Source: Terrilactibacillus sp. S3-3 (GTDB lineage Bacteria; Bacillota; Bacilli; Bacillales; Sporolactobacillaceae). From it: a stretch of DNA of 64,000 nt. Within the stretch, counting starts at the first letter, position 1, and each line of letters starts with the position of its first letter. Under the pieces are notes generated by a model. That model was not told the origin of the DNA. It made no database searches and saw only the letters and a list, made by a program, of their open reading frames with translations. The stretch spans positions 806,001-870,000 of the forward strand of contig CP129291.1 of NCBI GenBank assembly GCA_030437565.1, in the 5' to 3' direction. Below, one piece after another: positions 1 through 64,000 of this stretch. The translations under genes and the position numbers were made by a program.

Positions 1-131
1 TTTTTTTGGGTCGAAATATTTAAAATGATACATATTTCCGGACAAGCGTCTTAGGTGTGGTAAAAAATAGAATGAGTTTTTTTAGGTCGAACGGCGGACC
101 AGTTTTTTTTTGGGGATTGGAGAGAATAAGT

Positions 132-1041
132 ATGTTCAGCCCAGTCTTTTTTTTTGCAATTAAATACAATATTTATCAGCATATTAATTGAAGCGATCCC
201 TTTTGTGGTTGTCGGTGTGTTCATTTCCGCGTTGATTCAGATGTTCGTGACGGAGGGCATGATCGCTAGAGTCATCCCGAACAACCGATTTGGTTCCGTA
301 GTATTAGGAACATGCATGGGCTCGCTTTTTCCGGCCTGTGAATGCGGGATCGTACCGATAACGGAGCGGCTGGAAAAAAAAAAAAACGTGCCGCTTCATT
401 CGGCGATCGCCTTCATGCTTGCCGGGCCGATCATCAATCCGGTTGTCATTTTTGCGACTTATGTCGCGTTCGGCAGCAGCTGGCAGATGGTCATTTACCG
501 CTGCGGCCTGGCGATTGCTGTTTCCATCGTTGTCGGTATATTGATTTCCTATTTATTTCCGGACGATCAGTTAAGGGAATACATAGAAAAAAAAGCAAAA
601 CACTATCATGAACATCATGCACCGGCCGTTCACCGGCCGCTCTATTGGACAACAAACTAAAAGGAACGCTTGATCATGCGATCGACGAATTTTTTTTCCG
701 TGGGTAAATTTCTTGTTTTCGGCGCGTTCATTGCCTCAGCGATGCAAACTTATGTCAAGACAAGCACGCTGCTTTCCCTTGCCGATTCGCGGGCGATGGC
801 CGTTCTGATTATGATTATCCTGGCCTTTATCATGTCGCTCTGTTCCGAAGCGGATGCGTTTGTTGCCTCTTCATTTCGCGGGACGTTTGCTCCGGGGCCG
901 CTGACCGCTTTTCTTGTTTTCGGCGCCATGGTAGATATTAAAAACTTGATCATGATGCTGGCCACTTTTAAGAAACGGTTTGTCGTGACGCTTGTCTTTT
1001 TGATCTTCATGTGCGTCTTTACCGGTGCGCTATTGATTTAA
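132..1041 (+). CDS. YcgR/YraQ-type permease (DUF318), frameshifted
   Basis: This is a polytopic inner-membrane protein of the DUF318 permease family, whose transport substrate is not established. The first reading frame (about 154-660) carries hydrophobic helices and the family's PACECGIVP segment. The second (about 670-1041) carries the remaining helices and the GxFAPGPLTAFLVFG-type half. The likely start is the ATG at 132, because GGAG lies upstream and the frame joins the permease after a T8 run near 147-155. A second break lies near 655-670. The YcgQ-like partner follows directly, the usual pairing in Bacillus. The family assignment is firm; the breaks look like sequence errors. Confidence 0.8.
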
Positions 1042-1053
1042 GGGGTGTTCAAT

Positions 1054-1899
1054 ATGATCCGGGTTATTATCCTTTTTGGTTTCACCTATTTGTTTTTGCA
1101 TCTTCACTTAACTGGGGATATCAGCAAATATATTAATATGAATATTCTTATCTGTCCTTTTCAATGATCTTTATCCTCGGCTTTTTATCCGTCTATCAAT
1201 TGTATAAATGGAATACGGAAAGCAGGAAGGGTCATGAAGATCATCATGAGGACCTCTTCGGCCATGATCACTCTCATGAGATGGACAAATGGTGGAAGAA
1301 AGCGATCACTTACGGCTTACTTTGTTTTCCGCTTTTTACCGGCATTTTTCTGCCGATTGCCACGCTGGATTCCAGCATTGTCAAAGCCAAAGGGTTCCAC
1401 TTTGCTTTGATCGATAGTGATCAGGATCAATATGCGAATCACCAAATTTTGCGCCCTAATACAAGTCTTTATTATGAGGGTGATGCCTACCAAAAAATGC
1501 TCGCCTCGGATTTGAAGAAATACAGCGCGCCGAAAAGTCTTTATCTAGATGATAATAATTTTCTCCGGGCGCTGGAAACGATTTATAATTATCCCGGGAG
1601 CTTCACGAAAAAAAAAAATCTCGATTATGGGGTTTGTGTATCAGGATTCGCTGGAAAAAAACCAGCTGTTTTTGTTCCGGTTCGGCATCATTCATTGTAT
1701 CGCCGATGCCGGCGTCTTCGGCATGATGGTTGATTTTCCTCATAATGTTGATTATAAGAATGATCAATGGATTAGAGTGGACGGCACACTATCCACTGTG
1801 TATTATCAGCCGTTTAAGCAAACGATTCCTTATTTAAAAGTGACAACATGGCATACGGTGAACAAACCGAAGAGCCCGTATGTTTACCGGCAGTATTAA
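1054..1899 (+). CDS. YcgQ-like TIGR03943 family protein, frameshifted
   Basis: This is the partner of the upstream permease and belongs to the TIGR03943/DUF1980 family: two N-terminal membrane helices and an extracytoplasmic domain of unknown function. The ATG at 1054 opens a short hydrophobic stretch, the frame changes near 1150, and a His/Asp-rich loop (HEDHHEDLFGHDHSHE) follows, suggesting metal binding. A second break sits in an A-run near 1610-1618, after which the typical C-terminus with MVDFPHNVDY and VDGTLSTV follows. Only 12 bases separate it from the permease, so the two are probably co-transcribed. The function of the pair is not known; metal-related transport is only suggested by the His cluster. 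Confidence 0.75.
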
Positions 1900-1909
1900 A
1901 TGGGCTGCG

Positions 1910-1943
1910 GCGTCTTCCTCTTACGGGGGGCGCTTTTTTTTTT
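1910..1943 (+). terminator. Rho-independent terminator after ycgQ-like gene
   Basis: A GCG-rich stem containing G-U pairs (GCGTCTTC against GGGGGGCGC) is followed by ten T residues. It lies directly after the stop codon of the YcgQ-like gene. Confidence 0.5.
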
Positions 1944-1985
1944 CTATTCATTAACAAAGTCCCCAAATATTTTCATTAACACTTA

Positions 1986-2009
1986 TAAAAACTGAAAAAG
2001 CGCCGATAT
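1986..2009 (+). promoter_or_regulatory. Possible SigD-type promoter for hemAT
   Basis: An exact GCCGATAT (2002-2009) matches the SigD (chemotaxis/flagellar sigma factor) -10 element. A TAAA lies 12 bases upstream, where 14-16 is usual, although the spacer holds two A5 runs whose length may be wrong. HemAT of B. subtilis is in the chemotaxis regulon, which supports the reading. Confidence 0.4.
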
Positions 2010-2055
2010 AGAGAGTGAAGTCATATATAGAGAATGGAAGAGAAGGAGCGACGGC

Positions 2056-3361
2056 ATGTATTTTTTTAAGGGCAAACAGCAAAAAACATCTTTTTTTTCA
2101 AACCGCTGAAAAAAAGGTCGGCAACCAGGGCGTACACATACGACCGACCGAAGCATAAAAGAGCAGATCCGGCTGCTGGATCTCACACATGATGATTTGT
2201 ACTCTATGGCTTGCCTCAAACCGATGATTAAAAGCAATGCCCCGCGAATTGTCGATGCTTTTTACGGTGTCATTGAACAAAATCAGGAATTATTGGAGAT
2301 TGTAGAAAAAAATAGTTCGATTGAAAAATTGAAACGGACGCTGGCCGATTTCATCAGCGAGATGTTTGCAGGAAAAATAGATGAACAATTTGTCGAAAAA
2401 AGGCGTAAAATTGCGGAAATCCATTTGAAAATTGGACTGGAACCAAAGTGGTACTTACTGGCATTCGGACAATTACAGGATAGTTTATTGGAAGTATTAT
2501 CTGAAAACTTATTGCTTCCAGAAGATTTTACTAGAGCTGCCAAAGCGGTCGCTAAATTTATTAACTTTGAGCAGCAATTGGTGCTCGAAGCATACTCGGA
2601 ACAGGAAAAAAGTTCGCGCAGGCAGTCCGAGGCAATCAAGAAAAGATGCGGCAGCAAGTCCAATCGACAGCCGCTACACTCTTGGATATTGTCCGGCAGA
2701 CCAATGCGTTTGTCGCGAAAATAAATATGAAGACAAAAAACATGGCAGCGGGTACAGCCGCTCGCTTGAAGGTCGCGGAACACTTAGAACAAGAAATGTT
2801 GAGTGGAAAAAGCGATTTTCAGGCGCAAGATCAGTTAATGAAACAAGCGCGGAAAAGTGCGGATTCCATGGTCGGCAAGATGCGTTTTTTAGATGAAACA
2901 TCCAGCAAGATTACAAAAGTCATCGCGATCGTCACCGATATCGCCGAGCAAACGCATATGCTGGCGCTGAATGCGGCGATTGAATCGGCCAGAGCCGGTG
3001 AATTCGGCAGAAGTTTTGCGGTTGTTGCCAAAGAAGTGCAAAAATTGGCCGAAGCAACCCGGCATTCGGTTGATGATATTTCGGAACGAATCGAACAAGT
3101 GCGCGAGCAAGTCGGAGAGTTGAAGGGATTTGTTCAAGACATGTGTCGGAAGTGTCCGTCAAGGGGTCATCGGGGATGGTCGAATTAAATGAATCGTTTG
3201 ATACGCTCTTGGCGATGATGCATACCAACCGCGAAAACAGCGGAAAAACAAACGGTGAGTTGTCAGAGGAAGCCCAGGTCATTGACGAATTATCACAAAC
3301 CATCGAACAAATCGCCACGTCGGCCGAGGACTTGAAGCAGCTTTCAGAACGGCTGGAATAG
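2056..3361 (+). CDS. hemAT: Heme-based aerotactic transducer HemAT, frameshifted
   Basis: HemAT is a soluble oxygen sensor that signals through CheA/CheW to steer aerotaxis. The reconstructed length of about 435 residues matches the 432 of B. subtilis HemAT. The N-terminal half is the globin-coupled sensor domain, containing DAFY, EMFAG and the heme-binding segment [14 protein letters not shown], with the proximal His in IH. The C-terminal half is the chemoreceptor signalling coiled coil with the conserved hairpin tip ([21 protein letters not shown]). The start ATG at 2056 follows AAGGAG. Frames change near 2095-2110, 2640 and 3140. A possible SigD promoter lies upstream. The identity is clear. 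Confidence 0.9.
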
Positions 3362-3518
3362 ATGGGGCAGTAAGGCGGCTGCGGCTTCGCGGTTCGGGGT
3401 GATGCCGCAGGTCGGTCCGGACGTATCGTTCTCATCGTGCGTTCGGTCTCCATTCGGGCCCGGGTGGCGGCGCGTTTGTGTTATTTTTTTATTTGGCCGA
3501 TAATAACAGTCAAGGTTA

Positions 3519-3579
3519 AGGTCGCACATACACATGATCCGGGGGGAGAAAGGTTCATGACTGTTGTGCGATCTTTTTT
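3519..3579 (+). terminator. Long imperfect hairpin with T tract
   Basis: GTCGCACA pairs with TGTGCGAT, and an inner CATGATCC/GGTTCATG stem extends it. Six Ts follow. It lies in the 560-base gap between hemAT and the toxin island, where I see no gene. The gap is otherwise GC-rich in its first 100 bases and featureless. Confidence 0.5.
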
Positions 3580-3925
3580 CATTCGCTGATTTCAAAATAG
3601 AATCACCTAAAAGCAATCTGCCGGGACGACCTTCTCGATGAGCGCTTGGTAAGCAATCCTTAAAAAGAGTGATGATACACGAGTACTATCGAGAGCTGAA
3701 ACCTTTTTGACTTGGCCCGAGATTTTATGTATAAGCTAGGCAAAAAGTCCTGCCATATTTTGCCGATTAGCATCATTTTGCATACAATCTTTTCAAAAAA
3801 TGGGGGGAATGTGGTTCCTTTCGTTCATGTTTTTCCCGGCAAACCTGTTTATGATAAAATTAGGGACACCTGTCCACAATGATGACGAAATATTCAGTTT
3901 AAAATGCTGGAAACGGAGGGATTCG

Positions 3926-4357
3926 ATGATGGACGCTGCCGGTAAGCTGGACAATATTTTCAGCGCATTGTCGCACCAATCGGCTGTTTTGGAGGATAAA
4001 ATCGAACGGTTGAGGAAGGCGAATCAACAGATCGGGCATAATCAAAAGACCTTTTTGCGGGATAGCGCTCATCTTGTCAAACCGGGTTTGGCTGATGACT
4101 GGACTGGGAAACGGGCCAATGGATTTCAAAAGGAACGAAAAAGTGCCCTCAAGCAGATGAAAAAGCAACTGACTACGACTTTGGATTCCTATCAGGAAAG
4201 TATCCTGTTCGAGATCGGCAAACTGGAACTTGAAAAAGGGGCGCTGCTGGCGACCGCCGCCATGGCCCACGAAGCGGGTAACGTTTTAAAAAAAGGGGAA
4301 GAAGCTGAGGAAGCGCTGACTCATCGACTTCAGACCATCGAAAGGCGGTTATTTTGA
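3926..4357 (+). CDS. YwqH-like DUF5082 LXG-toxin helper
   Basis: This is a small, almost entirely alpha-helical protein of the YwqH/DUF5082 family. Proteins of this type are encoded immediately before LXG toxins and act as partners of the LXG domain during export through the Firmicutes type VII secretion system. It starts with heptad-like segments (LEDKIERLRKANQQI) and contains the WTGKRANGF element typical of WXG100-related proteins. The start is the ATG at 3926, after GGAGGG. Its stop overlaps the start of the next gene (TGATG), so translation is coupled. It is intact. It opens the toxin island and should sit in one transcript with the next two genes. Confidence 0.75.
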   Translation: MMDAAGKLDNIFSALSHQSAVLEDKIERLRKANQQIGHNQKTFLRDSAHLVKPGLADDWTGKRANGFQKERKSALKQMKKQLTTTLDSYQESILFEIGKLELEKGALLATAAMAHEAGNVLKKGEEAEEALTHRLQTIERRLF

Positions 4358-4617
4358 TGTATGCGATTCAGCTGAATGATGAAACGGTGGCGGACCGGCT
4401 GGACGAAGCAAAGCGGACGCTCGCGCCGCTGGCGATGGAGAAAATGGCGACTCATGTGCTCGGCCGGAATCAACTTATTTTTACGGAACAATTGATGACA
4501 CGTGAAAAAACTTTCCAGAGCCTGCTGGAAAAGTACATAGAAGGGGTGCAAAAAAATATCGCTGATACCGAGGCCAATGTGCAACTTTTGAAACGGCAGG
4601 ATGAGGCCATTCATTAA
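4357..4617 (+). CDS. YwqI-like DUF5344 LXG-toxin helper
   Basis: This is an 87-residue helical protein of the YwqI/DUF5344 family, the second small partner usually placed between YwqH and an LXG toxin. It has no signal peptide or membrane segment. Its start at 4357 overlaps the YwqH stop by one base, and the LXG gene begins 19 bases after its end. By analogy with studied LXG systems it probably binds the LXG stalk and is needed for delivery of the toxin through the type VII apparatus. No secretion apparatus genes (yuk/ess) are in this window. Confidence 0.7.
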   Translation: MYAIQLNDETVADRLDEAKRTLAPLAMEKMATHVLGRNQLIFTEQLMTREKTFQSLLEKYIEGVQKNIADTEANVQLLKRQDEAIH

Positions 4618-4636
4618 ATAAGGGGGCAGGGAGCCG

Positions 4637-6684
4637 ATGGGAGACACAACGGTATTTGAAGCGCAAACCCTGATCGCGGCGGTGAAGGCCCGGGCTAAAC
4701 AGTACGAGGCACTCAAGGATCAGTTTCAGCACTTAAAAAAACCGCTTTTCAGCTTATCACGGAGATGGACGATTTTCAGGGGAAAGGGGCACAGGTGATC
4801 AAAGAATTCTATCAGGCGCAGATTGATGTGATCAATGCCTGGCTGCGGCTGATTGACCGGTAGATCGCGTTTTTTAACGGCGTTCCCGGCGCGATTGAGG
4901 ACAAAGGTTTATCGGGGGACAAAGATTCATCAGGGGACACGGACACGGTGGTGGCCGTCCCCTTTCTTGAACAGGAACTCGCAAACGGGTACCGCCGGTC
5001 AAAGGACATGGTCTATGACCAGCGGGAAACGATCGACGACATTCTGAGCAGCATTTCCGATCTTGTGTCGCTCGATCCGTTTTCAACGGAGGCTGTTGAC
5101 GAAGAGCTGGACAAAGCGGATCTCAAGCGAACACAAACGGCGGAGGCCGTCCGCGAACTCGATCAAGCGCTCGTTCAAGAATACAGCGGCTCTGAAAGCG
5201 ACGAACAGTATGTGGCGGCGCTGTTTGCCGAACTGATCGGAGCAACGCGCCAGGGCGGCGATATCTCGCCGATCCATTTCAACGCTGAAGCCTATCATGA
5301 CAGCGCCGTCTATCAATTGCAGGACGAGAGGGAACGGGAAACGGCGGCATACCTCGACTATAAGAAGCAGCAGGAAAAAGACCGTGAGTTGGAGAAGAAA
5401 GAGGAGGTCCGGGCGAACCGGCCTTGGTATGAAAAAGAGTGGGAAGCCGCTCTCACGTTTACCGCCGAAGTCAGCGGGTATAACGATTATATCAGAGCCA
5501 CCCGCGGGGTTGATCCGGTGACGGGCCAGCGGCTGACCGCCGCCCAGCGCGTTACGGCCGGTGCAATGGCCGCGGCCGGGTTTATCCCGCTCATTGGCTG
5601 GGTGGGCTGGGCAGTTAAAGGCGGGCGGGCATCTATAAAACGTCCCGCGGCCTGAGTGCGGCGGATCACGCTTTGGCCGCCTACCAGACACCGAAAGCGC
5701 TGAGCGTCCTCGAACAGAGCGACAAGGGCCTGTACGGCCTGGTGGCGGCGAACGGCATGGGCGAGGCTTTTACAGGAAAGGACATGTTCGGCCATCCGGT
5801 CTCAGCCGAGGAGCAAAGACAAAGCTTTACCCAGGCGATGACGGCGCTGGTCGGCCTTAAAGGAATGGGCCGGCCTGTCAGCGAAAAAGGCTCCCTCTCC
5901 CGGGCGGCAAAAGAGCCTGAAGCCGCGACATCTTTTAAAGAACAAGCCGGCAACAGCCTCGGCAAACTCCGGTCGTTCTTTAAGGGGGATCCCGTGAATC
6001 ATTTGGCCTTTGCCGGCGCATCGGCCGGTGAAGGCCGAACGGTTGAACAAGTGAGGCCGCTGCCTGAAAAGGGCCAAACGATAGCGAAAGCGGAAAGAGT
6101 GGACAGCGGTGCGGGGATTGAGGATAATAGTTGTTGAGGGAGTTAGTGAAGCTCCAGCCAAACTTGATGATGTGCCAAAAATCAAAGAGGTTCCATATGG
6201 AGAGCACATTATCAAAGGTAAGGGTGGAAGAAAGGAACTTGCCCCACATACATGTTATGTTACAGAAGATGGTTATAAGTATACTACGGATAAATTAGGT
6301 AGAATTGTAGATGTCGAAGCGAATGATCTAGTTTTAAAAAAAACAGCTAATAGAAACGAAGGGATGCAAAGAATAGCCGGGCGTGAAGATAGATTGCCGG
6401 ATGATGATGGTGGTCATTTAATAGGAAGTCAATTTAATGGCTCAGGGGATATTGATAATTTGGTAGCCCAAAACAGTCAAATTAACCGATCCGGCGGTGC
6501 ATGGTACAATATGGAGCAGGAATGGGCGAGTGCTTTAAAGGAAAATCCGCCGAGAAAAGTTTCGGTGAAAATAGAGCCTACATATTCTGGTAGTTCATTA
6601 AGACCGGATTCTTTTAGGGTTAAGTATCAAATTGAAGGAGAGAGAAAAGTTATAAGGCAAATTTTTAATAAAGTGGGAGGTTGA
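4637..6684 (+). CDS. LXG polymorphic toxin with C-terminal DNA/RNA endonuclease domain (YeeF-like), disrupted
   Basis: This is a type VII-exported antibacterial toxin. The N-terminal LXG domain (4637 to about 5250) starts at an ATG after GGGAG. A middle region follows with the hydrophobic FIPLIGWVGWAVKGG segment and a GLSAADHA motif. The tail (about 6110-6684) is a non-specific nuclease of the Endonuclea_NS_2 type, with the DDDGGHLIGSQFNGSGDIDN core and the NRSGGAWYNME segment, as in B. subtilis YeeF. Three frame changes (near 4738, 5635 and 6110) and an in-frame TAG at 4861-4863, where the family has a Gln before IAFFNG, interrupt it. The tail is clearly more AT-rich than the stalk. The immunity gene begins 4 bases after the stop. 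Confidence 0.85.
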
Positions 6685-6688
6685 CAAG

Positions 6689-7144
6689 ATGTTTGAAGAA
6701 AAGCTAAATAAACTATATACAAAAATTGCTCAACAAGTAAATGATATGATTCCAGATGAATGGGTAAACTTTTACTTAAATGGGGAACTAGTAAATGGTG
6801 AAGGAGGAGTGTTTTTTTTTTTCTATGACACCCCTAAAAATAGGGATTACTATATATACTCTCATGATATTCCAGAAATATATAATATTAGTGAAAAAGC
6901 TTATGATAAAGAGAATGATAAGCTTTTTAAATTGGTTAGGTCGTTACAACAAGTCTTTAGTGATAATGATCAAGAAGCTTGGACTTCGATGGTAATGATT
7001 GTAAATAATGAAAGAAAGTTAAAGGTTCATTTTGATTACATTAATTGGTTGGAAAGTGAATTTGGTCCGACCGATAGAATAAATTATTTTGAGTTTAAAT
7101 ATTTAAAAAGGCAACCAAGAAATGATAAAGAAAATTATTTTTAA
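6689..7144 (+). CDS. YezG-type (DUF600) immunity protein
   Basis: This is an intact, cytosolic, acidic protein of about 151 residues of the DUF600/YezG family. B. subtilis YezG neutralises the nuclease toxin YeeF, and this gene sits 4 bases after the YeeF-like toxin, so it is the cognate immunity protein by both family and position. Visible family features are the LYTKIAQQVNDMIPDEW start and the NDQEAWTS block. Base composition is AT-rich like the toxin tail, consistent with tail and immunity gene moving as one unit. Confidence 0.8.
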   Translation: MFEEKLNKLYTKIAQQVNDMIPDEWVNFYLNGELVNGEGGVFFFFYDTPKNRDYYIYSHDIPEIYNISEKAYDKENDKLFKLVRSLQQVFSDNDQEAWTSMVMIVNNERKLKVHFDYINWLESEFGPTDRINYFEFKYLKRQPRNDKENYF

Positions 7145-7184
7145 TAGAATGTCAGAATTTAACCAAATTAGATAATTCGAGAGA

Positions 7185-7385
7185 TATATAAAGAGTTGCT
7201 AGACAGCTAAAAGATCAAAAAAAGGTATGAATGAACAGTTTATTCCAAATTTGTACGGAATGGATAAGAGACAATATCATAAAGAGTTGCATCATCTTTT
7301 TAATTTAGCTAATGAATTGCAAATGGAGCTTATCAATAACAATCAAGACCCATGGTTTTGAGTGACAATAGAAGATACCTTTCAG
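7185..7385 (+). pseudogene. Relic of toxin tail and YezG-like immunity gene
   Basis: Without a usable start, this stretch still encodes RQLKDQ-KGMNE, matching the beginning of the Ntox15 tail at about 9060 (RQLKDQERGMNE). It continues into YHKELHHLFNLANE and NNQDPW, which resembles the NDQEAW block of YezG-like proteins. A stop interrupts it at about 7361. I read it as the scar of an earlier toxin/immunity replacement. The exact ends are uncertain. Confidence 0.45.
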
Positions 7386-7545
7386 CCAATGTTTTTATTG
7401 TATCTTTTATTATCTAGTACAAACTAAATATTTAAGTTAAAGTAAAGCAAAATCTTTCACTTTAAAGAGCTTAAAAATTGTATCGTCAAATAATCCCTGC
7501 CTAATTTATGGTTGGAATTATTTGATTTTTATAGAGGGGGGGGGA
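7376..7545 (+). repeat. Immunity-gene 3' repeat, copy 1
   Basis: This stretch (TTTCAGCCAATGTTTTTATT through a terminator hairpin) is repeated with moderate divergence at 8215-8400. The conserved end of both copies is a hairpin with a TGATTTT tail. It looks like the duplicated 3' end of an immunity gene. Confidence 0.6.
7487..7530 (+). terminator. Terminator of immunity-gene type 1
   Basis: CAAATAATCC pairs with GGAATTATTTG around a 17-base loop, followed by a T run. Homologous hairpins end two other units in this island (8346 and 10769). Confidence 0.6.
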
Positions 7546-7551
7546 AATATA

Positions 7552-8023
7552 ATGATAATTGATAATTCTACTATCATATATCCATTGCCAACAAACGAAT
7601 TATTTGAAAAGAAAAGAAAAAATGTGGCGAGTAACGTTACCTGAAAGTTTTCGCACATTTATGGAACAATTTAATGGAGGTAAACCAATAAATGGCGAGT
7701 TTTTATGTAATAATCATAGTTATTTAATAGATAGATTTTTATGCTTTCTAAAAGAACCGAGGAAAAATGAATTAGGGGTGTACGATATTGATGTAACATT
7801 AACGCAGCTTGAAGAAAGGCTGACTGATAATGAAGATTTGATTGGGGTAGATTTGTTACCAATAGCTGTACTTTTTGCAGGTGATTTCGTATGCTTAGAT
7901 TATCGCAACAATAAGCAAAATCCAGAAGTCTGTGTATGGAAGCATGAAGAATCATTTGAACTAGCCCCTGTGACATGTTATATTACAGAATCATTCGAAC
8001 AATTTTTAGAGATAATAAAATAA
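7552..8023 (+). CDS. SUKH (SMI1/KNR4) family immunity protein, frameshifted
   Basis: The protein fits the SUKH fold used widely as immunity to nuclease and other toxins. The N-terminus reads MIIDNSTIIYPLPTNELFE from the ATG at 7552 (after a G8 run); the frame changes in the A-rich stretch 7606-7625 and continues as WRVTLPESFRTFMEQFNGG, the SUKH signature. It ends with ITESFEQFLEII. No matching toxin is adjacent, so this is an orphan immunity gene, presumably protecting against a toxin tail that was lost or that belongs to competitors. Confidence 0.75.
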
Positions 8024-8214
8024 TTTTAAGAAAAATAAAAGGGCTCCACATTATGGACGGAGTTTAGCTGTTTACTTATATCTTACATGAACGAGTTATC
8101 TAAGCACGAATAAAGTGATGATTGGGATTCTCGATCTATTGCCTCTATTTAGATTCTAAATTTGAAGATTTTTACCTTGGACCTTGGTGTGAATCCTCAT
8201 GATACCTTATATTG

Positions 8215-8400
8215 ACATTGAAATTGCTTTCAGCCAACGTTTTTATTGTATCTTTTTTATTATTCAGTGCAAGCTGAATATTTATATTAAGGAAGCCATG
8301 ATATTTCACTTTAAAGAACTAAAAGAGCTTAAAGAGCGTAACCGTAATAATCCCTGCCTTATTTGTGGTTGGGATTATTTGATTTTATGGGAGAATATAT
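8215..8400 (+). repeat. Immunity-gene 3' repeat, copy 2
   Basis: Imperfect copy of 7376-7545, with the same TTTCAGCCAA start and an AATAATCCC/GGGATTATT hairpin at 8346-8386 followed by TTTT. Together with the preceding 190 bases (8024-8214), which show no gene, it fills the gap before the orphan toxin cassette. Confidence 0.6.
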
Positions 8401-8449
8401 TAACAACCACAGTAGAACTATTTTCGTAGTCGATATAGCGATCGGTAGA

Positions 8450-9486
8450 TGGGCGATCTATAAAACGGCCCGCGGCCTGAGTGCGGCGGATCACGCTTTG
8501 GCCGCCTACCTTAACACCGAAAGCATTTCGTGTCCTTGAGCAGAGCGACAAGGGCCTGTACGGTCTGGTGGCGGCGAACGGCATGGGCGAAGCTTTTACA
8601 GGAAAGGATATGTTTGGCCATCCGGTGTCAGCGAGGAGCAAAGACAAAGCTTTGTCCAGGCAATGACGGCGATGGTCGGCCTTAAAGGGGGCCGGGCTGT
8701 CAGCGAAGAAGGCGCCTTCTCCCGGGCGGCGAAGGAACCTGGCGCCGTAACTTTCAAAGAACAAGCCGGTGACAGCATCGGCAAATTCCGGTCTGCCTTT
8801 AAGGGGGATCCCGTGGATCATATGGCCTTTGCCGAAGCATCGGCTGGCAGCGGCCGGACGGTTGAACAAGTGAGGCCGCTGCCTGAAAAGGGCCAAACGA
8901 TAGCGAAAGCGGAAAGAGTGGACAGCGGTGCGGGGATTGAGGATATGTGGGTGAGGGAGTTAGTGAAGCGGGAAAGCATTTTGATGATGTTCCTAGGTTG
9001 GATCAAATAGAAGTTAGTTTTAAGAGAAATACAAAACACGATCCTGAAGAATTTGCAAGGCAGTTAAAAGATCAAGAACGAGGTATGAATGAATTAACTG
9101 TTGAAGAATACCTAGCAAATAGGGAAAGGTATCTAGCAGCAGAAGGACGAGCAATTGAAGGGAATGCTGCTCAACAAGCAGCAAGAGAAGAAGCCTATAC
9201 TCAAAAGATTAACGAATTACAAAGAAGTGGTATGTCACTTTCCAAGGCTAAGAAAGAGGCTAAAGAATGGTTAGATACACAGGCTGCATTGCATAACTCA
9301 GACCAAATAGCTGGAGGAAAAGCTGATATAATTGGTGGAATGGGGGATAAAGGAATTAACTCTTCTATAGGGAGCCAATGGAAATATAGAATAGATGTTG
9401 TAGATGAACAAATTAAAGAAATGGCTAGAAATATGAAGCCTGAACAGTTAAAAAATACGTATTTGAATGTAAAATTAACCCATTAA
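8450..9486 (+). pseudogene. Orphan LXG-tail cassette with Ntox15-type toxin domain
   Basis: The first half (about 8455-8950) is a near copy of 5630-6120 in the LXG toxin, encoding the same GLSAADHALAAY and AEKGQTIAKAERVDSGAGIED-type linker, but the LXG export domain is missing. It continues into a different tail (about 8950-9486), FKRNTKHDPEEFARQLKDQE through ALHNSDQIAGG and IGSQWKYRIDVVDEQI. This is an Ntox15/Toxin_43 DNase domain, the family of Agrobacterium Tde1, whose catalytic motif HxxD is visible as HNSD. Frame changes occur near 8515, 8635 and 8945. It is a silent cassette that could replace the tail of the upstream toxin by recombination through the shared linker. Confidence 0.8.
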
Positions 9487-9498
9487 GGAGATTATAGA

Positions 9499-10036
9499 TG
9501 GAGAATGTATTAAATGATTTCAAATTGACTAGTAAAGTCCCTCGTGAACTTATTGATAAATATGAAAATCTAGTTCCCGATGAAATAATAAATTTGTGGG
9601 AAAATTATGGTTTTGGAACTTTTATACACAAGGTTATTTAAGTGTCAATCCAGATGACTTCAATGATATTTTGCAAGAAACCTCGCAGCGGTATCATAAT
9701 GCAATTGTACTTTTTGCTACTGGAATGGGTGATTTAATTATATGGTCAGATGGTTATGTCAGACTGCTAAATTATAGATATGGTATAGTTAAAACAATAT
9801 TATTTACATTTGAGTTTTTCTTTCAAAATATATCAGATTCGGAATTTCAAATTGATGACTTATCTTGGCTACCTTATCCAGAGGCAGTAGCTCGATATGG
9901 CGAGCTGTCTTATGATGAATGCTTCGGATATACCCCGATTCTAGGCATGGGTGGAGCAGAAAAAGTTGAAAATCTTAAAAAAGTTAAATTTAAGAGAGCA
10001 TATCTTATTGATCACAGGATTTATGGGACCAATTGA
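9499..10036 (+). CDS. Tdi1-like (GAD-like/DUF1851) immunity protein, frameshifted
   Basis: Starting at an ATG 12 bases after the Ntox15 tail, with GGAG upstream, the product begins MENVLNDFKLTSKVPRELID. After a frame change near 9622 it continues as QGYLSVNPDDFNDIL, GDLIIWSDGYV and AYLIDHRIYG. This two-part layout (GAD-like, then DUF1851) is that of Tdi1, the immunity protein of the Ntox15 nuclease Tde1. The position right behind an Ntox15 domain supports the pairing. It is probably the cognate protector of the orphan cassette. Confidence 0.75.
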
Positions 10037-10320
10037 ATAATAGTTTTTAGTGATGTCAAAATTAAAAAAGGACAAGTACATAAAACTTATTCGTTTTTTT
10101 TTTTATCTAATTCCTTAGAGTGGCTTGACGTTTAAGCGCTGTCTGGTTTGTCTGAGGTGAGGAAGAGAGGAAGCCCGTACAACAACTGGACTCTGAGCCT
10201 AAAAAGTTTACGATTTCGATAGCCGCAGGCCGTACGTTTGCTAGGTTTGATTTTGTGTTTTGTGCCTTCTGTTCTTGCATTGGTATAGGGTGCCCGAAAT
10301 TCCAGAGGAAGTCATTTGAC

Positions 10321-10734
10321 TTGGAAACAAAACAAATGGAAGTTATATATCAAAAAGTGGCCAACGTTTTAATCGATATAATTCCTGAGGACTGGAAAAA
10401 AATTTTACTATATGCTGAGGTCAGGAAAGGGTTTTCTCAAGTATATTATTATTACTATTCAATTAAGAATGACAAGCCGATATATAGTCTGGATATTACG
10501 GAACTTTTTAGTGTTAATGAAAATGAATTTGATGAATTGGAAACTGAATTGTATGATTGCTTCAAAAAACTGTGGAATGAATTTAAAGTGCAAGAACAAG
10601 AACAGTGGACATATCTGACTTTTATTTTAAATAATACAGGTCAGATGATGAAAATTAATTACGGATATGAAGATGTTTCTCAGCTCGGTCCAGTTGAAAA
10701 ACAAGAAAAATGGGAAGCAAAATATTTAAGTTAA
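10321..10734 (+). CDS. Orphan YezG-like (DUF600) immunity protein
   Basis: An AT-rich gene for a roughly 137-residue DUF600 protein with VYQKVANVLIDIIPEDW-like start and the QEQEQWTYLTF block, a diverged paralogue of 6689-7144. The start is uncertain: a TTG at 10321 with AGGAAG upstream, or the ATG at 10336. No toxin precedes it. It is followed by a hairpin homologous to those at 7487 and 8346. It looks like a stored immunity gene against a related nuclease tail. The region 10037-10320 before it holds no recognisable gene. Confidence 0.7.
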   Translation: METKQMEVIYQKVANVLIDIIPEDWKKILLYAEVRKGFSQVYYYYYSIKNDKPIYSLDITELFSVNENEFDELETELYDCFKKLWNEFKVQEQEQWTYLTFILNNTGQMMKINYGYEDVSQLGPVEKQEKWEAKYLS

Positions 10735-10768
10735 AATAAAGGACCATCTTTCAACTGAGCTTAAACGT

Positions 10769-10811
10769 CAAATCATCTCTACCCTTTGTGGTTAGGATGA
10801 TTTGGTTTTTT
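10769..10811 (+). terminator. Terminator of immunity-gene type 3
   Basis: CAAATCATC pairs perfectly with GATGATTTG, followed by GGTTTTTT. It is a diverged homologue of the hairpins at 7487 and 8346, with base changes that keep the pairing. Confidence 0.65.
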
Positions 10812-10826
10812 ATAGAGGGAGAAATT

Positions 10827-11095
10827 ATGATCTACGTTAGAAAATGAAGCTAAAGAAGTTATTACTAATGAGAAACTAAAGCATATAAATTGGTTTGACG
10901 AAGAGAATTTGAGGGAAAATCAAGGGGAATTAAGAAGGATAAAGAGTTTTGGTATGTTTATGCAACTGATGAAAGGGCAAGTGTGGTGACAGGCTCAATT
11001 GTTAAATTTGAAAGTAAGGAAGAAGCTTTAGATAACTTTATAAAAAGAGCTATGACGGAGAAAAAGCTATTTAAAGAATTATCCAAATTACAATA
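10827..11095 (+). pseudogene. Small immunity-like ORF, broken
   Basis: From an ATG after GAGGGAG, an interrupted reading gives NEKLKHINWFDEENLREN and, after frame changes near 10836 and 10920, WYVYATDERASVVTG, KFESKEEALDNFIKR and a C-terminus near 11095. Size, position and composition match an immunity protein; the Imm59 family came to mind but I cannot confirm it. The 270 bases that follow contain no gene I can support. Confidence 0.4.
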
Positions 11096-11365
11096 ATAAA
11101 TTATCCACTTATTGGAGTTGTTTGCTCCTACGGAATCTCAAAAAAAAAAATCGACGGCGACCAATCGGGCCCTTAAAGCGCGATTGCCCGCCCCTTTCTT
11201 TCCGCAGTCATTTTTAAGCAGGAGATTTGAATTTTCAGCAGTCGTTGCCTAAAATTATAGGTGTTAAACCAACCTGTATATGCCGGCCGGCATCATCTGA
11301 GCAGGATTCCAAATGACTTTTTTAAAGTTGGCGTTTATCTCGCGCCAATTCAGGAGGCTTTTAAA

Positions 11366-11880
11366 ATGGGCAAAAAAATTGCTGCTGTTCTGACCAATGA
11401 ATTTGAGGATTCCGAGTTTTTGAAACCAGCTGAAGCCTATAGAGCAGCCGGTCACGATGTTGTCGTCATTGAGACGGAAAAAGGAAAGACGATAACCGGA
11501 AAACATGGGACGAAAGTGACGGTTGACGCTTCTATTGATAATGTGAAACCAAGCGACTTTGACGGTCTGTTTATTCCGGGCGGTTTTTCACCGGATTTGC
11601 TCCGGGCAGACGACCGATTTGTGGCATTTGCCAAAGCTTTTATGATGAATGATGATAAACCGGTTTTTGCAATCTGCCATGGGCCGCAGCTGCTGATCAC
11701 GGCGGAAACACTGAATGGGAGAAACGCAACCGGCTATAAATCGATTGCTGTAGATTTGAAAAATGCCGGAGCAAAAAATATCATGATGAAGAAGTGGTCG
11801 TTTGCCACAATCTCGTGACGAGCCGGACACCGGACGATATTCCGGCATTTAATCGTGAAAGCCTAAAAGTATTGAAATAG
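11366..11880 (+). CDS. DJ-1/PfpI family protein (type 1 glutamine amidotransferase-like), frameshifted
   Basis: This is a cytosolic protein of about 171 residues of the DJ-1/PfpI superfamily, whose members act as deglycases, chaperones or stress proteins (for example YfkM of B. subtilis). It starts MGKKIAAVLTNEFED at the ATG at 11366 behind AGGAGG. The nucleophile elbow is AICHGPQLL with Cys, preceded by the glycine-rich FIPGGFSPD. Near 11776 the frame shifts and the true end reads VVVCHNLVTSRTPDDIPAFN. It stands alone between the toxin island and a convergent gene. Confidence 0.85.
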
Positions 11881-11984
11881 AATCGGGCATTTAAAAAAAA
11901 TGGAGAAAGCCAACGGTTTTTTTCATTAAGAAAGCTGCAAGTACACACAGCGGCCTGAGTTCGGAGGACCGTTTGTTTCACACA

Positions 11985-12024
11985 AAAAAGCGATTGCCGT
12001 TTAAAAAGACGACAATCGCTTTTT
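11985..12024. terminator. Bidirectional terminator
   Basis: AAAAAGCGATTG and CAATCGCTTTTT form a perfect 12-bp stem around a 16-base loop. It lies between the convergent pfpI-like and arginase-family genes and has T tracts on both strands. Confidence 0.8.
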
Positions 12025-12028
12025 AATA

Positions 12029-12827
12029 TTAATTCGCTGTTTTGACAGCGGCGGGCGGCATGCTTTTATTTAGCACTGCGCACGCCAAGGCAAGGTTGGC
12101 ACGTTCATTTTTTTCGATGATTTGCCGGATTTTACTGTCCAAATGATCATCATGCGGTCCGATCGGCCATTCTCCGCAGATGTCAACGCCGTCGATCTCT
12201 TTCTCTGCTAGAAGCACCGCGAGCAGCTGCTTGAGTTTTTTCCAGAGAAAGCCGCCCTTGATCCCAGTTTGTTTTTGCAAATACGGGATCAAGCACGTCT
12301 TTATCAATACTGATGTGGACCTTTGCCGTAGGAATCTGATCGCAGAGCCATCCGCCGGCCGGCAGACGATAATCGGGAATAATTTGGATGCGTCGCCGAA
12401 TTGGAGCGGGAAAAGCATCAGCTGATTTGCCGGGACCGATAATGATCACCTTACTGAGATTATTAATGTCCGTCAGCGCATGATGAACCCAGGATCCGCA
12501 GGAAAGCAGCGAGCCGATCCGGCCTTTATCTAAATCAGTATGATGGTCAAACAAAACCAATGTAAACGGCTTTTTCAATTCCTGTAAAAGGGCGAAAGTG
12601 ACGTAATGATAATTGCCGCTGCCGAGAAAGGTGATCCCTTTTTCAGATATGCTTTTTAATTTTCTTTTGATGGCTGTAAGTGCAGCTGGAGAGCAGTAAA
12701 GGCTTGTCCCGCGCAAGTTGCGCCACTCTACCCAATGATGGGGAAAAGCGTTTGTTAATTTATCTTGAAAATCATATGCTCCATCAAAATTTAAGAAAGT
12801 CACTTTTTTTTTGTGCAATAATCCCAT
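12029..12827 (-). CDS. Arginase/agmatinase family (ureohydrolase-fold) protein, frameshifted
   Basis: The protein has about 265 residues with the binuclear manganese motifs of the arginase superfamily: LFDHHTD (second motif) and SIDKDVLDP (third motif). The first motif, normally GGDHS, reads GSGNYHY, so only the His is kept. The likely activity is hydrolysis of a guanidino or formimino compound, but the substrate is open. The start ATG at 12827 has AAGGA 7 bases upstream. The frame changes near 12247. It is transcribed in the same direction as the dehydrogenase upstream, with a gap of 110 bases. Confidence 0.7.
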
Positions 12828-12939
12828 TTTTTATCCTTCTTTCCAAGGCCGTTCATTTGTGATTATTGCCGGACGGGCGGCCGGCGCTCACGCCGCAGGA
12901 GGTAGGATATAAATCAAGCCGATATGTCGGCACGATTGG

Positions 12940-13997
12940 TTAAAGGGATTTTAATTGCCGGCAGATTTCGCTTGCCACTTCCGTTGTCGTCGCGTTGCCG
13001 CCGATATCCGGCGTCTTGATCCCGCTTTCGGTGACGTTTTCAATAATATCAAGCAGTGTTTTCCCCAGTTCTTCTTCGCCGAAATGATCAAGCATCATTT
13101 TGGCCGTCCAAATTTGCCCGATCGGATTGGCGATGTTTCGGCCGTAAAACCGGCGCCGATCCATGCACAGGTTCAAACATCGACGGGTACTTGCCGTTCA
13201 GATTAATATTGGCCGATGGCGCGATCCCGATGCTGCCCATGATCGCGGCGCCTAAGTCAGTCAGAATATCTCCGAACAAATTGCTGGCGACAACGACATC
13301 CATTGTTTCCGGGCGCGTCACGAAGAAGGCGGACAATGCATCAATGTGGCATGATTTTGTTTTGATCTGCGGATACTCTTTGGCCACATCTTTAAAAACA
13401 TCGTCCCAAAACGGCATCGTGTGAACAATGCCGTTCGATTTCGTGGCACTTGTAACATAGCCGCTGCGTTTTTCCGCCAGTTTGAAGGCGTAATGCATCG
13501 CTCTCTCAATCCCGCGCCGCGAAAAAACAGCTTCCTGAATAGCTATCTCATCTTCGCCATGGTAGATACGGCCGCCAATTTCACTATATTCACCTTCACT
13601 GTTTTCACGAACGACAAGCAAATCGAATGACTTCGAATGGCGCGAAGCGCGATTCTATCCCCATAAAGCTCTTTGCCGGCCGCAAATTGATCACCTGTTC
13701 AAATTCTCGGCGAATTTTGATTAACAGTCCCCATAGTGAGACATGATCGGGAACGCGTGCCGGATCACCGACCGCACCAAGAAATATGGCATCGAAATCT
13801 TTGAGAATGTCCAGACCGTTATCCGGCATCATTTTTCCATGCTGCAAATAGTAATCGCAGTTCCATGGAAATTCCGACCATTCAAACGAAAGGCCGCCAT
13901 GCAATTGGCTGATCGTGTCAAGCACTTGAAGGGCCGCAGGGACCACTTCTTTGCCCACTCCGTCGCCGGGGATGACAGCAATATTAATTTTTTTCAT
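12940..13997 (-). CDS. Tartrate dehydrogenase / D-malate dehydrogenase (decarboxylating), frameshifted
   Basis: This is an NAD-dependent beta-decarboxylating dehydrogenase related to isopropylmalate dehydrogenase. The N-terminus MKKINIAVIPGDGVGKEVVP, the substrate-loop segment WNCDYYLQHGKMMP and FLGAVGDPARVPDHVSLWG are diagnostic of the YcsA/DmlA subgroup rather than LeuB. The catalytic region includes VVRENSEGEY, NLFGDILTDL and MFEPVHGSAP. The start at 13997 has AGGAGG upstream. Frames change near 13622 and 13150. It probably converts D-malate to pyruvate or oxidises tartrate. It stands without other tartrate genes. Confidence 0.85.
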
Positions 13998-14226
13998 CTT
14001 TTGGTAACCTCCTGCTAACAAGATTAGAGTGAATACAAAATGCTCAGGTTTTGACGCGGTTGCCCGTTTTTTTTTTTCACGCGGCCAGTGCGGCATGAAA
14101 AACTTTTTTTTTTCGGCGCGGAGGCCTATCGATGCCGGTGCCGGCATTTGACAGTGTGAGTCCGGTGTTTGGGTCATCATCTCGAACACTAGATAATTGT
14201 GCCGCTTCGGCAGAAAGTCGGGCAGT

Positions 14227-14624
14227 CAGCCGGTATCCCGACGCACAGGACGAGCTAGTGCCGGCGTTTCGACAGGAAGTCGAGCATTTAGCCGGTAATC
14301 CCGACGCACAGGACGAGCTAGTGCCGGCGTTTCGACAGGAAGTCGAGTAATTAGCCGGTAATCCCGACGCACAGGACGAGCTAGTGCCGGCGTTTCGACA
14401 GGAAGTCGAGCATTTAGCCGGTAATCCCGACGCACAGGACGAGCTAGTGCCGGCGTTTCGACAGGAAGTCGAGCATTTAGCCGGTAATCCCGACGCACAG
14501 GACGAGCTAGTGCCGGCGTTTCGACAGGAAGTCGAGTATTTAGCCGATAATCCCGACGCACAGGACGTGCTAGTACCGGCGTTTCGACAGGAAGTCGAGT
14601 ATTTAGCCGGTAATCCTATATTCA
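14227..14624 (+). repeat. 63-bp tandem repeat, about six copies
   Basis: A 63-bp unit starting GCCGGTAATCCCGACGCACA recurs at about 14290, 14353, 14416, 14479 and 14542, with partial units at the ends, nearly identical throughout. Each unit is itself two related halves of about 31-32 bp, both containing ACAGGA, GAGC and GCCGG. It contains the small palindrome CGACAGGAAGTCG. Because 63 is a multiple of three, open frames exist on both strands (for example PDAQDELVPAFRQEVE), but one unit has a TAA and there is no convincing start, so I treat it as noncoding. It lies upstream of the dehydrogenase gene. Confidence 0.9.
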
Positions 14625-14765
14625 GTTTATGACTATTTCGGAAAAACAGCAAAGTATTTTGAGAGTTTCGAGATTTTTAGACATAAGGATTTTTAAAACC
14701 TGTTGATAGGCACGGTCGCCATTACAGCAACTTTTTTTTATGATCATGTTAAAAAAGGCGGGGCA

Positions 14766-15224
14766 CTATTCCTTTTCAATCTTCCGGATCCACTTGTAAT
14801 AAAAAAACAAGAAAAGTAAAAGGAAGGGGTTAATGAGTGCTGAATAGGTTAGCTTCCACCACCCGTAGTGAAAATATCCCCAAGGTTCTGGCAGCAATGC
14901 AAGTGCTTCATAAATAATTATAAAAATCAGCCAGCCGGCAAAATAGAAGAGCTGCTTCATAAATGAAGCTCTAAAAGGATACCAATTGAGATAAATGATA
15001 TTTATCGGCGGAATTAACACTGTCAGAGCGGGGATGGAGGTCCAGTCAATACTCTTAGAAAAATACCAGTAGCCATGATATTTCACATCAATGAATAAAT
15101 CCACAATCAGCTGAAATGAAATTGTAAAGGTCCAAATGTGGACGATTTCGTTTTTTGACAGTTTTTTATCCATTAGAAAAGCAATAGTATTAAAAAGTAT
15201 AATCGCAGAAATGAGACCGATCAT
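14766..15224 (-). CDS. CBO0543 family membrane protein
   Basis: This intact 152-residue protein consists mainly of four to five hydrophobic helices with aromatic-rich loops (YHGYWYFSKSIDW, WYPFRASFMK), matching the uncharacterised CBO0543 family found in spore-forming Firmicutes. The start is the ATG at 15224. The C-terminus is basic (YYKWIRKIEKE) and cytosolic. A possible 45-residue ORF overlaps its start. The function is unknown; no partner gene suggests one. Confidence 0.65.
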   Translation of the reverse strand: MIGLISAIILFNTIAFLMDKKLSKNEIVHIWTFTISFQLIVDLFIDVKYHGYWYFSKSIDWTSIPALTVLIPPINIIYLNWYPFRASFMKQLFYFAGWLIFIIIYEALALLPEPWGYFHYGWWKLTYSALINPFLLLFLFFYYKWIRKIEKE

Positions 15225-15327
15225 GTCCTAGTTTCCCTTTTTTGAAATAGTTTCTCCTTTCTTCTCTTAAAGTATACTGAGCTCCTACTGCAGTAAGGGC
15301 AGCCGTTAACGATAGTGACTGTATCAT
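15190..15327 (-). CDS. Possible small ORF upstream of CBO0543 gene
   Basis: A 45-codon frame begins at an ATG with AGGAAAGGG upstream and overlaps the start of the CBO0543 gene in another frame. It has a short hydrophobic N-terminus (SLSLTAALTAVGAQ) and a basic tail. I do not recognise it. It could be a small membrane peptide translationally coupled to the next gene, or chance. Confidence 0.3.
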   Translation of the reverse strand: MIQSLSLTAALTAVGAQYTLREERRNYFKKGKLGHDRSHFCDYTF

Positions 15328-15445
15328 GGACCCTTTCCTGCTGAAAGTTCTCAGAAGCACCTGCCGTGCAAAAGTCAAAGCTTCGACTTGAATATGGAGA
15401 CGACTTATGATAGTTTATAAATGTAAAATTTAATAAAACTTGTTG

Positions 15446-15537
15446 CACTAGGGGAGCCGGAGCAGGCCGGCTGAGAAAAAGACCCGTTGTCTTTGACCCT
15501 TTTTACCTGATCTGGATGATGCCAGCGTAGGGAAGTT
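15446..15537 (+). ncRNA. TPP (thiamine pyrophosphate) riboswitch
   Basis: The conserved THI-box elements are all present in order: GGGGAGCC at the 5' side, GGCTGAGAAA, GACCC..TTTGACCC, ACCTGATCTGGATGATGCC and AGCGTAGGGAAG. Binding of thiamine pyrophosphate should favour the terminator at 15559-15594 and turn off the thi operon. Confidence 0.95.
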
Positions 15538-15558
15538 GCGTGATAAAAAAAGACATTC

Positions 15559-15594
15559 AAGCGCAAGCCGGCTCTAGCTAGGTTTGCGCTTTTT
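15559..15594 (+). terminator. Riboswitch expression-platform terminator
   Basis: AAGCGCAAGCC pairs with GGTTTGCGCTT, followed by TTTT, 21 bases after the TPP aptamer. This is the expected regulatory terminator. Confidence 0.85.
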
Positions 15595-15644
15595 GGCGTT
15601 CTTGCGGCCGACTCCTTTTGAACCTCCGCTGAGTCTAGTGTCTG

Positions 15645-15766
15645 TTTATCCCGCATTAGCGGGCAGTAAGACTTCCGCCTCAAGGCTCCAATGAATTCGA
15701 AGCAGCATAGGTGAAAAGACAACTGCCCGTAAAAGCCCGATTGGTTCAACTGGAAGTTTCACTTTA
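15645..15766 (+). repeat. Structured dispersed repeat, copy A (short form)
   Basis: Begins TTTATCCCGCATTAGCGGGC and ends TTTCACTTTA. It contains the GGGCAGT/ACTGCCC stem and the conserved loop CAATGAATTCGAAG, but lacks the second hairpin present in copies B, C and D. It lies between the riboswitch terminator and thiW, inside the transcribed leader. Confidence 0.85.
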
Positions 15767-15822
15767 CCCTGTATTCTCAAAGGTTCCGTTCCTAGTGCAC
15801 GAACTTGAAAGGGGACATAGGA

Positions 15823-16344
15823 ATGAAACCGCTTAATAAATTGACGATCGCTGCATTGTTCGCTGCCATTGGTACACTGGCGGGAAACGTGCTTTATATT
15901 CCGGTTGGCGTGACAAAGATTTTTCCCGTTCAACATATTATCAATGTGCTGTCGGCCGTGATCCTTGGTCCCGGATATGCGGTGGCCGAAGCTTTTCTCA
16001 TTTCGCTATTGCGCAATCTGTTTGGAACGGGATCGATCTTTGCATTCCCGGGCAGTATGATCGGCGCTTTTTTAGCAGGATTCCTTTATCAAAAATGGAA
16101 GAAGCCGATTGTGGCTGTGCTGGGAGAGGTGATCGGGACAGGCGTGATTGAGCGTTCGTTCGCGGCTTTTCCAATTTCTAAATTTTTGCTTGGCCAAGAT
16201 GTGGCCGCAACATTTTTTATTGTGCCTTTTCTGCTGGCCACAACGTGCGGCAGTTTAATCGCTTATGGTCTTTTAAAATTATTTGCTGCTAATCCAAGTA
16301 TGGCACGTTATTTGAGAGGTGATGGAAAATGGAAACAGCATTAA
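15823..16344 (+). CDS. thiW: Thiazole ECF transporter S component ThiW
   Basis: ThiW is the substrate-binding membrane subunit of an energy-coupling-factor importer for the thiazole precursor (hydroxyethylthiazole). The 173-residue product has five to six hydrophobic helices and the ThiW-type start KLTIAALFAAIGTLAGNVLYIPVG-like, with KIFPVQHI and FGTGSIFAFPGSMIGA. The ATG at 15823 follows AAAGGGG. Its end overlaps thiD by 16 bases, showing coupling. It is controlled by the upstream TPP riboswitch. The shared EcfAA'T module is not in this window. Confidence 0.9.
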   Translation: MKPLNKLTIAALFAAIGTLAGNVLYIPVGVTKIFPVQHIINVLSAVILGPGYAVAEAFLISLLRNLFGTGSIFAFPGSMIGAFLAGFLYQKWKKPIVAVLGEVIGTGVIERSFAAFPISKFLLGQDVAATFFIVPFLLATTCGSLIAYGLLKLFAANPSMARYLRGDGKWKQH

Positions 16345-17138
16345 CAATTGCCGGTTCGGATTCGAGCGGCGGGGCAGGCATTCAAGCGGATTTGAAAACA
16401 TTCTCCGCCCTTGGTGTATATGGGATGAGCGCCATCGTCAGTGTGACGGCGCAAAACACACAGGGAGTTATCGATGTCGAGGATCTTTCGCCTAAAATTA
16501 TCGGTGAGCAAATAGAAGCGGTATTTAATGATATTCCCGTGGGCGCCGTCAAAATCGGTATGGTGTCGAACAGCGGGGCAATCAAAATGATAGCCGATAA
16601 GCTGAGAAAATTTCAGCCGTCGTTTGTTGTTCTTGACCCCGTTATGGTTCAAAAAAGCGGTTTCGATTTGCTGAGGCCGGAAGCGCGTCTGGCACTCATC
16701 CAAGACCTTTTGCCTTTGGCAACCGTAACTACACCGAACTTATTTGAGGCGGAGCGACTGACAGGTTTTAAAGTGGAGAAGCTTGACGAAATGAAAGCAG
16801 CGGCCAAAGAAATTTTTTCGATGGGACCGAAAAGCGTGCTTGTCAAAGGCGGGCATTTGGCCGACGGGCCGATTGACATTTTTTATGACGGCAGGCAGTT
16901 TCATCGGTATGAGGGCAAAAAAGTTAAAACAAAAAACACACATGGAACCGGCTGTACGCTTTCATCGGCGATTGCCGCCTATCTGGCAAAAGGACTGCCT
17001 CTTGCGGATGCCATTCAGGAAGCAAAGAATTATATCCAAGGCGCCATCGAACACAGCCTGGCGCTTGGTCATGGTCACGGCCCGACACATCATTTTTATC
17101 GCTGGTTTCCGGAAATCTCAGAGACAAAAAATAACTAA
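16329..17138 (+). CDS. thiD: Hydroxymethylpyrimidine (phospho)kinase ThiD
   Basis: ThiD phosphorylates HMP and HMP-phosphate to HMP-PP for thiamine synthesis. The intact 269-residue ribokinase-fold protein shows AGSDSSGGAGIQADLKTF at the N-terminus, the LDPVMVQKSG and TPNLFEAERL segments, and the ATP/anion-hole motif THGTGCTLSSAIAAYLAKG with the catalytic Cys-type GTGCT loop. Its start lies within the thiW 3' end. It is one of the few long genes here with no frameshift. Confidence 0.95.
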   Translation: METALTIAGSDSSGGAGIQADLKTFSALGVYGMSAIVSVTAQNTQGVIDVEDLSPKIIGEQIEAVFNDIPVGAVKIGMVSNSGAIKMIADKLRKFQPSFVVLDPVMVQKSGFDLLRPEARLALIQDLLPLATVTTPNLFEAERLTGFKVEKLDEMKAAAKEIFSMGPKSVLVKGGHLADGPIDIFYDGRQFHRYEGKKVKTKNTHGTGCTLSSAIAAYLAKGLPLADAIQEAKNYIQGAIEHSLALGHGHGPTHHFYRWFPEISETKNN

Positions 17139-17164
17139 TTCTTTTGGGAGGACGATTAAAAAAA

Positions 17165-17982
17165 ATGGCAACAACAAAGCTTTACGCTGACTTCAAAAAA
17201 GTACAGGCCGTCCATCCGTTGATCCACCACATTACAAATACGGTCACGATCAATGATTGTGCCAATGCAACGCTGGCAATCGGCGGACGTCCGGTGATGG
17301 CGGACAGTCCGGAAGAAGCGGCCGACATGACGGCGCTTGCTTCATCGCTGGTAATCAATATCGGCACTTTGAACGATCAAACGATCGCGGCAATGAAAGC
17401 AGCCGGAGAGTCGGCGAACAAGCATCATGTTCCCGTTATTTTTGATCCTGTTGGTGTCGGCGCTACGCCTTACAGGAAGAAAACGGCGGATGACCTGCTT
17501 CGGGCGTTTCATGCCGATATCATTTGCGGCAATATGTCTGAAATAAAAGTGCTGGCGGGGCTGAAGGCGAATGCACGCGGGGTTGACTCGGGCGACAGCA
17601 TGGACGATGCGCCGAAACTGGCGGCTGAACTGGCAAAGCAGCTGAAATGTGTGTAGCGGTGACGGGTCCTGTTGATGTCGTTTCGGATGGTAAGCAAACT
17701 GTGAAAATCCATAATGGTCACCCGAAGCTGGCCGATGTAACCGGAACCGGCTGCATGACGAATTCGCTTATTGCATCATTTGCCGCTGCAACCGACTCGC
17801 CGTTCGAAGCGGCGATCGGCGGGATCGCCGCGATGGGGCTTTCCGGTGAGAAGGCAAACCGTTTGTTAGGTGAAAAAGACGGCATCGGTTCATTCAAAGT
17901 GCGCCTTTTCGACGCCTTTTCAACATTGGACGAACACGATTTTGCCGAAGGGGCGATAGAAGATGTCGAAACCGTCCATTGA
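17165..17982 (+). CDS. thiM: Hydroxyethylthiazole kinase ThiM, frameshifted
   Basis: ThiM phosphorylates the thiazole alcohol imported through ThiW. The protein starts MATTKLYADFKKVQ at the ATG at 17165 after GGGAGG and has the expected HHITNTVTINDCAN, DPVGVGATPYR and VTGTGCMTNSL motifs. The frame changes near 17648 within a GTGTGT stretch. The reconstructed length of about 272 residues is normal. It overlaps thiE by 20 bases. Confidence 0.92.
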
Positions 17983-18612
17983 TTACAGCCTTTATCTGGT
18001 GACCGAACCTTATCGTATTGATGAACATGATCACTATTTTCATAAAATCGATGATGCACTCCGCGGCGGTGTCACGCTCATACAGTTTCGCGAAAAAGAG
18101 GCTTCATCGAAACAACTGTTTGAGATTGCCGGCCAATTGAGAGAGATGGCGAGTTGTATCATCAAGTACCGTTCATTATCAATGATCGGGTGGATATTGC
18201 CCTGGCAATGAATGCTGACGGGGTTCATGTTGGCCAGGATGATCTCTCTGCCGGAGTGGTGCGCGGTTTAATCGGTGAGGAAAAGATCCTTGGCGTTTCG
18301 GCAGCAACGGTTGAAGAAGCGATTCGGGCGGCGGAAAAAAAAGACGGTGCTGATTATCTTGGCGTTGGGGCAGTGTTCCATACAGATTCAAAAAAAGATG
18401 CCTCTTACACTTCGCTTGAGACGTTGAAAGCGATTCGCGAGGCGGTATCGATCCCAATTGTCGCGATTGGCGGCATTTCAGAAAAAAACATTGAAAAACT
18501 TTATCCGGCAAAAGTTGATGGTGTCGCCGTTATTTCAGCGATCCTGTCGCAAAAAAATGTTCAGGAAGCGGCGGAACGGCTGCTGGAGAAGACGGCTTTT
18601 TTTAACCGGTAA
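17963..18612 (+). CDS. thiE: Thiamine-phosphate synthase ThiE, frameshifted
   Basis: ThiE joins HMP-PP and thiazole phosphate into thiamine monophosphate. Diagnostic segments are YLVTEPYRIDEHD, VTLIQFREKEASSKQ, VPFIINDRVDIALAM, DGVHVGQDDL and AIGGISEKNI. The frame changes near 18150. It is the last gene of the riboswitch-controlled operon, which covers salvage of both thiamine halves; de novo thiC/thiG genes are absent here. Confidence 0.92.
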
Positions 18613-18976
18613 ACTGCGGCTTGTAAAGGAACATTTATCTGTAAAATATTTTTCAGGGGATTAATCAGGAGGGGCCGATAGCGGATGGCTCGCGAACCTA
18701 TCTTTGGGTTCGTGAGCCCTATTCAGAATTGTGAACTGGTGCGCGAACGCATCGTTTCAACTTGTGAACCTATCATTTTGGCTGCGGGCAACCTATGATT
18801 AACCGAGCAGGCGAAAAGCGGCAGCCGCCAATCAGGCATACTTTGACAATCTCTCAAACTTTGTCCTGTATGGGGACCCGAGTAAAACTTGACGCATACC
18901 TCTAGACTGTTACAGTGGCAGGCATGGTTATTTTATAATATGATAGTTTTAACACTGTATTTTGGGAGGGGTTCCA
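18613..18976. other. Intergenic region with hairpin and degenerate direct repeats
   Basis: No gene is seen. A strong hairpin occupies 18687-18719 (GGCTCGCGAACC against GGGTTCGTGAGCC). Variants of GTGAACCTATC recur at about 18692, 18770 and 18789, suggesting a decayed short tandem repeat. Confidence 0.5.
18910..18939 (+). promoter_or_regulatory. Probable SigA promoter of gamma-carbonic anhydrase gene
   Basis: TTACAG, an 18-base spacer and TATAAT, 38 bases before the start codon. Confidence 0.45.
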
Positions 18977-19512
18977 ATGTATCGATACAAAGATTTTACA
19001 CCGAAGATCGCTTCAAGCGCCTATATTGCCCCCGGCGCGCAGGTCATCGGCCAAGTTGAGCTGGCTGAGAACTCGTCGGTTTGGTTTAATAGCGTTCTAA
19101 GAGGCGATGAAGCGGGGATCTTTATTGGGGAAGGCTCAAACATCCAAGACGGGAGTATTGTCCATGTGTGAACAAGGATACACCGGTGATTGTCGGCAAG
19201 AACGTCACAGTCGGCCACAGTGTCACGCTGCACGGCTGCACGATCGAAGACGGGGCGCTGATCGGCATGGGGGCGACTATTTTGAACGGTGCCATCATCA
19301 AAAAAGGTGCTTTGGTGGCAGCCGGCGCACTCATTTTGGAAAATATGGTCGTGGAAGCGGGAACGCTCGTTGCCGGAGTGCCGGCGAAGAAAATCCGGAC
19401 ACTGACTGATGAAAATAAAGCATATCTCGAGTATGATGCTGAGCATTATATGGAACAAGCAAAACGTTACATAAACCTTGGGATTTTCCAAGAGAAAAAG
19501 GTTGAGAACTGA
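18977..19512 (+). CDS. Gamma-carbonic anhydrase family hexapeptide-repeat protein, frameshifted
   Basis: This trimeric left-handed beta-helix protein belongs to the gamma-carbonic anhydrase/YrdA group. Hexapeptide repeats run through most of the sequence (SSAYIAPGAQVIGQV, GHSVTLHGC, GALIGMGATILNGA). The metal site should use the His of SIVHV and those in VGHSVTLHGC. The C-terminus forms the usual amphipathic helix (YLEYDAEHYMEQAKRY). The ATG at 18977 follows GGGAGG. The frame changes near 19167. Its substrate is not certain: carbonic anhydrase or a CoA-linked role is possible. Confidence 0.85.
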
Positions 19513-19542
19513 TCGGATTGATTGATTGGAAAAAAATGAAAC

Positions 19543-19569
19543 GGCGGCTCCCGTTTACGGGCGGCCGCC
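19543..19569 (+). terminator. GC-rich terminator hairpin
   Basis: GGCGGC-CCCG pairs with CGGG-GCCGCC around TTTA. The following T tract is weak (ATTTTC). It lies between convergent genes. Confidence 0.55.
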
Positions 19570-19641
19570 ATTTTCAGTTAATAAAAAAAGAATGTCATCT
19601 TCTAAGCCCGCGCCGTCTTAACCCTTTAGGGTAGAAATTTT

Positions 19642-20974
19642 TCAGCATACCGCCGGCGATTTTTCCCCACCCCCAAGTGGATGACCGTCGATCGTCACAA
19701 CCGTCCAGCCTTTTCCCGCCGCGGCAGGTAGTGTTTCACCGCGAAGATAAGTGTCCCAGTCGGTATCGTTTGTCGTCAGCGGGAACAGCTGCTTAAAATG
19801 ATCCGCCGGCAGCGCGAGGGATAAAGCGTGATTGGGCTCAAAACGATTTTTCTTGAGCTCACCGAGATGCAGTCCGGCACGGATCACTCTAAGATGGCTA
19901 AAATCAGGACAATGGTCTGGCAAAGCATATAATTGATTTTTGGCGATAAAAAGCGGCTGATTAATGGGGGCGCACAGCGTCTCTTGCTCAAAACGCCGAT
20001 AATCGCTTAAATTATTTTTCTTTCTCCGGCCGTACGTTTTTTCCTTTCCAAGCGCTGCTGTCTCCCGCTTTCCATAGTTTGGCAACATAATGCCCTTCTC
20101 CTTGCAAAAGATGCGGCCACAATCTCGCGGTGTCCTGAATGGCGGGTGCGTGATGAGCGGTCCAGTCCGGCCTGCCGTCGGCGACGCCATCCGGCTTTTC
20201 GATCGGTATGATTTCTAAATCCGGGTAACGTTCAAGAAGACCTTCGATCATTTTTTTTTCGTCTTCTTCCGGCGAGAACGTGCAAGTCGAATAGACGAGT
20301 GTTCCTCCCGCTCTCAGCATTTGATAAGCGGCATCGAGAATGACTTTTTGCAGCGCCGCGCATTCTTGGACATGCGCCGGGCTCCAATACTGTGCAGCAT
20401 CGGGATCCTTTCGAAACATGCCTTCGCCCGAGCACGGGGCGTCTACGAGAATTTTGTCGAAATAGCCCGGGAAATAACGGGCCAGTTTTTCAGGGGCCTC
20501 GTTCGTGACCAGGGCATTTGTAATGCCGCAGCGCTCGATATTTTCCGACAGGGCCTTAGCTCGTTTCGGAAAAATTTCGTTGGAAACAAGCAGCCCGGTG
20601 TTTTTCATCGCTGCTGCAATTTGTGTGGATTTTCCTCCGGGTGCGGCGCACAAATCAAGAATACGTTCACCAGGCACCGCTCCCAAGACTTCAGCAACAA
20701 ACATCGCGCTTGGTTCTTGAATATAATACAGCCCCGCCTGGTGGAACGGATGTTTTCCAGGCTCATCCTCAGCTTGATAATAGAACCCGGTTTGGCAAAA
20801 AGGGATCGGCTGCAAATGAAAAGCGGTTTGCGACCGTAACTCTTCGATCGTTGTTTTCAGCGGATTGACGCGCAGACCAAGCGCCTTTTTCTGATTATAT
20901 GTTGCAAAAAAAGCTTCGGCTTCATCTTTCATTAATGTCTTCATTCGATTAATAAATGCATCTGGCAGCGGCAT
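19642..20974 (-). CDS. RsmF-type rRNA (cytosine-C5) methyltransferase, frameshifted
   Basis: This is an S-adenosylmethionine-dependent RNA m5C methyltransferase of the NOL1/NOP2/Sun family. The AdoMet site is ILDLCAAPGGKSTQIA, and the two catalytic cysteines appear in LVDAPCSGEGMFR and YSTCTFSPEED. After a frame change near 20020, the C-terminal domain (ALPDHCPDFSHLRVIRAGLHLGE) is of the RsmF/PUA-like type, which separates it from RsmB. Of two start ATGs (20983 and 20974) the second has better spacing to AGGAG. Copy B of the structured repeat lies just upstream. Confidence 0.88.
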
Positions 20975-21056
20975 AACAAACATGTCTCCTTTTTCATTCA
21001 GGACTATTATAAACATGATTGCAGCTTGTGAAAAGCCGTTTTAAAAACTATTGAAA

Positions 21057-21240
21057 TTTATCCCGCATTAACGCGCAGTAAGACTCCCACCTCAAGCTTC
21101 AATGAATACGAAGAAGCATAGGTGGGAGATAACTGCCCGCAAAAGCCCGGTCTTAGTCTGTGTGACCCATATCCTGTGGGCAAGAGCTAACAATCAGTGG
21201 GAGATGAAAGAACCCACCACTGATTGCAGTTTCACTTTAT
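21057..21240 (+). repeat. Structured dispersed repeat, copy B
   Basis: Starts TTTATCCCGCATTAACG and ends TTTCACTTTAT. It contains CTCCCACCT/AGGTGGGAG, the conserved AATGAATACGAAGAAGC loop and the terminal hairpin CAATCAGTGGG/CCACTGATTG. It fills the gap between the rsmF-type gene and adenine deaminase. Confidence 0.9.
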
Positions 21241-21273
21241 CCGATGATAAAAAAAAAATATTTATATCACTCC

Positions 21274-23012
21274 TCAGGCACCAACGGTAATATGCTTGAA
21301 CGCCTTAACATCGAACAGGCCGATGTCCGTCAGCTTGAGATCCGGAATAACAGGCAAGCTGAGAAACGATAACGTTAAAAACGGGTTGAATGCTTTTGAG
21401 GCGCCGATGTCGGCCGCCGCCCGGTGCAGCAAGTTCAGTTTTTCAGCGACTTCAGAAGCGGAAACGTCGGTCATTAATCCGGCGATCGGCAAAGCCAGTT
21501 CAGCTATTATTTGGCCTTGACTGACGACGACCATGCCGCCTTTCAATTGCTTCAGCCGCTCCACGGCGGCCAGCATATCCCGGTCACTGCGGCCTGTGAC
21601 AACAAGATTGTGCGAGTCATGGGCGATTGTCGTAGCAATGGCTCCGGATTTCAGCTGAAAACCTTTGACGATAGCGAGCCCGATGTTGCCGGTGCCTTTG
21701 TGGCGCTCGATAACCGCCATTTTCTGCAGATCAATGCCTGGAGCAGGAGAAAAAAGCCCGTTTTGTACCGGTACCGTCTCAATGAGATGGCGCGTAACCA
21801 GACTATTTGGAATAATCTCGATGACGTGCGCTTTATTCGATTTGCCGATCGGGATCGCCAGGCTGCCCGGCGAAAGCGGACGAATATTGAGCGCACGGGA
21901 AACGGCTGGATCGGTCGCTTCCGGACGGGTGCCAAAGGCGGTTGTTTTCCCATTTTCAGCAACGAGCCGGCCGTTGTGATAAACGCTGCCAATCGCAAAG
22001 GTATCCAAATCGTCAAGCAAAAGAAGATTGGCTTCATAGCCGGGAGCAATGGCGCCTTTATCATGGAGCCCGAAGCATTCGGCTGTGTTCAGCGAAGCCA
22101 TTTGGATGCTCGTTATCGGGTCAATCCCGCTCCGAATGGCCATTCGAACGTTATGATCAACACTGCCTTCCTATCAGATCGTCCGGATATTTATCATCTG
22201 TACAAAATAAGAAGCGCCGGCTGTTGCGATCATTTACCAGGCCGATGAGCTGCGGCAAATCTTTTGCGACCGTCCCTTGGCGGATCATGACATAGAGCCC
22301 CCTTGACAGCCGGTCTTGGGCCTCTTCCTTATTCACGCATTCATGGTCGGTGCGAATCCCGGCCGTTTTATAAACATTGACCGCGCCCGAATCAAGGCCT
22401 GCTGCGTGGCCGTCAATCCGGTAAGTATGGTTTAAAGTCGTCCAAAGTTTATCAATCATTTGTTCTTTGGCATTCAATACGGCCGGATAGTCCATCACTT
22501 CGGCCAAGCCAAGCACGCTTTTTTCTTTAAAAAAAGGTTCGAGGTCGCGAGCAAGCAGCGTGGCCCCGTTATGTTCAAATTCGGTCGCCGGCACAGAAGA
22601 GGGCAGCATGACATAAATATCCATCGGCACTTCTTCAGCACGGTCCAGCATGAATTGAATCCTTTTTTTGCAAGAACGTTGGCGATTTCATGGGGATCGG
22701 TGATTGCCGTTGTTACCCCCCGCGCGCCACGAGCACGCCGGCAAATTCTCTGGGGGTGAGCAGCGACGATTCGATATGGACATGGGCATCGATTAATGCG
22801 GGAGAAATCACTTTTCCTGTCGCGTCAATCCGTTCTTTTCCTTCAAAATCGCCGAGACCGACAATATAGCCGCTACTTATGGCCACGTCCGCTTCGATAA
22901 GTGCTCCGCTGAAAACGTCAACGATTTTTCCGCCTTTAATGATTAAATCCGCGGCTTCTTTCTTGCTGGCCACGTTAATGCGTTTGATAAAATCTTCTTT
23001 TGATAATGGCAC
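21274..23012 (-). CDS. Adenine deaminase, frameshifted
   Basis: Converts adenine to hypoxanthine and ammonia for purine salvage. The amidohydrolase start KAADLIIKGGKIVDVFSG-like, ALIDAHVHIESSLLTP with the metal-binding HxH, SVPATEFEHNGA, LGLAEVMDYP and HDSHNLVVTG place it with the bacterial adenine deaminase family (about 580 residues). The GTG at 23012 has GAGGTGA 8 bases upstream. Frames change near 22720, 22655 and 22165. A near-perfect SigA promoter lies upstream. Confidence 0.9.
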
Positions 23013-23072
23013 GATCTTTATCACCTCATCTTAAACTCATAAAAAACGTTTCGGCGTACGTAATTGCAGATC

Positions 23073-23101
23073 ATTATAGGCACCGCCTGCGGTAAAGTCA
23101 A
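23073..23101 (-). promoter_or_regulatory. SigA promoter of adenine deaminase gene
   Basis: On the minus strand TTGACT and TATAAT are separated by exactly 17 bases, about 60 bases before the GTG start. I saw no purine riboswitch between promoter and start. Confidence 0.75.
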
Positions 23102-23255
23102 CGAATTGATCAGATGACCTGACAAAGAAGAAAAAAGATGGCCTCCTATGACAGACCGCCTTCTCCGGTAAATGGGGCTCGAGAGCCAGCTGGCAGGCCG
23201 TGCCGCCTTTAGCCCGGCATTGGCGTATACCGGCTGCCCCAAGAGCTCCCTTTAC

Positions 23256-25046
23256 TCATTCCGTCAGCGCCAAAAATTCCTGTACATCTTTAACGGAATA
23301 TTCCACGGCCGAACGCCAAAAATCAGGAGCCGTTAAATCCGCACCGAGATGTTTTTCAGCGAGTGCTTCGACAGTCATGCTGCCGGTATCTCGCAGCAAG
23401 GCATCATATTTGCCGGCAAAAGAAGCACCTTCCTTCAGTGCCTGAACATAAATGCCAGTAGAAAATAAATAGCCGAATGTGTACGGAAAATTATAGAAAG
23501 GCACATCAGTGATATAAAAGTGCAATTTGGATTCCCAAAACGACGGGTGGTAAACATCCAGCGAATCCAGATAAGCTTCTTTTTGTGCTTCCAGCATCAA
23601 CTGGCTCAGTTTTTTCGCTGCTAACAATCCCTTTTTTTCTTTCTTCATAGAATCTCGTTTCAAACAGGAAACGGGAGTGGATATCCATGAAAAAGGCAAT
23701 GCTCCGCTGCAATTTGTCTTCAAGAAAAGCGATCCGTTCCGCTTTTGTTTCTGCTGCGGATTTCGCCGCATCGGAGACGATCATTTCGGCAAAAGTCGAA
23801 GCGGTTTCGGCAACATTCATCGCATACTGCTGCGACAAATAAGGCATGTCGTCCATGACCGATTGGTGGTAGGCGTGGCCAAGCTCATGAGCAAGGGTCG
23901 ATGTATTTGATGCCGTGCCGCTGAATGTCATAAAAATACGCGAAACCGACGTGATCGGAAAGCTGGTACAAAATCCTCCGGGCCGTTTGCCGGGCCGGTT
24001 TTCAGCTTCGATCCAGCGATGGTTGATCGCCTGTTCGGCGAAATCGGCCATTTTCGGATTGAAGCGGTGAAAATGGCGGATGACAAAGTCCGCCGCCTGT
24101 TCATAAGTGACTTTTTTGCCGGCGGTTTCAAGCGGCGCTTCAACATCGAACCAGGACAACTTTTTAAGCCGAGCAGTTTTGCTTTGCGATTCAAAAACTT
24201 GACAAAAACAGGTTTATATTCGCTAATCGCCTGCCACATGGCGTCGAGTGTCTGTCTGGTCATTCGGTTGTAAGCAAGCGGTTCTTTCAGGACATCTGTC
24301 CAGCCGCGGGCTTCGTATGTTTTCAGCCGGAATCCGGCAAGATGGTTCAGCGTCGCCGCGCAAAAGTCGGCATTTTTGTCCCATGCCGTTTCCCAAGCAG
24401 CAAAAGCGGCTTTTCGGATGCTGCGATCAGGATCGTTCAGCAGGTTATCCGTTTGCCCAACGGACAACAGCTGCTTTCCTTTTTCCGGATGTTCGAATGG
24501 AATCTCAATATTGCCGACAATCGTGTAATAATAATCGCCCCATCCATGGTAGCCGTCGATGGCCAGGCTGCTGATAAGCTGTTCTTGTTCGGCCGGCAAT
24601 TTTTCACGGGCGTTATCCCTTTTTTCCTGAAGAACAAATCGAATGGGATTAAGTTTGCAGTCTTCCAAAAGTGTTCGCCAGTCATCGTCAGCGATGCGAT
24701 TTAATAAATGATCAAATAAAGTGGAACAAGTTTCAAAATCGGCACCAAGTGTCTGAACTTGGTTGCCGCGCTCTTTAGCTATGTTGTCTTTTACGTCTTG
24801 GGAAGTGATACAGTCGATAAAGGCAATGGATTCGTTTAGCCGCTTTAGCAAGTCCTCATAAGTATGTATAATTGACAAAAAAGCCGGTTTGTCGTTTTTA
24901 GTAATGGGAGCGGAGGCCGCTTTGAGTGTTTGCTGAAAGGCGGATAGGTCGGCTTTCAACCTGTTCAAGAATTGCTCGAAATCATTTGAAGCACTGCCGC
25001 CTTGAAAGATAGAGTCCAAATCCCAGTTTTGATTCAATTTATCCAT
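23256..25046 (-). CDS. pepF: Oligoendopeptidase F (M3 family), frameshifted
   Basis: This is a cytosolic zinc metallopeptidase that degrades short peptides. The protein starts MDKLNQNWDLDSIFQGG at the ATG at 25046 and is about 595 residues when joined. The zinc site is the HELGHAYHQS helix with a downstream Glu in NVAETASTFAE. FYNFPYTFGYLFSTG is the C-terminal family signature. Frames change near 24165 and 23645. It is followed by adenine deaminase in the same direction, but that gene has its own promoter. Confidence 0.92.
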
Positions 25047-25206
25047 CCAAAAACCCCCTTAGATTTACTCACCACTTTTTATTTTAAACAAAATAAGCGA
25101 ATTAAAAAAGGCTGTGTGCAAAGTTGTTCTCGGAGACGATTGAACAGGGGATAAGAAGATCTGCATTCTTTTTTTCATTCATTGAGGAAGGACTGTAAAG
25201 AGATGG

Positions 25207-25223
25207 TTTCAGACGGTCTGAAA
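25207..25223. promoter_or_regulatory. 17-bp perfect palindrome upstream of pepF
   Basis: TTTCAGACGGTCTGAAA is a perfect inverted repeat around a central G, 160 bases before the pepF start and 45 bases before the repeat array. It has the size of a dimeric repressor operator; no regulator is known. Confidence 0.35.
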
Positions 25224-25265
25224 ATCAAAAAAGACTCGGCGGCCGCAGTCTGATTGAATACCCAA

Positions 25266-26740
25266 AATGTGTTCGGCCACGAAAATGGAGCGTTCGGCCA
25301 CCAAAATGGAGCGTTCGGGCACGAAAATGGAGTGTTCGGCCTCCGAAATGGAGCGTTCAGAGTCGAAATGGAGCGTTCGGGCACCGAAATGGAGTGTTCG
25401 GCCACGAAAATGGAGCGTTCGGCCTCGAAATGGAGCGCTCGGGCACTGAAATGGGGCGTTCGGTCTCGAAAATGGGGCGCTCGGGCTCGAAATGGAGCGT
25501 TCGGAGTCGAAATGGAGCGTTCGGGCACCGAAATGGAGCGTTCGGCCACCGAAATGGAGCGTTCGGGCACCGAAATGGAGCGTTCGGGCACGAAAATGGA
25601 GTGTTCGGTCTCGAAATGGAGCGCTCGGGCACCAAAATGGAGCGTTCGGTCTCGAAATGGAGCGCTCGGGCACCAAAATGGAGCGTTCGGGCACCAAAAT
25701 GGAGCGTTCGGCCACGAAAATGGAGTGTTCGGCCACGAAAATGGAGCGTTCGGGCACCGAAATGGAGCGTTCGGCCACGAAAATGGAGCGCGCTCGGTCT
25801 CGAAATGGAGCGTTCGGGCACCAAAATGGAGCGTTCGGGCACCGAAATGGAGCGTTCGGGCACGAAAATGGAGCGTTCGGGCACGAAAATGGAGCGTTCG
25901 GCCACGAAAATGGAGTGTTCGGAGTCGAAATGGAGCGTTCGGGCACCGAAATGGAGCGTTCGGTCTCCGAAATGGAGCGTTCAGAGTCAAAATGGAGCGT
26001 TCGGGCACCGAAATGGAGCGTTCGGGCACGAAAATGGAGCGTTCGGGCACGAAAATGGAGCGTTCGAGCACCGAAAGGGAGCGTTCGGAGTCGAAATGGA
26101 GCGTTCGGGCACCGAAATGGAGCGTTCGGGCACGAAAATGGAGCGTTCGGGCACCAAAATGGAGCGTTCGGGCACGAAAATGGAGCGTTCGGGCACCGAA
26201 ATGGAGCGTTCGGGCACGAAAATGGAGTGTTCGGTCTCGAAATGGAGCGCTCGGGCACCAAAATGGAGCGTTCGGTCTCGAAATGGAGCGCTCGGGCACC
26301 AAAATGGAGCGTTCGGTCTCGAAATGGAGCGCTCGGGCACCAAAATGGAGCGTTCGGGCACCGAAATGGAGTGTTCGGCCACGAAAATGGAGCATTCGGT
26401 CTCGAAAATGGAGCGTTCGGGCACCAAAATGGAGCGTTCGGGCACGAAAATGGAGCGTTCGGCCACGAAAATGGAGCGTTCGGGCACCAAAATGGAGTGT
26501 TCGACTCAAAATGGAGCGTTCGGGCACCGAAATGGAGTGTTCGGTCTCGAAAAATGGAGCGCTCGGTCTCCGAAATGGAGTATTCAGTCTCGAAAATGGA
26601 GCGTTCGGGCTCGAAATGGAGCGCTCGGGCACCAAAATGGAGCGTTCGGGCACCGAAATGGAGTGTTCGGCCACGAAAATGGAGCGTTCGGGCTCGAAAT
26701 GGAGCGTTCGGCCACGAAAATGGAACGTTCGGGCGGCTTT
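25266..26740 (+). repeat. Array of about 70 units of 20-22 bp (AAATGGAGCG core)
   Basis: The unit is typically AAAATGGAGCGTTCGGGCAC(G), 21 bp, with 20- and 22-bp variants that differ only in the linker (GGCCACG, GGTCTCG, GGAGTCG, GGGCACC). Because most units are 21 bp and lack stops, five frames on both strands stay open for hundreds of codons (for example MERSGTK repeats), which is a composition artefact. It separates the divergent pepF and DUF2871 genes. Related arrays lie at 43930-44220 and 53643-53795. The remaining gap sequence up to 26992 shows no gene. Confidence 0.95.
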
Positions 26741-26992
26741 CGGCGCGTATCTCCTCGTTAAACCTTCATTTAATGCTTTGAACAAAGGCCTGCCCTGTCT
26801 CTTAATATGTGCATAAACCCGGCTAAAGCGGCAACAATAAAAAAACAGAAACTGGATTCAGGAGCCGGACAGGTGAATGATGATTACCGGCGCTGCACGA
26901 CAAATTTTGATTAAATTTATCGCGTGTGGAATCATTTCCAGCTTACCATCTTTTATAAGAACAATGATGATTTTTCACAGGCATAGATCGGA

Positions 26993-27418
26993 GTGATTAT
27001 TATTAAAAGGATATATTATGCCGCGCTAATCTACACACTTCTGGGACTTGCCGAAGGTGTCTATTCCCGGGAACTCATAAAAATGATGAAGTTTAAAGGC
27101 GATACGATGCTGTACATTATTCACCCCCATGTGTTTACCCTCGGTACGCTGTTCTTTCTCATTCTTCTTATTGTCCTTGAAAAATTGTTTGTGCTTACAA
27201 AGAGTACTCTATTCAAACCTTTTTTCTGGATATATAATATTGGTCTCTTTTGCACGGCCTTAATGATGGGCATACATGGTACAATGACTGTCATGAAGGT
27301 ACATGTCGGCGTGGGTATCTCTAGAATCGCCGGATTGTCGCATATTATCCTCACTCTTGGCCTCATTCTGTTTTTCGTTTGTTTAAAGAAACGGCTAAAC
27401 CGATTCATTAAAGAATAG
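26993..27418 (+). CDS. DUF2871 family membrane protein
   Basis: This is an intact four-helix membrane protein of about 141 residues. The GLAEGVYSREL, HPHVFTLGTLFFLI and GIHGTMTV segments match DUF2871. Conserved His residues lie in or near helices (HPHVFTLG, IHGTM, SHIILT), suggesting heme or metal binding, which is inference only. The frame begins with a GTG at 26993. No clear operon partner exists. Confidence 0.75.
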   Translation: MIIIKRIYYAALIYTLLGLAEGVYSRELIKMMKFKGDTMLYIIHPHVFTLGTLFFLILLIVLEKLFVLTKSTLFKPFFWIYNIGLFCTALMMGIHGTMTVMKVHVGVGISRIAGLSHIILTLGLILFFVCLKKRLNRFIKE

Positions 27419-27825
27419 CCGCCAAAAGCTGCCTTTCACCTTTTTAAACACGGACTTTTGACTACTCGTCAAATTTTTTGCCGCCAACAATAAAGTAAAA
27501 AGCAAATAGATGGACTCTTGCTAATTATTGGCCGTTAGGGGTTAGCTGAAAAAGTGCCGGGGACACAGTCACATATCCCCGGCACTATGCCTAATATTGG
27601 TTGACTCAAGCTTGGCAGTTAGAAGCTGTGACCCCATGGCAAGGATGCCCGTCCGGAAGCGGAGCAAAATTATCGGGCTGACTGGCCTAACGAAGCAAAG
27701 TCTCCAATCTAATAACGAAACCTAAATAGCGGCAGCCACTCCGAAAGGGCTGCCGACTCCTGGTTATAGTTCTTTTTAGTAAAGTATTGCATAAACATGA
27801 GTAATAAAAACGGAAGGTGGTCAAG
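27419..27825. other. Intergenic region with strong hairpins
   Basis: No gene is seen. AGTGCCGGGGA/TCCCCGGCACT forms a perfect 11-bp stem at 27553-27586 and CGGCAGCC/GGCTGCCG another at about 27730-27752. Neither has a T tract; the first resembles a REP-type palindrome. The hydrogenase operon promoter must lie in the last part. Confidence 0.5.
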
Positions 27826-28839
27826 CTGCATGAACTGTCGCTCATGGCGGAGATTATAAAAATCGTTGGTGAAGACGCCCGGTTAAACGGGATTGATAGG
27901 GTTAATAAAATAGAAGTTGTCGTTGGCGATTTATCCAATGTGCTGCCGGATGCTCTGGAATTGGCCTTTTTTTATTTTCAAAAAGAGGCTTCCGGTCTGC
28001 TTAGCAAAGATGCGGAATTAAAAATCATCCGCGAAGCGGCGAAAGCAAAATGTCAAACATGTCTGTTTGAGTTTGCGCCTGACTACAGAATCGCACTTTG
28101 TCCAAAGTGCGGCCTTCCGAATTGTGACCTTATTTCCGGTGAAACATTCAGAGTTGAACCTATGAAGGAAGTGACAAGTTTGAGAATTAAGCTTAAAGAA
28201 GATGTGTTGAAAGATCTAAACTTGACAGCTGATTTCAACAGGAAGACGTTCGCAAAACATAGAACGCTTGTCATTAACTTAATGAGCTCTCCCGGCGCAG
28301 GAAAAACGACTTTACTCGAACAAACCGTTAAATCGTTAGCGAATGAATTTGCTATTGCGGTGATTGAAGGGGATTTGGCAACCGATCAGGATGCGGAAAG
28401 ACTGCGCTCGCTCGGAATTAAAACGGTTCAGATAAATACGGTCGGCGGCTGCCATCTGGATGCAAGGATGATTGCCAAAACATTGCCGGAATTTGAGCTG
28501 GACGAAATAGATATTCTTTTTATTGAAAACGTTGGCAATTTGGTTTGCCCGTCCGGCTATGATTTGGGGCAAGATTATAAAGTCGCCGTTTTAAGCGTTC
28601 CTGAAGGCGATGATAAGATTTCCAAATATCCGATTATGTTCAGACGTACGGACTTGACGATCATCAATAAAATTGACATTCTTCCCTATGTATCTTTCGA
28701 TTTAGCGAAAGCGAAAAAAGATTTGCAGGCGATTAATCCAGTGGCTCAATTTAAATCATTATCCGCTCGAACAGGCGAAGGTATGGAAGACTGGATCGGC
28801 TGGATTAAGGAAGCTTATCGTCAATGCATGAAGCATTAA
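27826..28839 (+). CDS. HypA-HypB fusion, hydrogenase nickel insertion protein
   Basis: The product delivers nickel to the [NiFe]-hydrogenase large subunit. Residues 1-115 are HypA: a zinc site of CQTC (Cys76, Cys79) and CPKC (Cys92, Cys95). From about residue 120 the HypB GTPase follows without a stop: MSSPGAGKTTL is the P-loop, then EGDLATDQDAERLR, GGCHLDARM and NKIDILPY. The best start is an unusual CTG at 27826: GGAAGG lies 8 bases before it and only this start gives the invariant MHELSL with the nickel-binding His2. A GTG at 27817 would add three residues and overlap the SD. HypB lacks a His-rich N-terminus. Confidence 0.85.
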   Translation: MHELSLMAEIIKIVGEDARLNGIDRVNKIEVVVGDLSNVLPDALELAFFYFQKEASGLLSKDAELKIIREAAKAKCQTCLFEFAPDYRIALCPKCGLPNCDLISGETFRVEPMKEVTSLRIKLKEDVLKDLNLTADFNRKTFAKHRTLVINLMSSPGAGKTTLLEQTVKSLANEFAIAVIEGDLATDQDAERLRSLGIKTVQINTVGGCHLDARMIAKTLPEFELDEIDILFIENVGNLVCPSGYDLGQDYKVAVLSVPEGDDKISKYPIMFRRTDLTIINKIDILPYVSFDLAKAKKDLQAINPVAQFKSLSARTGEGMEDWIGWIKEAYRQCMKH

Positions 28840-31123
28840 AAATAATTGTGAAGGGAAAGGTTCAGGGCGTCGGCTTTCGTCCATTTGTCTACTCCCTGTC
28901 ACGGAAATATCACCTTAATGGAACCGTCCAAAATAATCTTGATGGTGTCGTTATTCATGCTGAAGGCGATCAAAGACAGCTGGAGCAAATGGTAAAAGAG
29001 TTAAAGCTGTCTCCGCCCAAATTGGCCAAAATCAGTGAGATAACCGTTCATCACGTTCAGCGGGCCAATTATAAAAAATTTACAATTGCGGAAAGTCAGA
29101 AAAAAGGCGATTCCGTCCCTTGGGTACCTGCTGACGCCGCTGTTTGTGAACAATGCTCAAAAAAAATGAGGGACCCGCAAAACCGACGCTATCAGTATCC
29201 ATTCATTAATTGCACGCAATGCGGGCCGCGCTATACGATGATTAATCATCTGCCTTATGATCGGCCGGGTACGACAATGGCGCGGTTTGAAATGTGTCCA
29301 GATTGCCGGGCGGAATATGAAGACCCGTCGAATAGAAGGCATCATGCCGAACCCGTTTGCTGCCCGACCTGTGGACCGATCGTGACGCTTTTAAATCAGA
29401 CGGGGGAATCATTGGCCGAGAATCAGCCTGCCATCGCCCGAACGGCCGAATTGCTGGAACAAGGCTGTGTTATTGCCGTCAAGGGGATAGGCGGTTATCA
29501 TCTTGTCTGTGATGCTTATCAGGAAAGCGCCGTCGGCCGAATAAGGCTAAGAAAAAACCGGCCGCAAAGACCGCTGGCTTTAATGGTCAAGTCATTGGCT
29601 GTCGCCAAAAAATTTTGTCATATTTCTCGTCGCGAAGAAGAAATTCTGACTAGTCCGGAAATGCCGATTGTTATTTTGCAGCAAAGAAGGGAGGGGATGC
29701 TGCCTGATAATATCTCCCCCGGCTTATCAACACTTGGCATCATGCTGCCTTACACACCTCTCCACCATCTGTTATTCGAGAATAATAGACTGGAGTGTTT
29801 GGTAATGACAAGTGCCAATCCTTCCGGCCTGCCGATGCCCTATAAAAACCAGCTGCGGAGAGCGTTTACAAACGATGTGTGACTATATCTTGACGCATAA
29901 CCGGGAAATCGCTCATCCCGTTGATGATTCAGTTGTTCAATGTGACGGAGAACAGGTGCTGTTCTTGAGACGTGCCCGGGGTTTTGTCCCGGATCCAATC
30001 AAAACAAATGCCGATGTTGATCAAATCATTGCTTTAGGCGGGGACCAAAAAAGTACTTTTGCCGCCGGCAAGCAAAACCAGATTATACTGAGTCCGCATA
30101 TTGGCGATCTAGGCAGTGAAGAAATGATCCACTCCTTTGAGGCACAGCTTCAATTTTTAAGACTTGGCTGGGAATTGAGGAAAAATACTTGGCCGTTGAT
30201 CGGCACCCTTTATATGCGTCGGCGGCTGTTGCGGGCGGATCAGACGGAAAGGTGATCCCCGTTCAACACCACCATGCGCATCATGTCTCCTGTATGGAAG
30301 ATAACGGACTTAAGGAGCCTTGCCTGGGCATTATACTAGACGGCACCGGTTATGGCGAAGACGGTCGGATTTGGGGATTTGAATTTTTATATGCCGATGC
30401 GACTTCCTTTGAAAGGCTGGCGCATTTGCGCTGTACGCCGCTTCCAGGCGGCGAAAGAGCAGTGAAAGAACCGTGGAGAAATGCGGTCGGTATGCTCATG
30501 CATTACTGGCCGCGGAAAGGAAAAGAATTGGCTGCGGAGCTTTTCCCAGAAAAGTTAAAAGAAATAAACATTTTAGACCACATGGTTCGCCAGCGGATCA
30601 ATACGCCGATGGCCGGAACGTGCGGCCGCTTATTCGATGCGATCAGCGCCATTCTGGTATCTATCTGTTCGAAATCAACGTATGAAGGAGAAGCGGCGAT
30701 AAAGCTGTCCGATTATATGAATCGAAGCGAACCTGAACAATCGGAGGCGATGATCTATCCCTTTCATCTCAGCACGACGAGCGCCAATCCTATTCAACTT
30801 GATCTTTCGCCAATGATTTACCAAATCATTCAGGACAAACTGGCCGGGCACGCTGTTACAGAAATCATCCGAACCTTTCATCGCACGCTTGTTGCCTGCT
30901 GTACAGATGTGGTCTTGAGACTAGTGAAAGACAGACCGGAACTCAATCGTTCAGTCGTGCTGTCGGGCGGATCTTTTCAAAAAACATTTATCTGTCCGGA
31001 GAAATTCGCCGGCGTCTTCAAAATGAAGGATTCAAGGTCTACACACATCAACGGGTGCCGTGCCATGACGGCGGTTTGTCATTGGGCCAAATCGTCATTG
31101 CCTCGCGTGTCCTTAAAAAATAG
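28824..31123 (+). CDS. hypF: Carbamoyltransferase HypF, frameshifted
   Basis: HypF makes the thiocyanate carried by HypE from carbamoyl phosphate, the source of the cyanide ligands of the hydrogenase iron. Domains in order: acylphosphatase (GKVQGVGFRPFVYSL, residues 1-90), two zinc fingers (CEQC..CTQC and CPDC..CPTC), the YrdC-like domain (GCVIAVKGIGGYHLVCDA), and the Kae1-like carbamoyltransferase (HHHAHHVSCMEDNG, LDGTGYGEDGRIWGFEF). The start ATG lies inside the hypAB 3' end. Breaks occur near 29880, 30180 and 30980; the true C-terminus reads VPCHDGGLSLGQ with stop at 31121. Confidence 0.93.
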
Positions 31124-31148
31124 CATTTTTGAAAGCAGGTGAATGCTT

Positions 31149-31382
31149 TTGTGCCTGGGTGTACCAGCAAAAGTGATCAAAATTCAAGAGGAAAAAGCGT
31201 TGGTCGATGTCATGGGGTCCAGGATGTATGTCGGTACCGTTTTTGTACCGGAAGTGAAGGTTGAAGATTATGTATTGCTTCACGCCGGGCAGGCATTGAC
31301 CATCGTCGATGAGCAGTTTGCCAAAGAGAGCCTTGAAGAATGGAGGAATGTGCTGGATGGCAAACGCGGGCTTATTTTCTGA
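31149..31382 (+). CDS. hypC: HypC hydrogenase maturation chaperone
   Basis: HypC carries the Fe(CN)2CO unit together with HypD and binds the immature large subunit. Its essential Cys is residue 2. An in-frame ATG at 31143 would give MLLCLGVPA, moving this Cys to position 4. The TTG at 31149 gives MCLGVPA, the invariant start, and has AGGTG about 7 bases upstream, so I choose TTG. The remaining 77 residues form the usual small beta-barrel (YVLLHAGQALTIVDEQFA). The end overlaps hypD by 26 bases. Confidence 0.88.
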   Translation: MCLGVPAKVIKIQEEKALVDVMGSRMYVGTVFVPEVKVEDYVLLHAGQALTIVDEQFAKESLEEWRNVLDGKRGLIF

Positions 31383-32462
31383 TCAAACATTAACGCTCAA
31401 GTCGGTTGAAGCGGTTATTGGTCTGGCAAAGCGATTTAAAGAAGAATACGGCAGGGTTCCGGTGTTTATGGAAGTATGCGGTTCCCATACCATGGCACTC
31501 GCCAAAACCGGAATAAAAAAAAGATTGAAAGACGATGTCCGGTTAATTGCCGGGCCCGGTTGTCCGGTATGTGTGACCGATCAAAAAGCGATCGATGCGA
31601 TGATCCAATTGTCGGAAGGGGCCGGACGGATTCTTTGCACATTTGGCGACATGATGCGGTTCCGGGTTCCAAGTCTACTTTGATGAAAGCAAAAACGGAA
31701 GGAAAAGACATCAGAGTCGTTTACGGTCCTTTAGATAGTGTCAAAATTGCAGAAGAAAATCCTGACAAAGAAGTCATTTTTCTTGGCATCGGGTTTGAAA
31801 CGACGATTCCGATTCTGGCCTTTGCGATCCGCGAGCAGAGAGAAGAAAATTAAAGAATTATGCGGTCTGGATGACCACAAAATTGATTGAGCCGGTATTA
31901 AAAGCCCTGCTTGATTCAGGCGAGGTCAAGCTTGACGGATTTATCCTGCCGGGTCATGTCTCGGTCGTTTTGGGGAAACAGGCATACGATTTTTTGGCGG
32001 AAGACTACCGGATATCCGGGGTTATAACCGGATTTGAGCCCGTTCAATTGCTCAGCGGCATTTATAAATTGCTCCGGCTGGCTCTGGAAAAGAAGGCCGC
32101 GATCCTTAATGATTATACAAGTGTTGTAAAAGATCAAGGAAATCTGGTTGCCAAAAAAATTCATAGAAGATTATTTAGAGCCCCATGATGAGGCATGGCG
32201 GGGAATGGGGACTATTCCGAAAAGCGGACTCGTTCTTAAAGAAAAGTATGCGCCGTTTGATGCAAGAAAGAAGTTTAATATTTCTGTGGGAGAGCCGAGA
32301 AAAACAAAATGCCGCTGTGGTGAAATCATCCGCGGACTCATTGCACCCGAGGAGTGTGCGCTGTTTAACAGAGGCTGCACACCGGCCCACCCGATCGGGC
32401 CATGTATGGTTTCCACAGAAGGCACCTGTTCCGCACATTATCAATACATGAGGGAGGACTAA
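31357..32462 (+). CDS. hypD: HypD hydrogenase maturation protein, frameshifted
   Basis: HypD is an iron-sulfur protein that holds the iron ion while CN and CO ligands are attached. Visible motifs are VFMEVCGSHTMALAKTG, the GPGCPVCVTD block, FGDMMRFRVP, GIGFETTIP, the FILPGHVSVVLG and GFEPVQLL segments, and the C-terminal cysteines CRCGEIIRG, EECALFNRGCTP and GPCMVSTEGTCSA. The ATG at 31357 follows GGAGG and lies within hypC. Frames change near 31675, 31850 and 32150. Confidence 0.92.
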
Positions 32463-32466
32463 CCCG

Positions 32467-33472
32467 GTGCAGCGAATCAGTTTGGCACATGGAGAAGGCG
32501 GAGAAAAAACGAATCGGTTGATCAAAGAGGTGTTTATGGCGGCCTTTGGCGATTCGGAGGAAGCGCAGCTGGACGCCGCCATCCTGAATGCCCCTTTTAA
32601 GTCGTTGGCCGTCACAACAGACAGCCATGTTGTAAAGCCTGTTTTTTTCCCCGGCGGATATTGGAAAACTGGCGGTAACAGGAACGGTCAATGATCTGGC
32701 AGTCTCCGGGGCCTTTCCTAAATTTTTGACGGCAGGATTTATCATTGAAGAAGGATTTCCCCTCCCGGAATTAAAGGAAATTGTCCAGTCCATGGCAACG
32801 GAGGCGGCGCATGCCGGTGTAAAAATCATTGCCGGCGATACTAAGGTCGTTGAAAAGGGCAGTGTTGACGGCATCTTTATTAATACAACGGGGATCGGCG
32901 ACGTTCAGGAGCAGCAGCGGCCGAGACCCGAAAGGATCCATGAAGGAGACGCGGTGATTATAAGCGGGACAATCGGTGACCATGGTTTGGCGATTTTAAG
33001 CGCCCGGCAGGAGCTGGGCTTGATAACAGATATAGAGAGTGATTGTGCATCATTGAATCATATGACTCAAGCGTTAATTCAGGAAACAAACGGTGTCCGA
33101 CTCATGCGTGATCCAACGCGGGGCGGCGTGGCAACAACGTTAGTTGAGCTCTGTGAGGATTACCATTTTACCATCGAATTAGACGAGCCGTCATTGCCGG
33201 TAAGGACGGCGGTGCAAGGGGCCTGCGACATCTTAGGCTTTGATCCGCTTTATTTGGCAAATGAAGGAAAAGCAGTGATCATCACTGATGCACGTGATCA
33301 GCAAAAAGTGCTCAATATTTTACATCAATATGAGACTGGAGAGCATGCCTGTATGATCGGGAGGGTGGTGTCCTGCGGCGATCACACAGGAAAGCTGCTG
33401 TTAAAAACACCGGTTGGCACAACGAGACGCCTTTTTCGCCTTTCGGGGATCCTTTTACCAAGAATTTGTTGA
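32467..33472 (+). CDS. hypE: HypE, carbamoyl dehydratase, frameshifted
   Basis: HypE dehydrates the thiocarbamate on its C-terminal Cys to thiocyanate with ATP. The sequence shows LAHGEGGEKTNRLI at the N-terminus, TTDSHVVKPVFFPGGDIG (joined across a break near 32645), AGDTKVVEKG, RDPTRGGVATTL and a terminal PRIC, so the reactive Cys is in place. The start is a GTG at 32467 behind GGGAGGA. It ends the maturation part of the operon. Confidence 0.92.
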
Positions 33473-33533
33473 TGATTTCAACACATGCGGCATAGGATAG
33501 GATGAATGAATCCGTCCTTAGGGAGAAGACATC

Positions 33534-34043
33534 ATGATGCAAAACATTGAGTTACTCAGACTACAGCTGAATAGCCTTGTTACTCAGGCGCGTCATGATC
33601 TATACAGACTGCAATCGCTGAATGACGAAACCGTAAAACAGGCCACCCTACAGCGAATCTGGGATGCGCTGTCCATGATTCACTTTATAAGTGAACTGCT
33701 CGCGGGTGAAGCCCAGACGAGTTATCAGATTTCGGCGCAACAGCCGGTCCTGCCGCCTTCAGCACAAATTCCGGCGATCGCACCTTCACAAACCGCTCCC
33801 GCACCGTACAGTCAGCGCGTTTTTACAATTGAAGAATTAGCAACTTATAATGGGAAAAATGGGAGACCCGCTTATGTTGCGGTGGGCGGCATCGTCTATG
33901 ATGTGACGAATAACCGGGGCTGGGCGGCCGCTACACACTTTGGGTTAACGGCCGGAAAGGAATATTCCCGGGAATTCTTATCATGCCACGCCGGTCAGCC
34001 ATCCATTTTAGCACCGCTGCCGGTTGTCGGGAGGTTAGCATAA
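33534..34043 (+). CDS. Cytochrome b5-like heme-binding domain protein
   Basis: The 169-residue protein has a helical N-terminus (1-60), a Pro/Ala-rich linker (67-92) and a C-terminal cytochrome-b5-like domain (97-169: FTIEELATYNGKNGRPAYVA, VYDVTNN, ATHFGLTAG, SCHAG, LPVVG). His135 (THFG) and His152 (SCHA) are the candidate heme ligands of this prokaryotic b5 subtype, which lacks HPGG. No signal peptide or membrane helix is seen, so it is cytosolic or peripheral. Its stop overlaps the small-subunit start (TAATG). It is a candidate electron acceptor of the hydrogenase, in place of a membrane cytochrome b. The gene is intact. Confidence 0.8.
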   Translation: MMQNIELLRLQLNSLVTQARHDLYRLQSLNDETVKQATLQRIWDALSMIHFISELLAGEAQTSYQISAQQPVLPPSAQIPAIAPSQTAPAPYSQRVFTIEELATYNGKNGRPAYVAVGGIVYDVTNNRGWAAATHFGLTAGKEYSREFLSCHAGQPSILAPLPVVGRLA

Positions 34044-34946
34044 TGGAGCGACAAATCTTGCCGCCGGAGCCTTTAACCAATGAAGCGATTGCTTCGCGAT
34101 TAACGGATGATGCTATTAGAAATATCGATCGCGGTCTTATAAAGAAAAAAAATCTCGTTATTTAGAGTTAAACGGATGCTCCGGCAATATCATTTCCTTG
34201 TTAAACGGGCAAAATCCGGACTTTGACTATGCGTTAAAGTCAATGGTCCATCTTCGCTACAGCAATAGTTTAATGGCGGCCGAGGGCGAGAAAGCGATTG
34301 AAAAACTGCTGCAAGTCATGGACGAAGAGTATATTTTATGCGTTGAAGGGGCCGTGGCCCTGAAAAACAACGGACTGTATAATATCATCGGCAGATGGAA
34401 AGGACATCCGCTGACCGGTCTTCAGGCTGCAAAAATGCTCGGAGAAAAAGCCTCACATATCTTAGCCGTCGGAGCCTGTGCGTCACACGGCGGACCCTCA
34501 GCAGCCAAACCCAATCCTTCCGAATCCGTAAGCCTGCAAAAAGTTCTTCCTGATCGGAAAATCATTAAATTGCCCGGCTGCCCTGTTCATCCCGACTGGT
34601 TTTTAGGGACGCTGGCACATCTTTTATTATATGGAGAACCGGAAACCGATAATTTAGGCGGCCGTTAATGTTTTACAGTACGCTCATCCATGACCGCTGT
34701 CCAAGAAGACCTTTTTTTGACCGCGGTATTTTTGCTGAAAAGTTGGGCGACAAAACATGCCTGTTCAAACTTGGATGCCGAGGGCCGGTGACAAGGGTGG
34801 ACTGCCCGGTGAGACAGTGGAATGATCATGTGAACTGGCCGATAGGGGATGATTCGCCATGCATTGGCTGCGCCGGGTTCGGTTTTCCGGACGCAATGGC
34901 GCCATTTATCAGCTTCGACACGACAAGGGTGCCGAAAAATGAGTAA
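34043..34946 (+). CDS. [NiFe]-hydrogenase small subunit, frameshifted
   Basis: The iron-sulfur subunit passes electrons away from the nickel site. It begins at an ATG after GGGAGG, with no twin-arginine signal in the first 45 residues, so the enzyme is cytosolic-facing. Cluster segments: ELNGCSGN (proximal; Asn where most families have Cys), GACASHGG, LPGCPVHPDW, HDRCPRRPF, KTCLFKLGCRGPV, DCPVRQWND and SPCIGCAGFGFPD. Frames change near 34150 and 34660. It overlaps the large subunit (ATGAGTAA). The CxxN-type start resembles the group with three Cys plus one other ligand at the proximal cluster; subgroup assignment needs a tree. Confidence 0.88.
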
Positions 34947-36348
34947 AAGAATTGTGATTAATCCGTTGACGCGAATCAGCGGTTTTATGGAAATTGATGT
35001 GACTATTGAACAAAATCAGATCATTGACGCGAAAACGAAAGGAAATCTGTTTCGCGGTTTTGAAAAAATGCTGGTCGGCAGACAGCCGTTTGATGCCGTT
35101 TATTTCACGCAGCGCATCTGCGGCATTTGCTCTTCAGCCCACTCCGTCGCTTCATCGCTGGCTCTCTTGAGGATGCACTAGCGATTAAGCCATTGGAACA
35201 GGGCAGATATTTAAGAGACATTATTCATTGCTGTGAATTTTTGCAGAATCATTTTCGACACTTCTATCAATACACCGTCCCGGATTTTGTGAAAATTGAG
35301 CAGGATACGCTTTTGCAGTCGGACCATGACGATTTTAGACTGCCCCAAGCCATCAATCAGCGGATTGCCCAACATTACTTTGATTCTCTGGCAATGAGCC
35401 GTTCGGCACATCAAATGCTGGCCGTGTTAGGCGGTAAAGCGCCCCATAATCACGGGGTTTTTATCGGCGGGATTACAACCCGGGCAACTGCGGAAAAAGT
35501 GGTCCGGCTTGATTCCATTCTGGAGACAATCATTTTGTTTATAAACGAAAAAATGATTCCGGATGTCTATGATATTGCCCGCTATTATCCGGAGTATTTT
35601 CATTTAGGAAAAGGGTATGGAAATCTGTTAACATATGGAGCCTTTAACGATTATAAAAACTGGGAACCCTCTATGTGAATCCCCTTGTGCTGACCGGGGG
35701 ATCTGTTGAGGCTTTCGATGAGCGGAAGATCCAGGAAAAAATTGATTACGCTTATTTTCAGTCGGAGGAAACCTCATATCAGCCCGACGAAGTGGTCCCG
35801 GAGCCGGAAATGAATAAAGAAAAGGCCTATTCCTGGGTGAAAGCGCCGCGCTATAATCATCTTCCCTTCGAGGTTGGCCCCTTGGCCAGATTAATATTAA
35901 GCGGAGACTATGATCATGGTATTTCGGCGATGGATCGAACGATTGCCAGGGTATGTGAAACAAAGAAAATTGCTGGGATCATCAAAAGGTTATTGCAAGC
36001 GATCGTTCCTGAAGTCGATTTGCAAAGAAAATATGATCTGCCGGATTCCGCGGCCGGAAGAGGTTTGGTCGATACAACGCGAGGGGCACTGGGACACTGG
36101 CTTAAAATTAAAGATAAGAAAATCGCGTTTTATCAAATTATTACACCCTCAACGTGGGATTTTTTTCCACCCGGGATAATAACGGCTACAGGGGGACCGC
36201 TGAAGAAGCATTGATCGGAACACCGATTCAGAATCCTGACAAACCTGTAGAGATCGGCAGAATTCTCCGCTCGTTCGATCCGTGTATGTCATGCGCCACC
36301 CATGTTTACAGTCCGGGAAAACAAGTGAAAACGATAAGGGTGTTTTAA
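34939..36348 (+). CDS. [NiFe]-hydrogenase large subunit, frameshifted
   Basis: The catalytic subunit. Nickel-iron ligands are in the N-terminal RICGIC (Cys61 and Cys64) and the C-terminal DPCMSCATHV. Cleavage after the His of ATH would remove a short tail of about 14 residues, so it needs the protease encoded next. Other conserved parts are NPLTRISGFMEIDV, GNLFRGFEKML-GR, GGKAPHNHG and RGALGHWLKI. Frames change near 35165, 35667 and 36160. Reconstructed length is about 470 residues. The stop codon overlaps the protease start (TAATG). Confidence 0.9.
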
Positions 36349-36857
36349 TGGGAGACATCATTGTGTTGGGGATTGGCAATCGATTAATGATGGATGATGG
36401 AGTGGGCATTTACCTTGTGGAAGACCTTTCAAAACAGGATGTTAAACCCAATATTCGCTATTTAATCGGTGAATCGGATATTGATTATTGTCTGGATCAG
36501 ATTAAAAATGCCACATTTGTTATTATTTTGGATGCCGTGTTTTCAGGAACTGAGCCCGGAGAGGTTAGCGTCTATCCCGTTACCGCTCTAAACGAATGCC
36601 AATCCTTAGATATATCGCCGCATAACCTGCACTTGTTTCAAGCGCTGCAACCGCGTAAGCAGACGATCAAGGGCTTTCTCGTAGGAGTGGAGCCTGATGA
36701 AATCAGCTTCCATATCGGATTAAGCAAAATATTGAAAGAGAAAAAGCATTCAATCTTGCAAAACGTCAGGAAGACCATTGAGAAATTATTGAATGAAGCT
36801 TTTCGTTCACCTGATGAAAAAATCAATCTAAAGTCTTTTAAGGAGAATCCATTTTGA
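36348..36857 (+). CDS. Hydrogenase maturation protease (HyaD/HycI family)
   Basis: This endopeptidase removes the C-terminal tail of the large subunit after nickel insertion. The intact 169-residue protein has LGIGNRLMMDDGVGIYLVE, with the Asp of DDGVG as a nickel ligand, VIILDAVFSGTEPGEV with the second Asp, and SPHNLHLF with the His. The C-terminus is longer and more basic than usual. It is the last gene of the operon; its stop codon lies inside the terminator stem. Confidence 0.88.
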   Translation: MGDIIVLGIGNRLMMDDGVGIYLVEDLSKQDVKPNIRYLIGESDIDYCLDQIKNATFVIILDAVFSGTEPGEVSVYPVTALNECQSLDISPHNLHLFQALQPRKQTIKGFLVGVEPDEISFHIGLSKILKEKKHSILQNVRKTIEKLLNEAFRSPDEKINLKSFKENPF

Positions 36858-36886
36858 TTAGCCTCTTTCAAAATGGATTCTTTTTT
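36845..36886 (+). terminator. Terminator of hydrogenase operon
   Basis: GAATCCATTTTG pairs perfectly with CAAAATGGATTC, followed by six Ts. Confidence 0.9.
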
Positions 36887-36937
36887 ATTTTAAAGCCCCG
36901 TAAAAGCTTCATCTGGAAAGGGTGTATTGAAACAAAA

Positions 36938-36960
36938 AAGACATATTTAGAATGTTCCTT
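36938..36960. promoter_or_regulatory. Weaker NsrR-like operator half of tandem
   Basis: AAGACATATTTAGAATGTTCCTT is a 23-base, AAG..CTT-bounded imperfect palindrome centred 46 bases upstream of the better site at 36984. It is listed only because of this spacing. Confidence 0.3.
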
Positions 36961-36983
36961 TTTAGCAATGAGATGGTAACATA

Positions 36984-37006
36984 AAGATGTATTTAAAATA
37001 TATCTT
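36984..37006. promoter_or_regulatory. Probable NsrR operator
   Basis: A 23-bp inverted repeat, AAGATGTATTT then A then AAATATATCTT, fits the general NsrR operator form (AAGATG, AT-rich centre, CATCTT). NsrR is a nitric-oxide-sensing repressor and hcp is one of its classic targets; hcp is the next clear gene. Confidence 0.6.
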
Positions 37007-37029
37007 TGTAAATCGCTGACGAAGCGGAG

Positions 37030-37291
37030 GCAAGACGGCCAAAAAATTTTACGATTAATCAGGGCGGTTCCGGCAGATTTCTTGTGCGCCGTTTCAACGT
37101 CTGAGAAAGGAAAGTGAAAACTCTATGACCGAAGGTTGTCAGTGTTCTTGGAGCAGAAATCCGGGCGGCATAACCTCGCAGATGTTGAACTTGTTTTAGC
37201 CGGAGCCAAAGATCAAGGATGCACGGCCTGGAAAATTGTCTTAAACGATGACGTCTTCGGCTCACCACTTTTCAGAATGAAAACGCTTTAA
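37030..37291 (+). pseudogene. Unrecognised degraded ORF before hcp
   Basis: Coding-like stretches in different frames (TINQGGSGRFLVRRFN, then LADVELVLAGAKDQGCTAW and IVLNDDVFGSPL) suggest a small frameshifted gene between the NsrR-like sites and hcp. I do not recognise it. If real, it would be the first gene of the NO-responsive transcript. Confidence 0.3.
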
Positions 37292-37383
37292 AAAAAGACT
37301 GAGCCAAATTAAGTTACGGAATTTCTATCATGCTGTTGATAAGCTTGGGGTAAAAACAGGTGCTCAATTGGGAGGAATGAATA

Positions 37384-39025
37384 ATGGAAACTAAAATGTT
37401 TTGTTACCAATGTCAGGAAACCTCGAGAGGTACAGGCTGTACCCTAATAGGTATATGCGGTAAAAAACCGGAAGTGGCTGCTGCTCAGGATTTGCTCATA
37501 TATGTGACCAAGAAAATCGCTGCGGTTGCCACTCGTCTGCGTGCCGAAGGAAAAAAAGTCGGCCGCGAAACGAATCATTTAATTACAGAGAATTTGTTCA
37601 CAACGATCACCAACGCAAATTTCGATGAGGATGTGATCCGCGCGCGTGTTGCTTCTACTCTGAAAAAAAAAAGAAAGAGTTGCTCAGCCAGTTAACGAAT
37701 AAAGAAAATCTTCCTGATGCGGCTGTATGGGAATCATCCGGCTGCGGAGAATTTGCTGGCAGGGCCGTTCATAGAGGTGTGCTCTCGACAAAAAATGAAG
37801 ATATCCGCAGTTTGCGCGAACTCATCACCTATGGTTTAAAGGGACTTTCCGCTTACAGTAAGCACGCGAACGTTTTGTTGAAAGATGATGAAGAGATCGA
37901 TGCTTTTCTGCAAAGCGCACTGGCGAAAACATTGGATGATACGCTGGATGTGGATGAACTGGTCGCTTTGGCCCTGGAAACCGGAAAATACGGCGTAAAA
38001 AGCATTGGCTTTGCTGGATAAAGCGAATTCGGAGGCTTACGGAAACCCAGAGATCACAAAAGTTAATATTGGTGTCGGCAATCGTCCGGGCATTCTGGTT
38101 TCCGGACATGATCTGCGCGATATGGAGATGCTTCTTGAACAAACCCAAGGGACGTGTGGATGTGTATACTCACTCGGAAATGCTCCCGGCGCACTATTAT
38201 CCTGCGTTTAAAAAATATCCGAATTTCATCGGCAACTATGGGAATGCATGGTGGAAACAAAAAGAAGAATTTGAAAGCTTCAATGGCCCGATTCTACTGA
38301 CGACAAACTGCATCGTTCCGCCGAAAGACAGCTATAAGGACAGGTTGTATACGACAGGCGCCGTCGGATTTCCAGGATGCAAGCATATTCCGGGCGAAAT
38401 CGGCGAGGAAAAGGACTTTTCTGAAATTATCGAGCAAGCAAAAAAATGCCCGCCTCCCGCTGAAATTGAAACCGGCGAAATCGTCGGCGGATTCGCTCAT
38501 CATCAAGTTCTGGCGCTGGCCGATAAAGTGGTGGATGCGGTTAAGTCCGGAGCCATCAAAAAATTTGTTGTGATGGCCGGCTGCGACGGCAGGGCCAGAT
38601 CGCGAAAATATTATGCTGATTTTGCTAAGGCACTGCCTAAAGACACGGTTTCTGACTGACAGCCGGCTGCGCGAAATATAAATATAATAAACTTGATCTG
38701 GGAGATATCGGTGGCATTCCTCGTGTACTGGATGCAGGCCAATGCAACGATTCATATTCTCTGGCTGTGATTGCCCTTAAACTGAAAGAAGTATTCAGCC
38801 TGGAAGACATCAATGATCTGCCTATTGTTTATAACATTTCGTGGTATGAACAGAAAGCGGTTATTGTATTGCTGGCTCTGTTGTCTCTAGGCATCAAAAA
38901 ATATTCATCTTGGCCCGACATTGCCTGCTTTTCTGTCGCCTAACGTTGCCAAAGTGCTGGTGGATGAGTTCGGAATTGCGGGAATCGGCTCGGTAGAGGA
39001 TGATTTGAAAGTGTTTTTCGGCTAA
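37384..39025 (+). CDS. hcp: Hybrid cluster protein (hydroxylamine reductase), frameshifted
   Basis: Hcp reduces nitric oxide and hydroxylamine under anaerobic nitrosative stress. It begins [23 protein letters not shown], the N-terminal [4Fe-4S] motif. Hybrid-cluster residues are visible in [58 protein letters not shown] and MAGCDGR, then [25 protein letters not shown]-type sequence. Breaks occur near 37675, 38005, 38155 and 38658, giving about 545 residues in total. It has a good ribosome site (GGAGG before 37384). The partner reductase hcr is not adjacent. Confidence 0.92.
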
Positions 39026-39560
39026 GGTGTCGGCTAAGGTAGGAAAATCATTGATGCCAGGGCAATATGATTTTCAGGAATACTGTCACTAAAACCCATA
39101 GCAGAATTGGCTGATTAATGTGCTATTCTTATGAAAGAGAATACCTTTTGAAAATGCCTCCGTATAATGAGTCGCTTTCATTATGTGAGGCGATTTTTTT
39201 TTTTTTATTTTGCATAAAAAGCGGGCGGCCTCGGCTTGAAAAATTTTTTGCGGGCAGCCCTTTTTGGTGTGCCCGGCAGGCGAAAGCCAACTGCGTCATC
39301 ATTTGCCCGCAATGGATTTGAACTCCTATAATAGATAGAGGAACAAGCGCGTCGTCTAAAAGCTTTAAACCGTTTTTTTTGTGAATAAGACGGGGATTTC
39401 GCCATGAGCACCTAAATTTAGGCAAAAGGCTTGGCATAGAAAAGACATTGTTTCTCAGCATGATGCTGCTCACAATCGGTATTTGCATACGCTCGCTGGT
39501 TTCAGGCGCATTTGTTGTTCGCCTTTTATCTTGTTATCATAAAGAAAAGGGGGCAAATGC
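39026..39560. other. Intergenic region with terminator
   Basis: A terminator follows hcp (39156-39207). Beyond it, to 39560, I see no gene; there are several long T or A runs but no recognised RNA. Confidence 0.5.
39156..39207 (+). terminator. Terminator downstream of hcp
   Basis: GCCTC-GTATAATG pairs with CATTATGTGAGGC, followed by about 14 Ts. Confidence 0.75.
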
Positions 39561-39975
39561 ATGGCACAAATTTTTTATCTGCAAACGCATGCTCGTGATG
39601 AAATGCTGGATATTACCGATACGCTCAAACGCTATCTTGAAACTCAAAATATTCGAGGGTGTGATGATGTTTGTGCAATCGCTGCATACAACGGCGGGTA
39701 TCACGATCAATGAAAATGCCGACCCTGATGTAAAACATGACTTTCTGATGCAGCTGAATGAGGTTTATCCGTGGTCGCATCCGAAGTACCGGCATTATGA
39801 AGGAAACTCGGCGGCACACCTGAAAACAAGCACGGTTGGTGTCACCCAGGCCATTCTTATTGAGAAAGGAAAGCTGGTGCTTGGAACTTGGCAAGGCGTC
39901 TATTTTTGCGAGTTTGACGGGCCGAGAGAGCGGCGTTATATGGTTCGGGTGATTGGAGAACAAGCCGGAAGATAG
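39561..39975 (+). CDS. YjbQ/UPF0047 family protein, frameshifted
   Basis: A small beta-barrel protein of the UPF0047 family, members of which have been annotated as secondary thiamine-phosphate synthase because they can suppress thiE mutants. It starts [20 protein letters not shown]; after a break near 39660 it shows [36 protein letters not shown] and [16 protein letters not shown], with the conserved His residues. It is about 138 residues. The next gene starts 37 bases later. Confidence 0.88.
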
Positions 39976-40011
39976 AGGCAATTTATTGTCGGTCAAGGTG
40001 AAAGGGGAAAA

Positions 40012-40483
40012 ATGATGGTTCGCGTATTATTTGTTTGTTTGGGAAATATTTGCCGGTCGCCAATGGCCGAGGCCGTTCTGAAGGATAAGCTGAAGAAGGC
40101 CGGCGCCGAGAAACAAATTGAGGTGGACTCGGCGGGAACCGGAAACTGGCATATCCGCACCGCCTCATCAAGGCACCATTGACAGATTAAAAGCGGCCAA
40201 GATCTCATGCGAAGGGCTGACGGCTCGGCAGCTGCAAGAAAAAGATTTTACTGATTTTGACTATATTATTGCCATGGATGAGAGCAATACCATAACGATG
40301 GAGACCATGAGCCAATCGAACGCAGAGAAACAGGCGGCGGTCAGCCGGTTTATGCAGCTGTTGGACGATCAGCCGACCAAAGATGTTCCCGATCCTTATT
40401 TCACGGGAAATTTTGACGAAGTGTTCGACCTGATCGACAAAGGAACAGATGTGCTTATTGAGCAACTGCTGGGAAAGAAATAA
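40012..40483 (+). CDS. Low-molecular-weight protein tyrosine phosphatase, frameshifted
   Basis: The N-terminus VRVLFVCLGNICRSPMAEAV carries the CX5R active site (Cys followed by LGNICR). The general acid Asp is in VPDPYF near residue 120. A break near 40155 separates the two parts; the joined protein has about 157 residues, normal for the family (YfkJ of B. subtilis is the nearest type). It is cytosolic and likely dephosphorylates phosphotyrosine or phosphoarginine proteins; the substrate is unknown. Confidence 0.88.
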
Positions 40484-40550
40484 GCGAAACGATTTAGTTG
40501 CAGCCGGAGAGCAGGATTGTTTTGAAAAACAGCCGTTTTAACTTAAACGC

Positions 40551-40592
40551 CAGCGGCCCCGGTAAAAACATCCTTACCAGGACACGCCGCTG
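40551..40592. terminator. Bidirectional terminator
   Basis: CAGCGGC...GGTAA pairs with TTACC...GCCGCTG. It lies between the convergent phosphatase and ABC permease genes. Confidence 0.65.
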
Positions 40593-40636
40593 TTTTGCCC
40601 GATCTTCACTTGGAGGCGATTCTCAGCACTAAAATA

Positions 40637-41330
40637 TCAAATAGCAAAAATATGAAGGATAAGGAGCAAATAACCAAAGTTTGTATCCACGGAAACAGGA
40701 AGACGGGACGTGAGCGATCTGATGGTTTCCGTACCGTTATACATCGGTGTGAAAACAGCTGTCTTTTGCAGCCATCCGGGAAAGCGGCCGATCGGCATAA
40801 TGCCTGATAAAAAAATTTGCGGTACAATAATGAATAAAACAAACTGGAACGCTTGAAAATTATTTTGAACAATGGAAGCGAAAAACATGCCGACAGCGAG
40901 TCCCGTGAGCGCTTCAATAAACAGGGACAGAAAAACCGGCCATAAGGAAGTTAAAGAAGGAAAGCCAATCCGGATGAAAGACGGCACCAGCATCAGTAAA
41001 ATTTGCAATCCTGCAAAAATGGAAAAACTGCAAAGGCAGCCGAAAACAACTTGTGCACGATGTACCGGGCTAAGAAGCGTTTTTTCTAATGTTCCTTGTT
41101 TCCGCTCTTGCAAAAATGCGGGTACGGCCAGTACATAAGCAAAAGTAAAGAAGAATGCTGAACAATGCAGCATAAAGATTTTTCCGTGCCCCGGCGTTTG
41201 TCGTGTGCCCGGCTGTAAAGTAGAGGAGACAGACAGCCAGAAGCGGCGTGAGCACCATCAGGAAGAGCGACCGCTTATCTTTAATTAGATATATCCATTG
41301 CCGTTTAAAAATCGCCTTGAATCGTCTCAT
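40637..41330 (-). CDS. ABC-2 type transporter permease, frameshifted
   Basis: This is a six-helix exporter permease of about 230 residues. It starts MRRFKAIFKRQWIYLIKDKR and includes LAVPAFLQERKQGTLEKTLLSPV, the ABC-2 coupling-loop region, and NFQAFQFVLFIIVPQIFLSG near the end. A frame change lies near 41175. It begins inside the end of the ATPase gene, so the two form one transporter. It probably exports a drug, lipid or peptide; the substrate cannot be told. Confidence 0.8.
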
Positions 41331-42049
41331 GATTTTGACCTTCCTAAATAACTGAATGCGTTTTCGAGTTCGCGCTGCCGGGCAGCGTCCGTTAAAGATG
41401 AAGGAGTCCCTTCAGCGAACATTTTTCCTTTTTCCAACAACAGCAATCGGTCGCATTTTCCGGCTTCCTCCGGAGATGATGTTGCGATAAGGATTGCGGC
41501 GCCGAAATCCGCCAAGTGTCGAAGCAATTGCCAAACGCGTTCATTATAAATCGGATCGATCCCTGCGGTAGGTTCGTCAAGGAGAATGAGCGAAGGGGCA
41601 TGAAGAAGCGCGATGGCGAGCGACAGGCGTCTTTTCATGTCGGCTGTATAGGTGGAAATGTTCCGATTTTCCGCCTGTCGCAAATCAACGGCGGCAAGCA
41701 ATTCAGCGGTCTGTTTCAAATATTTTTTTCTTGGAATATGGTATAAATCGGCATAATAGCCCATATGCTGTTCAGCATTTAAGTAAGGATACAGTGAGTC
41801 GGTTTGAGCCATGTAGCCGATTTTTTTTTTCAGTTTGTGATGATTTGGCATTGGCGTGTTTTCCAGCAGGATTGTGCCTTCAGAGCACTTGTCGATGCCG
41901 ATGACGGCTTTGATGAGCGATGTTTTGCCTGAGCCGGACGGCCCGATAATGCCGGTGATCGCGCCTTGATCAACGCTAAAAGAAATCTTGTCAAGCAATG
42001 GTTTGCCGCGACTTATTCTTGACAGGTTGTTTACTTCTAAGTAAGCCAC
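41327..42049 (-). CDS. ABC transporter ATP-binding protein
   Basis: This intact 240-residue nucleotide-binding subunit has Walker A GPSGSGKTS, the Q-loop YMAQTDSLYPYL, and Walker B LILLDEPTAGIDP followed by a switch region with TSSPEEA instead of the usual His. The signature LSGGQ is diverged to TADMKRRLSLA. The lost LSGGQ Ser-Gly-Gly and the missing H-loop His are also seen in some ABC-2 exporter ATPases. It pairs with the permease, overlapping by 4 bases. Confidence 0.85.
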   Translation of the reverse strand: MAYLEVNNLSRISRGKPLLDKISFSVDQGAITGIIGPSGSGKTSLIKAVIGIDKCSEGTILLENTPMPNHHKLKKKIGYMAQTDSLYPYLNAEQHMGYYADLYHIPRKKYLKQTAELLAAVDLRQAENRNISTYTADMKRRLSLAIALLHAPSLILLDEPTAGIDPIYNERVWQLLRHLADFGAAILIATSSPEEAGKCDRLLLLEKGKMFAEGTPSSLTDAARQRELENAFSYLGRSKS

Positions 42050-42204
42050 CCGCTCACATCCTTTCTGCTCTTCTTAATTTTAGCACTATTTAGTATGGCT
42101 TGTATGCTTTTTGTTCTCATATTCACTACTTATTATGAACAAAATAAAAGGGTGTAGCTCACTCTTAGTGGGGTTATACAATTTGGCAAAAAGGAGGCAA
42201 ACAA

Positions 42205-42978
42205 ATGAGTGCTTATCAAAAAAGCAATATGGGGAGACTCGTGCTCATCGGCGGATTGATTGGCGCATCACTATCGCTTTTCAGTAAAGGAACGAGAACA
42301 ACCTGGCAAGGTTATTTGTCCTCCGCAACTAAAAACAGCGGCAAGTTGATTTATACGCTCTGGAAAAAACCTGATCAAGTGACCAATTATTTGAAGGCCA
42401 CAACCAGTCATGTAAAAATGATGGCTCGGGAAGTATCTCAGGATTTCCAAGAGATGGTCAACAAAGTGGATCAAGCACGAACAAGTTCGACAGATGCATA
42501 CCGTTATGCAATGGAAGCGGGAGACGAGATAACGCAAATCGCCAGCAAATTACGAACGACCAGTAAAAGCGTGATGGATTTTCAGCAGCCGACACTTATA
42601 GGAACAACATCATCCACGTCGGGAGCGGCTAATTCATCACAAGGGACGGCATCGAAGCCTGCATCCCAAGCGGCCCCGTCACCGACTAACTATTTGGCTG
42701 AAAGCTCCGCCGGCCTGGCTGAAGCACCAGCACCGACATTAGGAAGTCCATCATCCGGAGCATGGGAAAGCTCGTCCAGTACGTCAAAAGGTTTAAATAA
42801 GAGTAAAAAGACAAATACCCAAAATTCGACACCGCCATCGGGAGCTGCTTACACTGTGTCGAAGAAAGATACTGAACCTTGGCCGTCGTATGAATCATTC
42901 AAAAGCGATGTGCAGCCGGATGTGCAAGCAGAAAACATCACGAATAGCAGTGCTTCCGATTCATTGAAATCTAAATAA
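42205..42978 (+). CDS. YtxH-like protein with Ser/Thr-rich tail
   Basis: The 257-residue product starts with a glycine-rich hydrophobic segment (GRLVLIGGLIGASLSLF), then an amphipathic helical region (about 35-125) like YtxH general-stress proteins. A long, probably disordered tail rich in Ser, Thr, Ala and Pro follows. The start at 42205 has AGGAGG. It is intact. It precedes the YihY membrane protein by 75 bases. Its function is unknown; a membrane-anchored stress or envelope role is an inference from YtxH. Confidence 0.55.
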   Translation: MSAYQKSNMGRLVLIGGLIGASLSLFSKGTRTTWQGYLSSATKNSGKLIYTLWKKPDQVTNYLKATTSHVKMMAREVSQDFQEMVNKVDQARTSSTDAYRYAMEAGDEITQIASKLRTTSKSVMDFQQPTLIGTTSSTSGAANSSQGTASKPASQAAPSPTNYLAESSAGLAEAPAPTLGSPSSGAWESSSSTSKGLNKSKKTNTQNSTPPSGAAYTVSKKDTEPWPSYESFKSDVQPDVQAENITNSSASDSLKSK

Positions 42979-43053
42979 GACTGTGCGTAAATAGAAAGAG
43001 ATGCAAGACCATGGAAAAAGTATTTAATTTTTAATGATGTGGAGATGGGGAAA

Positions 43054-43915
43054 ATGGGGAAACGAGCTCCGTTTAAAGCATCAAGGATTTTCATTAAGTA
43101 TTTCATAAAAAAATTTTTTGAAGACGGAACAACGGATTTAGCGGCAACATGTGCGTATTATTTTTTTTTGTTGTCGCTATTTCCGTTCATTATTTTTTTT
43201 TGTTTGCCATTATACCGTATATAGGTCTTACCCAGGAAGAAGTGCTGCCGCTGATCAGCAGGTACGTACCGGATGAGGTCACGACTCTGATTAAGCAGAA
43301 TCTGGGCCACGTCTTTTATAAACATGGCACCTTATTATCATTCGGCGTTATCGCCACGATATGGCCGGCCTCCGGTGCGATTAACGTGCTGATCCGGATC
43401 TTAAATCACGCTTATAATGTGAAGGAAACACGGTCGTTCATTGTCACGCGATTTTTGGCCATTTGTTTCACCGTTGCCATGATCTTTGCTATTACGATGA
43501 CGCTGGTGATCAATGTACTGGCGGCGGGTTTTGAAAAAAAAAACTTTTTCACTATTTGAATCTCTCAGATGGTTTTGCGAACTTATGGAGCATTTTCGGC
43601 ACACTCGTAATCTTCGTTGTCATTATTATCATTTTTGTCTTTCTCTACAAATTGTTGCCTAATAAGAAACTTAAATTTAGTGAAGTGATTATCGGGGCGA
43701 TCGTTGCCGGCGTCAGCTGGCAGCTGGCATCTTATGCTTTTTCATTTTATGTGCGCTATTTTGGCCGCTATTCGGCCACTTACGGCACACTCGGCGGAAT
43801 TATTATCCTCATGCTTTGGTTTTATATAACGGCGATCACCGTGATCATTGGCGGCCAAATCAATGCGGTTTACCGATTTTTTAAAATAAAAAAAATCGGC
43901 AGGAAGAAAAAGTGA
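43054..43915 (+). CDS. YihY/BrkB family membrane protein, frameshifted
   Basis: This is a six-helix membrane protein of the YihY (formerly RNase BN) family. Segments are FFEDGTTDLAATCAYYFFLLSLFPF, ATIWPASGAINVLIRILNHAYNV, and the C-terminal YATYGTLGGIIILMLWFYITA-like block. Breaks occur in T/A runs near 43195 and 43545. Of several ATGs, 43054 has GGAG at a spacing of 9. The function is unsettled; the RNase BN name was historical. Confidence 0.85.
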
Positions 43916-43929
43916 ATATTGTGTTGGCC

Positions 43930-44220
43930 TAGAGGACGCCCCATTTTTGTTCGAGCGCCCCATTTTGGGTGAAGTTGCTCCATTTTTGTTTGAAGTCACC
44001 CCATTTTTGTTTGAAGTCGCTCCATTTTGGGTGAGGTCGCTCCATTTTGTTTGAAGTCGCTCCATTTAGGGTTGAAGTCGCTCCATTTTGAACTGAGGTC
44101 GCTCCATTTGAGCTGAAGTCGCCCTATTTGAGGTAGAGGTCGCTCCATTTTGTTTGAAGTCGTCCCCCATTTGAGGTAGAAGTCGCTCCATTTAGGTTGA
44201 AGTCACCCCATTTGGGTTGG
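43930..44220 (-). repeat. Array of 20-21 bp units (CTCCATTT core, second locus)
   Basis: About 13 units of the type GTCGCTCCATTTTGTTTGAA, i.e. the reverse-complement core AAATGGAGC seen in the large array at 25.3 kb, with different linkers. It lies between the convergent yihY and P-type ATPase genes. Confidence 0.9.
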
Positions 44221-44262
44221 CGCAGCAAACGAATCCTTCTTAGTTGGATTCTGAGCAGGCCG

Positions 44263-46186
44263 CTATCCTCGCAGGAGCCGCAGTCCGTTAAGGATGACGA
44301 GAATGGTGCTGCCTTCATGGCCGACGACTCCAAACGGCATCGTTAAAATTTGCAGGAAATTGGTGCAAATCAAGAAGCCGATCATGGCCAGTGCAAAAAT
44401 AATGTTGGTTTTGATCAACCGGTTCATTTTTTTGGACAGCCGAACAGCATCGGCAATTCTTAGCAAATCATCTTTCATCAGGACAATATCGGCGGTTTCC
44501 AGTGCCGCATCATTTCCGCCGCCCATAGCAATGCCGACGGAGGCTTGGGCAAGGGCCGGTGTATCGTTGATGCCGTCGCCGATCATGCCGACATGGCCGA
44601 ATTTTTTGCTTAACTTTTTAATTTCATTCGCTTTATTTTCAGGCAGACAGTTGGCAATGAAGAGCTGACACCTGTCTCCCGTTTTATCGCTTCGGCCGTT
44701 TTTTCATTATCACCCGTTAACATAATCGTTTCAATACCGTGGTCATGGAGCGATTGGATCGCTTTCACAGCCTCTTCCCTTATTTGATCCCTGAGTGCGA
44801 ACAGTCCAATGACTCTGCCTTCGGATGCGACATAAACCATCGTATGGCCGTCACCCGGTATTTTCTGTTTATTTTCGCTGATGAACGCCGACAGGGCGGC
44901 CTCATCCATCATGTCGGATTTACCGATGGTATATGTTCGGCCGCCGGTGCTGCCAACGACACCGTAGCCGGGAATGATTTTAATATTTTCCGCTGCCGGC
45001 AGGCCGCCTTTTGCTGTTTTTTCAGCATAGCCGACAATTGCATGACCAAGAGGGTGCGAAGCGTTATTTTCAATAGCGGCGATCGCCCCGATGAACGTGT
45101 CATCGTCCAGATCGCTTCGGTTCAGAACATGAGTGACTTCAGGTTTGCCCTTTGTCAGCGTGCCAGTTTTTTGTCAAAAGCGAGTGCCTTAATATTGCCG
45201 AGCTGTTCAAGATGCACGCCGCCTTTAATTAAAATGCCTTTTCTCGCACCATACGCCACCGCTGAAAGAACCGCCGGCATCGTTGAGGCGACAAGCGCAC
45301 AAGGGGAGGCAACAACTAGCAAAACCATAGCCCGATAGATCGTTTCACTCCATGACCAGCTAACAATAAAAGGCGGCAGGATAAGAACAAGCAAGGTGGC
45401 CAGCAGCACAATGTTTACGTAAATGCGTTCGAATTTCTCAATGAAAATTTGTGAAGGCGCCTTTTCACTTTGGGCTGTTTGGACAAGTTCCAGCACTTTG
45501 CTGAAAAGCGAGTCTTCACTTTTCTTGGTCACTTGCACGAGCAGACTGCCATCGATGTTGACGGTGCCGGCCATAACCGCATCTTTGATTTTTTTTAACA
45601 TCGGCACCGATTCGCCGGTCATTGATGACTCGTCAACGGTCGTTTCACCGCTGACGATGATCCCGTCAGCGGGCATTCTCTCTCCAGGTTTGACACGGAT
45701 GATGTCGTTTGGCTTGAGCTCGGCTGTGGAAACGGTCCGCTCTTCGTCATTGACAATAAGCCGTGCCGTTTCCGGCTGCAAATCCATTAAGGCAGAAATC
45801 GCATTGGAGCTTTTGGCCAGTGAATAGGTTTCTAGCGCCCCGCTTAAAGCAAAGATAAAAATTAAAATCGATCCTTCAAGCCAGTGGTTAATGCAGGCGG
45901 CACCGATGGCGGCCGTAATCATCAGCAATTCGACGTTAAGGGACTTATTTTTAATCGTTTCAAGGATCCCTTCTTTTGCCTTTGCAAAACCGCCAATGAT
46001 ATAGGCAAAAAGATACAGGTACCAATAGTCATGATGCGTGAGATGTTCAAGGCCATAGGCACTGACAATGAGCGCACCTCCGACTAAAGCGGCTATCAAT
46101 TCTCCGTGTTTTTTCATGAACTGTTGTATTTTTTTTCGGTAAACGGTATGGGGGGCGGGAACTTTCAAATTGGCTTCTTGAAGCAT
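44263..46186 (-). CDS. ZosA-like heavy-metal P-type ATPase, frameshifted
   Basis: This P1B-type ATPase lacks N-terminal HMA metal-binding domains. The membrane metal motif is SPC ([11 protein letters not shown]), as in B. subtilis ZosA, rather than CPC as in CadA. The phosphorylation site [10 protein letters not shown] is split by an A-run at about 45170; TGES, MLTGDN and [12 protein letters not shown] complete the core. A second break lies near 44640. The start is more likely the ATG at 46186 (AGGA upstream) than 46207. Zinc uptake or export is likely; ZosA is a peroxide-induced zinc importer in B. subtilis. PerR/Fur-like boxes lie upstream. Confidence 0.82.
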
Positions 46187-46210
46187 GATCCAATCATTCC
46201 TTTCCATTTT

Positions 46211-46227
46211 AATTGATAATGATAATC
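46211..46227. promoter_or_regulatory. Fur-family box immediately upstream of ATPase gene
   Basis: TTGATAATGATAATCGA contains two direct GATAAT hexamers and is an imperfect palindrome (about 16 of 21 positions with flanks), the form bound by Fur, Zur or PerR. Confidence 0.45.
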
Positions 46228-46253
46228 GATTTTAGAACCCTTAAAAGTAACAA

Positions 46254-46297
46254 AGCTGCCGCTTTTAGGCGACAGCAGAGCATTTTTTTTTTTTTTT
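46254..46297 (+). terminator. Hairpin with long T tract
   Basis: GCTGCCGC pairs with GCGACAGC around TTTTAG, and about 17 Ts follow 8 bases later. There is no + strand gene just upstream, so its role is unclear. Confidence 0.35.
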
Positions 46298-46311
46298 TAT
46301 AATCATTATTA
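46297..46311. promoter_or_regulatory. PerR-box-like site
   Basis: TTATAATCATTATTA matches the PerR consensus (TTATAAT, any base, ATTATAA) at 14 of 15 positions. It is 111 bases upstream of the ZosA-like start codon. The rest of the gap up to 46634 shows AT-rich sequence and no gene. Confidence 0.55.
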
Positions 46312-46634
46312 ATTTTAATTAATTATATTTTAATACAAAAATATATTTTTTCAATAGGCATTTATCATTTAATTTTGCCCAAATGAGAAAGAGAATCAGC
46401 TTCAAAGCCTTTAAAAATGGAGAATGCTGCCCTCGAATAGCGGCAGCACAGTAAAAATTAAACTTAACTAAAATGATTATTTTTTTTTTATCAGTATTAT
46501 TATATCATGCATGCCGAAAGTGTCGACGGATATGTTTGGCAATATAAGAACAGCTCGCAACGGAATGAAATGATGATCTCATACATACATAAAGAACGAG
46601 GCCGCGTGTCCAATTGATATCAGGAAAAAGGAAG

Positions 46635-47138
46635 ATGCCTCATGCCGGAATTGGTACAAGAAGAACAAGGCGGTTTCTTGAAAGGTTATGGATCGCCTAT
46701 CTAACGGTTGTTCTCTACTTGACACTTTTCACCTATAATCACTATGTATATGGCCGCTCTTTCAATTTGGTGATTTTTGAAAGCATCAAGTTGATGGCTA
46801 AGAGCGGCAGTTTAACGTTGATTTGTAAAAATATCTTCGGGAACATCGGCTTGTTTATCCCTTTTGGGGTGCTGTGCCCGCTCTTATATATAAAATATCG
46901 TTCATTTTTCAAATGTTTTTCATCCGCTTTATTAGCGAGTACTTTGATTGAGATTTGCCAGTACTTATTTGCCAAAAGAATCTTTGATGTCGATGATATT
47001 CTGTTGAATGTTGTCGGAGCGATTTCCGGCTGGGGAATTTTTAAAATTGGATATTGGCTGGCACAACTGTTATTCGGGGCTTGGAGACTGGCTGGGACGT
47101 ATACATTCGGGAACCGCTCAAACAAAAATAAGCTCTAA
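46635..47138 (+). CDS. VanZ family membrane protein
   Basis: This is a four- to five-helix VanZ-like protein. LFTYNHYVYGRSFNLVIFESI, KNIFGNIGLFIPFGVLCPLLY and TLIEICQYLFAKRIFDVDDILLNVVGAISG carry the family's conserved FGN..FIPFG and R..D.DD..LN motifs. The start ATG at 46635 has AGGA 9 bases upstream. VanZ proteins give low-level glycopeptide tolerance in some bacteria, but most members have no known role. Confidence 0.8.
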   Translation: MPHAGIGTRRTRRFLERLWIAYLTVVLYLTLFTYNHYVYGRSFNLVIFESIKLMAKSGSLTLICKNIFGNIGLFIPFGVLCPLLYIKYRSFFKCFSSALLASTLIEICQYLFAKRIFDVDDILLNVVGAISGWGIFKIGYWLAQLLFGAWRLAGTYTFGNRSNKNKL

Positions 47139-47182
47139 ATCGAGCCATTTTTGACCGCTTTATCAAAAGGCTCATCAAAGAA

Positions 47183-47227
47183 ACAAAAAAATGACCATGT
47201 TGCTGTTCTTTTTTTGAACATGGTCAG
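47183..47227 (-). terminator. Terminator of thioredoxin-like gene
   Basis: GACCATGTT pairs with AACATGGTC, and on the minus strand the hairpin is followed by a run of T (complement of AAAAAA at 47184-47190). Confidence 0.55.
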
Positions 47228-47354
47228 CATGGTAATAAATTACAGATAAACGTGGGTACGGGTCTGTCCCGCCTATAAGCAGGTGATCGAAAAAGCGGAT
47301 AGTAAAAGGTAAATTCAATCGGTAAGCAGTACTTCTGAAATCCATTTTCCAAAA

Positions 47355-47796
47355 TTATTCCGCTAAAACGCGGTCGATCCGTCGTTCAAGCAGGTCTGTT
47401 CCAGTGTCCCCGGTTTGATAGTGGCGCAGTTTTCCAAATTTATCAAACACGTAGTAGGCAGGGATGTAACGATTATTGAAAGCATCTGCCAGTTCATGGT
47501 GATTATCAATGAATAGAGGTTCGGTGATATTCAGAGCTGCCGCCGTTTCTTTCACTTGTTCGACATTGAGATCAGCCTCGCTTGCCGGCATATGAATGGC
47601 CAAAACCGTCAATTTTCCTTCGTGTTTATCGCGAATGGCATGAACGATCGGCATTGCTTCTTTACAAAAGACGGCAGCTGACGGCCCAAAAATGGACGAG
47701 CGTCGGCCGGCCGCCGTCCATATCGTTTTTCCTGACTTTGCCGTTTAACAAATAGGCAGCCCTCTCAAACTCAGGCAGGGTATCATATAGATGCAT
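47355..47796 (-). CDS. Thioredoxin-like (TlpA/ResA-type) protein, frameshifted
   Basis: This is a cytosolic thioredoxin-fold protein of about 147 residues with no signal peptide. After a short N-terminus (MHLYDTLPEFERAAYLLNG) it reads PTLVHFWAVSCRLCKEAMP, joined by removing one T near 47657, which restores the CxxC motif CRLC. The C-terminus has the cis-Pro region RYIPAYYVFDKFGKL. The start at 47796 has GGAGG. The function is thiol-disulfide exchange or peroxide reduction; the partner is unknown. Structured repeat copy C begins 20 bases upstream. Confidence 0.8.
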
Positions 47797-47815
47797 AGGA
47801 ACCTCCGAAAAACAT

Positions 47816-48036
47816 TTTATCCCGCCTTAACGGGCAGTAAGACTCCACCTCAAGCCTTCAATGAATTCGAAGAAGCATAGGTGGGAGACACCTGCCCGTA
47901 AAAGCCCGATCTTAGGAACACAGACTAAAGACGCCACATCCAGTGGCAACGTCTGTGTGACCCACATCCTGTGGACCGCAACTAACAATCAGTGGGGGAT
48001 GGGAAGAAAACCCCACTGATTGAAGTTTCACCTTAT
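47816..48036 (+). repeat. Structured dispersed repeat, copy C (long form)
   Basis: The longest copy: TTTATCCCGCC start, the CTCCACCT/AGGTGGGAG stem, conserved AATGAATTCGAAGAAGC loop, an extra nested region (ACAGAC..GTCTGT enclosing CCACATCCAGTGG, then CCACATCCTGTGG) and the terminal CAATCAGTGGGG/CCCCACTGATTG hairpin ending TTTCACCTTAT. Confidence 0.9.
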
Positions 48037-48083
48037 AGAATATGATTATTCCCCAATCTTGTCAGACGTTCGCAACTCATCCT

Positions 48084-49265
48084 TTAGCCTGGATTTTTTT
48101 TCTTGTTATTGTGCAGCACACAGCTGGTAAAGACAACCAGTAAGATGACGGAAATACCGTAAAAAAACCCGTCTTTAGGCAAGAGCTTCATCCACCCGCT
48201 TTCGGCGATCGGCCCGGACATACTACCGAGGCTGTAGCAGATTCCCATTAAAATATTCCCAAGCGGAATGAGAGAATTCGGCAGATCATCACTGACATAA
48301 GTCATTGCCATTGAATAGAGCGAGCCGACAAGCATACCGGCGACAATAAAAGTGATTAATAGTCCATAGAATGACGATGAAACAATGCCGGAAGCGGTAA
48401 AAGCGGCGGCACCGAGAATCGAAACAGCAGGTAAAAGCCATTTTCGTCCGATTCGATCACCCAGCGTGCCGAGTGGGACTTGCGTGATCAAGCTGCCGGC
48501 AACAAACGCCGGGAGCAATGTTGAGATATCGTTCGGCCGATAACCGTTTCTTAATGCAAAGATTGGAAAGCTGCTGTTTAACGAGGACTCAAGAAAACCA
48601 TAGGCGAATGTCGCTAAGAGTCCGGACCAGGCGGCAAATAAGACGTTTTTGTAGCGGACCTTCCAGTTAGCTGTTTCGCGATTTTTAATAGAAGTGAAGG
48701 TTTCGGGTCGATCATTTTCTAACAGCCAAATGAACAGCCAGATAACTAGACACCCGCAGCCGGCTGTTACAAACGGGATGAACAGACCGAAAACGAGTAA
48801 ACGTGACAAAAGCGGGCCGGCGGCAAATCCGAGCCCGAAAGACAAACCATAAATGGCGATGTTTCTCCCTTTTTTATTCTCCGGTCCGGCCACTGTAATC
48901 CATGTTTGCGCGGCAAAGTGCAGCATGTTGTCACCGCAGCCGATGAGCAGTCGCAATACGAACCAGAAGAGCAGGCTCTCCGATAGTGGGAAGAGAAAAA
49001 TGGGTACCATGATTAAAAAAAGGCCGGCTAATAATATCGGCTTGTAGCCGAACCTGTGGATCGGTTTTTCAATAAACGGCGAGACGGCAAGTACGCCGAG
49101 ATACAAGGCGGCTGCATTGACCCCGTTTAATGACGCGGGTGTGCCGTTCTGTTCAAGTAAAATGGAAATAAGCGGGAGCAGCATGCCCTCCGCCACGCCT
49201 GAGATAAAGACGGCGCCAATCAGGAGAGAAAAGCGAAAAGCGGGATAAAATGACGACGTTTTCAT
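48084..49265 (-). CDS. Major facilitator superfamily transporter
   Basis: This intact 393-residue MFS permease has 12 predicted helices. It carries the motif-A-like loop GDRIGRKWLLP between helices 8 and 9 and an N-terminal half with PISILLEQNG and IEKPIHRFGYKPILLAGL. The closest type I recall is YfkF-like drug/metabolite exporters of Bacillus. It stands alone, transcribed toward repeat copy C. The substrate is not predictable. Confidence 0.85.
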   Translation of the reverse strand: MKTSSFYPAFRFSLLIGAVFISGVAEGMLLPLISILLEQNGTPASLNGVNAAALYLGVLAVSPFIEKPIHRFGYKPILLAGLFLIMVPIFLFPLSESLLFWFVLRLLIGCGDNMLHFAAQTWITVAGPENKKGRNIAIYGLSFGLGFAAGPLLSRLLVFGLFIPFVTAGCGCLVIWLFIWLLENDRPETFTSIKNRETANWKVRYKNVLFAAWSGLLATFAYGFLESSLNSSFPIFALRNGYRPNDISTLLPAFVAGSLITQVPLGTLGDRIGRKWLLPAVSILGAAAFTASGIVSSSFYGLLITFIVAGMLVGSLYSMAMTYVSDDLPNSLIPLGNILMGICYSLGSMSGPIAESGWMKLLPKDGFFYGISVILLVVFTSCVLHNNKKKNPG

Positions 49266-49413
49266 ATAAACAGCCCTTTTCGCAGATTTCTATTCAAAGC
49301 CAATCGGTTCTGAGTGTCCTCATTATTATAACAATAGACCTGACATGGAGCTATGGATGAGTTATCATGTGGTTGGGTAAATAAATATTTAGAAAACACG
49401 GGTGGGTGAAAAG

Positions 49414-49792
49414 ATGCTATTCAGCATGACTGAACAGGGATTTAGTACAACGACGGGCTTCGGCACTTTACAAGTGTCATCGGATGATCAATACGGCTTC
49501 AGGCCGTATCAATTAATGGTGGCTTCCATAGCTGTTTGCAGCGGTACGGTGATGACGAAAATCTTCAAAAAGAAACGGCTGAATGTCGCGGATATTCAAA
49601 TTGAGGCAAAGGCAACGCGCAATCCGAAAATTGCCGATCGAATTGAAACGATTGACATTCATTTTAAAATTTAAAGGTGAGCATTTGGAAGATAAAATGG
49701 ACAAGATCATGGCGCTGACGAGAAAAAATTGCTCGATGGTGCAGTCTGTCCTGGGAAGCATTAAAGTGAACGAAACTTACGAGTTGGTTTAA
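49414..49792 (+). CDS. OsmC/Ohr family protein, frameshifted
   Basis: A thiol-dependent peroxidase-fold protein of about 125 residues. It contains RPYQLMVASIAVCSGTVM with the first reactive Cys and RKNCSMVQSVLG with the second. A break near 49672 separates them. The start ATG at 49414 follows GGTGGGTG. It is probably a small OsmC-like peroxide reductase; it is followed by a bidirectional terminator. Confidence 0.85.
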
Positions 49793-49827
49793 AATCGTCA
49801 AATCATTGGACCCAAAAATTCAATAAG

Positions 49828-49872
49828 AAACCGCCGCATTCCTCTAAAAAGTTTGGAAGCACGGCGGTTTTT
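49828..49872. terminator. Bidirectional terminator
   Basis: AAACCGCCG pairs with CGGCGGTTT, with an inner TTCC/GGAA pair and a TTTTT tail. It lies between convergent osmC-like and mtnU-like genes. Confidence 0.8.
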
Positions 49873-49924
49873 GCTTAAGATTAAAGCAGTCTGCGGCTAA
49901 GATTTCTTTTCGGCCGATACGATT

Positions 49925-50707
49925 TTAATAAAGTTCAGGGCGGCGATCTTCGAAAACGGGAATGCGTGAACGAATGTCGGCAATTGACTCAATATCGATA
50001 TTGGCAAACAATACGGTTTCTTTTTCATCCGCTTCCGCCAGAATTTCTCCCCAAGGGCTGATGACCAGAGAATGGCCGGCAAATGTATTGTCCGGATCGG
50101 ATCCGGCACGGTTACAGGCAATGACAAAGGCCTGATTCTCAATCGCCCGGCTCATGAGGAGTGTCCGCCAGTGATCAAGCCGCGGCTTCGGCCATTCTGC
50201 CGGAATGAACAGCAGCTTGGCTCCGGCCAGCACATGTTTTCTCAGCCATTCCGGAAAACGGATGTCATAGCAGATAAATCCGGCCGATGACACACCGTCA
50301 ACGGCGAACAGGCCGTCTTTGTCGCCCGCGGTCAGAAATTTTTCTTCGTTCATCAAGCGAAACAGGTGGGCCTTGCTGTATTCCTTGATGCATTCCCCTT
50401 CGCGATTAAAAGCGAGCAGCGTGTTTGTAACGTGATCACCGCTTTGTTTGGCGACCGAACCGGCGATAATATTGACGTGACTCACTTTCGCAAGCCTTGA
50501 CGCGAAAGCCTTTGTTGTCTCGGCTTCATGATCGGAAATACTGCTTAGTCTGGTCAAATCATACCCTGTTGTCCAGAGTTCGGGAAGGATAATCACATCG
50601 GGGTCCTCTTTTAAGGCTTGGCCGATCAGTCTTTCAGCACGAGCGTAATTTTTATTGGGATCGCCGAACGCGATATCTAATTGAATAAGGGCTGTTTTTA
50701 AGGACAT
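49925..50707 (-). CDS. mtnU: Carbon-nitrogen family hydrolase (MtnU-type omega-amidase)
   Basis: This intact 260-residue nitrilase-superfamily amidohydrolase has the catalytic Glu in ILPELWTTGY, Lys in EYSKAHLF and Cys in GFICYDIRFPEW. It is divergent from mtnE, the arrangement known from the B. subtilis methionine-salvage region (YkrU/YkrV), which suggests the omega-amidase step that follows MtnE transamination. The start at 50707 has GGAGG upstream. Confidence 0.85.
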   Translation of the reverse strand: MSLKTALIQLDIAFGDPNKNYARAERLIGQALKEDPDVIILPELWTTGYDLTRLSSISDHEAETTKAFASRLAKVSHVNIIAGSVAKQSGDHVTNTLLAFNREGECIKEYSKAHLFRLMNEEKFLTAGDKDGLFAVDGVSSAGFICYDIRFPEWLRKHVLAGAKLLFIPAEWPKPRLDHWRTLLMSRAIENQAFVIACNRAGSDPDNTFAGHSLVISPWGEILAEADEKETVLFANIDIESIADIRSRIPVFEDRRPELY

Positions 50708-50740
50708 GAAAAAAGCCTCCTTCTTTTATATGAATTTATT

Positions 50741-50899
50741 ATAAGGTGAAACTTCAATCCGTGGGGGGGTTCTTCCATCCCCCACGGATTGTTAGTTGAA
50801 CCAATCGGGCTTTTACGGGCAGTTATCTCCTACCTATGCTTCTTCGAATTCATTGTAGCCTTGAGGTGGGAGCTTTACTGCCCGTTAATGCGGGATAAA
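50741..50899 (-). repeat. Structured dispersed repeat, copy D
   Basis: Opposite orientation to A-C. The terminal hairpin has CAATCCGTGGGGG against CCCCCACGGATTG: both partners of one pair differ from copies B and C (A-T replaced by C-G), a compensatory change. It fills the space between the divergent mtnU and mtnE genes. Confidence 0.9.
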
Positions 50900-51083
50900 A
50901 TTCTTTACAGATACAGTGCTATCTTTAATAATGATAGAAGACAAGATTTTTGTCGACTTTTTTTTTCCTTTTTTAAACTTCTTTTTCAAAGTACAGTTAA
51001 AGAATGGCTCCGCCTTACTAAATTATTTCAGAAGAATGATCAAAATGGAGATGACACTTTTGAAGAGTGAAAGTGAAACACGC

Positions 51084-52254
51084 ATGGTTCGTTATCCAAA
51101 GTCCGATTGTCTGAATCGTTTGCCAAAACAATTTTTTGCAGATCTGGTTGTTAAGACACGCTGAAAATCGAGAAGGGATATGATGTGATTAATTTAGGAC
51201 AGGGAAATCCTGATCAGCCGACACCGCCGCATATTATCAAAGCTTTGCAGAAGGCTGCCGAAAATCCCGCCTATCATAAATATTCACCATTCAGAGGCTA
51301 TCGCTTTTTGAAAGAAGCGATTGCCGAATTTTATAAGCGTGAGTATGATGTCGATATCGATCCAGATAAGGAAGTAGCCGTTTTATTCGGCTCCAAAACC
51401 GGCCTTGTCGAAATGACTCAGTGCCTGCTTAACCGGGGCGATACTGTACTGATGCCGGATCCGGGCTACCCGGATTATTTGTCCGGTGTGGCGATGACGG
51501 GAGCAAAGATGGAGCTGATGCCTTTAAGGGAGGAAAATGATTTTCTTCCCGATTATTCGGCTATTTCCGATAATGTGCTTAATAAGGCTAAACTAATGTT
51601 TCTGAATTATCCCAACAACCCGACAGCAGCAACGGCGACAAGTGATTTCTTTGAAGAACAGTGCGGGTAGCCGAAAAAAACAATATTTGCGTGCTTCATG
51701 ATTTTGCGTACGGAGCAATCGGCTTCGACGGCAAAAAACCGCGCAGTTTTCTGCAAACGCCAGGGGCAAAAGACGTGGGGGTCGAAATGTATACCCTGTC
51801 GAAAACGTATAATATGGCCGGCTGGCGGGTCGGCTTTGCCATCGGCAACCAGAGCGTCATTGAAGCGCTCGAACTGGTACAGGATCATTTCTATGTCAGC
51901 CTGTTTGGCGCTATTCAAGAAGCGAGTGCCGAAGCGCTCACCGGCCCTCAAGACTGTGTCCGCGAACTTGCCCGTCGCTATGAGACGCGCCGCAACGCTC
52001 TGTTTGAACAATTGGGGAAAATAGGATGGGAAGCCGCCCGTCCGAAAGGGTCGTTTTTTGCCTGGCTGCCCGTCCCGAAAGGATTCACATCGCAGTCGTT
52101 TTTTGAGTATTTGCTAGAAAAAGCCCATGTCGTGGTTGCACCCGGTGTCGGTTTCGGCAGCAGCGGAGAAGGATACATTCGCGTCGGTCTCTTAACAGAA
52201 CCTGAGCGGCTTGTTGAAGCAGCAGAAAGAATCGGGCATTTGGACTTGTTTTAA
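51084..52254 (+). CDS. mtnE: MtnE-type aminotransferase (methionine salvage), frameshifted
   Basis: This PLP enzyme converts ketomethiobutyrate to methionine. Strong similarity to B. subtilis MtnE is visible throughout: LPKQFFADLV, YDVINLGQGNPDQPTP, HKYSPFRG, MFLNYPNNPTAA, HDFAYGAIGFDG, TLSKTYNMAGWRVGFA with the PLP Lys, and GYIRVGLLT near the end. Frames change near 51155 and 51665. The ATG at 51084 places LPKQFF 12 residues in, close to the B. subtilis protein, though the ribosome site is weak. I did not find a SAM riboswitch upstream; the structured repeat occupies that space. Confidence 0.92.
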
Positions 52255-52264
52255 AGCTGAGGCT

Positions 52265-52295
52265 GCGCTCCGCTTTGACAGCGGCGCGCTTTTTT
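52265..52295 (+). terminator. Terminator of mtnE
   Basis: GCGC-CCGC pairs with GCGG-GCGC around TTTGACA, followed by six Ts. Confidence 0.75.
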
Positions 52296-52482
52296 GAAAA
52301 CCAGTCGGGGGCGTTTGGAGCGGACAGCGATCAGTTCCGGACGATGCCGGGGAGTAAAACACCGGCGCAAGTTTTTCTTTTGCTAAAAAAGCGGGCAGTA
52401 TATTTTTTCATTGTTCGTTTTTTAATGGATAATTTTATCATTAAGCGAAAAAACTAAGGGGCAAAGGAGATGACTGTAAAAA

Positions 52483-53272
52483 ATGAAAAAGATAATAATA
52501 ATCCTTTGTCTGACATTAGTTTTGGGTTTTAGTTCTGTTGCGGGCGCGAAAGAATCAAAACCGCAGCCGCAGTCCACAAAAACACCTGATTCGGTCATTG
52601 ATATTTCCAAAGAAAACACTTATCCGAATCCCTCCCATGACGAACCGGAGCTGCACCAAGCTCCCTGACAAAAAAACTTTTGAAAACATCGAAAACCGGT
52701 ATTGAGAATAAAACGCTAATAAAATTGTTGAATGAGTCGACTCTTCACACAACAAGGCTGTCGATTGGTTATTATGCGAGAATTTATCTGGGTGAATGGC
52801 CACTGAATTATACATCCAATAAAACGGCTATAAACTGGGAGTATAAAAAGATCAACGATAATCCCGCGGATACGCGTGGAAGCGAAGGCGGGTTAGAGCT
52901 TAGCTATGTACAAAAAAGTCAAGCGAAAGTGAGCGGCGGATTAACGGACAAAGTGCCGGCACAAAAAGAGGTCCAAAAAATGATTATGGCGAAAGCGATG
53001 AAAAAAACGCATTTGCCGATTTCCTTTTCTACCATTGTCGGGAATGGTACGAAGCTTGACCGGCTGTACCAGGTTGCACCTAAACAGGTCGCCCATTTAT
53101 ATGGATATGTTCCGGCCGTGAATGAAAAAGGAAAAGTCACATATGGTGAAGTTTATTTTGTGTGCTAAAGGGCAACAAGAAATACTTGGATGTCAAAAAT
53201 ATTGTTCAACAAGGGATCGGGGCCTGGATTCCGATTCAAGATCACGTCTCGCTGAGATATATTGCCAAATAA
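52483..53272 (+). CDS. YfkD-like secreted protein, frameshifted
   Basis: The protein has a clear signal peptide (MKKIIIILCLTLVLGFSSVAGA) and follows B. subtilis YfkD along its length: ISKENTYPNPSHDEPEL, IGYYARIYLGEWPLNY, AINWEYKKIN, PAVNEKGKVTYGEVYF and GIGAWIPIQDHVSLRYIAK. Breaks lie in A-runs near 52672 and 53165. It is about 262 residues. The function of YfkD is unknown; export to the envelope is likely. Confidence 0.85.
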
Positions 53273-53438
53273 GCTCCGCCATTTATGCATTTTCCGGTTT
53301 GAAATTTTTATTTAATTCCTGAAATAATCCGGCCTGCGCCGGTTGGAAAATGATTCCGTCCGCAGCTATAGCGGCTGTCTGTCCCTCATGGCGAAAATTT
53401 GCTAAGCTAGAGTTAAAGAAAGAGAAGGGGATAGAGAA

Positions 53439-53639
53439 ATGGGGAGAGCAACAACTGAAAAATCTGACCAAATTCAATATTTAAAAAACCGAGTAAAGCT
53501 GTTGTCTTATGTCATCGGGGCATTGAATGCAGATATGGCGGATGCTGAAGATCTTGGCAATGTGCTTCGCATGGTCGATGACTTGAAGGTGAAGATCAAA
53601 CGTTTTCAGGATGATTGGAAAACAAAACAAAACGGCTGA
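53439..53639 (+). CDS. SE1561 family small protein
   Basis: This intact 66-residue protein is predicted to form a helical hairpin: DQIQYLKNRVKLLSYVIGAL, then DAEDLGNVLRMVDDLKVKIKRFQDDW. It matches the SE1561 family of small cytosolic Bacillales proteins of unknown function. The ATG at 53439 follows GAAGGGG. An AAATGGAG-type array begins right after its stop. Confidence 0.65.
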   Translation: MGRATTEKSDQIQYLKNRVKLLSYVIGALNADMADAEDLGNVLRMVDDLKVKIKRFQDDWKTKQNG

Positions 53640-53642
53640 GAC

Positions 53643-53795
53643 AAATGGAGCAACTTCTGCTCAAATGGGTTGACTTTGACTCGAAATGGAGCAACTTCTG
53701 CTCAAACGTGGCGACTTTGATGGAGCAACTTCTGCTACAAATGGAGCGACTTTCGACTCAAATGGGTCGACTTTGACTCGAAATGGAGCGACTTC
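53643..53795 (+). repeat. Short array of AAATGGAGC units (third locus)
   Basis: About seven units of roughly 20 bp with AAATGGAGCAACTTCTGCTC or AAATGGGTCGACTTTGACTC as the pattern. The core is shared with the arrays at 25.3 and 43.9 kb; the linkers differ. Confidence 0.85.
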
Positions 53796-53944
53796 CGAAA
53801 GGACAGGCATTTTCCTGGAATGGTTCTTGTCCGGCCATAGATGACGTCATGTTTATTCAAGAGGGCTCTCAGCCCGTCACGTTTTTTGGGGTTGACACAT
53901 AAAAAAAAAAAAACGAAACAGGTCATCCTAAATCTCGGAGGGTG

Positions 53945-54740
53945 ATGCCACTTGAAAAAAAAAAAAACCTCATCGCTGCAATGGTGATCATGTTCGCATT
54001 GATTTTGACGCCTGGTTTTAGCCAGGCCAAAGACTGGTACTTTAAACCATCGAAAAATAATCAACCGGCGACGACAGAGCCGGAATATGAATCGCTTCTA
54101 AAAAAATATGACGGTATTTACATTGGCGATACATCCAAAAAAGATATTTATTTTACTTTTGATAACGGTTATGAAGCGGGGTATACAGCCAGTATTTTGG
54201 ACACTTTAAAGAAGGAACATGTTCCAGCCACTTTTTTTGTGACCGGCCACTATATTGAGGATCAGCCGCAGATGGTCAAGAGGATGGTGAAAGAAGGGCA
54301 TATTATCGGCAATCATTCATGGGGGCATCCTGATTTATCCAAAATCAGTAACGAAAAGTACAAAATAGAATTGGAAAAATTAAAGATGGCCTATACGGAA
54401 TTGACCGGCAAATCTAATATGCTCTATCTTCGTCCGCCGCGCGGCACGTTCAGTGCACGTTCGCTGAAATTAGCCAAGCAGCAAGGATATGTCAGCGTAT
54501 TTTGGTCCGCTGCCTATAAAGACTGGGGTGCGCGATGATCAAAAAGGTGCCGATTACGCATATGATATATATTATAAAACGTGTTCACCCTGGAGCCATT
54601 CTGCTCCTTCATACCGTTTCCAAAGACAACGCAGGGGCAATGCCGCGCGTGATACATAATTAAAAAAAAAACAAGGCTATCATTTCAAAAGTCTGGATGA
54701 CTTAATGGCCCAAAAAATACTGCCTTCATTTGTTTGGTGA
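53945..54740 (+). CDS. pdaA: PdaA-type polysaccharide deacetylase, frameshifted
   Basis: PdaA deacetylates muramic acid so that muramic-delta-lactam can form in the spore cortex. A signal peptide (IAAMVIMFALILTPGFSQA) precedes the NodB domain: IYFTFDNGYEAGYT with the Asp, HIIGNHSWGHPDL with the metal-binding His pair, YLRPPRGTFS, and the C-terminal LLLHTVSKDNA. Breaks occur near 54535, 54580 and 54660. The start is unclear, because an A13 run follows a TTG that would be in frame if the run length were off by one; ATG 53945 is in frame as given. Confidence 0.9.
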
Positions 54741-54758
54741 TGAACGGCCGTAACAAAG

Positions 54759-54793
54759 AAAGCGAGAGGAATATTTAATGCCTCTCGCTTTTT
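54759..54793 (+). terminator. Terminator of pdaA
   Basis: AAAGCGAGAGG pairs perfectly with CCTCTCGCTTT, with a TTTTTC tail. Confidence 0.85.
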
Positions 54794-54897
54794 CACGATG
54801 AGAAAAAAAAACCTTCTTTTGTATGTTCAAAGGCTTTACAGGTCTTTTCTTGTTTGCACGTCAGGATAAAAAAAAAATCTAAAAAAAGTTAGAAACA

Positions 54898-55087
54898 CTA
54901 TCCACAAAGTTATGCACAGGCTTGACATTTAGAAAAGTTAGTTTAACAGTAAATAACGGCTGTTTTTCCACACTATCCACATTATTTAGTATATTTATCT
55001 ACAAAATTACGCACATTTCGACATCACTATAAATAAGGGTTTTTGACAGTTATCCACTTATCCACAGAGTTATTGACATTTTCCACA
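54898..55087 (+). promoter_or_regulatory. Cluster of nine DnaA-box-like 9-mers
   Basis: All on the + strand: CTATCCACA 54898, TTATGCACA 54910, TTTTCCACA 54964, CTATCCACA 54973, TTATCTACA 54995, TTACGCACA 55007, TTATCCACT 55050, TTATCCACA 55058 (perfect) and TTTTCCACA 55079. The others differ from TTATCCACA by one or two bases. Boxes 3-4 abut and 7-8 overlap by one base. TTGACA motifs recur between them (54923, 55043, 55073) and the whole stretch is AT-rich. It occupies the gap between pdaA and an ABC transporter operon, with no dnaA or dnaN nearby. Confidence 0.8.
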
Positions 55088-55157
55088 CATTTGACCTCAT
55101 AAAATCAGAAAATAAAAATTAAACCTGTTCTGGGCATTTGTCACGATCCCGCCCACC

Positions 55158-56016
55158 GTGCATGATGGCATCAAGGTGGTGAAAGACGTGGAAATTCGAA
55201 AAATACTTAAGAACAGTCCACCAGCCGCAGAAATCGGGCCCTGGGAAAAACAAAATAGAAAAGAAGCTGCCAGGCATATGCTGACCATTTTTTTTCTCCG
55301 CTTTGTTTACTTATATTATGGGAATTTTTGTCGAGAGCACAAATCGTTGACGCCCGCTTTTTTTCCGCCGCCCACCAGTATTATCGGTACTTTTATTCAA
55401 ATGATTGCCAGCGGTCATTTGTTCAGCCACTTGGAAATCAGCTTGTACCGGATCATTTTCGGATTTTTGCTAGGGGTTGTTCCGGCGGTTCTACTCGGAC
55501 TTCTCATGGGCATGTACAAACCGATAAAATATTTCTTTCAGCCGCTTGTCATGGCGTTGATGCCGATTCCGACACTAGCCTTGATGCCGATCATCCTGAT
55601 CATTTTTGGCATTGGCGATTTTTCTAAGATGGTGACGATTGCCGGAAGTGTCTTTTTTTCCGTGGGTGGTAATCAATACGGCTGCCGGTGTCGCGAACAT
55701 CGATCCAATATATCTGGATGTAGCCAGGAATTACGGTGCGAAAAGAGCAACCTTTTTCTTTAAAATTGCCCTGCCCGGAGCATTGCCGGTCATGATTGAA
55801 GGTATTCAAATGGGGCAGGCGATTGCACTCTTAACCATTGTCGCTGCGGAAATGATGGGGGCTCAATCGGGGATCGGTTATTTGATCTGGACATCGTACA
55901 AAGCCTTCCTTTTAAAGGACATGTACGTTGGACTTGTTCTGATTTCTTTTTTCGGTTATCTTTTTTCTATTTTATTGCGCTTTCTTGAAAGAAAACTTAT
56001 TCCGTGGAAGAAATGA
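55158..56016 (+). CDS. ABC transporter permease (SsuC/TauC family), frameshifted
   Basis: This is the membrane subunit of a nitrate/sulfonate/taurine-type importer. Joined segments are [21 protein letters not shown]-like, [40 protein letters not shown], then the EAA loop region around [29 protein letters not shown]. Frames change near 55290, 55365 and 55665; the N-terminal start around 55158 is approximate. It overlaps the ATPase gene. It has about 285 residues. Confidence 0.82.
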
Positions 56017-56824
56017 TCGGAAGGAAAGGGGGGAGAAAGGTGGAGTGGCCAGCAAAAATCTCAGTTCGTCACTTGAGTAAAATTTTTTATCGAAAACAGA
56101 CAGCGGCAGCGGCTTTGTACGATGTGAATTTCGATGTGCAGGAAGGCGAGTTTGTCTGTATTCTCGGACCAAGCGGGTGCGGCAAGACGACACTGCTGCG
56201 GATTCTGGCTGGGTTAGAACAAAAAACGAGCGGCGAGATCATCATGGTTCATCATGATCCGGCCCTCCCGCTTCAATCCATGGTTTTCCAAGAAAAAGGC
56301 GTTATTCCTTGGATGACGGTTGAAGAAAATGTCGCATTCGGCTTAAAAATGCGGCGGATGCCAAATAAGCAAATACAAGAGCGGGTCGACTATTATTTGA
56401 AAAAGGTCGGACTGAACCAGTTTCGCCATTCTTATCCATCGGAAATCTCCGGAGGTATGAAGCAAAGAGTAAGCATCGCTAGAGCGTTTGCTAATGACCC
56501 GGAGATTCTGCTGATGGATGAACCCTTTGCGGCACTAGATGAACAGAACAAGTTTATTTTGCAGGAGGAATTGTTCAATATTTGGGCTGAAACGAAAAAG
56601 ACAGTGATTTTCATTACCCATAGCATAGATGAAGCGCTCTTATTGAGCGATAAAATTTTATTATGAGTGCCCAGCCCGGAACGATCATCAGCGAGAAACC
56701 GATTTCCATGGAAAAGCCAAGGAGCATTGAGATGGTCCGTTCGGATGTACAAATGGCGAAAGAGTTTGTTAGCATTTGGAAACATTTACAATCGGCCGTT
56801 CAATCTTCAAGGCATTTTGTTTAA
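56004..56824 (+). CDS. ABC transporter ATP-binding protein (SsuB/TauB family), frameshifted
   Basis: Walker A is [10 protein letters not shown], the Q-loop [14 protein letters not shown], the signature [16 protein letters not shown] (with a Met in place of Gln) and Walker [15 protein letters not shown], followed by [14 protein letters not shown] with the switch His. A break near 56665 leads to the C-terminal [15 protein letters not shown]. It powers the adjacent permease. The start region overlaps the permease end by 13 bases. Confidence 0.87.
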
Positions 56825-56844
56825 TGAAAAGGAGGATCTAAGCA

Positions 56845-57940
56845 ATGTTAAAGAAAGGGTTAATTGTTTTATTTGTCATTCCCATGTTGCTGTTTTCGCT
56901 GTTCGGCTGCCAAAGCAGCGAAAAAAAAGGCGGAAGTGTTGTCAATGAATCGGCAAAAGCAGTCGACGGTAATTTGAAACCATGAAAAAAAAAAACAGAC
57001 GACCGTCGTGATTGCTGAAGATGGATCGGCATCCGGAGCCGGATTTTATATTGCCAATGAACTGGGCTATTTCAAAGATTATAATATCAAAATCAAGTTC
57101 GCCAGTTTTGCCAATAGCGATGATATGCTGCCGGCGCTGTCGGCGGGTAAAGTGGATATTGCCGGCGGGATTTCATCATCCGCTTCCTTCTTTAATTCGA
57201 TTGCACAGGGCATTAATGTGCGGATGATCGCCGATAAGGGGCATAACATCCAAGGAAAATCTTATTTCTCATTTGTGATTCGAAAAGACTTGAAAGACAA
57301 AATAAAGACATACCAAGATCTGAAAGGTAAGAAAGTGGCGATTTCAACAAAGAACGCCGTTGATGATTACATCTTCCAGCAAATGTTGAATCATTCAGGC
57401 TTAAAAAGAAGCGATGTCCATATTGTCCTGATGCCTGATTTTGGAAACATGATGGCTGCACTTGGCAACGGTTCAATCGATGCGGCGCTGCAAATTGAGC
57501 CGTTATTGACGAAAGGGATCGCGAGCGGCATCCAGACAAAACTTGGGGATACAACGGATTTTGCTCCGAAAGCACAAGTTGCGATGGTACTTGGTTCGCC
57601 AGAGTTCCTTGATGATAACCATGATACAGCGCTTCGTTTTATGGTCGCCTATTTAAAAGGGGTTCGCGCATACAATGACGCTTTCTTTAAAGGAAAAGAT
57701 AAAGACAAAATCATTAAAATTATGAAAAAAAAATATACAGCGCTGAAAGATGAAAAAACTTGGGAAGAAGTTGATGTCGCCGGTTTGGATCCGAATGGCA
57801 AAATGTTTGTCGGCGATATAAAAGATCAATATGAATGGTATCACTCAAGGGGCGGGATTTCCGGTAAAGTGGATTTGAACAAAGCGGTAGATACATCACT
57901 TGCCAAACAAGCGGTGAAGATACTGGGAACGTATCACTGA
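56845..57940 (+). CDS. ABC transporter substrate-binding lipoprotein (SsuA/NMT1-type), frameshifted
   Basis: The N-terminus has a lipoprotein signal ending in LFSLFGCQSS, with lipidated Cys. After a break in an A-run near 56988 come VVIAEDGSASGAGFYIANELGYFKDY, LPALSAGKVDIAGG, YQDLKGKKVAIS and DAALQIEPLL, the NMT1/SsuA fold. Length is about 365 residues. The ligand is unknown: sulfonates, taurine, nitrate or pyrimidine precursors are all possible for the family. It is the last gene of the operon. Confidence 0.85.
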
Positions 57941-58036
57941 CCTGCCCGCTGCAGGACTATCAAAAGAAAATTCTCCGCTATTTTCCGGGAAATAGTGTCG
58001 ATTGCTCGCGGATCATCAATTGTATGTCGAATCATA

Positions 58037-58074
58037 AAAAAGCGGTATCACTGAAACAAGTGATGCCGCTTTTT
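58037..58074. terminator. Bidirectional terminator
   Basis: AAAAAGCGG-ATCACT pairs with AGTGAT-CCGCTTTTT around GAAACA. It lies between the substrate-binding protein gene and the convergent yfhD-like gene. Confidence 0.85.
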
Positions 58075-58084
58075 CAATCAGCTG

Positions 58085-58244
58085 TTAAGACGGGTTAATT
58101 GGGCCTTTTTCCGATGTTTGACGCTCATCCGCCTTTTCAGCACGCTGCTGTGCTTCACGATCGTCCGCATCAGCCAGCCAGCGCCTGAGAAAATTCTACA
58201 TCCTCAGCTCTTGAAATAGGTTCTTTTTCTTTATTATTTACCAT
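58085..58244 (-). CDS. YfhD-like small acidic protein, frameshifted
   Basis: The 52-residue reconstructed product reads MVNNKEKEPISRAEDVEFSQ, then LADADDREAQQRAEKADERQ after a single-base break in the AGCCAGCCAGC stretch (about 58180). This resembles the YfhD family of small charged Bacillales proteins. It starts 4 bases after the yfhE-like stop, and its ribosome site lies in the end of that gene, so the two are coupled. The function is unknown. Confidence 0.5.
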
Positions 58245-58248
58245 GTTG

Positions 58249-58377
58249 TCAGCGCTCCTGTATTTGTTGAATTTTTTGGGTACTGTCCGCTTTTTTAAAC
58301 TCTTTTTGATAGAGGACTTCCTGGGTCTTGGATAAGTTGCTCATTCGTTTATCGCTCTGTGTTTTAGGCTTTGCCAT
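58249..58377 (-). CDS. YfhE-like small basic protein
   Basis: This intact 42-residue protein, too short for many gene callers, starts MAKPKTQSDKRMSNLSKTQE and continues VLYQKEFKKADSTQKIQQIQ. The STQEVLYQKEFKKAD-type core resembles the YfhE family. The ATG at 58377 has AAGGAG at good spacing. It is adjacent to the yfhD-like gene, as the pair is in Bacillus. The remaining sequence to 58641 holds no other gene that I can support. Confidence 0.55.
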   Translation of the reverse strand: MAKPKTQSDKRMSNLSKTQEVLYQKEFKKADSTQKIQQIQER

Positions 58378-58641
58378 CGGAACATCTCCTTTGCTAACAG
58401 TATGGACAAACAGCCGCTTTTTATTACATAGAAAAAGGCTTTAGTAACATTCATCCGGCATCTAGAATAATTTAGTCTCCGATAGGTCCAGCAAAGCGTC
58501 CCGCTAATCGGCAGGAGCGAGTCCGGTTTAAACAACTTCACTTATTACTTTACGCAAAAGCAGCGCCTGGATGGATAATCCAGGCGCTGCTAAATATTTA
58601 ATCATCGATCAACTTGGTTTTTATCAGGGGGCAGCTCAGTT

Positions 58642-59212
58642 TTATGCCTCTTTCAGCGTGCTTCCTTCAGGCTGAATGATGAGAAAGGACTGAACTTGAT
58701 ATTGATGGGTGAGAAATCTCTCTTTTGTAATGGCATAGAGATCGTAGGTCACCACGTCAGGATTAATTTTGGCATAGACAGTTGGATAGTCTAAATTAGC
58801 AAGCACGACATAAGGTAATTTTTCGGCAGCTTTCTTTGAGCGGATATTGGTCAGCCTGATCTTCATAAAAATGGTATCGATCCCTTGATCAAGAAACAGT
58901 TCATTAAAAAAAGCCTCTTTCGCTTTTTGATTGTAGCCTTGGCCAAAATAAGGCTTTCCGAGCCAGGTACCTAAAAAGCCTGATCCGTTCTCAATATCAA
59001 AAAGTGAGATTGTCCCGATTGGAGCTCCCCATTCATTCGTGATTGTCCTAGAGATCATTTCGCGATTTTCTTCCGCTTCAATGGCTTGTTTGACAACGAA
59101 CATGAATTCTTCAGGTGTGCTTGCCTTTTGCCGGACAAAGGGAAAAACGGCCGGGTCCTGCATCAAATCAAACACCCCACATTCATTCAGAAAGGTCACG
59201 CTTTTTTAACAT
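58642..59212 (-). CDS. GNAT family N-acetyltransferase, frameshifted at its start
   Basis: This is an acetyl-CoA-dependent acetyltransferase of about 190 residues. The best start is the ATG at 59212 with GGGAGG 8 bases upstream, reading MLKKRDLSE; one base too many near 59190 shifts the frame to ECGVFDLMQDPAVFPFVRQKA. Motif A follows: GFLGTWLGKPYFGQGYNQKAKEAFF, and NIRSKKAAEKLPYV is motif B. The substrate is unknown. The ribosome site is part of a hairpin and a short leader ORF precedes it, so expression may be controlled at translation. Confidence 0.82.
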
Positions 59213-59220
59213 TATACATA

Positions 59221-59287
59221 CCTCCCTTATGGATGTGTCCTTCGACACCTATAAAGGGAGGACGAATGGCGTACCCAAAAGCCTCCC
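59221..59287 (-). promoter_or_regulatory. Mutually exclusive hairpins covering the GNAT ribosome site
   Basis: In the minus-strand mRNA the order is GGGAGG (complement of 59282-59287), CCTCCC (59256-59261), GGGAGG (59221-59226, the SD). The middle segment can pair with either. Pairing with the SD makes a long stem (CCTCCC, TATA, GGTGTC/GACAC with a GAAG loop); pairing with the first segment frees the SD. This is the logic of translational attenuators. Confidence 0.55.
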
Positions 59288-59291
59288 TTTT

Positions 59292-59321
59292 TTAATGCGT
59301 TTCCGGATCGAGATCCAACAT
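59292..59321 (-). CDS. Possible leader peptide MLDLDPETH of GNAT gene
   Basis: A 9-codon ORF starts at an ATG with GGAG 7 bases upstream and stops 4 bases before the first GGGAGG segment of the switch hairpins. A TATAAT-like -10 lies about 50 bases further upstream. Leader ORFs of this size occur before inducible resistance genes. No experimental support can be seen from sequence. Confidence 0.4.
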   Translation of the reverse strand: MLDLDPETH

Positions 59322-59770
59322 AGATCAACTCCGTTTTTTTTTTTTTTTTCATTATTCTTCCACTTATATTATATATTCAGTTTTTGTGAAAGTGAAGCTG
59401 AAATTGTGAAAGTTTTCGCTCATTTGTTCAACAAATTTTGCATGGACTCAGGTATCCGGATATTTAAAAATAAACTCGTGATCGAGTGTTTTTTAGGCAG
59501 GACACTTGTCCTTTTATCTAGGAGAAAACAAAAAAGAGGGAACAGGAAGCAAGTGGCGGCCCATTGACCTGCCGATTGCTTTCCAAATGCTTTCATTTGC
59601 ACGGGGGCAGGGATGCGAAATTGATCGGTCTCTGGATGGATGTGCCTTTTTCAACAAATGAATGGGTGGCACTTGTCCAATAAAAACCTTGCCTCCGGAG
59701 ATTAGGCGATTTTTTGACGTCATAAATATAAGGCAATATGGTATGATGAACGAGGAAGGAGATTCAGGGA
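59322..59770. other. Intergenic region before recX
   Basis: It holds the probable minus-strand promoter of the GNAT gene (TATAAT on the minus strand near 59363), a T17 run, and a weak hairpin with T tract at 59691-59715. No gene is convincing. Confidence 0.4.
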
Positions 59771-60590
59771 ATGCATACCATTACCGAAATTCGGGTGGAC
59801 ACCCATCAGAAGGGTTACTATTATGTGGATATTTGCGGTGAAGATTTTCCAGCGACCACACTGCACATCCATGAAGATATTCTGGTGAAACACGGACTTC
59901 GTAAAGGTCTGGAAATGACGGCAGATGAACTGTCGTCGATACAGTCGGAAGAGGATGATAATAAAAGTTATCTTGTCGCAATACATTACCTCTCGTATCG
60001 TATGCGAAGCGTTCAAGAAATGGAAGCGTATTTATTGAAAAAGGGCTTTTCTCATCGGCAAGTTTATCGTACAATCAAGCGGCTGGCGAGTGAAAAGCTT
60101 TTGGATGACGGACAGTTTGCGGATGCTTTTGTTCGGACAAGGGTTCATCTGTCTACAAAAGGGCCGGAACGCATCTATCGGGAATTGCTGCGCGCAGGTG
60201 TGGCTCCTTCTGCAGCGCGCTCTTCTTTAGAAGCGTATTCGTTTGAAGAGCAGCTGGCTAATAGTATCCGCTATTTAAATAAAAAAAAAAAGCAGCCATT
60301 AGAGGAAAGCGCTCGCCGGCCGAAGGTGCCAATATAATCAGGCGAATGCTGACGCAAAGAGGCTTTTCTTCGCAAGTTATTGAACATGTGCTTTCTGATT
60401 ATTTACTTTTTACGGCTGCGGATGAAAAGCAGGCACTGGTCTATCAAGGAGAAAAAGCGGTGCAAAAAAATATAAAAAATATACAGGGCGAACATTCGAG
60501 CAAAAGGTCAAAAGCTGCCTTTACAGGAAGGGGTTTTCACTTCCGGAGATCGACTCTTTTTTGCGAGAGCGGCCTGAGGAAAACAATTAA
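59771..60590 (+). CDS. recX: Regulatory protein RecX, frameshifted
   Basis: RecX binds RecA filaments and limits recombination. The three-helix repeats are visible: AIHYLSYRMRSVQEMEAYLLKKG, RTIKRLASEKLLDDGQFADAFVRTR, then GPERIYRELLRAGV. After breaks in an A-run near 60285 and near 60490, RRMLTQRGFSSQVIEHVLSDY and CLYRKGFSLPEIDSFLRERP follow, ending at TAA 60588. It has about 270 residues. The ATG at 59771 follows AAGGAG. The neighbour YfhH matches the Bacillus order. Confidence 0.9.
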
Positions 60591-60656
60591 GTATGGTGGA
60601 AGCATCGATTGTGAAAGATGAAGGTAAGATAGAGATGAAAAGAGGAATGAATGGGA

Positions 60657-60968
60657 ATGGAAAAACGCTTTAGTGAGATGATGAGTGAATCTGAGCTGGA
60701 CCAAAATATTCGGGAATTTGCAGAAAAAGCCCGAAAAGCCGAGCAAATGGGTATGGTGAACGAATATGCTGTCTATAAACGTAAAATTGATATGGCCAAA
60801 GCCTATCTTATGAATCCCGATGATTTTAAGCCGGGACAAGTCTATGAAGTCGGTGGGAAGGATTTTGTCATCGAACATATGAAAGGCACTTTTGCCTGGG
60901 GCCGCCTGGATCGGTCGGATGAACTTTCGGCTTATCCGATATCGGTACTGGAAAAAAAAAAGGATTAA
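60657..60968 (+). CDS. YfhH family (DUF1811) protein
   Basis: This intact protein of about 103 residues starts MEKRFSEMMSESELDQNIRE, as B. subtilis YfhH does, so the ATG at 60657 is preferred over 60651. A helical N-terminal half (FAEKARKAEQMGMVNEYAVY, KIDMAKAYLMNPDDF) is followed by an SH3-like beta domain (YEVGGKDFVIEHMKGTFAWG). The function is unknown. It sits directly after recX, as in Bacillus. Confidence 0.88.
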   Translation: MEKRFSEMMSESELDQNIREFAEKARKAEQMGMVNEYAVYKRKIDMAKAYLMNPDDFKPGQVYEVGGKDFVIEHMKGTFAWGRLDRSDELSAYPISVLEKKKD

Positions 60969-61006
60969 AAAAAATCAGGCTAAAAAAAAAACATAGCATC
61001 AGCAAA

Positions 61007-61036
61007 AGGCTCAGCCTGTTTTTCCAGGCTGAGCCT
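61007..61036. terminator. Perfect hairpin between convergent genes
   Basis: AGGCTCAGCCTG and CAGGCTGAGCCT form a 12-bp perfect stem around TTTTTC. T tracts outside it are weak. Confidence 0.65.
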
Positions 61037-61045
61037 AATGTCATA

Positions 61046-62035
61046 TTACTTCATTTGTGCAAGCACCAATTTCTTGTGCAATTTTTTTTCACTGTAAACC
61101 CATCCGGTAAACGAGGACTGTACTTCAAGATTTTCATCAAGCCAAACCGTCGCCGTAAAAGGATACATCCCCTTTGCGAAATAGCGGAGATCAATGAAGC
61201 GCATCTCATATCCGCCATTCTGTTCTTGGATTTCCCAGCGATAGATAGGGGAAAACGAAAGAAAAGCGCGGACATTTTTGTCTTTGATCGCTTCCTGAAC
61301 GATTGCTTCTTCGTGATTGAGCGACGAACGTTTAAATGTATCAATCAAATACAATCTTTTGCCGTCCACTTTGCCGACGTAAAAGTGATCCTTGCTTTCC
61401 GCCGCAACGTGGTAATGCGACCATTTCAAAGTAGGCGAAAGGTAGACGTTTGTCAGATTAGGAAGCCGGTGTTTGATGTAGCGAACGGTCTGATGATGCT
61501 GGATGGTTCTAAGAACGTAATAAACGGCCAGCATCACATAGATGGTCGCGAATGTAATGCCCGGGTCGCCGCCCAAACGCCAAACGAGAAATCCCATCAT
61601 ATGCAAACTGAAGATAAAAGGATCAAAGATGTTAATGATCCCGAGCGCCATCCACTTGTTGGTAAATGGCCGGACGGCCTGCGTGCGTGTAAGCGTTAAA
61701 AATATCGGTAAAAACATGGAGAAAGACAGCCAAGAACGTCCATAATAAAAGATGGACAAAATTTATATCAGAAAAAAAAACAACAACAGCAAACTGCTGA
61801 TCACAAACGGCCAAAGCAAAGCAGCAGGTGCAGAGTGCGTAATGCCGCGGTGATTGCGAATATAAACGGCGTTGTTTCTTAATTTCAAAACAGTATCAAT
61901 GTCAGGTATAACCGATCCGGACACTGTGCCTAAAAGAACAGCATGAAAAGCGGTCGGATTGCTCGCGATTACCGGATCAAGCATGGCCAGCCCGGCCAGT
62001 CCGAAGCCCATGACGATATGAGTTCCTGTGTCCAT
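61046..62035 (-). CDS. YfhP-like membrane-bound metal-dependent hydrolase (DUF457), frameshifted
   Basis: This membrane protein of about 327 residues starts MDTGTHIVMGFGLAGLAMLD. The DUF457/YdjM motifs H..GFGLA, GSVIPDIDTV and RGITHSAPAALL give potential metal ligands (His, Asp, His). The middle has several helices (HLLLWTFLAVFLHVFTDIFN), and the C-terminal part is a soluble domain (KWSHYHVAAESKDHFYVGK). Breaks lie near 61765 and 61690. B. subtilis YfhP represses the surfactant exporter yfiI region according to older annotation, but its biochemical role is not established. It is next to mutY, as in Bacillus. Confidence 0.82.
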
Positions 62036-62227
62036 TTAAATACTTTGCCCTCCTTGTGGCAATAAAATGATACAATAGACAATTCTAGGGAAAAGCTCTA
62101 CGCTGTTATTATGACACAAAATCATTGAAAACAGAAGGCCAATTTGCGATACTTTACATTTGTTTAGTAAATAAATACGGCCGGGCGGGCGGAGAGCCGG
62201 CCGGGCAAGGATTTTGGAGAGATAAAA

Positions 62228-63289
62228 ATGGATAAAGATTACAGTCGAAATTTCAGCCGCGACTTGCTGCAGTGGTTTTATCAGAACAGACGGAACCTGC
62301 CGTGGAGACAAACGAAAAACCCTTATCATATATGGGTTTCTGAAGTGATGCTGCAGCAAACACAAGTCGATACGGTCATCCCTTACTACAATGAGTTTAT
62401 TCAGCGCTTTCCAACGCTATTCGATCTGGCGGAAGCTGAAGAGGAAAGCGTGCTTAAAAATTGGGAGGGACTCGGTTATTATTCCCGGGCACGCAATCTG
62501 CAGCAAGGTGTCCGCGAAGTAGTGGAAAAATATGGTGGGAAAGTGCCTGGCAACAAAAAGGATATTTTATCGATAAAAGGCATCGGCCCTTATACTGCCG
62601 GCGCGGTGTTAAGCATTGCTTACAATATTCCTGAACCGGCAGTCGATGGAAACGTGATGCGTGTCCTGGCGCGCTTTTTTTAATTGATGACGATATTTCC
62701 AAGGCGAAAACGCGCAAGCTATTTGAGAAAAAAATTGCCGGCCTGATGCCTGAAGATGATCCGTCCGGCTTTAATCAGGGGCTCATGGAGCTTGGTGCGC
62801 TTGTCTGCAGGCCGAAGCAACCGAAATGCGAGTCCTGCCCGCTAAACTCCCGCTGCATGGCATACGAAGAAGGCGTCCAGTCTGAATATCCTGTGAAAAA
62901 AAAGAAAACGGCACCGAAACCGGTACATTATGCCGTTCTGGCGCTCAAAGACGACAAAGGACGTCTGCTGATTGAAAAACGTCCGGATAAAGGCCTGCTC
63001 GCGGGACTTTGGCAATTGCCCATGGTCATGCTCAAGGAGAGATCAGGCCCCAAGCAGGCAGAAAAAGCCATTCGGGAGGAATATGGAGCGGTTCACTTGG
63101 TGCAAACGCCTTTTCATTATAAGCACCAGTTTTCGCATTTGACATGGCATCTGAGCCTTTACGAAGGATGGGCCGGAGAAAATCACTCTTGGAAAAAAGA
63201 AATGGGCCGATCCTTCCGAACTGGCTGGTTTTCCCTTCCCAGTTCCTCATCAAAAAGTCATTGAATGGCTAAAAAAAAAAAAAAAATGA
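62228..63289 (+). CDS. mutY: A/G-specific adenine DNA glycosylase MutY, frameshifted
   Basis: MutY removes adenine mispaired with 8-oxoguanine. It shows [22 protein letters not shown], the helix-hairpin-helix with [18 protein letters not shown] and catalytic Asp in [10 protein letters not shown]. The four Fe-S cysteines follow as CRPKQPKC, then ESC and PLNSRC. The C-terminal NUDIX-like domain recognises 8-oxoG ([20 protein letters not shown]). Breaks lie in a T-run near 62685 and near 63200; the true end is at the TGA at 63287. The start ATG at 62228 follows TGGAG. Confidence 0.93.
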
Positions 63290-63352
63290 GTTTTTGACAC
63301 AAAAAAAAAAACGATAAATGGTTAAATTAGTAGGCGTGGGAGGTGATAGACG

Positions 63353-63571
63353 ATGGCAAAGAAATCAAAAGCTGGCACTGATGTTCAACAAGTGCAAAAG
63401 CAAAACCAAGCAGCTGCAACTAACCAAGCATCTGCAGGTCAATTCACTACTGAATTTGCAAACGAAACGGATGCACAATCTGTACGCCAACAAAATCAAA
63501 AATCGCAAGCAAACAAAAAAATAATTTTATCACCTTTCATGAAAAAAAGGCTCCTTGCCCGAACGGGTTAA
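63353..63571 (+). CDS. sspE: Gamma-type small acid-soluble spore protein SspE
   Basis: This is an abundant spore-core protein that serves as an amino acid store at germination. The sequence is Gln/Asn/Ala-rich with the repeated ANQASAGQF-type block (AGQFTTEFANETDAQSVRQQN) holding the GPR protease site. The frame should end at about 63519 (NKK and stop); the extra residues up to 63571 come from one A too many or too few in an A-run. The ATG at 63353 follows GGGAGGTGAT. It indicates a spore former. Confidence 0.9.
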   Translation: MAKKSKAGTDVQQVQKQNQAAATNQASAGQFTTEFANETDAQSVRQQNQKSQANKKIILSPFMKKRLLARTG

Positions 63572-63583
63572 GGAGTCTTTTTT
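63547..63583 (+). terminator. Terminator of sspE
   Basis: CTCCTT-CCC pairs with GGG-AAGGAG, followed by TCTTTTTT. Confidence 0.85.
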
Positions 63584-63705
63584 GTTCCAGGCAGCCCGGA
63601 CAGTTTTTTTAATCAGGGATACCGTTCAGTAAGCAAAATTTTATTAAGGAACGGTTGACAGCTATAATAATATATTAACTTGTATAAGAAAGAAGGTCGA
63701 AGGTG

Positions 63706-64000
63706 ATGCGTTTGCCACGAGTCGGCGAAAATATCCAGATTCAAAGTTATAAGCATGACGGGACGCTGCATCGCGTATGGGAATCAACGACGGTGCTTAA
63801 AGCGCAATCAGGCATCATTATCGGAGCAAATGACGCAACTATCGTGACGGAAGCGGACGGGAGAAAGTGGCGGACGAAAGAACCGGCGATTACATATTTC
63901 AGCATGAAAGAATGGTTTAATATTATCTGTATGCTGCGCAGGGACGGTATTCATTACTATTGCAATTTGGGATCTCCGGCAACATGGGATGAAGAAGCGC
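63706..64000 (+). CDS. NtdP/YgaC family (DUF402) nucleoside di/triphosphatase, partial
   Basis: The first 98 residues are present; the gene runs off the window. The sequence [39 protein letters not shown] and SPATWDEEA closely follows B. subtilis YgaC (NtdP), a DUF402 nucleoside tri/diphosphatase. The ATG at 63706 follows AAGG. Its place behind sspE matches the Bacillus order. Confidence 0.9.

Follow-up and report, generated by a model that had tools for sequence, protein, structure and literature searches.

There is good support for reading the tandem array at positions 25266-26740 as a single locus of a non-coding, helically phased satellite that is dispersed over the genome and specific to its lineage. 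The window in which it lies, the whole stretch of 64,000 nucleotides that was analysed, corresponds to bases 806001-870000 of a single contig of 3,600,297 bases and includes three arrays:

25266..26740, plus strand: family A array, ~70 units of AAATGGAGCG plus a 10-11 bp linker
43937..44219, minus strand: family B array, ~13 units, AAATGG[A/G]GCG with an ACTTC-type linker
53642..53794, plus strand: short degenerate family B array, ~7 units, between a YfkD-like gene and a polysaccharide-deacetylase gene

Beyond the first-pass annotation, which had described the largest array, the analysis added the two smaller arrays, the spread of the repeats over the genome, their zoning near the origin and a core that hardly varies across loci.

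The window array and its families

That annotation had read the largest array as about 70 units of 20-22 bp, and we identified 70.4 copies with a period of 21 bp at 25271-26734 of the plus strand (Tandem Repeats Finder). Each unit consists of AAATGGAGCG and a variable linker of 10-11 bp, for a period of 20-21 bp. Within 25266-26740 there are 54 exact copies of AAATGGAGCG and 66 of AAATGGAG; the reversed core does not occur, and about 0.005 exact cores are expected from order-1 composition. Cores are spaced 21 bp apart in 50 cases, 20 bp in 13, 22 bp in 2 and 19 bp in 1, with a single 41-bp spacing at a mutated core. The few recurring linker types reported earlier were borne out by counting: among 69 matched linkers, we identified GGGCACC(G) 23 times, GGCCACG and GGGCACG 10 times each, GGTCTCG 9 times and GGAGTCG 3 times. 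A CRISPR array was rejected because the linkers, 5-8 nt long, fall into a small number of types that recur and are not unique spacers. The array separates a pepF-like gene on the minus strand from plus-strand genes that lead on to hyp genes, its flanks being PepF-like and hydrogenase-maturation genes.

Across the genome, the exact core occurs 331 times in forward and 249 times in reverse orientation, compared to 2 and 0 for a reversed-pattern control. DNA searches with one family A and one family B array yielded ~46 loci after merging within 5 kb; the rows of this locus map were compiled by hand, and rows overlapping listed loci were left out, as were other 21-bp motifs that adjoin some arrays. 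The arrays were grouped by consensus into families A-E, and at least two families of other sequence share the period of ~21 bp:

Family A: consensus AAATGGAGCG-TTCGG
Family B: consensus AAATGG[A/G]GCG-ACTTC
Family C: consensus AAATGGCGCG-TTC
Family D: consensus AAATGATGCG-TTC
Family E: consensus AAATGACGCG-TTC
Family F (other sequence, ~21-bp period): CAGTTTAGGCCCGAGGTTC, in another register TTAAACTGTAGAAC; 14 loci
Family G (other sequence, ~21-bp period): GTAAATAAACCGTGAAAAGTT; 31 loci

The F and G counts may be too low because each family was searched with one array. In an even sample of the genome (20 stretches of 20 kb), 16 of 31 tandem arrays had a period of ~21 bp or of a multiple of it up to four.

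Spacing, core conservation and predicted curvature

The proposed period of two helical turns proved genuine, and it is common to repeat families of other sequence. Among 733 spacings of 17-25 bp in 22 A-E arrays, 161 were 20 bp, 552 were 21 bp and 11 were 22 bp (mean 20.79), so that 713 were 20 or 21 bp and 20 bp was far more common than 22 bp; spacings outside this range, mostly of 40-42 bp where cores are missing, were set aside. Repeats of higher order, with lengths of 41, 62, 82-83, 103-104 and 124 bp, come close to whole multiples of 20.7. The stronger claim, that the core faces one side of the helix throughout, holds approximately: with a helix of 10.5 bp, the mean spacing of 20.80 bp drifts by ~14 bp over 70 units, whereas with a helix of 10.4 bp it drifts hardly at all (arithmetic). 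The variance of pairwise sums of unit lengths was 5.84, compared to 8.47 after shuffling (25 runs), but this reduction is driven mainly by dimeric arrays and 3 runs fell at the opposite extreme; outside dimeric arrays, phase keeping beyond the length of one unit is weak. Most A and B arrays have a minor secondary peak at 10-11 bp in the autocorrelation of WW dinucleotides; D, E and G have a weak one or none.

Within units, AAATGGnGCG is near-invariant and the linkers vary. The conservation of the ten core positions was 0.92-0.99, compared to 0.74-0.93 for the linker, and the core was the more conserved part in 11 of 11 A, B and C arrays tested. The variable linkers could reflect inherited founder variation instead of relaxed constraint. 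Their order had been described as shuffled by frequent unequal exchange. The array at 831 kb contains a duplicated six-unit block (the longest in 500 shuffles was 4), which fits block exchange, but the order of units and linkers exceeded the shuffle threshold at no lag.

Intrinsic bending, also proposed earlier, agrees with the strong curvature predicted for A-E by a dinucleotide wedge model with values reportedly from Bolshoy and colleagues (1991). Over 125 bp, the ratio of end-to-end distance to contour length was 0.55-0.90 for A-E vs. ~0.95-0.97 for shuffled sequences. Among permuted 21-mers with the period kept, the five consensus units tested from A, B and C ranked at fractions of 0.00-0.06, whereas F (0.33) and G (0.20) were not unusually curved. 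Because F and G are unremarkable by this comparison, the support from this one model for strong predicted curvature extends to A-E only.

Chromosomal position and comparison with other arrays

GC skew was positive in the sampled stretches between 0 and 1.82 Mb and negative in those at 1.98 Mb and beyond. Bases 513-764 have a weak match to the IstB profile, below the family cut-off, which fits a candidate dnaA; given the skew switch and this dnaA-like match, the origin is placed near the contig start. At most 0.9 Mb from it lie 41 of the 46 A-E loci (binomial p = 2e-8, assuming independent loci) and all 31 G loci, compared to 9 of 14 F loci, of which those near the terminus are at 1.46, 1.65, 1.92 and 1.94 Mb. 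Less than 0.2 Mb from the origin, A-E and G have just two loci each. A-E and G are concentrated in the origin-nearest half of the chromosome and F is not; the restriction of the A-E and G sites to one zone is as in a macrodomain-type site family. Among 18 arrays, similarity was correlated neither with chromosomal distance nor with the difference in distance from the origin, and local spread along or between the arms was rejected on this ground as the cause of the zone.

All examined arrays are intergenic and occur in every gene orientation. Of 14 loci with a Pfam match on both sides, 11 are co-directional (array along the genes in 5 and against them in 6), 2 are divergent (the window array and the F array at 375 kb) and 1 is convergent (278 kb, where the right-hand Pfam match is below the family cut-off); at 8 other examined loci a family match was missing on one or both sides. 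The Pfam searches covered all flanks of 22 of the 29 listed arrays. The neighbours are ordinary genes, among them those for release factor 3, MreB, HPr kinase, an ammonium transporter and glycosyltransferases. Arrays have no consistent orientation to genes; a genome-wide listing with orientation relative to replication, as the first-pass annotation had proposed, produced the many loci and, by eye, no consistent orientation to replication. Among array loci, no common flank was found except for one IS-like pair and some short matches made up of 21-bp repeats of other kinds or of short inverted repeats, and a common carrier element was rejected for this reason.

By similarity, no match to the array was found in 25 genomes of the same family, nor in plasmids or phages; a plasmid or phage origin was rejected accordingly. 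Among 397 genomes of the order, the exact core pair occurs only in the source genome and in G126, and a looser core pair in 10, mostly as single matches. The F motifs were absent from 57 other genomes, and the G motifs from 38. In three viral contigs, the motif pair occurs by eye as isolated pairs in coding-like sequence, and these were discarded.

A blind sample covering 90 stretches (1.74 Mb) of other genomes yielded 26 non-coding arrays with periods of 12-30 bp, of which 11 had periods of 20-21 bp; of those with at least 3 copies, 3 of 5 did. Because several of the 11 arrays have only about two copies, this is suggestive. One blind-sample array, in the relative G008, has the related core AAATGAGCG. 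In two other G008 arrays, GGGAC/AGGAC motifs are spaced 21, 21, 11, 19 and 32 bp apart (sum 104), near whole helical turns except that 19 is off by ~2 bp. These arrays are at L187:350-900 and L188:5150-5830, one of them, by eye, just upstream of ORFs resembling IS3-family transposases. In another relative (G068, L184:9780-10010), ~21-bp repeats upstream of a plasmid-replication-initiator-like gene are, by eye, probably true iterons.

A pattern scan is uninformative on core conservation because its stretches were selected for the core, a bias that the blind sample does not have. By eye, of its 20 named stretches, L024, L027, L029, L036 and possibly L023 contain non-coding arrays, L021, L028 and L030 coding-like repeats, and the remainder isolated pairs. 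The arrays of L024 (Viridibacillus soli), L036 (Bacillus sp. BA3) and L027 and L029 (Salsuginibacillus halophilus) are short, ~20-21 bp in period and non-coding, with the AAATGGAGCG core and other linkers; some directly follow a terminator-like hairpin. A literature search, with subscription papers mostly outside its scope, found no description of these repeats; among the papers listed for the motif, none dealt with such arrays by title.

In Subirana and Messeguer (2019, PMC6749651), prokaryotic satellites are defined as at least four regular tandem repeats of 10-200 nt, and dispersed non-coding satellites are described in Leptospira interrogans and Methanocella conradii, together with a short-repeat family in Chloroflexus aurantiacus. 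With 70.4 copies of 21 bp, the window array falls within this definition, and with 46 A-E loci and cores in three frames, the family qualifies as dispersed and non-coding. Like the satellites described in PMC6749651, the arrays are species-specific and non-coding, with related arrays at many chromosomal loci; they differ in their period (20-21 bp vs. 37-69 or 14 bp), in having more loci and several families of the same period, and in their near-invariant core and origin-proximal zone.

The direct repeats of plasmid iterons and partition sites are spaced by about two helical turns, a geometry that suits cooperative binding from one side. The present arrays, unlike these, are chromosomal, with many loci and up to ~94 units; no replication or partition gene was seen beside the arrays at the examined loci, and no initiator family was found among the tested flanking ORFs. 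Macrodomain sites of the matS/MatP type are motifs confined to one chromosomal zone, the terminus, as single sites, whereas here the motifs form arrays and are origin-proximal.

Possible origins and functions

The leading explanation, at even chances in our assessment, is that the satellite is amplified by recombination and held in helical register by a constraint at the DNA level, through bending and/or a binding protein. Unit copies would multiply and be shuffled by slippage or by unequal exchange of unit blocks, and the constraint would hold the core roughly on one side of the helix. It would most likely consist of intrinsic bending and the cooperative in-phase binding of a putative nucleoid or architectural protein, in a working mode like that of plasmid iterons or centromere repeats, yet chromosomal and at many loci. 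For such a constraint we counted the narrow spacing, the core conservation, the same period in F and G, the G008 spacings, the curvature of A-E, the origin zone, the cores in three frames, the null results of RNA folding and the six-unit block, and against it the lack of curvature in F and G, the weak long-range phase and the lack of an orientation rule. A function could not be general, because the arrays are, by similarity, absent from the 25 genomes of the same family. A role in DNA bending and binding is plausible at even chances, with a neutral satellite close behind.

Under this second explanation, which has a substantial though lesser chance of being correct, the arrays are a neutral or selfish minisatellite: intergenic DNA spread by slippage and recombination, with no cellular role and with 21 bp as an inherited accident or the result of a duplication bias. 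Lineage-specific arrays, the duplicated unit block, the higher-order repeats and the occurrence of all gene orientations speak for it, intergenic placement is equally predicted by it, and dispersed prokaryotic satellites exist (PMC6749651). Conversely, the core columns are specifically conserved, one period extends across several families, A-E and G are zoned while F is not, and similarity is uncorrelated with distance.

Dispersed non-coding satellites are reported to be rare in prokaryotes, and their rarity in bacteria and the origin-side bias hint at a role in shaping or organising the chromosome. In a more far-reaching version of the constraint, which we regard as rather unlikely, the arrays would be a chromosome-organising system, in which in-register repeats form a one-sided filament (of a protein family or of bent DNA) at dozens of origin-proximal loci, families A-E, G and F mark different zones, and Bacillales lineages reinvent phased arrays with new sequences. 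Several two-turn families, a near-invariant core and zoning would make nucleoid shaping by phased arrays testable, as well as the alternative that duplication itself favours whole helical turns.

It is improbable that the arrays derive from plasmid iterons or from the ends of mobile elements, such as IS21-type terminal repeats, multiplied without the element. PMC10122671 describes direct repeats at IS21 ends, two per end and 23 bp apart in IS5376, which resemble the arrays in lying about two turns apart, and near-identical IS21 copies are present in the genome; however, no array unit was found beyond istB in three copies, the IstB matches lie elsewhere, the array loci have no element and no shared flanks, there is no plasmid or phage match, and no replication gene adjoins the window array.

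Still less probable is a structured RNA or transcription signal. By eye, family A linkers contain TTCG-NNNN-CGAA half-palindromes, and one C-family fold reached a z-score of -2.29, but the other 9 of 10 folds (z between -1.29 and +1.05) were near shuffled values, showing no RNA structure beyond composition; the window arrays had no Rfam match, and by eye the palindrome is missing from the linkers of B and F. One promoter-like and no terminator-like site lay near the window array, at or below chance, and a promoter or terminator role was rejected.

A repetitive protein is most improbable. The long ORFs noted at first on both strands are real (520 aa on the plus and 536 aa on the minus strand), but both strands are open, the plus frames because the unit contains no stop, and the cores are spread over all three frames (20/20/28), with 20-bp units shifting the frame, which led to rejection of the coding reading and supports the non-coding status assigned earlier.

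The probability that the assembler expanded or collapsed the arrays is negligible. Some features do fit an unpolished long-read assembly: the single contig is 75.98% complete, its genes are fragmented, and four IS21 copies show 15 substitution columns and 14 indel events among them, with 11 of the indels in homopolymers of 3 or more. But the arrays, dozens of them, differ in strand, in unit type and in their unique flanks; an indel rate of about one per kb cannot yield the 20/21 mixture, which tracks linker type; and short AAATGGAGCG arrays occur in named, independent assemblies. Exact copy numbers are provisional because of the homopolymer indels.

Many genes in the window are split by apparent frameshifts, e.g., HypF over 28824-31142, as also fits an unpolished assembly. 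In a 2.93-Mb genome, a CRISPR-like array (L191:1-971) with exact 31-bp repeats ~67 bp apart ends beside an IS21 copy. Elsewhere in the window, a 63-bp tandem array of 6.5 copies (14206-14616, minus strand) has six matches to the Bacillaceae-1 sRNA family and is apparently a tandem-amplified member of it, and a TPP riboswitch is located at 15440-15551 (plus strand).

Follow-up and report, generated by a model that had tools for sequence, protein, structure and literature searches.

A conserved one-strand array of DnaA boxes beside pdaA in Terrilactibacillus sp. S3-3: a new locus of a known kind of off-origin cluster and probably a brake on replication

The locus and its DnaA boxes

The DNA analysed (the window) was a stretch of 64 kb from the genome of Terrilactibacillus sp. 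S3-3, a member of the family Sporolactobacillaceae, order Bacillales. The genome consists of a single contig of 3.60 Mb, with an estimated completeness of 76% and many broken reading frames, and was the only one of its genus in the comparison set; the closest named relative, on the basis of the ABC ATPase, was Pullulanibacillus pueri (72%). An array of DnaA boxes was located between a terminator-like hairpin 3' of pdaA and an ABC transporter operon of the NMT1/THI5 type, and domain searches confirmed these two neighbours, which the initial annotation had named. The GNAT acetyltransferase of the window shares 52–64% identity with the GNAT proteins adjoining the arrays of other families. The coordinates of all these features are detailed in Table 1.

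Frameshifts split many genes, such as pdaA (broken near 54538), the permease and recX, often near homopolymer runs, and are probably sequencing errors. The window also contains six tandem copies of the Bacillaceae-1 RNA (RF01690) with a spacing of 63 nt (14242–14622, minus strand), a single copy of the same RNA (47909–47975, plus strand) and a TPP riboswitch (RF00059, 15440–15551).

From 54898 to 55087, ten 9-mers with at most two mismatches to TTATCCACA were found, all of them on the plus strand: one was perfect, seven had a single change and two had two. Eight boxes are within one mismatch, and the dense, unidirectional cluster initially annotated was borne out. The single perfect box reported among nine also stood, with corrected totals of ten boxes and nine, rather than eight, changed ones. 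Three abutting or overlapping pairs were counted instead of two (54964/54973, 55050/55058, with one base in common, and 55070/55079). TTGACA does recur, at 54922, 55044 and 55073. The DnaA-box consensus of Bacillus subtilis used for comparison was TTATNCACA (PMC4447404).

Table 1. Features of the array and of the surrounding segment (positions in the window; offsets from the start of box 1; changes relative to TTATCCACA; identities from the family alignment)
Feature	Position	Strand	Remarks
pdaA (polysaccharide deacetylase)	53942–54740	+	PF01522, 5.5e-38; 72% to Pullulanibacillus PdaA; syntenic anchor
Terminator-like hairpin	54759–54797	+	14-nt inverted repeat, 93% complementary, then T; parts pdaA from the array
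DnaA box 1, CTATCCACA	54898–54906	+	One change; offset 0; 83% pairwise identity, 17 family loci
DnaA box 2, TTATGCACA	54910–54918	+	One change, perfect by TTATNCACA; offset 12; 94% identity
TTGACA after box 2	54922–54927	+	Near-invariant columns
DnaA box 3, TTTTCCACA	54964–54972	+	One change; offset 66; first of central doublet
DnaA box 4, CTATCCACA	54973–54981	+	One change; offset 75; abuts box 3
DnaA box 5, TTATCTACA	54995–55003	+	One change; offset 97
Weak box 6, TTACGCACA	55007–55015	+	Two changes; offset 109; 67% identity
DnaA box 7, TTATCCACT	55050–55058	+	One change; offset 152; overlaps box 8 by one base; 92% identity
DnaA box 8, TTATCCACA	55058–55066	+	Perfect; offset 160; 93% identity
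Weak box 9, TTATTGACA	55070–55078	+	Two changes; invariant TTGACA core; 96% identity
Box-like site, TTTTCCACA	55079–55087	+	One change; position not conserved within the family
3' block TTGACC-TCATAAA-TCAGAAAA	55090–55123	+	Common to most Sporolactobacillus-type loci
ABC operon: permease, ATPase, NMT1/THI5-type binding protein	55158–57940	+	PF00528, PF00005, PF09084; frame broken in places
GNAT acetyltransferase	58642–59199	−	PF13302; marks the segment by synteny in the order
recX (frame broken) and yfhH (DUF1811)	59771–60950	+	PF21982/PF02631, PF08838; syntenic markers

Conservation of the array and its plan

A sequence-only profile without structure (R1) detected the array in all 26 genomes of the family, the opposite of the lack of conservation in relatives that the initial annotation had named as part of its refuting condition. 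A search with PdaA in the same genomes yielded 25 pdaA loci, 23 of them with same-strand boxes directly downstream. In G007 and G003 the array lies 2–3 kb beyond pdaA, with a glycosylase gene intervening, and in G008, without a pdaA at the search threshold, it adjoins recX. The spacing is fixed across the family (offsets 0, 12, 65, 74, 96, 108, 151 and 159), and pairwise identity in the family alignment was 86% for box columns vs 47% for spacers. In most family loci the plan reads AGTTA-GAACA, box 1, box 2 (+12), TTGACA and the doublet; 22 bp further comes a lone box, then a weak one, the pair overlapping by one base and TTATTGACA. The Pullulanibacillus-type loci are more degenerate.

Within the order, R1 matched 236 of 299 genomes at E ≤ 1e-4. 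Although location played no part in this search, 71 of the 103 matches outside the family whose neighbourhoods were determined had tsaD and/or ydiF as neighbours and 27 had genes of the pdaA/yfjP/rlmCD/GNAT/recX/yfhH segment. The segment is tied together as one locus by L363, which carries pdaA, rlmCD, the array, GNAT and an amidohydrolase gene within 5 kb. Five matches were at neither site (L226, L237, L355, L345 and L348): L226 has neighbours in common with the segment locus L225, and L345 and L348 are isolated single cases. The remaining two, L237 and L355, both of family f25, have an array of the same plan beside a gene for a metallo-beta-lactamase-fold protein, a third place that was not seen in the other families sampled. 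Within the window's own family, all four second matches (L168, L171, L172 and L173) were at tsaD-ydiF. A wider search of the class placed 23 of 28 loci at tsaD-ydiF and none in the pdaA/GNAT/recX segment, and the segment site thus seems to be limited to the order, on this small sample of 28 loci.

A cluster-blind sample of 50 GNAT loci, a fairer test than loci selected by the profile, included 16 with four or more boxes on one strand within 210 bp, and most of these 16 repeat the distances 12/43–55/9/22. The array is therefore patchy, being present at about one third of the sampled GNAT loci, and where present its plan is usually the same; since about two thirds lack it, it is not indispensable in the order.

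The same geometry was found at both sites, with boxes recurring near offsets 0, 12, 54, 63, 85, 99 and 141 from box 1. Box 2 and the doublet stand either 41–43 or 53–55 apart, with nothing between these two values, which differ by about one helical turn; the longer distance occurs in most of the window's family and in some other families, and at tsaD some of the values of 54 were measured from box 1. Matches to R1 scored 22–53 bits at the segment site (the weaker L254 and L226, with 21–24 bits, being split matches) and, a few secondary matches aside, 23–51 bits at the tsaD site. That R1 merely detects box-rich DNA was rejected: the oriC regions of 20 genomes, although equally rich in boxes, scored at most 20.5 bits, and random reassignment of the spacer lengths lowered the median score from 37–38 to 9–10 bits. 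The real arrangement outscored all 20 spacer-length shuffles in 53 of 54 loci, which had themselves been selected by R1. No description of a conserved architecture of such clusters was found in the open-licence literature.

On the basis of sequence comparison, the array of the window appears orthologous to the arrays that many Bacillales carry in the pdaA/GNAT/recX segment, and it shares its plan with the tsaD-ydiF cluster. In strain S3-3 itself, tsaD and ydiF are present in order (G000:C1:596000-602500, L367) without the DnaA-box cluster that is usual between the two genes in the order, and several other members of the family also lack boxes there. A recent copying of the tsaD-ydiF cluster was likewise rejected: spacer identity between the two sites was 0.53 within a genome vs 0.54 between genomes and 0.59 in the shuffled null, and since it is no higher than either of these, a recent duplication is not indicated; an ancient duplication or convergence would fit equally.

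Chromosomal position was compared in eleven complete or near-complete genomes. The array is 0.45–1.14 Mb from dnaA (40–95 degrees) and on the arm downstream of dnaA in ten of them, G234 having it on the other arm. As read from the strands, all eleven have boxes oriented in the direction of fork movement, whereas those of the tsaD arrays face the fork. This may be only a consequence of synteny.

Proposed function and alternatives

With several near-consensus boxes (relative to TTATNCACA) packed into some 200 bp between genes and remote from dnaA, the array has the sequence features of a B. subtilis-type off-oriC cluster. R1 matched tsaD-ydiF in many families with the same offsets, and tsaD(gcp)-ydiF is one of the six off-oriC clusters of B. 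subtilis (PMC4447404, Table 1, region 4), with many intergenic boxes. The array is a new locus of an already known kind of element, and the suggestion of a B. subtilis-type non-origin cluster in the initial annotation is well supported by the same spacing rules at tsaD(gcp)-ydiF of relatives. The tsaD-ydiF clusters of relatives agree with the array in box order, strand and spacing, and in many cases the direct boxes are followed by one more in inverted orientation; for B. subtilis itself, the exact architecture is assumed from its relatives. The array differs in its locus, the pdaA/GNAT/recX segment, and its host has lost the tsaD-ydiF array.

The B. subtilis clusters at trmE, yydA/rlmH, ywlC, ywcI/vpr and sda/yqeG are elements of the same kind. 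Strain S3-3 has a small cluster just upstream of trmE (C1:3597037-3597118, L008) and another between the gene for an HtrA-like protease and rlmH (C1:3548074-3548523, L369), matching the trmE and yydA sites of B. subtilis, respectively. Unlike the one-strand array, both are mixed-strand and below the R1 cut-off (E ≤ 1e-4).

By analogy with the B. subtilis clusters, it is fairly probable that the array is an off-origin DnaA-box cluster on which an ordered DnaA complex assembles and restrains initiation; its probable role is that of a brake on replication, not of an origin or a conventional gene switch. DnaA would bind strong sites such as boxes 2, 4 and 7/8 and extend from them by cooperative binding to weaker boxes. 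The resulting complex, ordered and in helical phase, would keep DnaA from oriC and so restrain or time initiation; the array would be duplicated when the fork is past roughly the midpoint of the right arm. DnaA occupancy is expected from measurements at the B. subtilis tsaD-ydiF region, where the apparent Kd was 0.15 µM for ATP-DnaA and 0.33 µM for ADP-DnaA (PMC4447404). A negative effect on initiation would be in line with the deletion of six clusters in B. subtilis, which causes early initiation, partly relieved by restoring one cluster (Okumura 2012, as reviewed in PMC5295017 and PMC13220808). One point against this reading is that simple titration gives no evident reason for fixed spacing; from the constant geometry, a defined complex seems likelier than a loose sink.

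Such a complex might alternatively bring DnaA domains together instead of merely sequestering the protein, the array then being a switch of its nucleotide state, either datA-like (ATP hydrolysis) or DARS-like (ADP release). This is possible, although unlikely. The array resembles datA, DARS1 and DARS2 of Escherichia coli in kind, these being intergenic DnaA-box elements at a fairly stable distance from oriC that control initiation. The retention of spacing while the spacer sequence drifts, with a gap that changes by about a helical turn, is what a defined complex would show, and at 55 nM the B. subtilis tsaD-ydiF cluster yielded 16-fold more DNA with ATP-DnaA than with ADP-DnaA (PMC4447404). 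The similar place in complete genomes, about 40–95 degrees from dnaA, also fits, but is equally explained by ordinary synteny, and every strong box of the array is on one strand. The E. coli elements use IHF and Fis, and B. subtilis has no IHF, which datA and DARS2 require as cofactor (PMC13220808); no sequence relation to the array is expected. No such activity is known in B. subtilis, and in a 2026 review the existence of regulators of the DnaA ATP/ADP balance in this species is given as unknown (PMC13220808). The broader proposal of a Bacillales-wide cis-element, at one or both of the two loci, on which a DnaA complex of set geometry alters DnaA activity or nucleotide state as a Gram-positive counterpart of datA/DARS, is decidedly speculative and quite unlikely.

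The boxes could also regulate the gene that directly follows them, in strain S3-3 that of the ABC transporter, in the way DnaA acts on sda or ywlC of B. subtilis, a reading that we consider improbable. Several B. subtilis clusters do regulate genes via DnaA (PMC4447404), and TTGACA near the last boxes and the conserved 3' block could be parts of a promoter, but no good, correctly spaced -10 box was found and the promoter-like matches were near chance level. Boxes upstream of one particular gene, as in an sda-type promoter, were not observed either: the array is followed by an ABC permease gene in nine genomes of eight genera and by recX in most Sporolactobacillus-type genomes, and in other families it lies between convergent gene ends, those of the GNAT and RlmCD genes in L227, L229, L231 and L360. 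At tsaD-ydiF the array is downstream of both genes (PMC4447404 and the loci examined). Since the downstream gene differs and many arrays are between convergent gene ends, a promoter of the ABC operon was rejected as the conserved function, and the DnaA-controlled promoter proposed in the initial annotation is unsupported as such.

An ectopic, relocated or secondary replication origin, another of the early proposals, is highly improbable and found no support. The AT-rich DNA and a box density comparable to that of the bipartite oriC of Bacillales agree with it, but the latter has boxes on both strands, adjacent to dnaA/dnaN and accompanied by a DnaA-trio, none of which applies to the array. The same contig begins with dnaA (base 1), 861 kb from the array, and the oriC of strain S3-3 is intact and bipartite, with ten boxes on both strands upstream of dnaA, four between dnaA and dnaN, and a six-fold DnaA-trio in the dnaA-dnaN gap. 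No run of three trio repeats, and no unwinding element of this type beside the boxes, was found at 54600–55400, and the GC skew of the 64-kb window (2-kb bins) was mostly positive, without a lasting change of sign around the array. Because a normal bipartite oriC is present 861 kb away and the array lacks the DnaA-trio of the dnaA-dnaN gap, the array is not an origin.

Chance or the expansion of a simple repeat without function, whose one argument is the AT-rich setting, has a negligible probability and is refuted by the box-by-box conservation across 26 genomes (10 genera) and beyond the family, the observed eight same-strand boxes per 190 bp being matched neither in 200 dinucleotide shuffles of the 64-kb window (best count 3) nor when the AT-rich 270 bp of the locality were shuffled 20,000 times (maximum 3, mean 0.12).

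Significance for DnaA-box clusters in Bacillales

The usual view of the off-origin clusters of B. subtilis is that of a reservoir of binding sites soaking up DnaA. At least one class of cluster has a fixed plan, in order, strand, spacing and phase, in many families and at two syntenic places, and the maintenance of this plan despite drifting spacer sequence argues for a defined DnaA complex. The R1 profile can be used to find such clusters in any Bacillales genome, and the array is a concrete object for separating simple titration from a function that depends on architecture.
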